NCBI RefSeq assembly: GCF_012843435.1
Contig: NZ_JABAFC010000023.1
Location: forward strand, 1-58,004
Direction of reading: 5' to 3'
Source: Psychrobacillus sp. BL-248-WT-3
GTDB taxonomy: Bacteria > Bacillota > Bacilli > Bacillales_A > Planococcaceae
DNA: 58,004 bases
Every line of letters starts with the position of its first letter. The stretch's first letter is position 1. This document shows positions 1-58,004 of the stretch, in pieces. A program made the position numbers and the translations under genes. The notes beneath the pieces were generated by a model, which was given only the letters and a program-made list of their open reading frames with translations, did not search any database and was not told the DNA's origin.

Positions 1-172
1 TGTCTTTTACAGAAAAAGCCGAAGGCACTCTCTCCCTAAGGAAGTGAGCGAGAAGCCGGAGGGGCAAAGAGTTCGAGAAAGCAAGGAAGAGAGGCTCGGA
101 GCGTATGGCATACGCGAGAACCGAACGACTGCGGCTGACGAAGAAATCTGCCGCCCATCTGGTTTCGCAGCC

Positions 173-223
173 GCCGATGGTAGTTGGAGGGTCGCCCCTG
201 CAAGAGTAGGACGTCGCTGGGCA
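173..223 (+). pseudogene. Truncated 5S rRNA 3' fragment (copy 1)
   Basis: About 51 bases closely match the 3' part of Bacillales 5S rRNA, ending in GTCGCTGGGCAC. No 5' half of 5S, and hence no partner for the terminal stem, is present upstream, so it cannot form a complete 5S rRNA. It sits directly before a terminator, as the end of a true rrn operon would. Confidence 0.75.
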
Positions 224-230
224 CCAAAAA

Positions 231-265
231 AAGTCATCACCGAGTAATCGGTGATGACTTTTTTG
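231..265 (+). terminator. Intrinsic terminator of unit copy 1
   Basis: Perfect 13-bp stem (AAGTCATCACCGA at 231-243 with its complement at 248-260), GTAA loop, then a T-rich tail. Typical rho-independent terminator. Confidence 0.9.
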
Positions 266-442
266 TTTTGTTTAAAATGAAAAAAAAGCCGAAGGCACTC
301 TCTCTCTAAGCAAGTGGGCGAGAAGCCGGAGGGGCAAAGAGTTCGAGAAAGCAAGGAAGAGAGGATCGGAGCGTATGGCATACGCGAGAACCGAACGACT
401 GCGGCTGACGAAGAAATCTGCCGCCCATCTGGTTTCGCAGCC

Positions 443-493
443 GCCGATGGTAGTTGGAGGGTCGCCCCTGCAAGAGTAGGACGTCGCTGGGCA
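443..493 (+). pseudogene. Truncated 5S rRNA 3' fragment (copy 2)
   Basis: Same 51-base 5S tail as at 173-223, with no visible 5' half. It is a non-functional remnant carried in the tandem unit. Confidence 0.75.
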
Positions 494-500
494 CCAAAGG

Positions 501-535
501 AAGTCGTTACCGAGTAATCGGTGGCGGCTTTTTTG
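501..535 (+). terminator. Intrinsic terminator of unit copy 2
   Basis: Stem AAGTCGTTACCGA / TCGGTGGCGGCTT with GTAA loop and T tail. It differs from copy 1 at several stem positions, yet all 13 pairs remain possible as Watson-Crick or G-U pairs. Confidence 0.85.
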
Positions 536-548
536 TTTTGTCTTTTAC

Positions 549-592
549 AGGAAAAAGCGAAGAGACAAAGGGTTCGAGGGAGCAAGGAAGAA
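549..592 (+). repeat. Third, truncated tandem-unit copy
   Basis: Sequence containing AAAGGGTTCGAGGGAGCAAGGAAGA resembles the spacer segment AAAGAGTTCGAGAAAGCAAGGAAGA of copies 1 and 2, and is preceded by the same GTTTTGTCTTTTACAG boundary seen at the window start. The rest of the unit (5S tail, terminator) is lost. It marks the right edge of the array. Confidence 0.6.
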
Positions 593-720
593 TGTTATAA
601 TAAGAATCAATACAAAAAGGTCAACCAATTTGGGCTGACCTTTAAATACGAACGGCTTAGACTAGTTGTGCCAATGAATTTGTGGGTAAATGGGAAAATA
701 TTTTTGTTAGGAGGTATCTC

Positions 721-876
721 ATGGAACTCATTAATATTGTTGTCGGATTTATAGTATGTATTTGTATTGGGTCTGTATTGAATATACTACTTAAAACAAC
801 TCAAAAAAGAGATTGGCTAATTACATTCTTAATAAGTTTAGTATTATCAATAGCAATAGTGCCTTTGTTAGGTTAA
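721..876 (+). CDS. Small two-helix membrane protein, unknown function
   Basis: A 51-aa protein starting at ATG 721 behind a good AGGAGG ribosome binding site (about 709-715). Two hydrophobic stretches (about residues 3-23 and 33-50) flank a short charged loop (KTTQKRD), so a two-pass membrane protein is likely. A longer frame from 682 lacks a ribosome binding site of its own. I recognise no family. It occupies the place where B. subtilis has csfB/xpaC/yaaN before yaaO; no functional link is visible. Confidence 0.5.
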   Translation: MELINIVVGFIVCICIGSVLNILLKTTQKRDWLITFLISLVLSIAIVPLLG

Positions 877-986
877 CGATTACGGCTATTTTATGGAACT
901 AACACCGTAATTTTTAGCCAAAAAAATTCACTTAAAACCCACTAGGAAAAGTAGAGAGGCAGAAGTTATTTGTTTCGTGCATTTTC

Positions 987-1013
987 AAATCGACTTTTAT
1001 CTTTAACATAGCC
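987..1013. repeat. Possible decayed terminal inverted repeat of the MITE family
   Basis: The reverse complement of this stretch begins GGCTATGTTAAAG and later contains GTCGATTT, resembling the left ends of the elements at 11757 and 36831. No matching second end or target duplication could be found, so it is at most a solo or decayed end. Confidence 0.35.
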
Positions 1014-1133
1014 TTAAAACAAAAATCAATCTCCCGCTAAGTAAGTGTGAAAAAACATAAAAGAGACATGGGAATAGTCCATGTCATCTTGTCTGCAACT
1101 CATTATGTTAAGAATTAACTTTCAGTAGTTTTG

Positions 1134-1664
1134 TTACAGCTCGCAGGTGGACCAATAAATGTGGAAGGGACTACTGGTGCAATTGCTTTTTCCCCAAAGA
1201 GTTTCATCTAAACAATACGTCTGGGCCATAACATTTGCTGGAGTCAACTTCAGGATATCTGATCCGAGTATTACTTCGGGTGTTGGTGCATTAAAAATGG
1301 CTAGTAGATGTGTATGTTTCTCTGTAGCTACTTCATAATGCCACCATCCTTGAGGTACATTTGCTACTTGGCCAGGTGAAAGCGGAAAATGTTGCATTTG
1401 CTTGGTAAAAGGATTCAATAATGAGACGGTTAATGCACCAGAAATACAATAGACAAGCTCGGCAGCATTTTGGTGGTAATGGGGCTCAATCACATTGTTT
1501 GGACTAAGAAAAATATCAAGTAAAGATACATTGTCTAGTGTGTTTAATTGCTGAATCCCTAAAACATTAATAAAGTTTTGGCTATCTTTTTTAAACAAGG
1601 TACTTGTGTTCACATCAAAAGTGAATTGAGCGGATGGGGAGGTGTAGTCAAACGGGAAAACCAT
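1134..1664 (-). CDS. Cupin-domain protein
   Basis: A 176-aa protein with a single cupin fold: the motif PHYHQNAAELVYCISG (metal-binding His, His, Glu of cupin motif 1) and the later GWWHYEVATEKHTHLLAIF (motif 2 His). This resembles oxalate-decarboxylase/germin-like small cupins. Substrate unknown; the metal ligands look intact, so an enzyme or small-molecule-binding role is possible. The start at 1664 is chosen because AAAGGAG lies 7 nt upstream; the frame extends to 1754 but that ATG has no ribosome binding site. It is monocistronic, divergent from the yaaO operon, and not part of the conserved B. subtilis order here. Confidence 0.75.
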   Translation of the reverse strand: MVFPFDYTSPSAQFTFDVNTSTLFKKDSQNFINVLGIQQLNTLDNVSLLDIFLSPNNVIEPHYHQNAAELVYCISGALTVSLLNPFTKQMQHFPLSPGQVANVPQGWWHYEVATEKHTHLLAIFNAPTPEVILGSDILKLTPANVMAQTYCLDETLWGKSNCTSSPFHIYWSTCEL

Positions 1665-1897
1665 AGAGCAACTCCTTTCTATATCGTCATTGCTATACAT
1701 TCTCCGCATAATATGTGTGAATCCAATTTGTTGTGCAGTAGGAGCTATATTCATACAATAAAATAATTTCCCGGAAAATAAATATTTAATAAAGTTCTGC
1801 CCTTTCTGTCCAAAAATAGGTGCAAACCATCTATCCTTATCTCATGTCTTATTTCATGTATAATAGAAAGATAATAAAGTTTGGTGAGGTATAAGAA

Positions 1898-3319
1898 ATG
1901 CATGAAAAACGACCTTTAGTAGAAGCGCTTGAAAAATTTCATAGTCAAAAGAATATCTCCTTTCATGTACCAGGACATAAACATGGGGTGTTATCCAATC
2001 TTCCTGAGGTTATTAAGGACGCCTTATCCTATGACCTTACAGAACTTAAAGGCTTAGATGACTTACATCATCCAGAAGAAGCGATTAAAGAAGCGGAAGA
2101 ATTGTTAGCCTCTACATACGGGGCAAAAAAAAGTTATTTTCTTGTCAATGGAACGACTGTTGGGAATTTAGCTATGCTATATACAACATGCCAGTATGGA
2201 GAACAGTTAATAGTACAGAGGAATGCTCACAAGTCAATTTTTCATGCAATCGAGCTAGTAGGTGTTGAACCTATCTTTGTCACACCAGAATGGGATTCTC
2301 GCACAAAGACAACAACCTTTGTTTCTGCCAACACCATTAAAAGCGCAATAGAAGAGTTTCCTTTAGTAAAAGGTGTTCTACTCACTTACCCAACTTACTA
2401 TGGAATGGCTTCTAATGAAATAAAAGAGATTATCGATTATTGCCATACAAAAGGTATTCCAGTTCTAGTAGACGAAGCACATGGGGCACATTTTAAGGCA
2501 AACAGCGGTTTTCCATTATCTGCTCTTGATTACGGTGCAGATATAGTAGTACAATCTGCACACAAAACATTACCATCTATGACAATGGGTTCGTACTTAC
2601 ATATGAATTCTTCTATTATAAAAGTTTCTCAAGTAAACAAGTATTTAAGGATGCTTCAATCAAGCAGTCCTTCTTATTTATTAATGGCATCCTTAGATGA
2701 TGCAAGAAGCTATGTACAAAGATACAATGAAATGGATTTCAAACAGTTATTATATAAAAGAGATTTGTTCATTCAGGCACTCCAAACGATTAAGCTAGTG
2801 GAAGTAATAGAAGTAAATGATCCACTGAAATTACTAATACGTGTTGGGAGCTATTCTGGTTTTCAAGTTCAACAGGCTTTAGAAGCACAACATGTATATG
2901 CGGAGCTTGCGGATACTTATCAGGTACTAATAATTCTTCCTTTGCTAAAAAAGGACCAAGACTACCCTTTTGCAGAAGTAAGAAAACGAATTAAAATGGC
3001 CGTAGATGAGCTTAAAAAAGAAACACCGATAATTCCTAAAGATATAAGAAATAAATCGTTTAAATCTGTTTCTACGATTGAAATGAATATGAGCCTCTTA
3101 AATGAGAAAAAAGGCGAGTGGGTTCCCTATGTTCGCTCCATAGGAAGAATAGCTAAAGGAATACTCATTCCGTATCCACCGGGAGTACCATTGTTCATTC
3201 CAGGAGAAAAGATTACGATTTCTATGTTAACTGAACTGGAGGAATGGATTGATAAAGGAGCTACCTTCCAGGGGGATCATAGACTCGATGAAAAGCTAAT
3301 TTATGTTGTGGAGGATTAA
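1898..3319 (+). CDS. yaaO: Orn/Lys/Arg decarboxylase family protein (YaaO-like)
   Basis: A 473-aa, PLP-dependent fold-type I decarboxylase of the short Bacillus type (no N-terminal wing domain). Features are HVPGHKHG near residues 23-30, a DEAHGAH motif that contacts the cofactor, and the Schiff-base Lys in SAHKTLPS (Lys 223). The family makes polyamines or diamines from basic amino acids; the substrate of this one cannot be read from sequence. A possible -10 TATAAT lies at 1859. Two bases separate it from tmk, whose ribosome binding site is in the end of this gene, so the two are probably cotranscribed as in B. subtilis. Confidence 0.88.
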
Positions 3320-3321
3320 TA

Positions 3322-3963
3322 GTGCAAAAAAAAGGGTATTTTATAACAAGCGAGGGTCCAGAAGGTGCAGGCAAGACAACTGTCATGCAATTACTTGGAA
3401 AAAGATTAATGGAAGAGGGCTTTGAAGTCGTGATGACAAGAGAGCCTGGAGGCATTAATATCTCGGAGAAAATAAGAGGAATAATTTTAGATAACGAGCA
3501 TACAATGATGGATAGCCGTACGGAGGCATTATTATATGCTGCAGCAAGGAGACAGCATTTAGTTGAAAAAGTTTTGCCTGCTCTAGAAGCTGGTAAAATT
3601 GTTATTTGTGATCGTTTTATTGATAGTTCGCTTGCATATCAAGGACATGCAAGAGGAATAGGGGTAGAAGAAATATTAGCAATCAATCAATTTGCAATTG
3701 GACAGACTATGCCCGACCGCACGATTCTTTTTGATATAGAACCTAGTGTTGGGTTAGAAAGAATTAATGCACATAGCAGTAGAGAAAAAAACAGGCTAGA
3801 TGTGGAGAGTCTTCAATTTCATGAAAAGGTTAGAGAAGGCTACCTTAACTTAGTAAAACAATATCCAGACAGAATTAAAGTAATAGATGCTTCTCAAAAG
3901 CTCGAAGAAGTATTAGAAGATACCTATAAAGTAGTAAAAATGGAATTAGAAATTTTTAGGTAA
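3322..3963 (+). CDS. tmk: Thymidylate kinase
   Basis: 213 aa, the usual length. It phosphorylates dTMP to dTDP for dTTP synthesis in the cytoplasm. A P-loop (GPEGAGKT, residues 12-19), the [12 protein letters not shown] substrate motif and the SREKNRLD lid region are visible. It starts at GTG 3322 with GGAGG in the tail of yaaO. It is followed by darA after about 50 nt. The order tmk-darA-yaaR-holB is the conserved Bacillales replication cluster. Confidence 0.97.
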
Positions 3964-4006
3964 TTAATGCTATAATAAAATAAACAGAATAGAAAAGTGG
4001 GAGTGA

Positions 4007-4342
<336 letters not shown>

Positions 4343-4366
4343 TAATGAAGGAAAGGATCGAAAAAT

Positions 4367-4807
4367 TTGAAGATAAATCAAGATGTACGAGTAGGGATAG
4401 ATAAGATACGCAAGGATACTATGCAGAACAATATTCAATCTGCAAAGTTTGGGCAAATGATTACAAAGCAGGATCAGCGGATGCAAACCGAAGCCTTAAC
4501 GAAACTGTTAGGAGATATTACGACAGCAGGAGATCGTTTAGCAAGGTCTAGAAATCTACGTGATATGGCTAAGTTTAAAATGCTGATTAAAAAGTTTCTA
4601 GAGGAAGCTGTAGATTTTGGAATGGGATTAAAGCAATCTCATACATGGAATCGATTTGGTGAAGGAAGAAAGTTAAAAATCGTAGAGACTATAGATGAAA
4701 AATTGGTAGAGCTAGCAGAAGAAATTCTGAGCCAAGAAAAAAGCTCTATAGAATTACTAGATAAAATAGGCGAAATTAAAGGATTACTTATTAATCTATA
4801 TACGTAA
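4367..4807 (+). CDS. yaaR: YaaR family protein (DUF327)
   Basis: 146 aa, mostly helical and charged, no membrane segment. It matches the DUF327 family by the DRLARSRN-LRDMAKFKMLIKKFLEEAV region and the HTWNRFGEGRKLKIVETID stretch. The molecular role of the family is unknown. TTG start at 4367 with AAGGAAAGG upstream. An intrinsic terminator follows at 4811-4848, so expression of holB downstream is at least partly separate. Confidence 0.85.
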   Translation: MKINQDVRVGIDKIRKDTMQNNIQSAKFGQMITKQDQRMQTEALTKLLGDITTAGDRLARSRNLRDMAKFKMLIKKFLEEAVDFGMGLKQSHTWNRFGEGRKLKIVETIDEKLVELAEEILSQEKSSIELLDKIGEIKGLLINLYT

Positions 4808-4810
4808 TGT

Positions 4811-4848
4811 TCCCGTGTTATCGCACCGTGCGAGACACGGGATTTTTT
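4811..4848 (+). terminator. Intrinsic terminator after yaaR
   Basis: TCCCGTGT (4811-4818) pairs with ACACGGGA (4835-4842), followed by six T. It lies between yaaR and the holB ribosome binding site at 4852. Confidence 0.85.
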
Positions 4849-4865
4849 AGAGAGGTGGAACCACT

Positions 4866-5882
4866 ATGAGCATGGAAGAAGAATGGTCCATTCAAGGAAT
4901 AGAAAAAATACAACCTACTGCTATTAAACAAATCCAATCTATAGTAGCCAAAAATCGTATTGGACATGCCTACATTATTGAAGGTGCTAATGGTACAGGG
5001 AAAACGAAAGTTATGCAATTTTTTGTACAGCTTATGTTTTGCGAAAATTCGACAGAAAATGTTCCATGTGAAACATGTCGAAACTGTAAAAGATTAAAAT
5101 CATCTAATCATTTGAACATTACTCAACTGGAACCAGATGGTCAAAATATAAAAAGAAATCAAATAGATGAATTAATACATGAGATGAGCAAAACCTCTAT
5201 TGAAAGAGGAAGAAAGGTTTATGTAATACATGAAGCAGATCGATTGAACACAAGCTCCTCTAATACATTACTTAAATTTTTAGAGGAGCCTCAGAGCGAA
5301 ATTACTGCCATTCTATTGACCGATAAGATGCATGCCTTATTACCAACAATACGGTCCAGATGTCAGCATATAGGCTTAGCCACCATGCCACAGGGAGTAT
5401 TAAAAAAGAAGTTAATGGAAGAGGGAATTACTGATTCAATGGCTTCTACAGTTAGTAGAATGACGAATCAAGTAGAAGAAGCTCTAATTTTAGCGAAAGA
5501 CGAGCAATTTGGACTTGCAAGGAAATCAGTGATAAAATTGGTGGAAGCAAGTGAAAAAAGTGTTCAGGATGCGCTTATGTGCATACATGAAGATTTTGGT
5601 CCCTTGCTAAAAGAAAAGGAAAGTGCAGAACAAGTATTAGATTTACTACTATTTGCTTATCGTGATATAGTAGCTATAAAAGCAACTCCACTCGCAGTTT
5701 GTACCTATCCAGATATGATTTCATTCTGGAAACAGATAGCATTACAAAAGACGTATGAGCAATTGTCTAAACAGTTAGAATTGATTTTAGATGCAAAGCA
5801 AAATTTGCATAGAAATATGAACCGGACACTGATGATGGAGCAGCTGATGCTTAACCTGCAGGAGGGGTATAGTTTTGTATAA
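4866..5882 (+). CDS. holB: DNA polymerase III subunit delta'
   Basis: 338-aa clamp-loader subunit. It has a Walker A (GANGTGKT, residues 40-47), a four-Cys zinc module (Cys 59, 68, 71, 74) and the sensor/SRC-type motif in PTIRSRCQHIGL. The AAA+ delta' subunit acts with DnaX and delta to load the sliding clamp at the fork. Ribosome binding site GAGGTGG at 4852. It overlaps ricT by 8 nt, indicating translational coupling. Confidence 0.95.
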   Translation: MSMEEEWSIQGIEKIQPTAIKQIQSIVAKNRIGHAYIIEGANGTGKTKVMQFFVQLMFCENSTENVPCETCRNCKRLKSSNHLNITQLEPDGQNIKRNQIDELIHEMSKTSIERGRKVYVIHEADRLNTSSSNTLLKFLEEPQSEITAILLTDKMHALLPTIRSRCQHIGLATMPQGVLKKKLMEEGITDSMASTVSRMTNQVEEALILAKDEQFGLARKSVIKLVEASEKSVQDALMCIHEDFGPLLKEKESAEQVLDLLLFAYRDIVAIKATPLAVCTYPDMISFWKQIALQKTYEQLSKQLELILDAKQNLHRNMNRTLMMEQLMLNLQEGYSFV

Positions 5883-6690
5883 TGTTGTAGGAGTCCGCTT
5901 TAAGAAAGCGGGTAAAATATATTATTTTGATCCAGTAGACTACGCTTTAGAGAAAGATGACTATGTAATTGTTGAAACTGCTCGTGGCGTAGAATATGGG
6001 AAAGTCGTCGTACCTATTAAACAAGTAGGAGAAAACGATGTCGTTTTACCGTTGAAGCAAGTAGTCCGTCCTTCTACTGAGAAGGACAAAATCCAAGTGG
6101 AAGAAAATCGTTTAGAATCGGCCCAGGCATTAGCATTGGGAACCGAAAAAATATTACAAAGAGAATTAGAGATGAAGCTTGTAGACGTTGAATATACATT
6201 CGACCGAAACAAAATTATCTTCTATTTCACGGCGGAGGGTCGAGTAGACTTTCGTGACTTAGTAAAGGATCTTGCTTCTGTATTTAGAACTCGTATTGAA
6301 CTCAGACAAATAGGGGTGCGAGATGAGGCAAAAATGCTTGGTGGTATTGGTCCTTGTGGAAGAATGCTTTGCTGTTCAACCTTTTTAGGTGATTTTGAGC
6401 CAGTATCTATTAAGATGGCAAAAGATCAAAACCTATCATTGAATCCTTCTAAGATTTCCGGATTGTGCGGACGTCTAATGTGCTGCTTAAAGTATGAAAA
6501 TGACGAATATGAGGCTGCAAGAGAGCAAATGCCTGACATTGGTGATAAAATTGAGACACCAGATGGATTCGGAAAAGTGGTCAGCATGAATATTTTAGAG
6601 AGAATTTTACGTATTGAGTTAAGTGATCCACTTCGTATATTAGACTATACGTTAGATGAGGTTGTAAACTATGCTAAAAATCCAGTATAA
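5875..6690 (+). CDS. ricT: RicT (YaaT, PSP1-domain) RNA-maturation cofactor
   Basis: 271 aa with the PSP1 C-terminal fold. Cys 161, 166, 167, 198, 203 and 204 (CGRMLCC and CGRLMCC) are the cysteines known to help hold [4Fe-4S] clusters in the RicA-RicF-RicT (Y-complex), which works with RNase Y and promotes competence and sporulation. TTG start at 5875 behind GGAGGGG inside holB. yabA follows 24-27 nt downstream. Confidence 0.94.
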   Translation: MYNVVGVRFKKAGKIYYFDPVDYALEKDDYVIVETARGVEYGKVVVPIKQVGENDVVLPLKQVVRPSTEKDKIQVEENRLESAQALALGTEKILQRELEMKLVDVEYTFDRNKIIFYFTAEGRVDFRDLVKDLASVFRTRIELRQIGVRDEAKMLGGIGPCGRMLCCSTFLGDFEPVSIKMAKDQNLSLNPSKISGLCGRLMCCLKYENDEYEAAREQMPDIGDKIETPDGFGKVVSMNILERILRIELSDPLRILDYTLDEVVNYAKNPV

Positions 6691-6717
6691 TGGACGGGGC
6701 AATGAGGTGAATAGGTG

Positions 6718-7071
6718 ATGGACCGTAATTTTTTTGATACAATTATAGAATTTGAAAAACAGTTAGAGTCCACGCAGCTCCAATTTCGCGCTTTGAAAGA
6801 ATTTGTAGCGATTATGATAGAAGAACGTCAAGCGTTACAAGAAGAGAACAATCATTTAAGACAAAGACTTGATGAAATACATGGAAAAGAAGTAATGGAC
6901 GAAAAGATACGAGAAAAACGATTAAACAAGGCAGATATAGGTGAAGGCTATGATAACCTAGCAAGGCTTTATCAGGAAGGTTACCATGTATGTCATGTTC
7001 ATTTCGGAAGCGCTCGGAAGGAAGAAGATTGTTTATTTTGCTTATCTTTTTTAAATAAACAAAATGTCTAA
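6718..7071 (+). CDS. yabA: Replication initiation control protein YabA
   Basis: 117 aa. The N-terminal helix (about 1-55) forms the coiled-coil tetramerisation domain; the C-terminal zinc domain shows His 90, Cys 92, Cys 105 and Cys 108. YabA binds DnaA and DnaN and restrains initiation at oriC. ATG 6718 is preferred over GTG 6715 because GAGGTGA ends 7 nt before it. A terminator follows at 7078-7113. Confidence 0.94.
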
Positions 7072-7077
7072 TCAATT

Positions 7078-7115
7078 GACTGATGCCACTCCATAGGTGG
7101 GTGTCAGTCTTTTGT
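7078..7115 (+). terminator. Intrinsic terminator after yabA
   Basis: GACTGATGCCACTCC pairs with GGTGGGTGTCAGTC around an ATA loop, followed by a T-rich tail. It separates yabA from trmN6. Confidence 0.8.
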
Positions 7116-7133
7116 TTTATGGAGGTTTAAGTT

Positions 7134-7880
7134 ATGGAGCAATGGCTAAAGGATGATGAAAGGCTAGACTATTTATTGGCAGAGGATTTAAGAATTATAC
7201 AAAGCCCTTCTGTTTTCTCCTTTTCCTTAGATGCAGTTTTATTAGCAAGATTTACATATGTCCCTTTTAAAAGAGGAAAAATGGTAGATCTATGTACGGG
7301 AAATGGAGCTATTCCTCTTTTCCTAAGTGCACGATCACAAGCTGAAATAGTGGGGATTGAATTGCAGGAAAGGTTAGCTGATATGGCAACGAGAAGTGTC
7401 GAGTATAACAAGCTAACAGAACAAATTCATATTATGCAAGATAATGTTATAGGTATAGCAAGTAAAATTGGAACTGAAAAATATGATGTGGTAACCTGTA
7501 ATCCTCCTTATTTTCCAGCACATGAAGCAAGTGACAAAAATCTCAAGGAACATCTAGCTATTGCAAGGCATGAGATACATCTTACCTTGGAAGAAGCGGT
7601 GCAATCAGCGAGTGAGCTACTCAAACAGGGAGGGAAAGCGGCATTTGTGCATCGCCCTGGTAGGTTGTTAGATATTGTCACCTCTATGCGAGCCAACCGA
7701 CTAGAGCCAAAACGTATTCGGTTTGTTTATCCCAAAAAAGGTAAGGAAGCTAATACATTATTGATCGAGGCTATTAAGGATGGAAAACCAGATTTGAAAA
7801 TTTTACCTCCTCTTTATGTGTACGGAGAAGATGGACAATACACAGATGAGGTTAAAGAGATGCTGTATGGAGACAAATAA
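7134..7880 (+). CDS. trmN6: tRNA1(Val) (adenine37-N6)-methyltransferase-like (YabB)
   Basis: 248-aa Rossmann-fold SAM-dependent methyltransferase. Motif I is [14 protein letters not shown] and the catalytic NPPY motif begins at Asn 123, typical for N6-adenine methylation. By family it methylates A37 of a tRNA. Ribosome binding site GGAGG precedes ATG 7134. It overlaps the GIY-YIG gene by 14 nt. Confidence 0.9.
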
Positions 7881-8157
7881 AGAGCATACTTTTTATGTAT
7901 TACAATGTAATGACGGCTCCTACTATGCTGGTTATACAAATGATTTGTTTAAGCGTATCAAGGTTCATAATGAAGGAAAAGGAGCAAAGTACACGAGGGC
8001 AAGACTCCCAGTTAAGTGTATTTATAAGGAAATTTTTGAGTCAAAACAAGAGGCAATGCAGGCAGAATATGCTTTTAAGCAACTTACAAGAAAACAAAAA
8101 ATAGCTCATATGAGAGGTGAGTCAGCAAATGAATTCACAAAAATCAACAGAACATGA
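7867..8157 (+). CDS. yazA: GIY-YIG domain protein (YazA)
   Basis: 96-aa stand-alone GIY-YIG nuclease fold of the UPF0213 type: [19 protein letters not shown] carries the motif (here Y-V-L and Y-A-G), followed by [14 protein letters not shown]. Cellular role unknown. The frame opens at 7816, but alignment to the family favours ATG 7867, inside the end of trmN6 (coupled translation, weak ribosome binding site). It overlaps rsmI by 29 nt. Confidence 0.88.
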
Positions 8158-9001
8158 AAACAGTAGTTGTTTGTATTTAGTAGCTACCCCAATAGGTAAC
8201 CTAGAGGATATGACTATGCGTGCTATTCGTATTTTGAAGGAAGTCGACTATATAGCAGCAGAAGATACTAGGAATACGAAGAAGTTATGTAACTATTTTG
8301 AGATATCTACTCCCTTAACAAGCTATCATGACCATAACCAGCTAGCTGGTGGAGAGAAAATATTAGAAATATTGAGGGATGGGAAACAAGTTGCATTGGT
8401 AAGTGATGCTGGTCTACCGTGCATCTCAGATCCAGGAGCGGATATTGCTGCAAAAGCAATAGCAGAAGGATTTGCAGTGGTACCCGTTCCAGGAGCAAAT
8501 GCTGCTATAAGTGCTCTAATAGCCTCAGGAATGATTACGCAACCGTTCTTTTTTTACGGATTCCTTAGCAGAAATAAGAAGGAAAGAAAAGCGGAAATTA
8601 CAACACTAGAAAAGAGACAAGAAACAATTCTATTATATGAGTCTCCTCACCGTCTGAAGGAATCTTTAAAAGATATGCAAGCAATTATGGATGGAACACG
8701 TCAAATTGTATTAGCGAGAGAGCTTACAAAGAAATTTGAGGAATTTTTAAGAGGTACAATAGACGAAGCGGTCGAATGGGCAGAAACAAATGAAATTCGT
8801 GGTGAATTTTGTATAGTGCTTGCTGGCAATGAAGCTAAAGAAGAAATAGAAGAAGCTTGGTGGAAAGATTTAAGCATTGAAGAACATGTCGAGCATTTAA
8901 TACAGGAAAAGCAACTGAAATCAAAGGATGCGATTAAAGAAGTTTCCATTCAACGAGGGTTACCTAAAAGAGAGGTTTACCAAAGTTATCACGTAGAATA
9001 G
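8129..9001 (+). CDS. rsmI: 16S rRNA (cytidine1402-2'-O)-methyltransferase
   Basis: 290-aa tetrapyrrole-methylase-fold enzyme; with SAM it 2'-O-methylates C1402 in the decoding centre. N-terminal [24 protein letters not shown] and [13 protein letters not shown] motifs are diagnostic. ATG 8129 follows GAGAGGTGA by 8 nt, which is better than GTG 8117. It is the last gene of the plus-strand cluster, ending at a bidirectional terminator shared with abrB. Confidence 0.95.
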
Positions 9002-9084
9002 CGAAATTTCCCTAGCTATGAAATCGATTGAGTAGGGGATCGATTCTTATATAACCTCATGGCATATTTTAAAGTTCAAAGGTT

Positions 9085-9116
9085 AAAAAAAACATCCGTC
9101 TGCACGGATGTTTTTT
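9085..9116. terminator. Bidirectional terminator between rsmI and abrB
   Basis: Stem AACATCCGT (9091-9099) / ACGGATGTT (9104-9112), flanked by A8 on the left and T6 on the right, so it can end both converging transcripts. Confidence 0.9.
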
Positions 9117-9121
9117 AGTTC

Positions 9122-9397
9122 TTATTTTAAGCTGCTTTGAATTTCTTTAATTAATTGTTCTGCACCTTCTGGGCTTAAAATTAATTTGCCCCCAACAAGA
9201 CGAAGATTTTCATCTGATACTTCACCAGTAACTGCACAAGTCATGTTTGGCATATATTTTTTTAAGATGATTTTATCATCGTCAACATATATTTCAAGCG
9301 CATCTTTTTCTGCTATACCTAGTGTACGACGAAGTTCAATAGGAATAACAACGCGTCCTAACTCATCAACTTTACGAACTATACCTGTAGATTTCAT
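9122..9397 (-). CDS. abrB: Transition-state regulator AbrB
   Basis: 91-aa AbrB with the swapped-hairpin DNA-binding domain (MKSTGIVRKVDELGRVVIP..LRRTLGI) and the C-terminal multimerisation region containing the MTCAVTGEVS Cys. It represses post-exponential genes during growth. The start at 9397 has GAGAGGAGA upstream; an upstream in-frame ATG at 9448 is not supported. It is divergent from metG. The promoter and two Spo0A boxes lie at 9431-9497. Confidence 0.96.
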   Translation of the reverse strand: MKSTGIVRKVDELGRVVIPIELRRTLGIAEKDALEIYVDDDKIILKKYMPNMTCAVTGEVSDENLRLVGGKLILSPEGAEQLIKEIQSSLK

Positions 9398-9430
9398 TAT
9401 TAAAGTTTCTCCTCTCAAGAGTGTATATTT

Positions 9431-9447
9431 TTCGCCAAAATTCGACA
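9431..9447 (-). promoter_or_regulatory. Tandem Spo0A boxes downstream of the abrB promoter
   Basis: On the minus strand TGTCGAA (9447-9441) and TGGCGAA (9437-9431) are spaced one helical turn apart and both fit the TGNCGAA consensus. They lie downstream of the predicted abrB start site, as in B. subtilis where Spo0A~P represses abrB. Confidence 0.75.
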
Positions 9448-9468
9448 TTAACCTCTTTTATGTACTTA

Positions 9469-9497
9469 ATCATACCAAGTACTACCATATTGGTCAA
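9469..9497 (-). promoter_or_regulatory. Sigma-A promoter of abrB
   Basis: Minus strand: TTGACC (9497-9492), 17-bp spacer, TATGAT (9474-9469). Near-consensus, with a 5' leader of roughly 60-70 nt carrying the Spo0A boxes. Confidence 0.75.
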
Positions 9498-9636
9498 TAA
9501 TTATTCTTCTGATTTTATTAGAATGGATGATAAAAATATGACTATGTTTACATAATATACCTAATAAAAATAATTATTATATCATTCTTAGGAATAATCT
9601 TGCTATTAATGGAAATAATGTAAGTCATAAAGAAAA

Positions 9637-9643
9637 TTCGACA
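9637..9643. promoter_or_regulatory. Solitary Spo0A box in the abrB-metG intergenic region
   Basis: TTCGACA is the exact complement of the consensus TGTCGAA. It sits 22 bp before the metG -35. Apart from this and the two promoters, the 334-bp intergenic stretch 9398-9731 is AT-rich with nothing else recognised. Confidence 0.4.
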
Positions 9644-9664
9644 AAATTGCTTCAGAGGTATAGA

Positions 9665-9693
9665 TTGAAACAACTACCCCATTTCGATAGAAT
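9665..9693 (+). promoter_or_regulatory. Sigma-A promoter of metG
   Basis: TTGAAA (9665-9670), 17-bp spacer, TAGAAT (9688-9693), leaving a leader of only about 30 nt, too short for a T-box. Confidence 0.7.
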
Positions 9694-9704
9694 AAAGTAT
9701 ATAG

Positions 9705-11705
<2,001 letters not shown>

Positions 11706-11716
11706 TAAGCCAATTA

Positions 11717-11744
11717 AAACTGTCGCGTGAGCGGCAGTTTTTTT
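11717..11744 (+). terminator. Intrinsic terminator of metG
   Basis: AAACTGTCGC / GCGGCAGTTT with GTGA loop and eight T. The MITE copy A is inserted 12 bp after it. Confidence 0.9.
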
Positions 11745-11756
11745 ATAAATAAAAAA

Positions 11757-12012
11757 GGCTATGTTAAAGGTTAGGGTTGATTTATAATGCAAAGAAATCT
11801 TAGAACAGAGAGTAGAATTGATTTTTCGCCCCAGCCGGACGCTTTCCTCGGGGTGAGCGATAAGCCATTACCCATCGCTTACGCGCGTGGTTGTGATCAA
11901 AGCTAAAAACTGTCACCAACCCCAATTTCATCAGAAAGTTCTATTGTTTATGTTTACAGTCACTATAAAAAAGAATGGTTAGTCAAAATCAACCAATAAC
12001 TTTAACAAAGCT
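11757..12012. mobile_element. MITE-like non-autonomous element, copy A (256 bp)
   Basis: Left end GGCTATGTTAAAGGTTAGGG and right end (complement AGCTTTGTTAAAGTTATTGG) form imperfect terminal inverted repeats. The element is bracketed by a perfect 8-bp direct repeat ATAAAAAA at 11749-11756 and 12013-12020. It contains no reading frame. Compared with copy B at 36831 it has lost about 105 bp inside the palindromic block and about 26 bp further right. An 8-bp AT-rich duplication with GG-starting ends fits families such as ISL3 or IS1595; the family is inference. Confidence 0.8.
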
Positions 12013-12047
12013 ATAAAAAATTAAACGCCTATAACATAGGCGTTTAA
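12013..12047 (-). terminator. Minus-strand terminator of the coat cluster
   Basis: Perfect 11-bp stem TTAAACGCCTA (12021-12031) / TAGGCGTTTAA (12037-12047). Read on the minus strand it is followed by TTTTTTAT, which is also the target duplication of MITE copy A. Confidence 0.75.
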
Positions 12048-12087
12048 ATATGTTTCCTAAAATAGTATTGGCAGTATAACTTGTATA

Positions 12088-12207
12088 TTAATGTTGAAAC
12101 ATACAGTGGGATGAGCAGGCAGACAAGCCTTCACAACAGTGTAATCCTATAGAACCTTTCCTGCTCTTCTCATTCACTGCTTCCACCATAGCGGAAATTA
12201 AAGACAT
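12088..12207 (-). CDS. Possible Cys-rich small peptide (39 aa)
   Basis: Frame from ATG 12207 to TAA at 12088 on the minus strand. The C-terminal half contains four Cys in LHCCEGLSACSSHC. It lies 60 nt behind the CotW-like gene and before the minus-strand terminator, so it could be the last gene of the coat operon. No clear ribosome binding site is seen. A TTGACA with TATTAA (15-bp spacer) just upstream could instead give a leaderless transcript. No family recognised; it may be a chance frame. No RiPP-modifying enzyme is in the window. Confidence 0.25.
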   Translation of the reverse strand: MSLISAMVEAVNEKSRKGSIGLHCCEGLSACSSHCMFQH

Positions 12208-12267
12208 GTTACTCTAATTAATACATCTTAAAATTATTTGTCAATTACTAATAAGCAACGTTGTTTT

Positions 12268-12483
12268 TCAGTCATCATTCTTTTTTTCGGATGTCGGATC
12301 AATAAATTGGTCCACTTGTAAGGTTAGTTCTTCCACTAGTTCTTTGAGTAATTGCTTTTGCTCAGTGGATAATTTTCCTTTAACATCATCAAGATCTACG
12401 CCATTTTTACGTAGTGTATCACTCACTATTAAATCAATGACCTTATTAGGAATTGCATTTGCTTTTTTGGGTATCTCGCTCAC
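12268..12483 (-). CDS. CotW-like small spore-coat associated protein
   Basis: 71-aa charged, helical protein (IPNKVIDLIVSDTLRKNG, then EQKQLLKELVEELTLQVDQF) resembling the small proteins encoded with CotX/CotV in Bacillales, the CotW type. GTG 12483 is chosen since AAGGAG lies 8 nt upstream; the GTG at 12492 would have no spacing. A CATATAATA at 12524-12516 (minus) fits a sigma-K -10. By context it probably acts in the outer coat or crust; identity is by resemblance only. Confidence 0.6.
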   Translation of the reverse strand: MSEIPKKANAIPNKVIDLIVSDTLRKNGVDLDDVKGKLSTEQKQLLKELVEELTLQVDQFIDPTSEKKNDD

Positions 12484-12515
12484 GTCTTTCACTCCTTCTC
12501 TAATATCATTCGTAT

Positions 12516-12524
12516 TATTATATG
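12516..12524 (-). promoter_or_regulatory. Possible sigma-K -10 element before the CotW-like gene
   Basis: CATATAATA on the minus strand fits CATANNNTA; no clear -35 AC is seen, so support is partial. Confidence 0.35.
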
Positions 12525-12699
12525 CAACTATAATTTAAGAGGAGCGTGGAATCTTTTACGTTTTCAAACCCAACGAATAGACCGTCTCAACAATAACCTT
12601 AATTGGAGGTTAATTAGAAAATATTTTAAAAGTGACTCGCTCAAACCAAATTTGAAGCGCACTTACTCAAATTAAATATTTCTAAATTGATTCGATATA

Positions 12700-13122
12700 T
12701 TATAAAATATCTAACTTAGCTACTAAAGATACAAGAACTTGAAGCATAGCCTGAATGTTTACTGCTAGATCTGTGTCTGTAGTTGTAACTTTTACATTTT
12801 TGGATCCCTCAATAATAGTTTTTTGGACATTTTGTTGTTTAGTTTTTATAAACTGCTTCATGTCTTGGGCAACAGCTCTAGCTTGATCTGTATCTCCTAA
12901 AGTAATGGTGATAACTGCAGCAATAGCTGCTTGAATTCCTAGTTGTAAGGACAATGCTGCTTGTGTGTCTGTTGTTTGGATGTCTACGCCTTCTGAATTC
13001 TTTACAACAATCCACTCATATGATTGTTGCTTAGTAGATACTACTTGTGCTCCATTTTGCTGTACATCCGCATTATTATGATCATTGTCATCGCAATGAT
13101 CTAATGCTTTCCATTTATTCAT
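12700..13122 (-). CDS. Spore coat protein, CotX/CotV family
   Basis: 140 aa. The N-terminus is rich in Asp, His and Asn (HCDDNDHNN), followed by two related CotX/V motifs: VDIQTTDTQAALSLQLGIQ (about 50-68) and VKVTTTDTDLAVNIQAMLQ (about 110-128). CotX and CotV build the insoluble outer coat/crust. Good ribosome binding site AAGAGGTG before ATG. 31 nt separate it from the upstream paralogue, so they are cotranscribed. Confidence 0.85.
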   Translation of the reverse strand: MNKWKALDHCDDNDHNNADVQQNGAQVVSTKQQSYEWIVVKNSEGVDIQTTDTQAALSLQLGIQAAIAAVITITLGDTDQARAVAQDMKQFIKTKQQNVQKTIIEGSKNVKVTTTDTDLAVNIQAMLQVLVSLVAKLDIL

Positions 13123-13153
13123 ATTTTCACCTCTTTTCTTCTTTTTAAAAAAT

Positions 13154-13687
13154 TTAAAGAACGTCTAGTTTAACAACTAATGAAACTAATACTTGAAGCA
13201 TAGCCTGAATGTTCACGGCTAAATCTGTATCGGTAGTCACGATATTAACGTCTTTTGAGTTATAAATAATGATTTTTTGCTTATTGGATTGTTCATCATT
13301 AAACTTTTGGAATATATCTTGTGCAATAGCTTGACCCTGATTAGAATCACCAATTGCAATACTTACTACTAGAGCAATTGCAAGTTGTAGTCCAATTTGA
13401 AGAGACACGGATGCTTGAGTATCAGTTGTTTGAACTGTTACGTTACAGGAATCCTTAATCCAAATTAGTTCATCGGATTCTTGGTCTACAGATATCAATT
13501 GATCGCCTTCCTCAACAACAGCTGCCTCACTAAAATCATTATCATGATGATCACTAAGTTCATGATCATTCTGATAATGATGGTTTTTTAGCTCGCTATC
13601 TTTGGCATCAAGGCTGCTACATAGTTGGCAGTCTCTTACTGGTTGATAACTAGTGTCACTATATCGTTTACTTTGTGGTTGACTCAT
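13154..13687 (-). CDS. Spore coat protein, CotX family
   Basis: 177 aa, first gene of the cluster. The His/Asp-rich N-terminal third (NHHYQNDHELSDHHDNDF) may bind metal (inference). The same two motifs as its neighbour follow: VQTTDTQASVSLQIGLQ and VTTDTDLAVNIQAMLQVLVSLV; the C-termini of the two proteins are almost identical, implying tandem duplication. Ribosome binding site AAAGGAG. A sigma-K -10 lies at 13754-13762. B. subtilis keeps cotVWXYZ elsewhere, so this location is unusual. Confidence 0.85.
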   Translation of the reverse strand: MSQPQSKRYSDTSYQPVRDCQLCSSLDAKDSELKNHHYQNDHELSDHHDNDFSEAAVVEEGDQLISVDQESDELIWIKDSCNVTVQTTDTQASVSLQIGLQLAIALVVSIAIGDSNQGQAIAQDIFQKFNDEQSNKQKIIIYNSKDVNIVTTDTDLAVNIQAMLQVLVSLVVKLDVL

Positions 13688-13753
13688 TCTAAAATCTCCT
13701 TTCCTATTTTCTAGCTTGGTTATAAGAAATGAATCCTTTCAACCTCACTTCTG

Positions 13754-13762
13754 TATCATATG
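13754..13762 (-). promoter_or_regulatory. Likely sigma-K -10 element of the coat cluster
   Basis: CATATGATA on the minus strand matches CATANNNTA, about 65 nt before the cotX-like start. The -35 is poorly defined. Late mother-cell control would suit a coat gene. Confidence 0.5.
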
Positions 13763-14306
13763 AACAAGATATTTATTGACATAGTTTGTTTGACTATTAA
13801 AAAGACTATGTTTTTTATGCTTAATTATTTTGTGAACGTATAATTGCTGTGATAATCTTGACGATTCGAGCAAACTAAATAATCTTGCCTATAGAAAAAT
13901 AAGCAAGATTAATTAGATTTAAAGAAAATGGGTGAATAAATTTTTATTATCAACTAAACCGAGCAATTATTATCAAACATAGGTGGGTTAATTACATAAT
14001 ACCTATTATGAAGTGAAGGGGGAGGCGGTGACTCTAGGGGTATGATTGAGACAGTTGAACCATCCCAAACATACGCAAGTGACGGTTTACTTAACCCTGC
14101 GAAAAGCATATAAATGTCATTATTTTTATCAAATTGTTCAAGTTCTTACAAATTAATTATGAAAATGATTCAGGAAATTTATTGTTTTATCGTATGAAAT
14201 TAATCAAAAAATTTGAAAATGTGACTCATTTAATGTAATTGTAATAATATTGTGATGTATGTAAATTAAAAAGATTGTAAAATAAATATCAGATAGGAGA
14301 ATGTAT
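13763..14306. other. Gene-free AT-rich region with a decayed repeat
   Basis: About 540 bp between the coat cluster promoter and tatD. The only recognised element is 14010-14041, a degraded copy of the right end of the GC-rich palindromic repeat seen at 37861 (GAAGTGAA, then GGCGGTGACTC). A 23-codon frame at 14042 lacks proper spacing to a ribosome binding site. The rest is AT-rich with no gene seen. Confidence 0.5.
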
Positions 14307-15077
14307 ATGCTAATAGATACACATGTCCATTTAAACGCAGATCAATATGATGAAGACCTTCAGGAAGTAATTGATAGAGCCTTAGAGGCAAATGTTCAGA
14401 AGATGGTCGTAATTGGTTTTGATCGGAAAACAATTGAACGTGCAATGGAGTTAGCAGAAACATACCCGTTTATTTATGCCGTAATTGGATGGCATCCAGT
14501 GGATGCAATTGATTGTACGGAGGAAGATTTACAGTGGATCGAAGAGTTATCTGCACATGAGAAAGTAGTAGGTATTGGTGAAACAGGGCTAGACTATTAT
14601 TGGGATAAGTCCCCTAAAGAAATTCAACAGACTATTTTCCGCAAGCAAATACGCTTAGCGCAAAAGGTTAACTTGCCAATCATTATACATAATCGAGAAG
14701 CAACGGAAGACGTGATTAGGATTCTTCAAGAGGAGGAGGCTCATCTAACAGGGGGAATTATGCATTGCTTTGGGGGAAGTGTAGAAACAGCAAAACAATG
14801 TATTGATATGAACTTTATGATTTCACTTGGTGGACCAGTAACCTTTAAAAATGCGAAGAAACCTAAAGAAGTCGCAACAGAGATTCCATTAGAGCATTTA
14901 TTAATCGAAACAGATGCTCCTTATTTGGCTCCACATCCTCATAGAGGTAAAAGAAATGAACCTGCACTTGTTGCACTTGTTGCAGAAGAAATTGCTCGAT
15001 TAAAGGGTATTTCAGTGGAGGAAGTAGCAGAAGCTACAACAAGCAATGCTATGCGTTTTTTTCACATAGATGACTAA
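14307..15077 (+). CDS. tatD: TatD-family metal-dependent DNase (YabD)
   Basis: 256-aa TIM-barrel hydrolase. Metal ligands appear in DTHVHLN at the start, GIGETGLDYYW, IIIHNREA, MHCFGG and LIETDAPYLAP. The TatD family are Mg-dependent 3'-5' exonucleases/deoxyribonucleases. ATG 14307 is chosen over 14301 because AGGAGA lies 7 nt upstream and the family begins ML-D-H. It is followed by yabE with its own promoter. Confidence 0.93.
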   Translation: MLIDTHVHLNADQYDEDLQEVIDRALEANVQKMVVIGFDRKTIERAMELAETYPFIYAVIGWHPVDAIDCTEEDLQWIEELSAHEKVVGIGETGLDYYWDKSPKEIQQTIFRKQIRLAQKVNLPIIIHNREATEDVIRILQEEEAHLTGGIMHCFGGSVETAKQCIDMNFMISLGGPVTFKNAKKPKEVATEIPLEHLLIETDAPYLAPHPHRGKRNEPALVALVAEEIARLKGISVEEVAEATTSNAMRFFHIDD

Positions 15078-15142
15078 CAAATGACCCTTATTTTTGTATA
15101 GTAAACCACCTTGAGGTAAAAATTGGATAAAAACCTAAAGTG

Positions 15143-15171
15143 TTGACAAGCTTAAAAGTACTCTATATAAT
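15143..15171 (+). promoter_or_regulatory. Sigma-A promoter of yabE
   Basis: TTGACA (15143-15148), 17-bp spacer, TATAAT (15166-15171): full consensus, about 30 nt before the yabE ATG. Confidence 0.85.
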
Positions 15172-15199
15172 CACACGAGTGAACAAGGAGGCGTTTTTC

Positions 15200-16417
15200 A
15201 TGCAAAATAATACCATGAAAAACCTGTTCTTTCATTCATTGAGGAGCAAGAAAACACTAGTAACGATTGCATCTTTACTATTGTTTTTTGCAGTGGTTTC
15301 GTTCGTATTATACGAAGGAACAAAGAAAACTGTTGCTATAACAGTTAACGGAGAACAACAAGAAATAACAACACATGCCAATACCGTTGGAGAACTACTA
15401 GAAGAAAATAATCTAGTGGTCTCTAACGATGATTTTTTACATCCCTCAGTGAACACTTCAATCAAAAATAATCTTAAGATTGAGTGGGAGCAGGCAAGAC
15501 AAATAGAAATCACAGTAGACGGTAAAATTCAAACTGTCCAGACTACTGATGATGTAGTATCAGAAATACTAGCAAAGGCAAATGTTGCTTATACAGAACA
15601 TGATGCGATTACCCCTGCTGCAGATGCAGAGGTGGGACCCGATAATCGAATTGCAATTGAAAAGGCATATGAAGTCACGCTTATAGATGGCAAGGAAGAA
15701 CAAAAATTATGGTCCACTTCGACTACGGTCGCTGACTTTTTAAAAAAACATAACATTTCATTAAATGAATTGGACCGTGTAGAACAGAAAATGGATGAAC
15801 TTATACTTCCTAATTCTGAAATACAAATAGTGAGAGTAGAAAAGGTCACCGATGTAGTTGAGGAAGAAACAAACTTTGCAGTAGTGACAAAGAAAGATGA
15901 TTCTCTGCTTAAGGGAAAAGAAAAAGTCGTTGAAACAGGTGAAAAAGGTTCTGTTGCGCGCACTTATGAGGTAGTTAAAGAAAACGGGGTAGAAGTTTCC
16001 CGTAACATAGTGAGTGAAAAAGTTACTAAAGAGCCTAAAAAGAAAGTTGTAGCAGTTGGAACTAAAGTAATGACTGCAAGTGCAAATGTATCTCGTGGAA
16101 CTAAAACCTCGGCTGCCCCATCCAAGGGAAGCGAGTTTTATGTCACAGCTACAGCGTATACAGCTAACTGTAATGGGTGTACAGGTGTGACAGCAACTGG
16201 TATTAATTTAAAGTCTAATCCAGAGGTAAAAGTGATCGCTGTAGATCCTAGTGTTATTCCTCTGGGGTCTAAGGTATGGGTCGAAGGCTACGGTTATGCG
16301 GTGGCTGGAGATACTGGTGGTGCTATAAAAGGGAAAAAAATAGACTTATTTATGGCTTCCAAATCGCAAGCCTATGATTTCGGGCGTAAAAAAGTTCGTG
16401 TAAAAGTTTTAAAATAA
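15200..16417 (+). CDS. yabE: YabE: DUF348/G5/3D-domain cell-wall protein
   Basis: 405 aa. An N-terminal signal/anchor helix (about residues 20-38) is followed by three DUF348 repeats (AITVNGEQQEITTHANTVGEL type), a G5 domain and a C-terminal 3D domain with its Asp residues (VDPSVIPLGS, AGDTGGAIKG, IDLF). The 3D fold resembles lytic transglycosylases of the Rpf/MltA type, so peptidoglycan cleavage outside the cell is likely. ATG 15200 has AAGGAGG upstream; the frame from 15140 overlaps the promoter. A terminator follows at 16506. Confidence 0.9.
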   Translation: MQNNTMKNLFFHSLRSKKTLVTIASLLLFFAVVSFVLYEGTKKTVAITVNGEQQEITTHANTVGELLEENNLVVSNDDFLHPSVNTSIKNNLKIEWEQARQIEITVDGKIQTVQTTDDVVSEILAKANVAYTEHDAITPAADAEVGPDNRIAIEKAYEVTLIDGKEEQKLWSTSTTVADFLKKHNISLNELDRVEQKMDELILPNSEIQIVRVEKVTDVVEEETNFAVVTKKDDSLLKGKEKVVETGEKGSVARTYEVVKENGVEVSRNIVSEKVTKEPKKKVVAVGTKVMTASANVSRGTKTSAAPSKGSEFYVTATAYTANCNGCTGVTATGINLKSNPEVKVIAVDPSVIPLGSKVWVEGYGYAVAGDTGGAIKGKKIDLFMASKSQAYDFGRKKVRVKVLK

Positions 16418-16505
16418 TACAAAAGGTATGTAAAGCAGGCGTAGATACAGTTATCGGGTAAACTACGTACTCGCTTTATACGACATTGTATATCATTTTT
16501 CGTAT

Positions 16506-16539
16506 AGCTTTCCCTCTCGTTGATAGGGAGAGCTTTTTT
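16506..16539 (+). terminator. Intrinsic terminator after yabE
   Basis: AGCTTTCCCT (16506-16515) pairs with AGGGAGAGCT (16525-16534), then a T run. Confidence 0.85.
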
Positions 16540-16585
16540 GCGTTATGATAGAGGCTAGTATAGAAGTGGAAAAGAGGTAAAACGC

Positions 16586-18033
<1,448 letters not shown>

Positions 18034-18097
18034 ATTTACTTGTTACAATATTAGTAATGTTAATAAATAAAGTAGTAAAAACGATTAATAAAAACGT

Positions 18098-18163
18098 TGA
18101 CAAGAGTATGTGTAAGTTGATAAAATGTTTTGTTTGACAAAAAAATGGATATGTGTTAGGATT
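18098..18163 (+). promoter_or_regulatory. Two tandem sigma-A promoters of veg
   Basis: P1: TTGACA (18098-18103), 18-bp spacer, TAAAAT (18122-18127). P2: TTGACA (18135-18140), 17-bp spacer, TAGGAT (18158-18163). veg promoters are among the strongest in B. subtilis. Confidence 0.75.
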
Positions 18164-18185
18164 GAGTCAGTGAGGTGTAAGCGGA

Positions 18186-18449
18186 ATGCCAAAAACTTTA
18201 GCTGATATTAAAAAGTCATTAGATCATCATTTAGGGAAACGTTTGCAATTAAAAGCAAACGGAGGTCGTAAGAAAACAATTGAACGTGCAGGGGTGTTAA
18301 GAGAAACCTATCATGCAGTGTTCGTAATCGATTTGGATCAAGATGAAAATTCTTTTGAACGGGTATCTTATAGTTACGCAGACATTTTGACAGAAGCAGT
18401 AGAAATCACTATTTATGATGAAGCAAATAATTCAATTGTAGTAAAATGA
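18186..18449 (+). CDS. veg: Veg protein
   Basis: 87 aa, matching the Veg family across its length ([44 protein letters not shown]). In B. subtilis Veg stimulates biofilm matrix genes through SinR antagonism and affects spore outgrowth. Ribosome binding site GAGGTG. Two promoters upstream, terminator at 18486. Confidence 0.94.
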
Positions 18450-18485
18450 TTGTTTAGAACTTTTATTTTTACGTTTTTATATGGC

Positions 18486-18528
18486 AAAAACTCCTATCCC
18501 ATTTGAATGAGTGGATAGGAGTTTTTTT
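18486..18528 (+). terminator. Intrinsic terminator after veg
   Basis: AAAAACTCCTATCC (18486-18499) pairs with GGATAGGAGTTTTT (18513-18526), with further T. Confidence 0.9.
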
Positions 18529-18540
18529 CTTTTAAATGCA

Positions 18541-18547
18541 CATACTA
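18541..18547 (+). promoter_or_regulatory. Possible sigma-G -10 element of sspF
   Basis: CATACTA matches the sigma-G/F -10, about 34 nt before the sspF ATG; no good -35 is present, so this rests on the -10 and on the known forespore expression of sspF. Confidence 0.4.
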
Positions 18548-18580
18548 ACGTTGCTAGTTGTTTTGAGGAGGATTCACCAT

Positions 18581-18757
18581 ATGGCTAGAAGAGGGATTAT
18601 GTCTAAGGAATTAAAAGAAGAGATTGCCAAGGATCTTGGATTTTATGATGTAGTCAAAACAGAAGGCTGGGGTGGGATTAAATCCCGAGACGCAGGTAAT
18701 ATGGTAAAACGTGCAATTGAAATGGCTGAACAACAAATGAACAACCAAAGTAAATAA
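18581..18757 (+). CDS. sspF: Small acid-soluble spore protein, alpha/beta type (SspF)
   Basis: 58 aa. The SASP signature is clear: [17 protein letters not shown], then [22 protein letters not shown], including the GPR-type Glu context. It coats and protects spore DNA. ATG 18581 follows GAGGAGGA; an upstream in-frame start at 18536 is not supported. Flanked by terminators on both sides, so monocistronic. Confidence 0.95.
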
Positions 18758-18801
18758 ACAAGATTACCTAAGTTCGATATCCAAAATATAATACAACTAG
18801 C

Positions 18802-18833
18802 AAAGAAAAGGCGATTATGCCTTTTCTTTTTTT
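18802..18833 (+). terminator. Intrinsic terminator after sspF
   Basis: AAAGAAAAGGC (18802-18812) / GCCTTTTCTTT (18819-18829) followed by T. Confidence 0.9.
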
Positions 18834-18970
18834 ATCACTTCTTCCATTCCATCATTCGTTTAATGGGGCACAGCCAATGCTTATACTTTTCTTATTGTTC
18901 TCATTTTTTTCAAAAAGGAAGGACTATGGTAAAATAGGGAACAGCATAAGTAGGAAAAGGAGCAGATGGG

Positions 18971-19837
18971 ATGTACTATGTGAAAGCACCTGCTAAGATA
19001 AATTTAACACTTGATGTATTACATAAACGCCCTGATGGCTATCATGAGGTGGAAATGATTATGACCACTGTAGATTTAGCAGACCGCATCGGGCTAGAAA
19101 TAAGAGAAGACGGAGCTATACATATTATTTCAGTCGATCGTTTTGTTCCAAATGATCATCGTAACCTTGCCTATCAAGCGGCAAAGATACTTAAAGAAAT
19201 GTACAAGGTGAAGTCTGGCGTCTCTATTAAAATCGAAAAGAATATACCAGTTGCAGCAGGACTTGCAGGTGGCAGTAGTGACGCTGCGGCAACTTTAAAG
19301 GGGCTAAATGTTCTTTGGGGATTAAATCTCACTATAGACGAGCTAGCTCAAATAGGAACAAAAATAGGGTCAGACGTGGCATTTTGTGTATACGGTGGGA
19401 CTGCATTGGCGACCGGGCGAGGAGAAAAAATCCAAGAGCTTCCGGCACCGGCCAACTGTTGGGTGATATTAGCTAAGCCAACGTTAGGGGTATCTACTGC
19501 AGATGTATATGGAAATTTAAAAATTGATCAAATAATTCACCCGAAAACAACAGCAATGGTAAATGCTATTAAGGATAAGGATTACGATTTGATGTGCAAC
19601 TCACTTGGGAATGTTTTAGAAGATGTAACATTAAAACTATACCCTGAAGTTGCCAACCTAAAAGAGCAAATGCAACGCTTCGGAGCTGATGCTGTATTAA
19701 TGAGTGGTAGTGGTCCAACTGTATTTGGACTTGTAAACCAAGAATCACGAGTACAGAGAATATATAACGGGCTCCGAGGTTTCTGTGATGAGGTATATGC
19801 CGTTAGGCTAATGGGAGATAGAGAACCACTTGCTTAA
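18971..19837 (+). CDS. ispE: 4-diphosphocytidyl-2-C-methyl-D-erythritol kinase
   Basis: 288-aa GHMP kinase of the MEP isoprenoid pathway. [22 protein letters not shown] at the N-terminus, the ATP-binding [17 protein letters not shown] (about 94-110) and the C-terminal [11 protein letters not shown] are present. GGAGC precedes ATG. purR follows after 57 nt, as in B. subtilis. Confidence 0.96.
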
Positions 19838-19894
19838 ACACGTATAATTGTGGTAAGTTTTGTTTAAAATATTCGTGATTAGAGGTGGAAAATG

Positions 19895-20746
19895 ATGAAA
19901 TGGAAAAGAAGTGAACGGTTAGTGGACATGACTCAATATTTAATGGAGCATCCACATAAACTAATCCCTTTAACTTATTTTGCTGCTTTATATCAGTCTG
20001 CAAAATCTTCTATTAGTGAAGATTTAACGATAGTAAAAGAAACATTTGAAGAAAGAGGCAAAGGCATACTTGTGACTGTACCTGGTGCCACAGGGGGAGT
20101 TAAATTTATTCCTACTATGACAGACCAGGATGTTAAGAAAATAGCTCAGGAATTAATGGACCAACTCTCTAAAGCGGAACGTCTCTTACCAGGTGGTTAT
20201 TTGTATATGACTGACCTTTTGGGTGAACCGATGCTAATGAACAAAATAGGGAAGGTATTTGCTTCTGCATTTGTCGATACAAAAATCGATGCTATTATGA
20301 CAGTTGCGACAAAAGGTATTCCTATTGCTCATGCTATTGCAAGACACTTAAATGTTCCTGTAGTTGTAGTACGACGAGATAGTAAGGTAACAGAGGGACC
20401 TACTGTCAGCATAAATTATGTTTCTGGTTCAGCTAGAAGAATTCAAACAATGGTTCTTTCTAAAAGAAGTATGGAAAAAGGCCAGCGTGTGCTAATTACC
20501 GACGACTTTATGAAAGTTGGGGGAACCATCAATGGTATGAAAAGCTTACTTGAGGAGTTTAACTGTGAGCTTGCAGGCATAGCTGTCTTAGTGGAAGCTG
20601 AGCATACAGGGGAACAATTGGTTGAGAATTACTTGTCTTTATTAAAATTACATGAAGTAAATGAAAAAGACGGTACGATCGCTTTAACCGAGGGAAATTA
20701 TTTCACGAGGGGTGGAAAATCAAATGAAAATAGTATCAACGAATAA
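19895..20746 (+). CDS. purR: Purine operon repressor PurR
   Basis: 283 aa. An N-terminal winged helix ([22 protein letters not shown]) is followed by a phosphoribosyltransferase-like domain with the PRPP loop [13 protein letters not shown] (about 200-212). It represses pur genes and is released by PRPP (ppGpp competes in Bacillus). The second ATG (19895) suits AGAGGTGG and family alignment. It overlaps ridA by 23 nt. Confidence 0.95.
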
Positions 20747-21095
20747 GGCTCCAGCTGCAATAGGTCCATACGTCCAGGGTATGGTAGTTAACGGAATGTT
20801 TTACAGCTCAGGTCAAATACCATTAACGCCAACAGGAGAAGTAATTGATGGTTCTATTACGGAACAGACTGACCAAGTTTTCGCTAACTTAGAAGCTGTT
20901 CTAACTGAAGCTGGTTCTTCTTTGTCCAAGGTAGTAAAAACTCTTGTCTTTTTAAAAGATATGAACGATTTTGTTGAATTCAATGCTGCCTATGAAAAAC
21001 ATTTTGGTGATCACAAGCCTGCTCGTTCAGCTGTAGAGGTTGCTCGCTTACCTAAAGATGTAAAGGTAGAAATTGAAGTTATAGCAGTTATTTAA
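20724..21095 (+). CDS. ridA: RidA family enamine/imine deaminase (YabJ)
   Basis: 123 aa, full-length RidA/YjgF fold: [21 protein letters not shown], the substrate-binding Arg in [15 protein letters not shown]. It hydrolyses reactive enamines from PLP enzymes. ATG 20724 has AGGGGTGG upstream; its start lies inside purR, so translation is coupled. In B. subtilis it is needed for full PurR function and SpoVG-linked surfactin control. Confidence 0.95.
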
Positions 21096-21102
21096 AGCTA
21101 AG

Positions 21103-21136
21103 GCACATGCTTTCTTCGGAAATTATGTGCTTTTTT
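21103..21136 (+). terminator. Intrinsic terminator after ridA
   Basis: GCACATGCTTTC (21103-21114) pairs with GAAATTATGTGC (21119-21130) apart from a 2-nt internal mismatch; a T run follows. Confidence 0.8.
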
Positions 21137-21308
21137 AGATTTTCTTTAAGTATACTTTATTGTCACTCCCACAAGCATTTCATCGAACAATAAGGATACA
21201 AGAACCTCAAGTCATACTCCAAATACGTTTTGTAAAATCCCCTCGTCTTTTATACTATTTTTTAATAATTTTTTAATGTATATAATATTAAAAATATTCC
21301 AAAACAAA

Positions 21309-21336
21309 GCAGGAATTTTTAAATTTTTGTGGAATA
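21309..21336 (+). promoter_or_regulatory. Sigma-H promoter of spoVG
   Basis: GCAGGAATTT (21309) and GTGGAATA (21329) match the sigma-H pattern RNAGGAWWW / RNGAATWW at normal spacing. The AT-rich upstream DNA is of the sort AbrB binds. spoVG is a classical sigma-H gene. Confidence 0.75.
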
Positions 21337-21381
21337 GTAAGTTAATATAGATATTTGCAACTAGGGGGAAGGAGAGATTAT

Positions 21382-21669
21382 ATGGAAGTGACAGATGTGA
21401 GGTTGCGTAAAGTATTAACCGATGGGCGTATGAGGGCAATCGCTTCTATAACACTAGACAACGAGTTTGTAGTCCATGACATTAGAGTTATCGAAGGAAA
21501 TGCAGGGTTATTTGTGGCTATGCCAAGTAAGCGAACACCAGAAGGGGAATTTCGAGATATAGCTCATCCTATAAATGTAGGCACACGATCTAAAATTCAG
21601 GATGCTGTGCTATATGCCTATCATTTAAGTGATGATGTAATAGCGGAAGTGGAAGAAGCGACTATATAA
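21382..21669 (+). CDS. spoVG: Septation/regulatory RNA-binding protein SpoVG
   Basis: 95 aa, [20 protein letters not shown]..  through [11 protein letters not shown], typical of SpoVG. It binds RNA and influences asymmetric division and regulation. ATG 21382 follows AAGGAGAG; the ATG at 21355 is not used. It sits under the sigma-H promoter. Confidence 0.95.
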
Positions 21670-21767
21670 GACTAGCTTCAGTTGTAGTTAGCGTTCTAAA
21701 AAAGGCTATTAGAATCTTATACTTACTAACAGACAACGATATAATATCCATAATAAAATACTTTGAA

Positions 21768-21893
21768 TGTTTTCTAGGGTTCCGCAACTGTCAATGTTGG
21801 TCTGGACCGAGAGAAAACTCACAGCATTGCTGTGTCACGGAAGGATAAAAGCCTGGGAGAAACTGTTTAATAGTTTCTCTCAGGCTTTTTTTT
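21768..21893 (+). ncRNA. Guanidine-I (ykkC) riboswitch with terminator platform
   Basis: The aptamer core is recognisable: CTAGGGTTCCGC, GGTCTGGACCGAGAGAAAA, a CACAGC/GCTGTG hairpin, CACGGAAGGATAAAAGCC and CTGGGAGA. The terminator stem AGCCTGGGAGAAACT (21850-21864) / AGTTTCTCTCAGGCT (21872-21886) with a T tract overlaps the aptamer 3' end, so guanidinium binding should prevent termination. A TATAAT at 21740-21745 is the likely -10. Controls the SMR pair downstream, a standard target. Confidence 0.9.
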
Positions 21894-21923
21894 GAGAAAA
21901 ATAATAATTGGAGGTTTTTTTAG

Positions 21924-22265
21924 ATGGATAAAGCATGGATTAAAGTGTTCATTGCTGCAGTATTTGAGGTTTTTTGGGTTATTGGATTAAAGCATGCAGA
22001 CGATTTTTGGACTTGGGCTGGAACAGTTATTGCTATCTTTATCAGTTTCTATTTAATGATTATGGCTGGTCGAGAACTTCCCGTAGGTACGGTTTATGCT
22101 GTTTTCGTTGGTATAGGTACAGCAGGAACTGTTTTTTCTGAGATTCTATTCTTTGACGAACCATTTCAAGTAGAAAAAGTACTTTTAATCGTACTATTAC
22201 TTGCAGGAGTAATTGGGTTGAAATTAATTACAAAGGAAAAAGTTCAGGAAAGGAATGAATCTTAA
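21924..22265 (+). CDS. ykkC: SMR-family guanidinium exporter subunit (YkkC type)
   Basis: 113 aa, four transmembrane helices. The conserved membrane Glu is in [13 protein letters not shown] (about residue 14), the Gdx/SugE-type context. With its partner it is expected to export guanidinium in exchange for protons, as riboswitch-controlled YkkCD. GGAGG precedes ATG. The stop overlaps the next start by one base (TAATG). Confidence 0.88.
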
Positions 22266-22579
22266 TGGCTTGGATTTCATTAATTTTAGCAGGGGTTTGT
22301 GAAATGTTCGGAGTGGCGATGATAAGTAAATTGCATAAAGATCGTAATTGGCAAGCGGCAGTACTCTTAATACTCGGATTTGGAGCAAGTTTTCTTCTTT
22401 TGGCTTATTCCATGAAAACTCTTCCCATGGGAACAGCGTATGCTATTTGGACAGGTATTGGAGCCTCTGGAGGAGCGATATTAGGGATGGTTTTATATGG
22501 AGAATCTAAAGACCCGAAACGACTAATTTTTATAGGAATGATTTTAGGAGCCGCTGTTGGTCTAAAACTCGTATCATAA
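22265..22579 (+). CDS. ykkD: SMR-family guanidinium exporter subunit (YkkD type)
   Basis: 104 aa, four helices, conserved Glu in VCEMFGVAMISKLHKD (about residue 13) and WTGIGASGGAILGM in the third helix. Overlaps ykkC, consistent with an obligate heterodimer of opposite topology. Insertion of this pair between spoVG and glmU is not the B. subtilis arrangement. Confidence 0.88.
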   Translation: MAWISLILAGVCEMFGVAMISKLHKDRNWQAAVLLILGFGASFLLLAYSMKTLPMGTAYAIWTGIGASGGAILGMVLYGESKDPKRLIFIGMILGAAVGLKLVS

Positions 22580-22943
22580 GATGATTGAGTGTGATGATAA
22601 ATCTTTAGGCTAAAGGTGGAATAAACTATTTATAGATGCCGCCTCCCTTCGCAAAAAAATATAATTTCACTATAATTTATTTAGCAAATGAGTCAATTTT
22701 ATAAATTATCATCATTCTGGAAAAGTTACTACAATAAAGCATAAATCAATTATTAAAAAGCAGATATATGTCATAGTCAATCTAATCATTAAGATTTGTT
22801 ATATAAAGATAAAGTATGATTTAACAAAAAAATATATATATTACTTGTTTTGTCATGTATTTGTCAAGAGATAATTCCTTGAAAAAAACCCTCTTTTCCT
22901 ATATAGTCAAAAGAGGAAATTAGCCCACTGGAGGGAATATCAA
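22580..22943. other. Intergenic region before glmU
   Basis: 364 bp, very AT-rich, no gene seen. A hairpin CCTCTTTT / AAAAGAGG at about 22892-22917 directly precedes the glmU ribosome binding site region but has no T tract. A convincing promoter could not be picked by eye. Confidence 0.4.
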
Positions 22944-24314
22944 ATGACAAATACCTATGCAGTTGTTTTGGCAGCTGGTAAAGGCACTCGTATGAAATCT
23001 AGTCTATATAAAGTATTACATCCTGTGTGTGGAAAGCCAATGGTAGAGCATGTTATTGATAACATGGATCAGGTAGGGGTAGAAAAGATTGTGACTATTG
23101 TTGGTCATGGTGCTGAAATTGTACAAAGTAAGCTTGGGAGCAGAAGCGAATATGCTTTACAATCAGAGCAACTAGGTACGGCACACGCTGTTTTACAAGC
23201 AGAAGAAGTTCTTTCTAACCTGAAGGGAACAACTATTGTTGTGTGTGGCGATACTCCTCTAATAACTGCAGAAACTATTAAGGAATTGCTTAAGCATCAC
23301 AAAGAAACAAATGCAAAAGCTACTATATTGACTGCAATAGCTGAAGATCCAACTGGTTATGGAAGAATTATTCGTACCGAGCAAGGGAACGTTAAGTCTA
23401 TAGTAGAAGACAAAGATGCAAATTCAGAAGAGAAGCTTGTCAAAGAGATTAACTCTGGTACTTACTGCTTTGACAACGAAGCATTATTTAAATCATTAAA
23501 ATTAGTAAAAAATGAAAATACCCAAGGTGAGTATTATTTACCTGATGTTATTGGGATTTTACAACAAGATGGAGAAGTTATTTCTGCATATGCAGCGAAA
23601 GACTTTGATGAAACTCTTGGAATTAATGATCGTGTTGCACTATCGCAAGCAGAACAAATTATGCGTGCTAGAATAGCCCATCACCATATGCGTGAAGGCG
23701 TAACTATTATAGACCCTCAAAGTACATATATAAGCAGTGAAGCAACAATTGGCTCTGACACTGTTCTACAGCCAGGAGTTATCATTGAGGGTAAGACAAT
23801 TATCGGAGAAAAATGTACAATTGGCCCAAATAGCCACATAGTCTCTAGTGTCATTGGTGATGAAACAACTATTCACTCTTCTGTAGTATTATCAAGTGAA
23901 ATTGGTAACCATACCTCAGTAGGCCCATTCGCACACATACGACCAGACTCGGAATTGGGTGACCAAGTTAAGATTGGTAACTTTGTGGAAGTGAAAAAAT
24001 CAGTAGTTGGCAATGGAAGTAAAATCTCTCACCTAAGCTATATGGGCGATGCATCTATAGGAACTAATGTGAATATTGGTTGCGGAGCTATTACGGTTAA
24101 TTACGACGGTAAAAATAAATTTGTAACAACTATTGAAGACGATGCATTTGTTGGATGTAATTCTAATCTCATTGCACCTGTAACAATCGGTAAAAAGGGA
24201 TATATAGCAGCAGGATCTACGATTACTAAGGATGTTCCAGGTGAAGCACTTGCTATTGGTCGTGCTCGACAAGAAAACAAAGAAGGCTACGTAAACAAAC
24301 TCAATCTAAAATAA
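22944..24314 (+). CDS. glmU: Bifunctional GlmU (GlcNAc-1-P uridyltransferase / GlcN-1-P acetyltransferase)
   Basis: 456 aa. The N-terminal nucleotidyltransferase domain has [24 protein letters not shown]; from about residue 250 a left-handed beta-helix of hexapeptide repeats ([31 protein letters not shown]) gives the acetyltransferase. Makes UDP-GlcNAc for wall and teichoic acid. GGAGGG precedes ATG. prs follows after 25 nt as usual. Confidence 0.97.
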
Positions 24315-24339
24315 CCAATTACTATTCAGGAGGATTATC

Positions 24340-25299
24340 ATGACTCATCGATATGAAAATGCCAAACTAAAAATATTTACTCTTAATTCGAATAAGAAAT
24401 TAGCAGAAGAAATTGCAAAAGAGGTTGGAGTTCCGCTAGGGAAAAGTACTGTAACAAGATTTAGCGATGGCGAAGTCCAAATTAATATCGAAGAGAGCAT
24501 ACGTGGATGTGATGTATTTATCGTTCAATCCACTTCAGGTCCTGTAAACGAAAATATAATGGAATTATTAATCATGTTAGATGCAGTTAAACGTGCTTCT
24601 GCTCGTACCGTAAGTGTTGTATTACCTTATTACGGATATGCTCGACAAGACAGAAAAGCTCGTGCTCGTGAACCGATCACAGCTAAGCTAGTAGCTAACC
24701 TGCTAACTTCTGCTGGAGCAACTCGCGCAATTGTTTTAGACTTGCATGCACCACAAATCCAAGGTTTCTTCGATATTCCAATCGATCATTTAGTAGCTGT
24801 GCCTATCTTATCTGACTACTTCTTAACGAAAAACCTAGATCCTTCTCAAATTGTTATTGTTTCACCTGACCATGGTGGAGTTACTCGTGCACGTAAAATG
24901 GCAGACCGTTTGAAAGCGCCAATTGCTATTATTGATAAACGACGTCCACGCCCTAATGTTGCAGAAGTAATGAACATAGTTGGTAATGTAGAAGGAAAAA
25001 CGGCAATTTTAATCGACGATATTATTGATACTGCGGGAACTATATCGATTGCTGCTGCGGCCTTAATGGAAAGCGGTGCAAAAGAAGTGTATGCATGTTG
25101 TACACACCCAGTGCTATCGGGGCCAGCAATTGAACGTATAGATAACTCTGTTATTAAAGAATTGGTTATTACAAACTCTATTCAATTACCAGAAGATAAG
25201 CACTCACCAAAAATTAAAGAACTATCAGTTGCAAAATTATTAGGTGATGCAATTGTTCGTGTATTTGAAGAAAAATCTGTAAGTACTTTGTTTGATTAA
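24340..25299 (+). CDS. prs: Ribose-phosphate pyrophosphokinase
   Basis: 319 aa. Class I PRPP synthase with [30 protein letters not shown], the flexible-loop RARK region and the PRPP/ribose-5-P site [12 protein letters not shown]. Supplies PRPP for nucleotides, His and Trp and for PurR signalling. AGGAGGA precedes ATG. The ctc leader hairpin follows directly. Confidence 0.97.
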
Positions 25300-25309
25300 T
25301 CTCATAGAT

Positions 25310-25335
25310 GTTTGAATCATCCTCCCGAAGGGTAT
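25310..25335 (+). promoter_or_regulatory. Sigma-B promoter of ctc
   Basis: GTTTGA (25310-25315), 14-bp spacer, GGGTAT (25330-25335), matching the sigma-B consensus GTTTAA / GGGTAT. The expected start (about 25342) lies after the left arm of the hairpin at 25315-25328. ctc is a classical sigma-B gene in B. subtilis. Confidence 0.8.
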
Positions 25336-25378
25336 CTTATCTTTAGTTACCAATTACATCGGGAGGATGATTTTATTT
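25315..25378 (+). promoter_or_regulatory. RBS-sequestering hairpin / possible terminator before ctc
   Basis: A perfect 14-bp inverted repeat: AATCATCCTCCCGA (25315-25328) and TCGGGAGGATGATT (25359-25372), followed by TTTTATTT. The right arm contains the ctc ribosome binding site GGGAGG. Inside the 30-nt loop, GGTA/TACC can pair further. In a transcript coming from prs, the hairpin would hide the site or terminate; a sigma-B transcript starting in the loop lacks the left arm. Confidence 0.75.
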
Positions 25379-25993
25379 ATGGCTACAATTATTAAAGCAC
25401 AAAAGAGAGAACATAAAAACAATACCAAGCTAAGAAATAGTGGGTACATACCGGCAGTTGTATATGGTTTTGAAACAGAGTCTCAACCAATTGCGGTAGA
25501 TGAAAAAGATTTAATAAAAACATTACGTGAAGTTGGTAGAAATGGCGTAATGAAAATTGATGTAGAAGGTCAATCTCTAAACGTTGTATTGAATGATTAT
25601 CAAATGAATATATTAAAGGCTCAAATGATTCATGCGGACTTTCTCGCGATTAATATGAAGGAAGAATTAGAAGTAAGTGTAACAGTTAACACAACTGGAA
25701 CTTCTGTAGGTGTCTCAGAGGGTGGATTACTTCAACAGCCAAACAGAGAACTTACTGTTATTGTAAAACCTTCCGATATTCCAGATTCTATAGAAGTAGA
25801 TGTAACTAATATCGCTATCGGTGATACGCTAACAGTTGGAGACGTTCGTGAAAAGGTAGATTATAAAATAGTCGAAGATGACGACTATACTTTAGTAACT
25901 GTATCTGCTCCAAGAGTTGAGACAGAATCGGATACTGAAACAGAAGCTGAGGCAGATGCCGAAGGAACAGAAGAAGCATCCTCAGAGGAATAA
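25379..25993 (+). CDS. ctc: Ribosomal protein bL25, long form (general stress protein Ctc)
   Basis: 204 aa: N-terminal L25 5S-rRNA-binding domain (IIKAQKRE, LRNSGYIPAVVYG), C-terminal TL5/CTC beta domain and an acidic Glu/Asp/Thr tail. It binds 5S rRNA and is stress-induced. ATG 25379 is 12 nt after the start of the GGGAGG; the in-frame ATG 25367 lies within the hairpin stem. Terminator at 26036. Confidence 0.93.
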   Translation: MATIIKAQKREHKNNTKLRNSGYIPAVVYGFETESQPIAVDEKDLIKTLREVGRNGVMKIDVEGQSLNVVLNDYQMNILKAQMIHADFLAINMKEELEVSVTVNTTGTSVGVSEGGLLQQPNRELTVIVKPSDIPDSIEVDVTNIAIGDTLTVGDVREKVDYKIVEDDDYTLVTVSAPRVETESDTETEAEADAEGTEEASSEE

Positions 25994-26035
25994 AGTAATA
26001 GGGTGAGTCCCTACTAAAATTATGCAAGCAATCCT

Positions 26036-26073
26036 AAAGGCGAGAATGATGTTTAATCGACATTCTCGTCTTT
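26036..26073 (+). terminator. Intrinsic terminator after ctc
   Basis: AAAGGCGAGAATG (26036-26048) pairs along its length with CATTCTCGTCTTT (26061-26073), one G-U pair. Confidence 0.8.
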
Positions 26074-26228
26074 AGTTATGCACCGATACAATTATTAGTT
26101 TAGGAACTGGGTTCCATTCTTTTGCTTTAAAAGAAGGTGATGTTCCAAGTGAACAAACTGATTTATGGGCTTTACTCATCCCTCTTATGTTAAAATAAAA
26201 GAAATAAGGTTAAAAGGAATGGAAAGAA

Positions 26229-26792
26229 ATGAAAATGATCGTTGGCCTAGGAAACCCAGGCAAGCAATATGAAGGAACAAGACATAATATTGGTTTTCAT
26301 GTAATAGATGAACTGTCCAAGCGTTTAAACATTCCCCTCAATCAATCAAAATTTAATGGAATGTACGGCGCTGGCTTTGTAGGAACTGAAAAAGTGATGC
26401 TTCTAAAACCTTTAACATATATGAATTTATCGGGAGAATGTATCGTTCCGATGATGAATTATTTTGATGTAGAGGATGAGGAATTAGTTGTTATTTATGA
26501 TGATTTAGACTTACAAGCCGGGAAGCTACGACTTCGCCAAAAGGGAAGTGCGGGAGGTCATAACGGGATTAAGTCCATCATTCAACATTTGGGTACACAG
26601 GAATTTAATCGAATTCGAATAGGAGTGGACCGTCCAAAAAACGGGATGAAGGTTCCAGACTATGTACTCTCCAATTTCACCAATGAAGAAAAACCAGAAA
26701 TTGATTTAGCGATTAAAAAGAGCGCGGATGCTTGCGAACAATGGTTTACGAAGAGCTTTCTTGAAGTAATGAATGTTTTTAATGGTGCATAA
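26229..26792 (+). CDS. pth: Peptidyl-tRNA hydrolase
   Basis: 187 aa. [18 protein letters not shown] holds catalytic His 19 and Asn 10; [23 protein letters not shown] is also typical. Releases tRNA from peptidyl-tRNA drop-off. The B. subtilis gene is spoVC. AAAGGAATGG precedes ATG. Followed by fin. Confidence 0.96.
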
Positions 26793-26838
26793 AAGTTGAA
26801 GTAAAAGCCTATACTTCCTAAAAAGGGGGTTAATGGCT

Positions 26839-27069
26839 ATGCCGATTCGTTATAGATGTCGCCATTGTGAAACAGAAGTTGGTCAGCTACCATTCGATTC
26901 CATAGACGAGGCTTTTTTAGAAAAACACAATATTGAGCCAGAAGAACAACACATATATATACAACCGGGGGCTGAGGGAGATTATACGATACAGTGTATT
27001 TGTGAAGAGTGTCAAACCTCTTTGCAAAAGTTTCCTAGCTATTATGCATTAAAAAAATGGATACAGTAA
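26839..27069 (+). CDS. fin: Anti-sigma-F factor Fin (YabK)
   Basis: 76 aa zinc-ribbon-like protein: CRHC near the N-terminus and CICEEC near the C-terminus. Fin inhibits sigma-F in the forespore to help the switch to sigma-G. ATG 26839 aligns with the family's MALHYYCRHC start and suits the AAGGGGG; ATG 26833 is an alternative. It lies between pth and mfd as in B. subtilis. Confidence 0.9.
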   Translation: MPIRYRCRHCETEVGQLPFDSIDEAFLEKHNIEPEEQHIYIQPGAEGDYTIQCICEECQTSLQKFPSYYALKKWIQ

Positions 27070-27070
27070 A

Positions 27071-27106
27071 CGCTTTGGCACACTTCGTGCACAAAGCCTT
27101 TTTCTG
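27071..27106 (+). terminator. Intrinsic terminator after fin
   Basis: GCTTTGGCAC pairs with GTGCACAAAGC (one mismatch/bulge), then CTTTTT. Confidence 0.7.
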
Positions 27107-27160
27107 TTTTTAATTGTAGCGTAAATCGTTTGTATGTTTATTAGATAAGGGTGGGTGAAA

Positions 27161-30100
27161 ATGGAATTACTAAGTAATGTATTAATCGAAGATAAACAAA
27201 TGCAAAAGCTAGTGAAAGATTTAGAGAATGGTATAGACCAAACATTAATCACGGGTCTATCAGGAAGCGCACGTGCTGTCTTTACTAAAATGCTTCATAA
27301 GGAATTAGATAAACCCATTCTGATTGTTACACCGAACCTTTTACACGCTCAAAAGCTTGCTGAGGATTTAGTCAAGCTAATTGGAGAAGACTTAGTTCGT
27401 TTATACCCAGCCGATGAATTGATAGCTGCAGATATAACTATTGCCAGCCCCGAATTGCGTGCACAACGTTTAGAAACATTAGATCACATGTTAAATATAA
27501 AAAAAGGTGTCTATATTGTTCCAGTGTCTGGCCTGAAAAAGCGAATGGGGAACGTAGAGGATTGGAAAAATAGCTCCATCTCCCTGAAGGAGGGAGAGGA
27601 TCTTGTATTAGACAATTTCCTGCAAGGTTTAGTAGACATGGGTTATGTACGTCAGCCTATGGTTACCACTCCAGGAGAGTTTGCATTACGAGGCGGTATT
27701 ATAGATATATATCCACTATATTTGGAAGATCCTATTCGGATAGAGTTATTTGACACAGAAGTAGATTCCATTCGTACCTTTTCTGCAGAGGATCAACGGT
27801 CATTAAAAAAATTAAAAGACGTTCGTATTTTACCTGCGACTGAATATGTTTTAACAAAAGAGAAAAAAATGATGCTAGCACAAAAGCTCGAGGAAGCATT
27901 AGCGGAAAGCTTGAAAAAGGTTAAGCTGTCGGATATTAAAGAAAAATTTTATCAAAATATACAACAGGATATAGAACTTTTAAAACAAGGAGAACAACCA
28001 AAGGAGTTTATGAAGTACATCTCCTTGATAGAAGAAGACAGCTTTTTAGGAAGTTATTTTGATCCACAAGGAATTGTTATGTTCGATGAGCTTGGAAGAA
28101 TCCAAGAAGTAACAGAGACTTTGGAAAAAGAAGAAAATGATTGGTATCTTTCCTTATTAGAAGAAGGAAAGACTGTCCACAGTGTAAAACCATCGTACCA
28201 CTTGAAAGAAATCATTCATATGCTTTCTAACTATAAGGTGTACCTATCATTATTTTCACGTACTTTTTCTGGCATTGTTATAAAGAAGGCGATGAGCGTT
28301 TCGTGTAAGCCTATGCAAAATTTCCATGGACAAATGCATCTGCTAAAAAATGAAACGGAGAGATTTGCTCAAGGTAAATTTAGAGTAATTATTTTAGCAG
28401 ATGGTAAAGACCGTGTTCAAAAAGTCCATGCGGTTCTAGAAGATTATGAAATAGTTTCTCAGATTGGTACGTCTACAAATGATTTAAATAACCCAGGAAT
28501 TTTTATCGTAGAGGGAGACCTGGAAGCAGGTTTCGAATTACCTCTTCAAAGAATAGCCGTCATAACGGATTCGGAATTGTTTAAGCAAAAGAGTAAGAAA
28601 AAATCTCGTACACAAAAAGTGACGAACGCTGAACGTATAAAAAGCTATTCAGAAATAAAGCCTGGAGACAATGTTGTACATATCCATCATGGGATAGGGA
28701 AATATATAGGAATAGAAACCTTGCTTGTGAACGGCGTTCATAAAGACTATTTGCATATACGTTATCGAGGCGAGGATAAACTCTATGTACCAGTAGATCA
28801 AATAGATCTTATCCAAAAGTATGTTGCTTCAGGGGAAAAGGATCCAAAGCTTCATAAATTAGGCGGAACCGATTGGAAGAAAACAAAATCCAAAGTTTCA
28901 GCGGCAGTTCAAGATATTGCAGATGAGCTGATCAAGCTCTACGCTAAGCGTGAGGCTGAGGTTGGATATGCTTTTGAGCCTGATGGAGAGATGCAGCACA
29001 CCTTTGAGGCAGCTTTCCCGTATGAGGAAACCGAGGATCAGCTACGGACAATTCAAGAGGTTAAACGAGACATGGAGAGACCAAGACCGATGGATCGTCT
29101 AGTTTGTGGCGATGTGGGCTATGGTAAGACCGAGGTTGCGATCCGTGCTGCTTTTAAAGCTGTGATGGAAGGAAAACAGGTAGCATTTCTATGTCCTACT
29201 ACCATTCTTGCGCAACAACATTATGAAACGATGTTGGAACGTTTTCAAGACTTCCCAATTGAGGTAGGGATGCTAAGCCGTTTCCGCACAAAGAAGCAAC
29301 AGGCAGAAACAATTACCGGACTGAAAAAGGGTCTAGTGGATATAGTAGTTGGAACTCACCGTATCCTGTCAAAGGATGTAGAATATCAAGATTTAGGGCT
29401 ATTGGTAGTGGATGAGGAGCAACGTTTCGGAGTTAAGCATAAAGAAAAGATTAAGCAGCTTAAAACAAACGTTGATGTTTTAACGCTTACTGCCACTCCA
29501 ATTCCTCGTACCCTCCATATGTCGATGATTGGAGTACGGGATTTATCCGTTATCGAAACTCCCCCTAAAAACCGTTTCCCAGTGCAAACATATGTAATGG
29601 AATATAACGGAGCTTTAGTTAGGGAATCTATTGAGAGAGAACTGGCTAGGGGAGGACAGGCATTTTTCCTATACAACCGCGTTGAGGACATCACTCGCAA
29701 GGTTGATGAGATCCAAATGTTAGTCCCAACGGCTAGAGTAGGCTATGCACATGGGCAAATGTCCGAGAAGGAGCTAGAGTCTGTCATTATCAGCTTTTTA
29801 GAGGGAGAGTATGATGTCCTTGTGACAACTACTATTATAGAAACTGGAATTGATATACCGAATGTTAATACGTTGATCATCCATGATGCGGATAAAATGG
29901 GGCTGTCCCAGCTGTATCAGCTACGTGGACGCGTAGGTCGTTCTAATCGTGTGGCCTATGCCTACTTAATGTATCAAAGGGACAAAGTGTTAACTGATGT
30001 AGCAGAAAAAAGGCTACAGGCGGTTAAGGAATTTACAGAGCTTGGATCTGGCTTCAAGATAGCGATGAGAGATTTATCTATCCGAGGAGCAGGAAATCTA

Positions 30101-30688
30101 TTGGGCTCACAGCAGCACGGATTTATTGATTCGGTAGGATTTGATCTATATACGCAAATGCTAGAAGAAGCTATACAAGAAAAACAAACTGGAACTAAAA
30201 AAGAAGAAGTACAAGATATTGAAATTGTATTAGGAGTAGAAGCATATATTTCAGATGAGTATATTGCAGATGGATATCAAAAAATTCAAATGTATAAGCG
30301 AGTCAAGGCAATGGAAACAGAAGAAGAGTATTTGGACATTGTTGAAGAATTACAGGACCGTTTTGGAGATATGCCTCTAGAAACGGAAGTACTTCTTAGA
30401 ATTGCTCGTATGAAGGTCTGGGGTAAAATTGCTGGAATAGAATCTATTAAAGAAGCCAATAAGATAACATCCATTAGGCTGAGTGAGTCTGGAACACAAT
30501 CTATTGATGGTGCATTACTGTTAGAGGAAACGATGAAGTTTGGTCGTGCTGTAGGCTTTAATGTAGATAAGGGCAACTTAGTTGTCACCATAGATGAACG
30601 TAAAATAGGAAAGTTAAATACGTTTGATGTATTAGAAGAAATAATGAGTTTATTACCTAAAGCAAAAAAGAAATTAGAAGTAAATTAA
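27161..30688 (+). CDS. mfd: Transcription-repair coupling factor
   Basis: 1175 aa. The UvrB-homology region is at the N-terminus, the RNA polymerase-interacting CarD-like domain ([18 protein letters not shown]) is central, and RecG-like helicase motifs follow: Walker [10 protein letters not shown] (about 650), DEEQ (about 751), TATPIPRTL and QLRGRVGR. It removes stalled polymerase and recruits UvrAB. ATG 27161 follows AAGGGTGG; GTG 27155 is an alternative. Confidence 0.97.
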
Positions 30689-30694
30689 CGTATT

Positions 30695-30724
30695 GCATAT
30701 TATTGGGTAATGTGAGGCATACTA
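30695..30724 (+). promoter_or_regulatory. Sigma-G promoter of spoVT
   Basis: GCATA (30695-30699), exactly 18 bp, CATACTA (30718-30724), matching GMATR-N18-CATNHTA. spoVT is a forespore sigma-G gene. Confidence 0.8.
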
Positions 30725-30776
30725 TGGCAGAAATGAACTTTAATTTCCATTCTGTCGAAAGAGAGGCACACATTAC

Positions 30777-31313
30777 ATGAAAGCAACAGGCATAGTACGT
30801 AGAATTGATGATCTAGGTAGAGTTGTAATTCCAAAAGAAATACGTAGAACCCTTCGTATACGAGAAGGTGATCCTTTAGAAATCTTTACAGACCGAGAAG
30901 GAGAAATTATCCTAAAAAAATATTCTCCAATTAGTGAGCTTGGAGACTTTGCAAAAGAGTATGCTGAAACGCTTTATGAAACGTTAGGTACGCCAGTACT
31001 TATTAGTGATCGCGATGAAATGATTGCTGCAGCAGGGTTATCTAAGAAGGATTATTTAAAACGTCGTTTAAGTTCCGACGTTGAGGATGTAGTGAATAAT
31101 AGAACAATGGTAGTGGAAAAGCATGAAAACTCAGTAGAATGGGTACCGGGAGTAGTTGAAACAGTTAAATCCTACTGTATCGCTCCAATCATTGCTTCTG
31201 GTGATCCGATAGGCGCTATATTCCTATTCTCTAAAGTGCATTTTATCGGAGAAGCAGAAATGAAAGCTATCGAAACAGCAGCTAATTTCTTAGCAAAACA
31301 AATGGAGAGCTAA
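30777..31313 (+). CDS. spoVT: Stage V sporulation regulator SpoVT
   Basis: 178 aa. An N-terminal AbrB-type domain (MKATGIVRRIDDLGRVVIPKEIRRTLRI) is joined to a C-terminal GAF domain. It tunes the sigma-G regulon in the forespore. The length and domain order match. Preceded by a sigma-G promoter; a palindrome at 31319-31342 follows. Confidence 0.96.
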   Translation: MKATGIVRRIDDLGRVVIPKEIRRTLRIREGDPLEIFTDREGEIILKKYSPISELGDFAKEYAETLYETLGTPVLISDRDEMIAAAGLSKKDYLKRRLSSDVEDVVNNRTMVVEKHENSVEWVPGVVETVKSYCIAPIIASGDPIGAIFLFSKVHFIGEAEMKAIETAANFLAKQMES

Positions 31314-31318
31314 ATGAA

Positions 31319-31342
31319 CCTTCCTCTTGTACAAGAGGAAGG
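31319..31342 (+). terminator. Palindromic terminator-like hairpin after spoVT
   Basis: CCTTCCTCTTGT is followed directly by its reverse complement; tail ATTCTTTAT is only moderately T-rich. Confidence 0.6.
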
Positions 31343-31398
31343 ATTCTTTATATTCATGTATAATAGTGCTATTGCTGGATGGAAGAAGGATTTTAAAA

Positions 31399-33009
31399 AT
31401 GAGTAATGATTGGAATATGAAATCGTATATGAAGGGCGCTGCCATGTTAACGGTGGCAGCAATTATCGTGAAACTACTTAGTGCAGTTTATCGCGTACCC
31501 TTTCAAAACCTAGTCGGCGATGAAGGCTTTTACATTTACCAACAGGTTTATCCTTTTATTGCGATTATTACAACTTGGACTTCTTTTGGCTTTGCTATAG
31601 CACTTTCCAAAATTTTGTCTGATTATAAAGCGAATGGGAAAACCTTTGCAATCCCTAAAATAAGAAAAATTGCTTTTTATTATATCGGAATTATCTCTAT
31701 TATATTTTTTGTTTTCTTATTTTTTGGTGCAAACTTATTAGGCAGTTTTATGGGAGATGTCCAACTAGCTCAGCTTTTAAGAGCAGGATCCTATGTCATT
31801 CTGCTTATGCCGCTCCTTGCAGTCCTAAAAGGAGAATTTCAAGCAGAGGGACGAATGGGCACGGTTGCTTATGCTCAGGTACTAGAGCAGGCCATTCGTG
31901 TTTCGGTTATTTTGCTCGGGACCTGGATAGTTCTCTTAAATAGCTTGGATTTATATAAAGCGGGTAGTATGGCGATGTATGGAGCAGTTGCTGGAGAATT
32001 GGGAGGAGTAGTTTTCTTAGGAATAGTCTATTGGAAGATAACAAAGAAAACAGGTAAAGAAGAAAATGTAGGACCGGTGCCTGTATGGCCCATCGTAAAG
32101 CAACTGACGATGCTAAGTATAAGTGCAAGTATAAGTGCATTGCTATTTTTACTTCTTCAACTGGTAGACTCCTTCACAGTATTTCAGTTACTAATAGATA
32201 ATGGAATGGGTAGACAAGAGGCGATGGAGAAAAAGGGCGTATATGATCGAGGCCAACCACTCGTACAGCTTGGGATTGTCATCGCCTCTACCCTTTCTCT
32301 TTCTATCGTGCCTCTTGTTGCACATCGTTTAAATAAAGACAAAGGAAGAACGGCCCAACCATTTATGCAGTTGACGTTTAGAATAGCCTTTACGTTTGGA
32401 ATTGCTGCCGCATTAGGACTTATTGCAGTACTTCCTTATTTAAACGAAATGCTGTTTAAAACGCGTGCAGAATCTATTACTCTCATGGTATTTTCTTTGC
32501 AGATTATTTGGATGTCTTTAATATTAACATTCATGGCTATGCTTCAAGGTGGAGGAAAGGTGAGAGTTCCAACTCTAATCTTACTACTTTGTGTGTGCTG
32601 TAAATGGATATTAAACGGTATACTAATACCTAGTTATGGTGTAATTGGTGCTGCCTGGTCGGGGAATGCTAGTTTAGCTATTGCATGTATATTGATGTTG
32701 CTTTACTTTAAAAAACAGTGGAAAATACGCTTCGCTCCCAACAGTTTTTATAAGGGAGTTGCTCATGCATCATTAGTTATGTTCGTAATCGTTATTGCTT
32801 ATACTAGGCTTATAGATCATTTTCCAGTTGGAATTTTATCTAGCAGAGTGGAGGCAGTAGTCATTTCACTTAGTTCGGTAATGCTTGGTGCAATAGTTTT
32901 TATCTTTGTATTGACGAAAAGACGTGTAATTGCAGAGAAAGAATGGTTCTTACTTCCCTTTGGAAGAAGAATGGCCAAGCTTCAGCTTTGGCTAAATAAA
33001 GAAAAGTAA
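31399..33009 (+). CDS. yabM: MATE/MOP-family polysaccharide flippase (YabM, SpoVB-like)
   Basis: 536 aa with about 14 hydrophobic helices and no signal peptide. It belongs to the MurJ/SpoVB/YabM (MVF/polysaccharide transport) group of lipid-linked oligosaccharide flippases; motifs include the N-terminal KLLSAVYRVPFQNLVGDEGFYIYQQVYP. ATG 31399 has AGAAGGA upstream; the frame from 31327 starts in the preceding hairpin region. Cargo not known from sequence. mazG follows after 12 nt. Confidence 0.88.
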   Translation: MSNDWNMKSYMKGAAMLTVAAIIVKLLSAVYRVPFQNLVGDEGFYIYQQVYPFIAIITTWTSFGFAIALSKILSDYKANGKTFAIPKIRKIAFYYIGIISIIFFVFLFFGANLLGSFMGDVQLAQLLRAGSYVILLMPLLAVLKGEFQAEGRMGTVAYAQVLEQAIRVSVILLGTWIVLLNSLDLYKAGSMAMYGAVAGELGGVVFLGIVYWKITKKTGKEENVGPVPVWPIVKQLTMLSISASISALLFLLLQLVDSFTVFQLLIDNGMGRQEAMEKKGVYDRGQPLVQLGIVIASTLSLSIVPLVAHRLNKDKGRTAQPFMQLTFRIAFTFGIAAALGLIAVLPYLNEMLFKTRAESITLMVFSLQIIWMSLILTFMAMLQGGGKVRVPTLILLLCVCCKWILNGILIPSYGVIGAAWSGNASLAIACILMLLYFKKQWKIRFAPNSFYKGVAHASLVMFVIVIAYTRLIDHFPVGILSSRVEAVVISLSSVMLGAIVFIFVLTKRRVIAEKEWFLLPFGRRMAKLQLWLNKEK

Positions 33010-33021
33010 GGTTGTGAGAAG

Positions 33022-34482
33022 ATGCACGAAATTACAATAATCGGACTTGGGGCTGGTGATTTAAATCAGCTTCCACTAGGGATTTATAAAAAGTTAAAAA
33101 ATGCTACTCATTTATACGTTCGTACAGAACAGCATCCAGTCCTTCAGGAGCTCCAAACAGAGGGCGTAACATGGACTAGCTTCGATGCTATTTATGAAAA
33201 GAATGATCAATTTGAGAATGTGTATAAAGAGATAGTGGAAAATCTTCTGAAGCTGTCAGCTGTAAATCCGATAATTTATGCTGTTCCTGGTCACCCTTTA
33301 GTAGCGGAGCAAACCGTTCAACTATTGGTTCAGGCTGAAAAACAAGGCAAGGCAACGATTACTATAGAGGGCGGGCAGAGCTTTCTAGACCCTATTTTTG
33401 GAGCTCTTCGCATAGATCCTATAGAAGGGTTTCAATTGATAGACGGAACTAGCTTTAAGCGAGATGATATACAGATGAATTCTCACGTTTTAATAGGGCA
33501 GGTTTATGATTCCTTTAGTGCTTCAGACGTTAAGCTAACACTAATGGAAAAGTATCCGGACGATTTCGAGGTCACAATAGTGACAGCGGCAGGTTCCTCA
33601 GAAGAAGTTTTAAAAAAGGTGCCTTTATTTGAACTGGATCGGGAAATGGAATTAAATAATTTAACCACCTTATACGTTCCGCCTATTCATGAAAAAGAAA
33701 GTCGTGTAAAGGAGTGGCAAACTCTTCGAGAGGTGGTAGCCCAGCTAAGGGGTCCTAATGGGTGCCCTTGGGATAAGGAACAAACACATACAACCTTGAA
33801 AAAATATGCAGTTGAAGAGGTTTACGAGCTACTTCAAGCAATAGACGAGGAAGATGACGATCATATTGTAGAAGAGCTGGGAGATGTACTATTACAGGTT
33901 TTCTTACATGCTCAAATTGGAGAAGACAATGGATACTTCAGCTTAGAGGATGTATTAGCTTCTATAACTGAAAAAATGATTCGAAGACATCCGCATGTTT
34001 TTGGAGATGTAGAAGCAAATAGTACAGAACAAGTATTAAGTAATTGGCAGGAGATTAAAGAAAAAGAAGGTAAGAAAACGTCAAAATCTTTATTAGAGGA
34101 TGAATTACGAACAGAATCGTCTCTATTGACCTCCTTTAATTATCAAAAAAGAGCTGCCAAAGTTGGCTTTGATTGGCCAGAGGTTTCTGGAGCTTGGGAT
34201 AAGTTTGAGGAAGAGCTGCAGGAGTGGAAGGCTGAGCTCGTATCTAATGATAAGGAAGCGCAGACAGATGAGCTGGGAGATTTATTGTTTACCGTGGTGA
34301 ATTTAGCACGTTTTTACGGACTATCTCCTGAGCTTGCCATGATGCAAGCAAATCAAAAATTCAAAAGAAGATTTGAATATATAGAACGGTGTGTTCAACA
34401 AAACAGAGGAAGCTTTGAAGATTATAACTTAGAGGAGCTTGACCAGTTTTGGAAGGATGCCAAAAAATTAGAGAGGCAGTGA
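33022..34482 (+). CDS. mazG: MazG-type NTP pyrophosphohydrolase with tetrapyrrole-methylase domain (YabN)
   Basis: 486 aa fusion: an N-terminal SAM-dependent tetrapyrrole methylase-like domain (about 1-220, [17 protein letters not shown]) and two MazG repeats ([43 protein letters not shown]; and later [15 protein letters not shown]). MazG removes non-canonical NTPs. AAGGTTGTGAG precedes ATG. rqcP follows 4 nt later. Confidence 0.93.
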
Positions 34483-34486
34483 GGAT

Positions 34487-34777
34487 ATGAGATTAGATAA
34501 ATTTCTAAAAGTTTCAAGACTTATTAAAAGAAGAACATTAGCTAAAGAGGTAGCGGACCAAGGACGTATTACCATTAATAATAAGGTGGCAAAGGCTAGC
34601 TCTGACGTTAAGGTTGGTGACGAGCTATCTATTCGTTTCGGCCAAAAGGTTGTGACTGCATCCGTGGACGGGATTAAAGATTCTGCTAAAAAAGAAGAGG
34701 CTACATCCATGTTCACCATTATTAAAGAAGAGAGATTAGAGAAGGTAGACCCTCAGTTCATCGATGATGAAGATTAG
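34487..34777 (+). CDS. rqcP: S4-domain ribosome quality-control factor RqcP (YabO)
   Basis: 96 aa. S4 RNA-binding domain: [34 protein letters not shown]. RqcP works with RqcH at obstructed 50S subunits in C-terminal Ala tailing. It shares the mazG operon; an intrinsic terminator lies at 34871. Confidence 0.92.
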
Positions 34778-34870
34778 GAGAAAGATTATCTTGGTTTTCA
34801 AAGATTACGTTTAAATTGGAAGATGATAGTCTTCCTTTCAGGCTAAATCTATTAAGAATAAATTCTTTTA

Positions 34871-34903
34871 AAAAAAAGCATGAGATTGTGTCATGCTTTT
34901 TTT
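34871..34903 (+). terminator. Intrinsic terminator after rqcP
   Basis: AAAAAAAGCATGA (34871-34883) pairs perfectly with TCATGCTTTTTTT (34891-34903) around a 7-nt loop. Confidence 0.9.
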
Positions 34904-34919
34904 ATATGGAGCATACAAT
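34891..34919 (+). promoter_or_regulatory. Sigma-E promoter of yabPQ
   Basis: TCATGCT (34891-34897; 5/7 to KMATATT), 14 bp, CATACAAT (34912-34919), a perfect sigma-E -10. The -35 lies within the right arm of the rqcP terminator. Confidence 0.7.
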
Positions 34920-34947
34920 AGATTAGGACAAGGAGAGGAGAGAGTAT

Positions 34948-35250
34948 ATGCAATATCAAGCAGAGAATCAAACTATCACAATTCCGTCGGGGGATCACTT
35001 AATTTCACTTAGAAATCGTAAAAGAATGGACTTAACATCTGTAAAAGCAATCGAACGATTTGATCAGCAGGAATTTTATGTACGTACATCTCAAGGAACC
35101 CTTCATATCAAAGGAGAGGACTTGAAGATTGTCCATCTAGATGTTGATAAAGGACTTCTAACTTTGGAGGGCATTGTACGATCTATGGAGTACGATGAGG
35201 AACAAAGTTCAGACGGTGCTAGAGGATTACTTCATAAATTATTCGGATGA
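34948..35250 (+). CDS. yabP: Sporulation protein YabP
   Basis: 100 aa of the YabP/YqfC family: NQTITIPSGDHLISLRNRKRMDLTSVKAIERFDQQEFYV. Soluble, beta-rich; made in the mother cell, needed for efficient sporulation in B. subtilis. Strong AAGGAGAGGAG ribosome binding site. It overlaps yabQ by 4 nt (ATGA). Confidence 0.93.
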   Translation: MQYQAENQTITIPSGDHLISLRNRKRMDLTSVKAIERFDQQEFYVRTSQGTLHIKGEDLKIVHLDVDKGLLTLEGIVRSMEYDEEQSSDGARGLLHKLFG

Positions 35251-35765
35251 CACTTTCTCTACAGTTTTATAGTTTAATGCTAATGATTGGCAGCGGTATT
35301 TTAGTTGGTGCTGTAATAGAAGGAACGCGTTTTATAACGGGGCATACTCCCAAGCGTTCCTTTGTTTTTAAATATCAGGTAGTGTTAGAAATAGTTATTT
35401 GGATTTTAATGGGACTAGCGACCTTTTACATTCTTTTTAATGTACGAGACGGGATTTGGAGAATTTATGATCCACTTGCACAAGTGTTAGGAATCCTCCT
35501 TTACCAGTTATTTTTTCAGCCCGTCTTTCGGTTAGCTGGAAGAATCTTTTTGCGTTTGGTAGTAAAGCCGATTTGGTTCATAATTCGGACCATTTTAAGG
35601 ATTCTTGGAAAAATTATATCTTTTATCATATTTATTATCAGTTTAATAATAAAACCATTCCGTACTCCATACAAAAAATTAAAGCTATTGGCACTACAGA
35701 AATTGCCAAAAATAAGTTATAATAAAAGATACCAAAAATATAAGAAAAAATATAAGAAAAGATAG
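35247..35765 (+). CDS. yabQ: Spore cortex biosynthesis membrane protein YabQ
   Basis: 172 aa with about four to five membrane helices, then a highly basic C-terminus (many Lys and Tyr). Matches YabQ (LQFYSLMLMIGSGILVGAVIEG). Required for cortex formation in B. subtilis. Overlaps yabP; divIC follows 12 nt downstream. Confidence 0.92.
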   Translation: MTLSLQFYSLMLMIGSGILVGAVIEGTRFITGHTPKRSFVFKYQVVLEIVIWILMGLATFYILFNVRDGIWRIYDPLAQVLGILLYQLFFQPVFRLAGRIFLRLVVKPIWFIIRTILRILGKIISFIIFIISLIIKPFRTPYKKLKLLALQKLPKISYNKRYQKYKKKYKKR

Positions 35766-35776
35766 GAGAGAACGAT

Positions 35777-36175
35777 GTGAGGCAGAGACAAATACAAAAA
35801 GAACCATACGAAAAACAAGTGGCATCTATAAATACAGATTATTTACGCTCTGTTCAACGTCGCGAATCTCGAATAAAATCTAAAAAAGTTCGGTTATTTA
35901 GACGGTTAGCAGCATTCTTTATCGTTTCAATAGCGGTAACTGGATTTTTAATAATGACCCTTGTGAACAGCCATCAAACATTAGCAGAGAAAAAGGAACA
36001 GCAGGTCCAGGTTGAAGAGGAACTAGCAAAAGTTCAAGAAGACCAAGAAATGCTCAAAATCCAAATCTCCAAGTTAAATGATGATGATTACATCGGAAAG
36101 CTATTAAGAAAAGAGTTTTTCCTTTCAGAGGAAGGCGAAATTATCTTCTCTCTTCCAGAGGAAAATGATAAGTAA
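35777..36175 (+). CDS. divIC: Septum formation protein DivIC (FtsB-like)
   Basis: 132 aa bitopic protein: cytoplasmic basic N-terminus, one helix (about residues 46-64, AAFFIVSIAVTGFLIMTLV), then a coiled coil (EKKEQQVQVEEELAKVQEDQEMLKIQ). Acts with FtsL and DivIB in the divisome. GTG start at 35777 with AGGAGAG upstream. Confidence 0.94.
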   Translation: MRQRQIQKEPYEKQVASINTDYLRSVQRRESRIKSKKVRLFRRLAAFFIVSIAVTGFLIMTLVNSHQTLAEKKEQQVQVEEELAKVQEDQEMLKIQISKLNDDDYIGKLLRKEFFLSEEGEIIFSLPEENDK

Positions 36176-36194
36176 ATTAAAAAAAACCAATTTG

Positions 36195-36227
36195 AAGAGA
36201 GTGGTCTTGTTGACACTCTTTTTTTGT
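36195..36227 (+). terminator. Intrinsic terminator after divIC
   Basis: AAGAGAGTG pairs with CACTCTTT, loop about 10 nt, followed by a T run. Confidence 0.8.
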
Positions 36228-36318
36228 TAGCTATAATAAAAGATAGGATATGTATAAAAAAACTATACAAATTCATTTTTTAAGGACCGCTTAAATTTTA
36301 AGGAGGAGCATTTTTTTT

Positions 36319-36750
36319 ATGTCAATTGAAGTAGGCAGCAAGGTACAAGGTAAAGTAACAGGAATCACTAACTTCGGAGCATTTGTCGAGCTTCCAGGAG
36401 GCTCAACTGGTCTAGTTCACATTAGTGAAGTTGCAGATAACTATGTGAAGGATATTAATGATCATTTAAAAGTGGGCGACATGGTAGAAGTTAAAGTGAT
36501 GAATGTTGAAGCGGATGGCAAAATCGGCTTATCTATTCGTAAAGCAAAGCCACAAGCAGAAAGACCAGAGAGACCAGAACGTCCTCAGCGTCCACGCAGC
36601 AATAACCGCCCGAACGATCGTGATCGTCCGAGCAAAGAGAATTTTGAGCAAAAAATGGCGAGATTCTTAAAGGATAGTGAAGATCGTTTGACTACGTTAA
36701 AACGCGCAACTGAATCTAAACGCGGTGGTAGAGGCGCAAAACGAGGATAA
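36319..36750 (+). CDS. yabR: S1-domain RNA-binding protein (YabR)
   Basis: 143 aa. An N-terminal S1 domain (VGSKVQGKVTGITNFGAFVELPGGSTGLVHISEV) is followed by an Arg/Pro-rich repeat linker (RPERPERPQRPR) and basic C-terminus. B. subtilis YabR is a ribosome/RNA-associated protein of unclear role. AGGAGGAG precedes ATG. A terminator at 36796 ends the unit. Confidence 0.92.
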   Translation: MSIEVGSKVQGKVTGITNFGAFVELPGGSTGLVHISEVADNYVKDINDHLKVGDMVEVKVMNVEADGKIGLSIRKAKPQAERPERPERPQRPRSNNRPNDRDRPSKENFEQKMARFLKDSEDRLTTLKRATESKRGGRGAKRG

Positions 36751-36795
36751 CATGCTGTCTGTTTTATCGGTAGAAAAAATGTTTAATAGATGTAG

Positions 36796-36826
36796 AAAGG
36801 TGCTAGCTTAGCTAGTGCCTTTTTTG
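36796..36826 (+). terminator. Intrinsic terminator after yabR
   Basis: AAAGGTGCTAGC / GCTAGTGCCTTT with TTA loop (two non-Watson-Crick G-U pairs), then T. MITE copy B begins 5 nt later. Confidence 0.85.
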
Positions 36827-36830
36827 TATT

Positions 36831-37223
36831 GGCTATGTTAAAGGTTAGGGTTGATTTATTTTATGTTGCAAAGAAATCTTAAATCAGAGAGTAGAATTGA
36901 TTTTTCGCACCAGCCGGACGCTTTCCTCGGGGTGAGCGATAAGCCATCACCCATCGCTTACGCGCGTGGTTGTAATGTCTTATCTGTCTCACTCATCCCG
37001 TAGGAGTCGCCGTCTGGTGCTCCAATCAATAAATGGGAACAGCTTTGGCATCATAAAGCGCTAATAAATTTACTCGCATAAACAAAGCTAAAAACTGTCA
37101 CCAACCCCAATTTCATCATCTATTTATGTTCTTAATAGCCATTTGAAGGTTCCTTTGTTTATGTTTACAGTCACTAAAAAAAATTTTTTTCAGTCAAAAT
37201 CAACCAATAACTTTAACAAAGCT
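36831..37223. mobile_element. MITE-like non-autonomous element, copy B (393 bp)
   Basis: Same ends as copy A (GGCTATGTTAAAGGTTAGGG left; right end complement AGCTTTGTTAAAG) and bracketed by a perfect 8-bp direct repeat TTTGTATT (36823-36830 and 37224-37231). Inside, about 36904-37028 is an imperfect palindrome (CACCAGCCGGACG ... CGCCGTCTGGTG), a variant of the GC-rich repeat at 37861. No reading frame or transposase. Confidence 0.85.
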
Positions 37224-37336
37224 TTTGTATTTAAAATATTTTCAAAATACACACAACTAAGGTAATATTTACTTAGTACAACCATGAAAAAGAGAATGAA
37301 TAGTTAAATCTAGGATTTAGTGTAGGAGGATGAGTG

Positions 37337-37795
37337 ATGACTAAGGATGAAATTCTACATGCACATCAAAACTACTTACGTTGGTTGACCTTTCTTGAGA
37401 AGATGAGTGAGGATGAAGGAAATACTCCTTATCGAGAAGGGAAATGGACTCCAAACGAGATTGTAATGCATCTGGCAGAGTGGGATAAGTTTACCTTGCA
37501 GGAGCGTTTACCTCTAATGAAAGAAGGGGAAAAACATCAAGCGTACCCGAATTTCGAAGACTTCAATGCAAAAGCTGCAGCCCTTGCTCATGAACAAACA
37601 TTTAAAGAAACCCTTGCTCATGCAAAAAAGCAACGTGAAGCGATCATGGCAGAGCTTCAGAAAATTGATGAAGTAGAATGGGATAAGTACTTTTATATTG
37701 GTGACCATTCAAGTACTATACGAAATTATTTTACAGACTTCATCGAGCATGACCTACATCATCAAAAACAAATAACACCGGAATATAATAACTAA
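37337..37795 (+). CDS. DinB-like four-helix metalloprotein
   Basis: 152 aa. DinB/DfdB superfamily: metal-ligand His in EIVMHLAEWDKF (about 44) and the C-terminal FIEHDLHHQKQ. Such proteins bind divalent metal; many act in thiol-dependent transfer (bacillithiol) or have unknown roles. ATG 37337 has AGGAGGA 6 nt upstream. It lies in the non-conserved patch between yabR and spoIIE. Confidence 0.78.
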   Translation: MTKDEILHAHQNYLRWLTFLEKMSEDEGNTPYREGKWTPNEIVMHLAEWDKFTLQERLPLMKEGEKHQAYPNFEDFNAKAAALAHEQTFKETLAHAKKQREAIMAELQKIDEVEWDKYFYIGDHSSTIRNYFTDFIEHDLHHQKQITPEYNN

Positions 37796-37801
37796 CCTCT
37801 C

Positions 37802-37843
37802 AAAAACCCGTTAGACCATTTTCAAAAGGTCTACGGGTTTTGT
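37802..37843 (+). terminator. Intrinsic terminator after the DinB-like gene
   Basis: AAAACCCGTTAGACC pairs with GGTCTACGGGTTTT (one bulged T), then T-rich. Confidence 0.85.
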
Positions 37844-37860
37844 TCTTTGGGAAGTAAATA

Positions 37861-37990
37861 AGAAATTGCGATTTCCGTTCCAGTCGGACGCTTTCCGCCG
37901 GCATGGCCTCAGCCTCCTCGTCGCTGCGCTTGTGGGGGCTTCACCTCATGCTATTCCGGCAGGAGTCGCCGCCTTTCACTTCAATCACTT
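37861..37990. repeat. GC-rich palindromic dispersed repeat
   Basis: About 130 bp, GC-rich against an AT-rich background, imperfectly palindromic: CAGTCGGACGCTTTCCGCCGG at left and CCGGCAGGAGTCGCCGCC at right. Related blocks lie inside MITE copy B (36904-37028), inside copy A (left half) and, decayed, at 14010. Repeats of this kind are widespread in Bacillaceae/Planococcaceae. The open frame across it is not a gene. Confidence 0.7.
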
Positions 37991-38257
37991 AGTATTCCTA
38001 CTATGCAAATTAATGTTCTGCACAATTTCAAGCAATATAAAAATACATTCTGGAAAGATTTAAGTATCCTACTACAAAATTTTAGAAAGAATTAATATTT
38101 GAAGATTCTAATATGAATCAACTAATTAAACACTAGGTTTAGAAGATTATAAATGATCTACAATATGATAATCTCCATTTTTCTTTGCAGGCGCATAGTC
38201 TTTCCGATATATTATCGTACAGATATATCTCCAACTGTTGCATTAGGTTAACTATGC
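37991..38257. other. Gene-free region after the palindromic repeat
   Basis: AT-rich, no gene supported. On the minus strand 38155-38250 reads as 31 protein-like codons ending AKKNGDYHIVDHL, but has no start codon or ribosome binding site; it could be the end of a decayed gene. Confidence 0.3.
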
Positions 38258-38989
38258 TTAGTGATCATCACTGGTAGGCTTGCCTAAAGAAAACCCTTCA
38301 AACAAACGCCCACCATAAGGCTGAAGCATCTCGTCGACAATCTCGACAATCTTCTCTTTTTCACGATGCTTGTAATAGGCATCGAAGGCTTCTGTAAATT
38401 TAATTGCAAATGATTCGTCAAATTGTTTCAAAGCACGATACCCCCATTTAGACGTACCCGTCCACTGCCGATTTGTTCTTAATACAAATTCATTGGCTAG
38501 ATCTAAGAGGGAATGGACGACAAATAGCTCCTCTTGGGTATTTGTACAGCCAATAAAATCATCTAAAACATCTGTAAGAAAATAGCGTTTCATCGTAATA
38601 GTCTCTTTAGACCATTCCCTCGGTCCATTCGACAATAGTACGCGAGCCTCTTCTTGAATAGGGGACAATACCCCTTGCCCCTTTAATACCACTCCCTCCG
38701 CGACCATCTTTGGAAGGGAAGGCTTAGCCCTTTCACAATCCAGCTCAAAGAATTGCTTGTAGGAGCTCAAACTATGGGCAAATACCTCTATTGGCCATCC
38801 TTCTAAGTATAGAGATTCTCTATAGGAGGTGAGAATGTGCTCATCGAATATTACAATATCCAAATCAGAGGTGGAGGTACCTTCTCCTCGAACAACACTC
38901 CCAGCTAAAATGGCTCCTAGACAATGAGGAAAGTATTGCTGAACAAAATGCTCAGCTACTACAAGTGGATCACTTTTCTTCTTAAACAT
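38258..38989 (-). CDS. Nucleotidyltransferase-domain protein
   Basis: 243 aa. N-terminal Pol-beta-type nucleotidyltransferase motif GSVVRGEGTSTSDLDIVIFD (GSxxRG...SDxD) with the third acid probably in WPIEVFAHS, then a helical C-terminal domain. Resembles stand-alone aminoglycoside-type or MNT-like nucleotidyltransferases; substrate unknown. AAAGGAGG precedes ATG. It lies just downstream of two tRNA genes on the same strand but behind their terminator. Confidence 0.75.
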   Translation of the reverse strand: MFKKKSDPLVVAEHFVQQYFPHCLGAILAGSVVRGEGTSTSDLDIVIFDEHILTSYRESLYLEGWPIEVFAHSLSSYKQFFELDCERAKPSLPKMVAEGVVLKGQGVLSPIQEEARVLLSNGPREWSKETITMKRYFLTDVLDDFIGCTNTQEELFVVHSLLDLANEFVLRTNRQWTGTSKWGYRALKQFDESFAIKFTEAFDAYYKHREKEKIVEIVDEMLQPYGGRLFEGFSLGKPTSDDH

Positions 38990-39020
38990 TTACCTGCCTC
39001 CTTTGATAAAAGGATAACAA

Positions 39021-39051
39021 AAAAGAGGTTGCAAGTATGCAACCTCTTTTT
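39021..39051 (-). terminator. Terminator of the tRNA pair
   Basis: Perfect 13-bp stem AAAAGAGGTTGCA / TGCAACCTCTTTT; on the minus strand it follows tRNA-Glu and ends in T. Confidence 0.85.
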
Positions 39052-39056
39052 AAAGA

Positions 39057-39128
39057 TGACCCCTACGGGATTCGAACCCGTGTTACCGCCGTGAAAGGGC
39101 GGTGTCTTAACCGCTTGACCAAGGGGCC
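39057..39128 (-). tRNA. tRNA-Glu (anticodon TTC)
   Basis: 72 nt on the minus strand, from GGCCCCTTGGTCAAG to CCCGTAGGGGTCA; CTTTCAC anticodon loop gives TTC; GGTTCGAATCC T-arm. CCA is not encoded. Confidence 0.95.
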
Positions 39129-39135
39129 GTATAAA

Positions 39136-39209
39136 TGGCGGCCGAGGGGATCGAACCCCCGACCTCACGGGTATGAACCGTACGCTCTAGCCAGCTGAGC
39201 TAGGCCGCC
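39136..39209 (-). tRNA. tRNA-Met (anticodon CAT, elongator type)
   Basis: 74 nt, minus strand, GGCGGCCTAGCTCAG at 5', 7-bp acceptor GGCGGCC/GGCCGCC, TTCATAC anticodon loop, GGTTCGATCCC T-arm. The acceptor differs from initiator tRNA (CGCGGGG) and from the Ile2 CAT tRNA, so elongator Met is most likely. In B. subtilis Met and Glu tRNAs also lie between yabR and spoIIE. Confidence 0.9.
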
Positions 39210-39408
39210 GTTATAACAACAAATATCATATTACAAGCGTTTGGACAAAGTGTCAATACTTTTTTAAAAAGATATTCATAAATATTCATTTACGAAAAAA
39301 ACTGACAATTTATGTGCGGATAATAACCTAGGAATACGTTGGTTTTCGAGTGGTCCAGGGCCAAATGCATCATTCAATATTTCAGGGAATTCAAAACGTG
39401 GTATATCA

Positions 39409-39473
39409 GGTCGAAAAGTTTTTGAGAGTGGTGCCAGGAAGAGACATACTTTTTGAGATCCACTAGGTATACT
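39409..39473 (+). promoter_or_regulatory. Spo0A-type promoter of spoIIE
   Basis: GAGACA (39441-39446), 21-bp spacer, TATACT (39468-39473). Unusually long spacing is the hallmark of Spo0A-activated sigma-A promoters such as spoIIE. A near-match 0A box GGTCGAA is at 39409-39415. Confidence 0.55.
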
Positions 39474-39505
39474 TCGAACATGAGTTGAATAGGGAGGAAT
39501 ACAAT

Positions 39506-41878
39506 ATGAAAACTATTTACGAACAAGAGCAAAAAAGAAGTTTCACATGGAGAAGGGTAGTTGAAAATATTCAAGCAAGAAAGGTCACCTTAACCTTAAT
39601 GGCGACATTCTTTGTACTTTCATTTTTCTTAGCCCAGGTTGTTCTATTCGAAGCGTCAGTACCATTTTTCTTGCCTATTTGGGCATTGGTTAGCTTAAGA
39701 TTTCAACGATTTATTCCTTGGACATTTGCAGGAGCACTATTAGGAAGCTTGACGCTTGGATTAGGGCAATTGATGATTCATGTATTTCAGGGTATTTTCT
39801 TTACGCTTCAAGGAAAGAAGCTGATAAATAAAATCCCTATTCCCTTATTTGTATTAATAGATGTCGTATTGATCCAGGTTCTTTGGCAATTCGCTTCATA
39901 TGGGGGCTCAGTTCCAGTTTCTGTTTGGTTAGCGATAGGGTACGAAGGTGTATTGAGCTTGTTCATGACAATCTTTTTGTTTCAGTTGTTCATTCCATTA
40001 CCCGAATTGATCCATAAAAAATGGACAATGGAAAGGATGGGCTCTGCTTTATTAATAGGGGCCCTAGTGCTAACTGGTATGTCATCCTTTATCATTGGTT
40101 ATGTTTCGGTTCCATTAATACTTGCACACCTAGTAATTGCTGTTGCTGCCGCGGTAGGAGGTGTTCAACTTTCTACTGTTGTGGCAGTCCTGGCGGGCAC
40201 GGTATTAAGTATTTCCACCTTAAGCTTTAGTGGAATGATTGCGGTTTATGCCTTGACCGGCTTCTTAGCGGGTCTCCATAAGAGATTTGGCAGGCTCTGG
40301 CAGGCATTCAGTATGCTTGGAGCCACATTTTTCTTTCTGCTATATGATCGAACGTTACCCTTAGATTCGGTTTATATCGGCTCATTGGTAGCGGCCTCGC
40401 TAATCTTTTTTATGATTCCTTCTGCATGGATTAAGGATTTGAAGGAACAGCTTTATCCTGACACGACGCATGTCTTATTGAGAAGACAGAAGTGGATGAC
40501 TGAAAAGGTGAATCATCAGTTACAGGAATTTCAACACTTTGTGGATTTCATTACGCGTTTTATATCAGATCGATTTGAACCTAAAGCAGCAAGTGAGGAG
40601 AGGGTAGAAGCATTAGTAACTTGTCAGTCTTGTTTTCATTATGAAAAATGTTGGGGGGCAAAATCAAACGGCATACCGAGTCTAATTCAACAATGGGAGG
40701 AGCAACCTAAAAAAGCGAGGATACAGTTAGAAAAGAAAATGCAGTTTAAATGCGTTAAACCATTACAAATAATGCACGAATTAAAGGAGAGGGAGGCGAA
40801 AAGAAAGCTAGCCTATGAAATGCAGCATGGCAAAAAGATGTTTGCCTTAAAATTGAGAGATATGGGAAATCATATGAGTGAGCTGATGAACAACTTAGAA
40901 AATAATGTTGCGTTGTATACATCCCAGGAGGAAGAGGTGAAACAGAAATTTCAGCAATGCAATATTCCGTTTTATCAAATAGATGTATTGAACATTGATG
41001 TGGGTCAGATGGAGGTAGTCTGCTGTTTGCCAATAGAAGCAAGAGGTAAAATGATAGGGGAAAGGTTAATAATTCCGATTTTATATGAGCTATGGAAGGA
41101 GCCTTTTGAAATAACTTCGATGAAAGAAGTTCATCACCCATATGAACATATTCAAGTATCATTTAAATCTTCTGTCCGATTTAGTGTTTCACACGATATA
41201 TTTACTTCTTCTAGTAAAAATACAATCTATTCAGGAGATGCACATGCCGTTTTCCAGCTACACCCGGGGTTATTAGCTGTTATCTTATCGGATGGGATGG
41301 GTAATAATGTAGAGGCACATAGGGAAAGTAGGAGGGTAATGCAGTTTATGAGGGAATGTCTTCATAAGAAAATGGATCCTGAGACAACTATGCATACATT
41401 GCATTATATGATGAGTCTACAAGATGACTCAGATAGCTATGCTACGGTAGATCTGGCTTTAATAGATTTACAAAAGGGAGAGTTGTGGTCCTGGAAAGCT
41501 GGTAGTATGTCTACGTATCTAATTCGAGGTAATGAGATGCGTAAAATTGAAAGTAAGCATGTGCCATTTGGCTTTTTGCCTACTTTTTCAATAGAGGCGA
41601 AAAAGGTCGATATTAAAGATGGAGATATATTATTAATGCTATCAGATGGTGTGTTTTCAGCAAATACAACAATAGAAAAACAGGAGGCCTACTACAAAAA
41701 GGTGTTACAGGACCCTACAATGAGTGCAGAAAAATTTGTGAAGATTTTAGAGGAAACCTACTCATTGCCAGGAGATGATAGAACTGTAATCTTTATGCAG
41801 GTGAAGCATGCTGTACCGGAATGGTCGATATTTTCACCAAGACAAGCCGCAAAATTTCAAGAAAAAATGGTACACTAG
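39506..41878 (+). CDS. spoIIE: Stage II sporulation phosphatase SpoIIE
   Basis: 790 aa. N-terminal membrane region with about ten helices (residues ~25-310), central FtsZ-interacting/oligomerisation domain, C-terminal PP2C phosphatase with Asp in LSDGMGNN (about 595) and LLMLSDGVFSANT (about 712). It dephosphorylates SpoIIAA~P to activate sigma-F and acts at the polar septum. ATG 39506 follows AGGGAGGA; frame from 39485 unsupported. Slightly shorter than B. subtilis SpoIIE (827 aa). Confidence 0.96.
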   Translation: MKTIYEQEQKRSFTWRRVVENIQARKVTLTLMATFFVLSFFLAQVVLFEASVPFFLPIWALVSLRFQRFIPWTFAGALLGSLTLGLGQLMIHVFQGIFFTLQGKKLINKIPIPLFVLIDVVLIQVLWQFASYGGSVPVSVWLAIGYEGVLSLFMTIFLFQLFIPLPELIHKKWTMERMGSALLIGALVLTGMSSFIIGYVSVPLILAHLVIAVAAAVGGVQLSTVVAVLAGTVLSISTLSFSGMIAVYALTGFLAGLHKRFGRLWQAFSMLGATFFFLLYDRTLPLDSVYIGSLVAASLIFFMIPSAWIKDLKEQLYPDTTHVLLRRQKWMTEKVNHQLQEFQHFVDFITRFISDRFEPKAASEERVEALVTCQSCFHYEKCWGAKSNGIPSLIQQWEEQPKKARIQLEKKMQFKCVKPLQIMHELKEREAKRKLAYEMQHGKKMFALKLRDMGNHMSELMNNLENNVALYTSQEEEVKQKFQQCNIPFYQIDVLNIDVGQMEVVCCLPIEARGKMIGERLIIPILYELWKEPFEITSMKEVHHPYEHIQVSFKSSVRFSVSHDIFTSSSKNTIYSGDAHAVFQLHPGLLAVILSDGMGNNVEAHRESRRVMQFMRECLHKKMDPETTMHTLHYMMSLQDDSDSYATVDLALIDLQKGELWSWKAGSMSTYLIRGNEMRKIESKHVPFGFLPTFSIEAKKVDIKDGDILLMLSDGVFSANTTIEKQEAYYKKVLQDPTMSAEKFVKILEETYSLPGDDRTVIFMQVKHAVPEWSIFSPRQAAKFQEKMVH

Positions 41879-41945
41879 ACTAGTATAAATGTTTATAGAG
41901 AAGTGAATTATGAAGATAGATTATTTTTAAGGGAGAGATGAGAAG

Positions 41946-43337
41946 ATGCATCCATTCGTTCGAAAGGTGAAGCAATATATAGACCAGCACCGATTGATTG
42001 AAGAAAAAGAGCGTCTTCTTATCGCTTGTTCTGGCGGTACAGACTCTGTTGCAGTGGTACTAGCCATGAGGGAACTTGCGGTTTTTTACAGTTGTGAGCT
42101 TGGTATTGTTCATACAGATCATCAATTGCGTGGAAAAGAGTCTGCCGAGGACCTCGAATTCGTCAAGGAATTAGCTAATCGTTTAAAACTTCCTTTCTAT
42201 TCTGCTGCGTTAGAGGTGATGAGTAGAGTAGAACAAGAAGGGGGAAATGTTCAAGTTATTTGTAGGCAGGAGCGTTATTCCTTTTTCGATGAGGTGATGG
42301 AAACCTATAATTATAACAAGCTTTTGTTGGGACACCATGCAGATGACCAAATAGAAAATGTCTTGATGTCGTTAATAAGAGGTACTATTAGCTCCACGAT
42401 AACGGGGATTCCAAAAAAGAGACCTTTTTCAAGTGGTCAAATAATCCGTCCTTTTTTAGGTGTTACAAAGCAAGAGATTGCAACCTATCTAAAGGACCAA
42501 CAACAACTTCATAGACATGACCCAAGCAATGACAAACATACATATACAAGAAATCGAATTCGCCATCGATTAGTGCCTCTCTTGAAAGAAGAAAATCCAA
42601 ATATAAGCGATCGCATAATGCATTTTGTAGAGAAACAGCTTCAGGATGAAAAGTACCTTCAAGAGATAGCGGCCAAAAAGTATGAACAGCTTGTGACGGT
42701 TAATGAGGAAGGGGCATTGGTTATAGATTCTCTAAGCTTTTCTACAGTTCCCATTGCTTTACAAAGAAGAGTGATTCTACTACTATTAGAGTATCTATAC
42801 AAAAACTCCGATATACTACTTAACGATCGATTGATTGAATCCATTCTCGCCGCTTGCAATAATCATGAAGGTAATGAGGTATTACACTTACCAAATGCTT
42901 TTCATCTCACTCGCCATTACAACCACATACAATTTAGCGCTCATAAAACGGCACCTGTTATACGTGGGGAATTTGTTTTGTCGGAAGATTGTTGGATCAA
43001 TTGCGGTGCTGGCTTTTCCATCTACTTAACGCGAAACTTAACAGACGATCTTTCCCAAGAGAAATGGTTTGTACAATTAGAAAACCACCACTTTCCGCTT
43101 TCTATAAGACAGAAGGTACAAGGTGATCGAATACGTATCAAGGGAATGTCCTCTTCTAAAAAAGTTTCCCGTTTATTTATCGATGAGAAGGTCTTACCAG
43201 AGGATAGGATGAGTTGGCCACTGCTTGTGCAAGCTAACAATGATATAATTGCAGTAATTGGCTTACGCTACGGAGAATTATTTTCAAAGCAATACAGCTC
43301 GCAGAACTATGTGATGTTTGTAAAGCGAGATAAATGA
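41946..43337 (+). CDS. tilS: tRNA(Ile)-lysidine synthetase
   Basis: 463 aa. N-type ATP pyrophosphatase with P-loop SGGTDS (residues 29-34), LGHHADDQIEN and RNRIRHRLVPLL. Modifies C34 of tRNA-Ile(CAT) to lysidine. In B. subtilis yabS and yabT separate spoIIE and tilS; here only 67 nt do. hpt follows 15 nt later. Confidence 0.95.
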   Translation: MHPFVRKVKQYIDQHRLIEEKERLLIACSGGTDSVAVVLAMRELAVFYSCELGIVHTDHQLRGKESAEDLEFVKELANRLKLPFYSAALEVMSRVEQEGGNVQVICRQERYSFFDEVMETYNYNKLLLGHHADDQIENVLMSLIRGTISSTITGIPKKRPFSSGQIIRPFLGVTKQEIATYLKDQQQLHRHDPSNDKHTYTRNRIRHRLVPLLKEENPNISDRIMHFVEKQLQDEKYLQEIAAKKYEQLVTVNEEGALVIDSLSFSTVPIALQRRVILLLLEYLYKNSDILLNDRLIESILAACNNHEGNEVLHLPNAFHLTRHYNHIQFSAHKTAPVIRGEFVLSEDCWINCGAGFSIYLTRNLTDDLSQEKWFVQLENHHFPLSIRQKVQGDRIRIKGMSSSKKVSRLFIDEKVLPEDRMSWPLLVQANNDIIAVIGLRYGELFSKQYSSQNYVMFVKRDK

Positions 43338-43352
43338 CTAGGGGGACTAGAA

Positions 43353-43895
43353 ATGCTAGAGAAAGATATTCTAGAGATTTTATTAACAGAAGAACAAATT
43401 CAAGAAAAAACAAATGAGCTTGGAGCTATGCTTACTGCAGATTATGCGGACCAATTTCCCCTTGCTATCGGAATTTTAAAAGGTGCAATGCCATTTATGT
43501 CTGATTTGATGAAACGAGTAGATACATACATCGAAATGGACTATATGGACGTTTCTAGCTATGGAAATGCTACTGTTTCTTCTGGTGAAGTGAAAATTGT
43601 AAAAGATTTGAATACAAGTGTAGAGGGCCGAGATATTTTAATTATTGAGGATATCATTGATAGTGGGATGACATTAAGCTATTTAGTAGATCTATTCAAG
43701 TATCGTAAAGCAAAATCTATTAAGATTGTCACATTATTGGATAAGCCGACAGGCAGAAAAGTAAAGTTAGAAGCTGATTATGTTGGTTTTATAGTTCCAG
43801 ATGCTTTTGTTGTTGGTTATGGATTAGATTACGCAGAAAAATACAGAAACTTACCGTACGTGGGTGTTCTTAAAAAAGAAGTTTACTCTTTTTAA
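43353..43895 (+). CDS. hpt: Hypoxanthine-guanine phosphoribosyltransferase
   Basis: 180 aa, PRPP motif [13 protein letters not shown], plus [12 protein letters not shown] and the C-terminal [21 protein letters not shown]. Salvages hypoxanthine and guanine. Operon with tilS. A terminator-like hairpin follows at 43937. Confidence 0.95.
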
Positions 43896-43936
43896 ATTAG
43901 AAGCTGCGAGGCTCTATGAAAGCCATTAATAGATAT

Positions 43937-43967
43937 GAACAAAGCCTTAAAATTTTGTTCTTTTTTA
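43937..43967 (+). terminator. Intrinsic terminator after hpt
   Basis: GAACAAA (43937) / TTTGTTC (43954-43960) with a partly self-complementary loop, then six T. Confidence 0.7.
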
Positions 43968-44049
43968 GAAGGCTTTTCATTGTACGCCAAAAAAAACGTA
44001 TGTTAAGATAATCATTAGTTTTTCTGTTTACCTTGTGAGGAGGCTAGGA

Positions 44050-46083
44050 ATGAATCGAGCATTGCGCTACGCCATATTGTATTTATTGATATTTTTTGTG
44101 ATTGTAGGAATATTTGCTACGTTCAATACAAATAATACCCCTACTAAAAATATTCGTTATGATGAATTTATGACTTCACTTTCAAAAGGTGATGTTACTA
44201 GCTTTTCAATGCAACCTGAACAAGGAGTTTACTTTATAGAAGGTTCTATGAAGGGCTATGAAGAAGGAGAAAAGTTTTTAACTAAACTTCCTTACAATAG
44301 TGAAAAAGTGCTAGAGAGAATAGATTCACTAGCAACTGCAAATAATGTACAAATTGATGTTATTGAAACTTCAAAAACTAGTGGCTGGGTACAGTTCTTT
44401 ACCGGTCTACTTCCTTTCTTGATTATCATCATTTTATTCTTCTTCTTATTGAGCCAATCTCAAGGCGGTGGTAACCGTGTGATGAACTTCGGTAAGAGTA
44501 AAGCAAAACTGTATGATAACGACAAGAAAAAAGTGAAATTCCCAGATGTTGCTGGGGCAGATGAAGAAAAAGCAGAGTTAGTAGAAGTTGTAGACTTCTT
44601 GAAAGATCCACGCAAGTTTGTAGAAATTGGAGCACGTATACCTAAAGGGATTCTTTTAGTAGGTCCTCCAGGTACTGGTAAAACGTTACTAGCACGTGCT
44701 GTAGCTGGTGAAGCAGGAGTGCCATTCTTCTCTATTAGTGGTTCTGACTTCGTAGAGATGTTCGTTGGGGTCGGTGCATCCCGCGTACGTGATTTGTTTG
44801 AAAATGCAAAGAAAAATGCGCCTTGTATTATTTTCATAGATGAAATTGATGCAGTTGGTCGTCAACGTGGAGCAGGTCTTGGTGGCGGTCACGATGAGCG
44901 TGAGCAAACACTAAACCAATTACTTGTTGAGATGGATGGTTTTGGAGCTAACGAAGGTATTATTATCATCGCAGCTACAAACAGACCAGACATTCTAGAC
45001 CCGGCTCTTCTACGTCCTGGACGTTTTGACCGTCAAATTACAGTAGGTCGCCCAGATGTTAAAGGTCGCGAAGCAGTGCTTCAAGTACATGCACGCAACA
45101 AGCCTTTAGATGATACGGTGGATTTGAAAGCAATTGCTCAACGTACACCAGGATTCTCTGGAGCAGATTTAGAAAATCTTCTAAATGAAGCTGCCCTGGT
45201 AGCTGCTAGAAGAAACAAAACAAAAATTGATATGTCAGACATTGATGAAGCAACAGACCGAGTTATTGCTGGACCAGCTAAATCTGGGAAAGTAATATCT
45301 CCAAAAGAACGTAAAATTGTTGCCTTCCATGAGGCTGGACACGTAGTAGTAGGTTTAACACTAGATGACGCAGAAGTCGTTCATAAAGTAACTATTGTAC
45401 CTCGTGGCCAAGCTGGTGGATATGCGGTAATGCTTCCAAAAGAAGATCGTTACTTCATGACTAAACCAGAGCTTTTGGATAAAGTTTCAGGATTACTTGG
45501 TGGTCGTGTTGCCGAGGATATCGTCTTTGGAGAAGTTTCTACAGGAGCTCATAATGACTTCCAACGTGCTACTGGTATCGTCAGAAAAATGGTTACGGAA
45601 TATGGTATGAGTGACAAGCTAGGACCAATGCAATTTGGTCAAACTCAAGGAGGAAATGTCTTCCTAGGTCGTGACTTTAACTCAGAGCAAAATTATTCCG
45701 ATAAGATTGCATATGAAATTGATCATGAGATGCAAACGATGATCAAAGAGCAATACGAACGAACTAAACAGATCTTAACAGAGAAACGTGATTTGTTAGA
45801 TTTAATCGCAAATACGTTATTAGATGTTGAAACGTTAGATGCTGCTCAAATTTTACATTTACAAGAGCATGGAACACTACCTGTTCGTGAATACGATCAA
45901 AACGATCAAAAGGTTGATTTGAGTAAGGAAAAGGATTCCGATGCTACAGGAGCTTCTTCTGATCCGACAATCGGTGATTTACCATCAGAAAAAGGCACGT
46001 CTCATGAGACAGGTCCTATTCTAGAAGAACGTACAGATAGTACTTCAGATCCAATTCAAGAAAAACGTCCAACTGATAAATAA
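44050..46083 (+). CDS. ftsH: ATP-dependent zinc metalloprotease FtsH
   Basis: 677 aa. Two membrane helices flank an external domain (about 8-28 and 113-133). AAA+ Walker A GPPGTGKT (205-212), [17 protein letters not shown] pore region, SRH, and zinc motif HEAGH (427-431). Acidic C-terminal tail. Degrades membrane and regulatory proteins. ATG 44050 follows GAGGAGG. A strong terminator follows. Confidence 0.97.
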
Positions 46084-46090
46084 AATATAT

Positions 46091-46133
46091 AGCTGAGTGA
46101 TTTTCGTCTTTAGGCGAGTCACTCAGCTTTTTT
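46091..46133 (+). terminator. Intrinsic terminator after ftsH
   Basis: AGCTGAGTGA (46091-46100) / TCACTCAGCT (46119-46128), then T. Confidence 0.9.
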
Positions 46134-46193
46134 ATTTCTCGGGAAATATGGTATGATGTGTTGGAAATCTACGTAAAAGTGAGGAAAATCTTC

Positions 46194-46976
46194 ATGATAC
46201 TTGTGCTTGATACAGGAAATACAAATATTGTCCTAGGAATTTACCATAATGATCAGCTGATTCATCACTGGAGAATGGAGACGGACCGTCGTAAAACAGA
46301 GGATGAGTTCGGGATGCAGGTCAAAGCACTCTTTTCTCATGTTAATATAACTTTCGAACAAATAGAAGGTATTATCATTTCCTCAGTAGTGCCGCCAATT
46401 ATGTTCTCCTTAGAAGCGATGTGTAAGAAGTATTTTGGTATAAAACCCTTAGTTGTAGGTCCCGGTGTAAAGACGGGATTGAATATAAAATATGAAAATC
46501 CTCGTGAAGTCGGTGCCGATCGTATTGTTAATGCAGTAGCAGCTATTCATGAATATGGAGCACCTTTAATTATTGTGGACTTTGGTACTGCAACCACTTA
46601 CTGTTATGTAAATGAAAAAGGTGAATACTTGGGTGGTGCTATAGCTCCGGGAATCGGTATTTCAACAGAAGCATTATTTGAAAAGGCTAGTAAGCTTCCT
46701 AGAATAGAACTTACAACTCCAGAGCATGTAATCGGCAAAAATACAGTTTCCGCCATGCAATCTGGTATCGTATTTGGATACGTTGGGCAAGTGGAGGGCA
46801 TTGTAAATAGGATGAAAAAAGTTTCTAAAGTGAATCCTAAAGTTATATCTACAGGAGGACTTGCTCCTTTAATAGGTAATGAAACAACGATTATGGATAT
46901 GATTGATCCTTTTCTTACGTTAAAAGGATTGTATTTAATTTATCAACGAAATATAGATGAAAGAGGTATGAGATAA
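46194..46976 (+). CDS. coaX: Type III pantothenate kinase
   Basis: 260 aa. ASKHA-fold motifs [13 protein letters not shown] at the start and [11 protein letters not shown] in the middle. First step of CoA synthesis. ATG 46194 is chosen because family members begin at [11 protein letters not shown] and GAGGAAA is upstream. hslO begins right after the stop. Confidence 0.95.
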
Positions 46977-47858
46977 ATGAATGATTATTTAGTTAGAGCT
47001 TTAGCTTTTGAAGGAAGTGTTAGAGCATTTGCAGTTCGCACAACAGGTACGGTAGGTGAGGCACAGCAGCGTCATCAAACGTGGCCAACTGCTTCTGCCG
47101 CATTAGGTAGATCTATGACCGCTGCAGTTATGATGGGAGCAATGTTAAAGGGTGACGATAAGTTAACAGTTAAAGTAGAAGGAAACGGTCCTATTGGTCC
47201 TATGATCATCGATAGCAATGCTAAAGGTGAGGTGCGTGGATATGTAACAAATCCTCAAGTACATTTCGACTTAAACTCAGTAGGTAAGCTTGATGTTCGT
47301 CGTGCAGTTGGAACAGAGGGTACTTTAACAATTGTCAAAGATCTAGGAATGCGAGATTTCTTCACGGGACAAGTACCAATAGTTTCTGGAGAAATTGCAG
47401 AGGATTTCACTTACTATTACGCTATTTCAGAACAAGTTCCGTCCTCAGTAGGTCTAGGAGTATTGGTTAACCCAGACAACTCCATTTTGGCTGCTGGTGG
47501 GTTTATCATTCAGTTATTACCAGGGACAGATGACGAGACTATTACAATTATAGAAGAACATTTAAATAAGATGGAGCCGGTGTCTAAGTTAATCGAAAGA
47601 GGATTGACTCCAGAGGAACTATTATTTGAAATTCTTGGGAAAGAAAACGTTCAAATATTAAATGAGATGCCAGTACAGTTTGAATGTAATTGCTCTAAAG
47701 ATCGATTTGGTAGTGCAATTATCAGTCTTGGGGAAAGTGAAATCCGGGACATGATTGAAGAAGATGGTGGTGCTGAGGCTCAATGTCATTTTTGTATGGA
47801 AAAATATAATTACTCAGTAAATGAATTGGAGTCTTTTATCGATGAAATCAATTCATAA
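46977..47858 (+). CDS. hslO: Redox-regulated chaperone Hsp33
   Basis: 293 aa with the zinc/redox switch CNC (Cys 237, 239) and CHFC (270, 273) intact. Holdase activated by oxidative unfolding. Starts at the base after the coaX stop; overlaps the downstream gene by 17 nt, so the three are one operon. Confidence 0.96.
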
Positions 47859-48771
47859 TAATGTTCCAACTCAACCTAAACGACGTTTAAAAACGAAACC
47901 GGTACTTATTGTACTAGGTATACTTTTACTTGGAAACTTACTTTGGTTTATAGCTTGGTTAATACCAAATGATCAACAAGCAAAGGCATCCGAAGAAGTC
48001 GCTTCAGTTGATGGAAAGATTATTACGAAAGAGCAATGGATGGCTTCCATGGAAACAATTTATGGAAAAGAAGTATTATTAGATATGGTAAACGCAGAAG
48101 TCATGGAGGCTGCTGCGAAGAAAAACGATATTAAAGTAACGGACGCAGAGATAGATCTGGAGCTAGCGCTTATTAGGTCCACAAGGGAAGGTACAGACAC
48201 TTCCCTTCAAGCATATGACGATGAGATATTACGAAAGAAAATTCGATCTCGCCTTATTTTAGAGAAGGTATTAGCAAAAGATGTTAATGTAAAGGAAAAG
48301 GATATAAAGGATTTCTATGAAAATAATAAAAATCTATATAATATCCCAACTTCCTACCGTACTAGCGTTATTTACGTGGCTACAGAAGAGGAAGGGAAAG
48401 CTGTTTTAAAAGAACTCAAGGATGAATCGTCCTTTGATGGTCTGGCAAGAGAGCGTTCGACAGATCCAAGTTCTGCAAGCTTAGGTGGAGACGTGGGTTA
48501 TATCTCTAAAGGTACTGATTCGATAGATGAAGCTTTAGTTGAGGCATTAGAGAAAGTTAAAGAAGGAAAGACTAGCGGAGTTATCGCTCTTAAGGATGGC
48601 CGTTATGCAATAGCACTTGTAAAGGATATATTTGAAGGACAAGCATTCTCTTATGAGAAAGTAGAAGGTCATATAAAGAGAGAGTTGGCACTAAGTCAAA
48701 TACATCAATCTGTAACACAAGAATCATTCTGGCAGGAATATAAAGCAGAATGGATATATGGCGAACAGTAA
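47842..48771 (+). CDS. yacD: PrsA-like peptidyl-prolyl cis-trans isomerase (YacD)
   Basis: 309 aa. One N-terminal membrane helix (about 22-42) without a lipobox Cys, a SurA_N-like helical region, then a parvulin rotamase domain (about 160-250: [43 protein letters not shown]). Membrane-anchored extracytoplasmic foldase. ATG 47842 has GGAG 10 nt upstream; ATG 47821 has none. Confidence 0.88.
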
Positions 48772-48787
48772 AAATAAGACTTTAAAC

Positions 48788-48833
48788 CGCCCTCCAGTGT
48801 TGGATGAATCTAACATTGGAGGGCGTTTTTTTT
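48788..48833 (+). terminator. Intrinsic terminator after yacD
   Basis: CGCCCTCCA (48788-48796) / TGGAGGGCG (48817-48825), extended by inner pairs, then eight T. Confidence 0.93.
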
Positions 48834-48992
48834 AGACGACGCAAGAGATTGTCGGGAATATACCATGCTGCTACTCGAAATGGATTCATTTTTGAAAACA
48901 AATGTATATAAGAGTCTAAAGTCCCGTAGAATATATAGGACAAGAATTTAAATTTTTGTTTGTACTGTAGTAAAAGGGGTAGGTTAGTAATT

Positions 48993-49022
48993 ATGGAAAT
49001 GTGTGTGAACTGCTTATTTTAA
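48993..49022 (+). CDS. Possible Cys-containing leader peptide before cysK
   Basis: ATG GAA ATG TGT GTG AAC TGC TTA TTT TAA encodes MEMCVNCLF, two Cys in nine residues, with AAAGGGG and GGTAGG upstream. It sits about 130 bp before cysK. Downstream hairpins exist (CTGT/ACAG near 49061-49077; GATTGATA..TAGG/CCTATCAATC near 49087-49124), but no U-tract terminator. A sigma-A promoter at 49070 would bypass it. May be chance. Confidence 0.25.
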   Translation: MEMCVNCLF

Positions 49023-49069
49023 AAGAGTAGTCAATAATAAAATTTACTTTATTTGGCGAACTGTATTAA

Positions 49070-49099
49070 TTGACAGTAGTTCTCAAAGATTGATATGAT
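49070..49099 (+). promoter_or_regulatory. Sigma-A promoter of cysK
   Basis: TTGACA (49070-49075), 18-bp spacer, TATGAT (49094-49099), about 45 nt before the cysK start. The rest of 48834-49069 shows no gene; I could not confirm a CymR box. Confidence 0.65.
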
Positions 49100-49149
49100 A
49101 TAGGAAATAAAACCTATCAATCAAGTAGGGATTAGGAGTGAATCGTAGA

Positions 49150-50073
49150 ATGGCAAAATTAGCGAATAGTGTAGCAGATTTAATAGGTAAAACACCGATT
49201 GTTAAATTAAACAGAGTGACTAGCCCAGAAGATGCTGAGGTTTATGTGAAATTAGAATATTTTAACCCTGGAAGCAGTGTAAAAGATCGTATTGCTCTAG
49301 CAATGATTGAAAATGCTGAAAAAGAAGGCAAATTAAATGCAGAAAGCACAATTATTGAGCCTACAAGTGGTAACACAGGAATCGGGCTAGCAATGATTGC
49401 GTCAGCAAAAGGATATAAAGCTGTATTAGTAATGCCAGACACAATGAGCTTAGAGCGTAGAAATTTACTTCGTGCATATGGTGCTGAATTAGTGTTAACA
49501 CCTGGAGCTGATGGTATGAAGGGTGCAATTGCGAAGGCGCTAGAACTATCGAATGAAAACGGTTGGTTTATGCCACAACAATTTAATAACCCTGCAAACC
49601 CAGAGGTACACCGTTTAACAACTGGTCCTGAAATTGTAGAAGCATTTGACCAATTAGATGGATTTGTTGCTGGAATCGGTACTGGTGGTACAATTACAGG
49701 TGCTGGTGGCGTGTTAAAGGAAAAATTCCCGAATATCCACATTGCTGCAGTTGAACCAAAAGATTCAAGTGTCCTTTCTGGTGGTAAACCAGGACCGCAT
49801 AAAATTCAAGGGATTGGCGCTGGCTTTGTACCAGAAGTATTAGATACTAAGTTATATGATTCCATTATTCAAGTTTCTAACGAGGATGCTTATGCTACTT
49901 CTCGTGAAGTTGCTAAAAGTGAAGGAATCTTAGGTGGAGTATCTGCAGGTGCTGCTATTTATGGAGCGCTTCAGTTAGCGAAACAACTTGGTAAAGGGAA
50001 AAAAGTTCTTGCAGTTATCCCTGACAACGGGGAACGTTACTTGAGTACACCTCTTTATCAATTTGAAGACTAA
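49150..50073 (+). CDS. cysK: Cysteine synthase A
   Basis: 307 aa. PLP Lys 45 in SSVKDR, substrate loop PTSGNTG, phosphate-binding GTGGT. Condenses O-acetylserine with sulfide; in Bacillus it also contacts the CymR repressor. ATG 49150 is 11 nt after GGAG; GTG 49138 abuts the site. Terminator at 50118. Confidence 0.95.
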
Positions 50074-50117
50074 TTTATATATGTTTCGAAAGTTAATTTC
50101 ATAAGAGTTGATGTAAC

Positions 50118-50149
50118 GAGAGGGAGTTTGTTTACTTCCTCTCTTTTTT
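50118..50149 (+). terminator. Intrinsic terminator after cysK
   Basis: GAGAGGGAGT (50118-50127) / ACTTCCTCTC (50134-50143), one G-U pair, then T. Confidence 0.88.
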
Positions 50150-50206
50150 GTGGCAAAAAGTAACAGTTTCACGTTAAGATGAAGTCAGATTGTTTTTAGG
50201 GGGGAA

Positions 50207-51628
50207 ATGAAAATAGTGGGATTACATCTTCATACACATTCATTCCAAATGTCTAAAGAGGCATTTTTTTATGGATATAGAGAGCTTACCAAAAACGAAA
50301 CACATCATCTGTTCTTAGAGAGTGGGAGAGGCGGTCATATTTCTGTAGCGGCCTGGAATCCATTAGCTACTATTAGGTCTGAGGAGAAGGGTATCCATGT
50401 TAAGTGGAGAGAAGGAGGGGAGGAATCTATAGAGGGCGAACCCTTAGATGAGCTCGAGCGTCTCATTGCAAACTATAAGATTTCTTACGATAACAGCCTT
50501 CCTGATTTTCAAGGGGGAGCAGCTGGATTTATTAGCTACGATTATGCTAGAAAGATAGAAGTGCTACCAACCCATTCAGAAGATGATTTGCATATACCGG
50601 ATATATACTTTTATCTATTAGATAGCTGGGCTGTGTTGGATGTGGAGACTGAAACAGTAACATTGATGAAGCTCTCTAGCAGTAGTGAGGATTTAGAGGA
50701 AATGGAAGAGCGATACAAACAGGCAGCCGATCAGGGCATATCCTCTAGAATCTTCTTGCCAGGAGCTGCAATGGAAGTTCAAGAGGATTCATCGGAGCTA
50801 TATGTGTCGATGAGTTCAGAGGAATTTGAAGAAGCTACGCTAAAAATTCAAGAATATATTGCTCAAGGAGACGTTTTCCAAGTTAACTTATCAGTCCGTC
50901 AATCTAAAGAGTTAAAAGCATCTGCCATTGAAATGTATGAGGCATTGCGTACCTTCAACCCTTCTCCTTATATGGCATATATACAGTCACCGGAGTTTAC
51001 TGTCGTATCAGGATCTCCTGAGCTATTAGTAAAGAAAAAGGGGCTGGAGCTATCTACAAGACCCATCGCTGGTACAAGGCCAAGAGGGAAAGACGAGGCA
51101 GAAGATCTTTTATTGGCCAATGAGCTAATTGAAAATGAAAAAGAGCGTGCTGAGCACGTCATGCTTGTAGATCTGGAGAGGAACGACTTAGGGCGTGTTT
51201 CAGCTTATGGCACAGTGGAAGTAAATGAGTTTATGGTGATTGAGCGTTATTCCCATGTCATGCATATTGTTTCAAATGTTAAGGGGCAGCTACGCCAAGG
51301 GGCGACAAATGCAGAAATAGTTAGAGCAATGTTCCCAGGTGGAACCATTACTGGAGCACCAAAAATAAGAACCATGGAAATCATAGATGAGTTAGAGCCT
51401 GTTCGAAGAGGACTATATACAGGTTCTATAGGATGGCTTGGATATACCGGGGATATAGAGCTTAATATCGTTATACGGACTGCATTTATACAAGATAGAA
51501 TGGCTCATATCCAAGCAGGAGCAGGTATAGTAATTGACTCAAAGCCTAGTGCAGAATATAAAGAGTCCATAAACAAAGCAAAGGCTTTATGGCAGGCAAA
51601 GGCTATGGCGGAAGGAGCAAGCAAATGA
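50207..51628 (+). CDS. pabB: Aminodeoxychorismate synthase component I
   Basis: 473 aa chorismate-binding enzyme: [47 protein letters not shown]. With PabA forms 4-amino-4-deoxychorismate for folate. It carries PIAGT rather than the PIKGT of E. coli PabB; gene context (pabA-pabC-fol) rather than the motif argues against TrpE. The start is uncertain (ATG 50207 close to GGGGGG, or GTG 50216). Confidence 0.93.
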
Positions 51629-52212
51629 TTCTAATGATTGATAACTATGATTCCTTTACTTACAATTTAGTACAATATATCGGAGAGTGTGGGGTAGAGA
51701 TAAAGGTTGTTCGTAATGATGAGCTTTCAATAGAAGACATCGAACAATTATCACCACAAGTTATAGTTGTTTCTCCAGGTCCCTGTACCCCGAACGAGGC
51801 AGGTATCAGCTTAGAAGTAATCACCTATTTCGCCGGGAAAATACCTTTACTAGGGGTTTGTTTGGGACACCAATCCATTGGCCAAGCGTTTGGGGGGAAT
51901 GTAATTCGTGCAGAACGACTGATGCATGGGAAAACGTCTCCGGTCTTTCATGATGGTAAAGGTGTTAATAAGAATATGCCTAACCCGTTCCTTGCTACTC
52001 GCTATCATTCTTTAATAGTAGAGAGGGGCTCACTTCCAGACAATCTCGAAATTACATCCTGGACAGCGGAGGGAGAAATAATGGGAATACGCCATAAGGA
52101 TTTTCCAGTAGAGGGTGTACAGTTCCACCCGGAGTCTATCATGACGGAGGAAGGAAAAAAACTAATCCAAAACTTTGTGCATGACCACTGCTATGCTAAG
52201 GAGCTATCCTAA
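51625..52212 (+). CDS. pabA: Aminodeoxychorismate/anthranilate synthase glutamine amidotransferase
   Basis: 195 aa class I amidotransferase: [26 protein letters not shown], nucleophile in [17 protein letters not shown]. Supplies ammonia to PabB and, in Bacillus, usually also to TrpE. AAGGAG precedes ATG 51625, which overlaps the pabB stop. Confidence 0.94.
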
Positions 52213-53052
52213 ATGGAGGCTTGGAAGAATGGGCAATTATATAAAGCTAGTGAATTAACGGTATCAGCCTATGATCATGGCTTCTTATATGGCCTTGGCT
52301 TTTTCGAAACGTTTCGTACTTACAATGGCAACGTATTTTTATGGGATGAGCATTGGTTGAGACTCACAGAGGCACTGGCCGATTTTCGTATAGACTTGCC
52401 ATATGACAAGCAGGCCATTTTGGAGGCTGTGAATTTATTAACAGAAGCGAATAAAGGGGAAGACGGGTATTTTCGTTTAAACGTTAGTGCAGGTATTCAT
52501 GATCTGGGATTACAGCCAAACAATTATCAGGAACCAACCGTTATTTTATATCGAAAGCCCCTTCCTCCGATGATACGTGGTAAAGAGAAGTCGGCAGTAT
52601 GGTTAAAGACTGTCAGAAATACTCCAGAGAGCAGCATTCGTCATAAATCCCACCACTTTGCAAACAATGTTCAAGCTAGGCTTGAACTAGACTCACTAGC
52701 TGTTCAGGAAGGGATTTTTATAAATGCCTCAGGTTATGTGGCAGAAGGTATTACTTCAAATGTCTTTTGGGTAAATGGCGGGAAAGTATATACTCCCTCT
52801 GTTGAGACTGGAATATTAAATGGAACGACGAGAAAATGGATTTTAAAAAATTGTACAAGCGATATAGAAGAAGGTTTTTACACAAAGAATCATTTAGAAT
52901 CTGCGGAAGAGGTTTTTATAACAAACGCAGTTCAGGAGCTGGTTCCGATTAAAAGTATTGGCGGGAAACAGTTTTTAGGAAATCTCGGTCCTGTTTACAA
53001 AGAGCTCCACAAACAATATGTTGCGTGTATTCAGGGAAAAAGGAGAGCATAA
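52213..53052 (+). CDS. pabC: 4-amino-4-deoxychorismate lyase
   Basis: 279 aa fold-type IV PLP enzyme: DHGFLYGLGFFET, Lys in IRHKSHHFANN, AEGITSNVFWV. Releases p-aminobenzoate and pyruvate. Starts at the base after the pabA stop. Confidence 0.93.
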   Translation: MEAWKNGQLYKASELTVSAYDHGFLYGLGFFETFRTYNGNVFLWDEHWLRLTEALADFRIDLPYDKQAILEAVNLLTEANKGEDGYFRLNVSAGIHDLGLQPNNYQEPTVILYRKPLPPMIRGKEKSAVWLKTVRNTPESSIRHKSHHFANNVQARLELDSLAVQEGIFINASGYVAEGITSNVFWVNGGKVYTPSVETGILNGTTRKWILKNCTSDIEEGFYTKNHLESAEEVFITNAVQELVPIKSIGGKQFLGNLGPVYKELHKQYVACIQGKRRA

Positions 53053-53053
53053 C

Positions 53054-53911
53054 ATGAATTTAAAACATAATTTACAAACATTTAAAGCTGGAGGAGTTAC
53101 TCTAGATTTTCGAAATGAAACGATTATAATGGGCATTCTTAATGTTACACCGGATTCCTTTTCGGATGGTGGAAGGTTCAACGAGATAGAGCAGGCTGTC
53201 GGTAGAGCAAAACAAATGGTAGCCGAAGGAGCAAAAATAATAGATGTTGGGGGAGAGTCCACTAGACCAGGATACACGCCAATATCTGATGAAGAAGAAA
53301 TTGCACGTGTTGTGCCGGTCATTCAAGCTATTAGCCGACAAGTGGATGCAATCATTTCTATTGATACGTATAAATCAGCTGTAGCTAGAGCAGCTATAGA
53401 GGCCGGGGCGCACATCATTAATGATATTTGGGGAGCTAAGAAAGATCCGGAGATTGCCAATGTGGCAGCCGAATTCAATGTCCCAATTATACTCATGCAC
53501 AATCGAGATGGTGAGGACTATGTAGATCTTTGGATAGAGGCGAAGAAGGATTTAGAAGAAAGCATCCATATTGCCAGGACAGCAGGTGTACCTCATGAAA
53601 ATATTTGGTTAGACCCAGGTATAGGATTTGCAAAATCTCATGATCAAAATATTTTAATGATGCAGCATTTAGCTGACCTCGTGGATATGGGCTACCCAGT
53701 ATTGTTGGCTACTTCCCGTAAACGTATGATTGGTAATGTATTAAATTTGCCAGTGGACGAACGTATGGAGGGTACTGGAGCGACAGTATGCTATGGTGTC
53801 CAGCTTGGCTGTCATATAGTGAGAGTTCATGATGTCAAGGAGATGGCAAGAATGACGAAAATGATGGATGCTTTATTAGGTAAAGGCATCGAGATGAAAG
53901 CGGAGGCTTAA
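53054..53911 (+). CDS. folP: Dihydropteroate synthase
   Basis: 285 aa TIM barrel: GILNVTPDSFSDGG, GGESTRPGYTP, DINDIWG-type HIINDIWGAK, ATSRKRMIG. Target of sulfonamides (the B. subtilis gene is sul). ATG 53054 follows AAGGAGAG. Confidence 0.96.
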   Translation: MNLKHNLQTFKAGGVTLDFRNETIIMGILNVTPDSFSDGGRFNEIEQAVGRAKQMVAEGAKIIDVGGESTRPGYTPISDEEEIARVVPVIQAISRQVDAIISIDTYKSAVARAAIEAGAHIINDIWGAKKDPEIANVAAEFNVPIILMHNRDGEDYVDLWIEAKKDLEESIHIARTAGVPHENIWLDPGIGFAKSHDQNILMMQHLADLVDMGYPVLLATSRKRMIGNVLNLPVDERMEGTGATVCYGVQLGCHIVRVHDVKEMARMTKMMDALLGKGIEMKAEA

Positions 53912-53914
53912 CAG

Positions 53915-54280
53915 ATGGACTATATACATTTAAATGATTTAGAATTTTACGGATTTCATGGGGCACTTCCAGAGGAAACAAAGCTCGGGCAAATTTTTAA
54001 AGTAACGGTGACTCTTGCCTGTGACTTAAAAAAAGCCGGGGAAACAGATAATTTAGACGAGACGGTTAACTATGCTGAGGTGTTTGAGCTTTGTAAGGAG
54101 ATCGTGGAGGGAAAACCCTACTTGTTAATAGAAGCTGTTGCGGAAAGAATTGCTTCTCGAATACTGGAGCAGTATAAGGAAAAAGTAAGTGGATGCCGAA
54201 TACATCTAGTAAAACCAAACCCTCCTATAGTAGGCCACTACACTTCGGTAGCTGTTGATATAACGAGGGGTATATTATGA
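53915..54280 (+). CDS. folB: Dihydroneopterin aldolase
   Basis: 121 aa, DLEFYGFHGALPEETKLGQ and the active-site Lys in IHLVKPNPP. Makes 6-hydroxymethyl-dihydropterin. Its stop overlaps the folK start by 4 nt. Confidence 0.95.
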   Translation: MDYIHLNDLEFYGFHGALPEETKLGQIFKVTVTLACDLKKAGETDNLDETVNYAEVFELCKEIVEGKPYLLIEAVAERIASRILEQYKEKVSGCRIHLVKPNPPIVGHYTSVAVDITRGIL

Positions 54281-54795
54281 ACGTAGCATACATTTCCTTA
54301 GGATCGAATATAGGGAATCGATTAGAATTTTTACAAGAAGCAGTTGGTTTATTGAAGGAGACACAACAGATAGAGTTTCTGAAGGTGTCGTCGGTCTACG
54401 AGACAGCTCCAGTCGGTTACGTGGACCAAGCGGCATTTTTAAATATAGTTGTAGAACTGAAGACTTTATTTACTCCACATGAATTATTAGGAAAATGCAA
54501 TGAAATAGAGGACTTACTGGGGAGAAAGAGAATAGTTCGCTGGGGTCCAAGAACAGTAGACCTTGACATTTTGTTGTATAATGAAGAAAATATGAAAACA
54601 GAAGACCTCATTATTCCTCATCCTAGGATGGCGGAAAGAGGCTTCGTGCTTGTTCCGCTTATGGAGTTAAATCCTAATATAATCGATCCGCGGACAAAAC
54701 AAGCTTTTTCGAATTTAGTGCATGACCAGAAAGAGGGCGTCCATTTATGGAGAAAGTTCGATGGGGTCGACGCATTCGTGCATTTCGAAGGTTAA
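54277..54795 (+). CDS. folK: 6-hydroxymethyl-7,8-dihydropterin pyrophosphokinase
   Basis: 172 aa, AYISLGSNIGNR, YETAPVGYVDQAAFLN, RWGPRTVDLDIL, PHPRMAERGFVL. Overlaps folB by 4 nt and yazB by 49 nt. Confidence 0.95.
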   Translation: MNVAYISLGSNIGNRLEFLQEAVGLLKETQQIEFLKVSSVYETAPVGYVDQAAFLNIVVELKTLFTPHELLGKCNEIEDLLGRKRIVRWGPRTVDLDILLYNEENMKTEDLIIPHPRMAERGFVLVPLMELNPNIIDPRTKQAFSNLVHDQKEGVHLWRKFDGVDAFVHFEG

Positions 54796-54971
54796 AGATG
54801 ATCAAGCAAGTCGAGCTTGCAAAAGAAATGGATATGTCTGTGTCTATACTTGGGAAAATTGAACAAGGTAAGCGAGCTCCAACCGAAGCACAGTTGGAAA
54901 AGATTGCTGCCATACTTGATATAAAGCTAGAAGAATTAAAAGGAGAAATAGAGGCAGGTGAAGATAAATGA
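54747..54971 (+). CDS. yazB: Xre-type helix-turn-helix protein (YazB)
   Basis: 74 aa. WGRRIRAFRRLKMIKQVELAKEMDMSVSILGKIEQGKRAP is a complete Cro/CI helix-turn-helix. YazB is conserved in the folate operon between folK and dus; target unknown. It starts well inside folK, with only weak GAGGG upstream, and overlaps dus by 4 nt. Confidence 0.88.
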   Translation: MEKVRWGRRIRAFRRLKMIKQVELAKEMDMSVSILGKIEQGKRAPTEAQLEKIAAILDIKLEELKGEIEAGEDK

Positions 54972-55993
54972 CAAATGCACCGACTAAGCCATTTCAAATT
55001 GGTAACCATGTAATGGATAACCGGGTGGTTTTGGCACCTATGGCTGGTATTTGTAACTCAGCATTCCGTCTAACGGTTAAAGAGTTTGGAGCGGGACTTG
55101 TCTATGCAGAAATGATTAGCGATAAGGGAATTGTTCAAAAAAATGAAAGAACATTAAGCATGCTTTACATTGATGAACGTGAAAATCCATTGTCTTTGCA
55201 AATCTTTGGCGGAGAAAAAGAAACACTAGTAGCTGCAGCGCAATATGTTGATCAGCACACTTCAGCTGATATTATTGATATTAACATGGGTTGCCCAGTG
55301 AATAAGATTATAAAATGTGAGGCTGGGGCAAGATGGCTCTTAGACCCTAACAAGATATATGAGATGGTATCTGCAGTTGTAGATAATGTAAAAAAACCTG
55401 TAAGTGTAAAAATGCGTACAGGCTGGGATGAAGAACACTTATATATGGTAGAAAATGCACAAGCAGTCGAGCGTGCCGGTGGAGCAGCCGTTGCCGTTCA
55501 CGGGCGCACTCGTGTACAAATGTATGAGGGGGAAGCAAACTGGGATCTAATACGACAAGTGAAAGAATCAGTTAATATTCCCGTCATCGGTAATGGGGAC
55601 GTGAACACTCCACAAGATGCAAAACGTATGTTAGATGAAACAGGCGTCGATGGTGTAATGATCGGACGAGCAGCATTAGGTGATCCATGGATGATTTATC
55701 GTACAGTAGAATACCTTGAAACGGGACAGTTAAAGCCTGAACCTACTGCGCAAGAGAAGATTGACGTATGTTTACTGCATTTTGATCGTCTAACTGCTCT
55801 TAAGGGAGAGCGTATTGCGGTCCGGGAAATGCGTAAGCATGCAGCTTGGTATCTTAAAGGAATCCGTGGAAACGGGACGGCTAGAAATATGATTAACCAA
55901 ACAGAAACTGCACAAGAGCTTAAGGATTACTTGCGCTTCTTTGCAGAAGAGTCTTTAAAGGAATATAATGAGGCTAGCACAATTCTTGCTTAA
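54968..55993 (+). CDS. dus: tRNA-dihydrouridine synthase
   Basis: 341 aa TIM-barrel flavoenzyme: LAPMAGICNSAFR, NMGCPVNKI with the catalytic Cys, VHGRTRVQMYEG, GDV-type IGNGDVNTP. Reduces uridines in tRNA D-loops (DusB type, YacF). Last gene of the folate operon; terminator follows. Confidence 0.95.
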   Translation: MTNAPTKPFQIGNHVMDNRVVLAPMAGICNSAFRLTVKEFGAGLVYAEMISDKGIVQKNERTLSMLYIDERENPLSLQIFGGEKETLVAAAQYVDQHTSADIIDINMGCPVNKIIKCEAGARWLLDPNKIYEMVSAVVDNVKKPVSVKMRTGWDEEHLYMVENAQAVERAGGAAVAVHGRTRVQMYEGEANWDLIRQVKESVNIPVIGNGDVNTPQDAKRMLDETGVDGVMIGRAALGDPWMIYRTVEYLETGQLKPEPTAQEKIDVCLLHFDRLTALKGERIAVREMRKHAAWYLKGIRGNGTARNMINQTETAQELKDYLRFFAEESLKEYNEASTILA

Positions 55994-55999
55994 TTTAGT

Positions 56000-56034
56000 G
56001 GGCTGTCACATCAAGTGACGGCTCTTTCCGTTTT
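56000..56034 (+). terminator. Intrinsic terminator after dus
   Basis: GGGCTGTCAC / GTGACGGCTC around ATCAA, then TTTCCGTTTTTT. Confidence 0.8.
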
Positions 56035-56131
56035 TTATTTAGTCGTCAGGTCAGTGACAGAAATAAAAGATGAAGTAAACACTGAAATTGTGTACAATAA
56101 ATGCAACGTAAAGGATACTTGCGAATAATAG

Positions 56132-57643
<1,512 letters not shown>

Positions 57644-57651
57644 AGAGTTTA

Positions 57652-57692
57652 AGAAAGGGACACTACTACTAGTAGTGTCCCTTTCTATTTAT
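57652..57692 (+). terminator. Intrinsic terminator after lysS
   Basis: 16-bp perfect stem AGAAAGGGACACTACT (57652-57667) / AGTAGTGTCCCTTTCT (57671-57686) with a 3-nt loop and ATTTAT tail. Confidence 0.85.
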
Positions 57693-57830
57693 ACGACTAT
57701 ATATTGGGTGAGAATTATTTTAATTATTTTACTTTTAAAAAGCCCTTGTAAAAGGTGCTGGCAGGGTGGTATAGTAATCAAGTTCCCAATTTTACTTCTA
57801 AATCACACAAAAATAACTTGAAAAAAGTTG

Positions 57831-57859
57831 TTGACATTGAAAAGTAGATTTGGTAAGAT
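57831..57859 (+). promoter_or_regulatory. rRNA operon promoter
   Basis: TTGACA (57831-57836), 17-bp spacer, TAAGAT (57854-57859), in AT-rich DNA, after lysS. Confidence 0.85.
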
Positions 57860-57865
57860 AATAAA

Positions 57866-58004
57866 GTCGCCAAAACGAACGGCGCAATGAACATTGAAAA
57901 CTGAACATGCAAAACGTTAAGACATATAGCATCAACAAGCTTCGGCTTGATTGACGCAAAACAATTTTTGACATCATTTAATGATGATGCCAGCAAAACA
58001 AAAT
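57866..58004 (+). other. rRNA operon leader (16S gene beyond window)
   Basis: Leader-like sequence with ATTGAAAACTGAACATGCAA, a motif typical of Bacillales rrn spacers/leaders, and hairpins AAGC TTCG GCTT and CATCATTTAATGATG. No 16S sequence is reached. Confidence 0.7.

Follow-up and report, generated by a model that had tools for sequence, protein, structure and literature searches.

The closest described systems come from Bacillus subtilis and from phage T4. In B. subtilis, according to McCormick 2021 as represented in PMC8073009, alternative promoters read by the stress sigma factor SigB give mRNA isoforms that are translated far more efficiently than the basal isoform made with SigA. In T4 (PMC3014915, PMC2988022), the long early transcripts of gene e (lysozyme), soc, 49 and I-TevI hide their ribosome-binding sites in a fold whose 5' strand is missing from the transcripts of late promoters, and in related phages the late promoter lies in the very DNA that encodes this 5' strand. 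In PMC9847131, ctc is listed with an exact SigB consensus and an N14 spacer. Here we describe the ctc leader of a Psychrobacillus genome, located in a window that comprises the whole stretch of DNA analysed (58,004 nucleotides), and compare it with ctc leaders across the Bacilli.

The gene order at this locus is prs, 10 nt, a SigB-type promoter, ctc and pth (26229), and the features described up to ctc lie on the + strand. The prs gene (24340-25299; ribose-phosphate diphosphokinase, NCBIfam NF002618, 511.6 bits, over cut-off) is followed after the 10-nt gap (25300-25309) by the promoter GTTTGA-N14-GGGTAT (25310-25335), with its -35 at 25310-25315, its -10 at 25330-25335 and a 14-nt spacer; spacing to the -10 predicts a transcription start at about 25342. 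The ctc gene (25379-25993; ribosomal protein bL25 / general stress protein Ctc, NF004133 with 219.7 bits and TIGR00731 with 152.5 bits, both over cut-off) starts at ATG 25379, where homologues align, 12 nt after its Shine-Dalgarno sequence (SD) GGGAGG (25361-25366), and an in-frame ATG at 25367 sits within the leader stem. An initial sequence-only reading had placed here a perfect 14-bp inverted repeat with the SD in its right arm and a SigB promoter straddling its left arm, and the coordinates agree: the arms (25315-25328 and 25359-25372) are 100% complementary over 14 nt, the SD lies in the right one, the left one takes in the last -35 base and all but the last of the 14 spacer bases, and the 30-nt loop contains the -10. 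Downstream of ctc, at about 26040-26075 (+), an inverted repeat GAGAATG..CATTCTC followed by TCTTTAG can be seen by eye; it is absent from the terminator-scan list and could be the end of the ctc transcript.

Perfect repeats alone are not rare, with seven in the window (arms of at least 13, loops of 3-60), and it is the coincidence of an arm with both the promoter spacer and the SD that is beyond chance. The RNA from 25310 to 25390 folds at -28.3 kcal/mol (z -4.9), a value equalled by none of 200 shuffles, and the spacer:SD duplex reaches -25.3 kcal/mol, where shuffled spacers average -8.1 (p 0.002, the lowest value that 500 shuffles allow).

Taken together, the sequence and the modelled folds make it likely that the ctc leader acts as a start-site-dependent translation switch, so that the initial reading appears well supported and correct in essence. 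A terminator scan of the 10-nt gap between prs and the promoter found no + strand terminator-like site, and the gap leaves no room for one; because of this, transcription of prs would be expected to read through into ctc. Such prs-derived transcripts would carry both the spacer and the SD, form a hairpin of at least 14 pairs and be poorly translated. Transcripts started by SigB at about nt 25342 would begin past the left arm, leaving the SD open for good translation. One stretch of DNA would then play two roles, promoter spacer and RNA anti-SD strand, ctc would be insulated from its housekeeping neighbour where a terminator between them is absent, and Ctc synthesis would probably depend mainly on transcripts from the stress promoter. 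In predictions on isolated leaders, the mean unpaired probability of the SD in the window is 0.00 in the read-through RNA, 0.83 in the RNA with the predicted SigB start and 0.29 in read-through RNA with a shuffled spacer; the corresponding values are 0.18, 0.72 and 0.51 for the genus and 0.27, 0.53 and 0.35 for 161 distinct leaders across the class, of which the 97 with no significant pairing hardly change their SD openness when the spacer is shuffled (0.33 vs 0.33). An RNA thermometer was also considered and rejected, as a helix of -25 kcal/mol would seem unlikely to melt at the temperatures of growth.

Within the genus, ctc is present in all 19 genomes, as is SigB over the curated cut-off, and the promoter is nearly invariant (GTTTGA in 19/19 leaders; GGGTAT in 17/19, with GGGTAA and GGGTAG in the remaining two). 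Lack of a conserved left arm in relatives had been named as one of two results that would speak against the switch, and what the genus shows is conservation of pairing: the letters of the spacer vary widely, and the spacer:SD duplex beats shuffled spacers (p<0.05) in 17 of the 19 leaders, or 14 of 16 once identical spacer/SD pairs are removed. The same shuffle test of the 19 genus leaders found no significant arm in L011 (p 0.27) and L018 (p 0.78), the latter with an SD predicted to be open in read-through RNA (0.93). Cognate spacer:SD pairs are also stronger than swapped ones (-14.5 vs -12.0, p 0.0005, 16 leaders), and pairing recurs in many other families.

Inspection of the alignment by eye shows two groups of species whose anti-SD stretches are offset by 3 nt with pairing kept. 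A MAFFT alignment of 17 genus leaders mixes these two arm registers and was divided by eye into groups of 11 and 6 rows, a procedure that favours structure; the 11-row group contains the non-pairing L018. In that group 77.9% of cells are paired, against 38.6-53.9% for slid partners, the covariation score is 0.287 against 0.196 (1/500 shuffles as high), and three pairs changed on both sides account for nine cells, a number reached by 3/500 shuffles. Counted as pairs, these three two-sided changes are not unusual (58/500 shuffles), nor are the extra pair types (12 vs 11.4; 225/500). RNAalifold recovers most of the same helix from the 11 rows, with a weak consensus of -4.4 kcal/mol, and adds a further helix between GTTT of the -35 and bases just before the AUG. 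The 6-row group gave no clear covariation (score 0.169, 26/500 shuffles, against 0.151 for the partner slid by -3; cells paired, 110/500).

The genus leaders also bear on the thought that the hairpin is simply an intrinsic terminator of prs, or an attenuator, whose overlap with the SD is incidental. The window itself lends this some colour, with ATTTTATT as the 8 nt after GGATG (6 T), and the scan lists no further terminator-like site between the two genes. However, the T-rich tail noted by the sequence-only reading, real as it is in the window, is not a feature of the genus: at least 5 T occur only in L001, L036 and L002 of the 19 leaders, L006 has 4 and the other 15 have 1 or 2. An intrinsic terminator or attenuator is characterised by a GC-rich stem, a short loop and a conserved U tract, a combination that the ctc hairpin, with its 30-nt loop, does not show. 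As the U tract is not conserved, we rejected termination as the main reading and regard it as improbable. Equally improbable is a blend in which SD sequestration is conserved and the U-rich tail causes some termination here and in the nearest relative; the tail does stand alongside conserved pairing in L001, L036 and L002, but the long loop counts against it. Thus, of the suggestion that read-through RNA would be silent or terminated, the sequence comparison favours the first half, and the second fares poorly, the U-rich tail not being conserved.

To return to the switch, its reach across the class was assessed with 239 leaders (131 assembled initially, with 28 and 80 more found by the class search), a part of the matches chosen for spread, with start codons and SDs picked by script. 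A promoter filter (score at least 9.5, -10 to start 35-80 nt) was passed by 177 of these, leaving 161 distinct leaders after identical spacer/SD pairs were dropped; L177 and L193, second copies of L123 and L126, were left out, and L031-L035 were considered by eye only and are uncounted. Spacer-SD pairing is significant at p<0.05 in 64 of the 161 and at p<0.01 in 41, the p-values of related genomes not being independent, while the shuffle test found no significant spacer pairing in 97. Families with at least one significant leader number 21/30 at p<0.05 and 14/30 at p<0.01. In a comparison with control regions, 68/161 leaders were significant for the spacer against 6, 7 and 17 of 161 for the controls, and when a single leader was drawn from each of 44 groups half were significant, against fractions of 0.045, 0.071 and 0.097 for the control regions.

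When the 161 leaders are scanned for complementarity to the SD, beginning 63 nt upstream of the -10 and ending at the SD, it is greatest in the spacer (mean -7.3 kcal/mol) and least in the transcribed leader (about -2.4). The best site reaches -10 kcal/mol or lower in 86 leaders, lying in the spacer in 58, upstream in 22 and downstream in six. Duplexes are weaker after spacers are exchanged between genomes, both in the genus and outside the host family (cognate -11.6 vs swapped -8.0, p 0.0005, 70 leaders), as well as in all 161, and the swap test found no cognate advantage within the genera g3 (p 0.94) or g7 (p 0.57) and a p of 0.11 in g11. Pairing is stronger on the mRNA strand than on its complement in 140/161 leaders and weaker in 20, with mean energies of -9.2 vs -6.9 and significance in 63/161 vs 51/161, a bias that is partly expected from purine-rich SDs, since U:G pairs can form on just one of the strands. 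Wobble polarity (65 vs 18) was tried as a further sign of the strand and rejected, as both polarities count as wobbles on one and the same strand.

These comparisons make it very improbable that the repeat is a DNA operator, a dyad bound by a repressor that covers the SigB promoter. The dyad is perfect and does overlap the promoter, but its arms change from species to species and shift by 3 nt, as a binding site would not; of the 706 helix pairs in significant leaders, 83 are G:U, which a DNA dyad would not hold, a count that arises partly by construction since the energy model allows G:U; and the mRNA strand pairs more strongly, again with the reservation about purine-rich SDs. That the complementarity is a functionless by-product of pyrimidine-rich spacers facing purine-rich SDs, as could be said of the 97 leaders that show nothing beyond composition, has a negligible chance of accounting for the whole in view of the composition-preserving spacer shuffles, the swap test and the flanking control regions.

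Pairing tracks both the prs-ctc distance and the presence of a terminator-like site between the two genes. Among the 149 of 161 leaders with a recognisable upstream prs end, pairing is commoner where the prs-ctc gap is below 20 nt (43/77) than at longer gaps (19/72), with significant pairing in 17/28 leaders at gaps below 10 nt, 26/49 at 10-19, 7/27 at 20-29, 3/10 at 30-59 and 9/35 at 60 nt or more. It is also rarer where the gap holds a terminator-like site (4/24, against 58/125 without one; Fisher p 0.007), and the trade-off with the gap holds across 39 groups (Spearman 0.37, p 0.019). The proposed insulation from the prs transcript thereby gains support from sequence comparison, the gaps being shorter where pairing exists. 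For example, among the eight distinct leaders of family f14, L171 and L175 (gaps 13 and 14) pair, the former with a promoter resembling that of B. subtilis ctc, and those not reaching 0.05 are L123, L174, L176 and L179 (gaps 69-216), L173 (no gap value) and L172 (gap 14).

This trade-off is a tendency and not a rule, because two genera combine short gaps with no significant pairing: no arm is significant in g3 (host family; 22 distinct leaders with a median gap of 12 nt) or in g2 (three leaders, median gap 5). Leaders of g3, e.g. L047-L058, share a recurrent spacer stretch, GTCGTCTG, with a possible weak wobble pairing to AGGTGAC that is not significant in the shuffle test. In g7, a search for an anti-SD arm just upstream of the -35 found 5/22 leaders at p<0.05 and a very strong arm in L086 only, where the anti-SD strand lies in that position and not in the spacer (duplex -24.2), with the same outcome from another position. 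In g14, also of the host family, 30 of 32 genomes have two ctc-like matches, one has three and one none, and four leaders (L267-L269, L278) show no clear SigB promoter.

The 70 leaders outside the host family were further sorted by the best SigB match of their genome, which is over the cut-off in 50, intermediate (E 1e-60 to 1e-76) in eight and no better than for other sporulation sigma factors (E 1e-42 to 1e-50) in 12, bearing in mind that in any single case a gene may be missing from a draft genome. Pairing is present in 29/50 leaders with SigB, 4/8 intermediate ones and 9/12 without SigB. The SigF consensus is GGNRANANTW. The -10 of the SigB-less leaders fits it better (mean 9.25/10 vs 8.08/10; Mann-Whitney p 5e-5, uncorrected for kinship), and SigF may read these promoters. 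The nested anti-SD arm is kept without a SigB over the cut-off in L126, L128, L135, L186, L204, L238, L259, L260 and L265, whose -10 agrees with 8 to 10 of the 10 consensus positions. We tentatively entertain, as a plausible though by no means secure idea, that the ctc promoter spacer is dual-coded across the class, for sigma geometry and for the anti-SD strand, and can outlive its sigma factor, with selection acting on the shielding of ctc from prs read-through whichever sigma is used and with terminators and spacer hairpins interchangeable. If so, in genomes without SigB the same geometry with a SigF-like -10, for expression in the forespore, would still pair with the SD.

Nested arms were also sought at other SigB-like sites of the same genome. 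A SigB-like pattern has 85 matches there, ctc included, and a control pattern 87; of 30 other SigB-like sites, ten have a usable downstream start and two reach p<0.05, with weak nested arms of -6.4 and -7.8, against -25.3 for ctc. An Rfam search of the whole window gave three matches at gathering score, none at the ctc leader, and in 25200-25500 at E up to 5 all seven matches are below gathering. Elsewhere in the window, a Guanidine-I riboswitch (RF00442, 83.1 bits) lies at 21763-21861 (+), just upstream of ORFs at 21924 and 22265 that by eye resemble transporters of the small multidrug-resistance type and may form a guanidine exporter pair, and two adjacent tRNA genes lie at 39057-39209 (-).

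The kept pairing, the sliding of the arm, and a hairpin that is rare with terminators and present without SigB together suggest selection against the translation of ctc from prs RNA. The spacers in promoters of SigB genes could then be under constraints that stem from RNA, and transcript counts may understate the induction of ctc by SigB.

The mechanism itself is not new, having been described in B. subtilis, for SigB genes, and in phage T4. As in the gene e leaders, an internal promoter lies in the DNA of the 5' strand, here with the left arm (25315-25328) as promoter spacer. Unlike ctc, the T4 genes use phage late promoters and gp55 and no host stress sigma factor, and their purpose is to time lysis or the production of homing endonucleases; with a bacterial ctc gene and a GTTT/GGGTAT promoter in place of a phage late promoter and a homologous gene, the relationship is one of analogy, not membership. 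In E. coli pyrC and pyrD, it is the choice of start nucleotide that decides whether an SD-burying hairpin forms, which differs from ctc in relying on one promoter and on sensing of nucleotide pools. The B. subtilis study reportedly established its inhibitory long-range structure by DMS probing and is said to include ctc among its genes. The layout here may resemble that system, with a SigB-type promoter (25310-25335), SigB in the genome and presumed read-through from prs, and in silico the long isoform folds over the ribosome-binding site and the short one cannot (SD 0.00 vs 0.83). Our work differs in covering another genus together with a class-wide comparison, and in that the inhibitory strand is the promoter spacer, tends to be preserved through compensatory change and tracks the prs-ctc gap. 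Among the literature matches listed, with subscription journals mostly beyond scope, titles and the starts of abstracts gave no description of such a switch for ctc. As far as we have seen, the class-wide use of the promoter spacer as an anti-SD strand and its trade-off with terminators are new, and they offer an evolutionary test of a mechanism otherwise known to us from one species.
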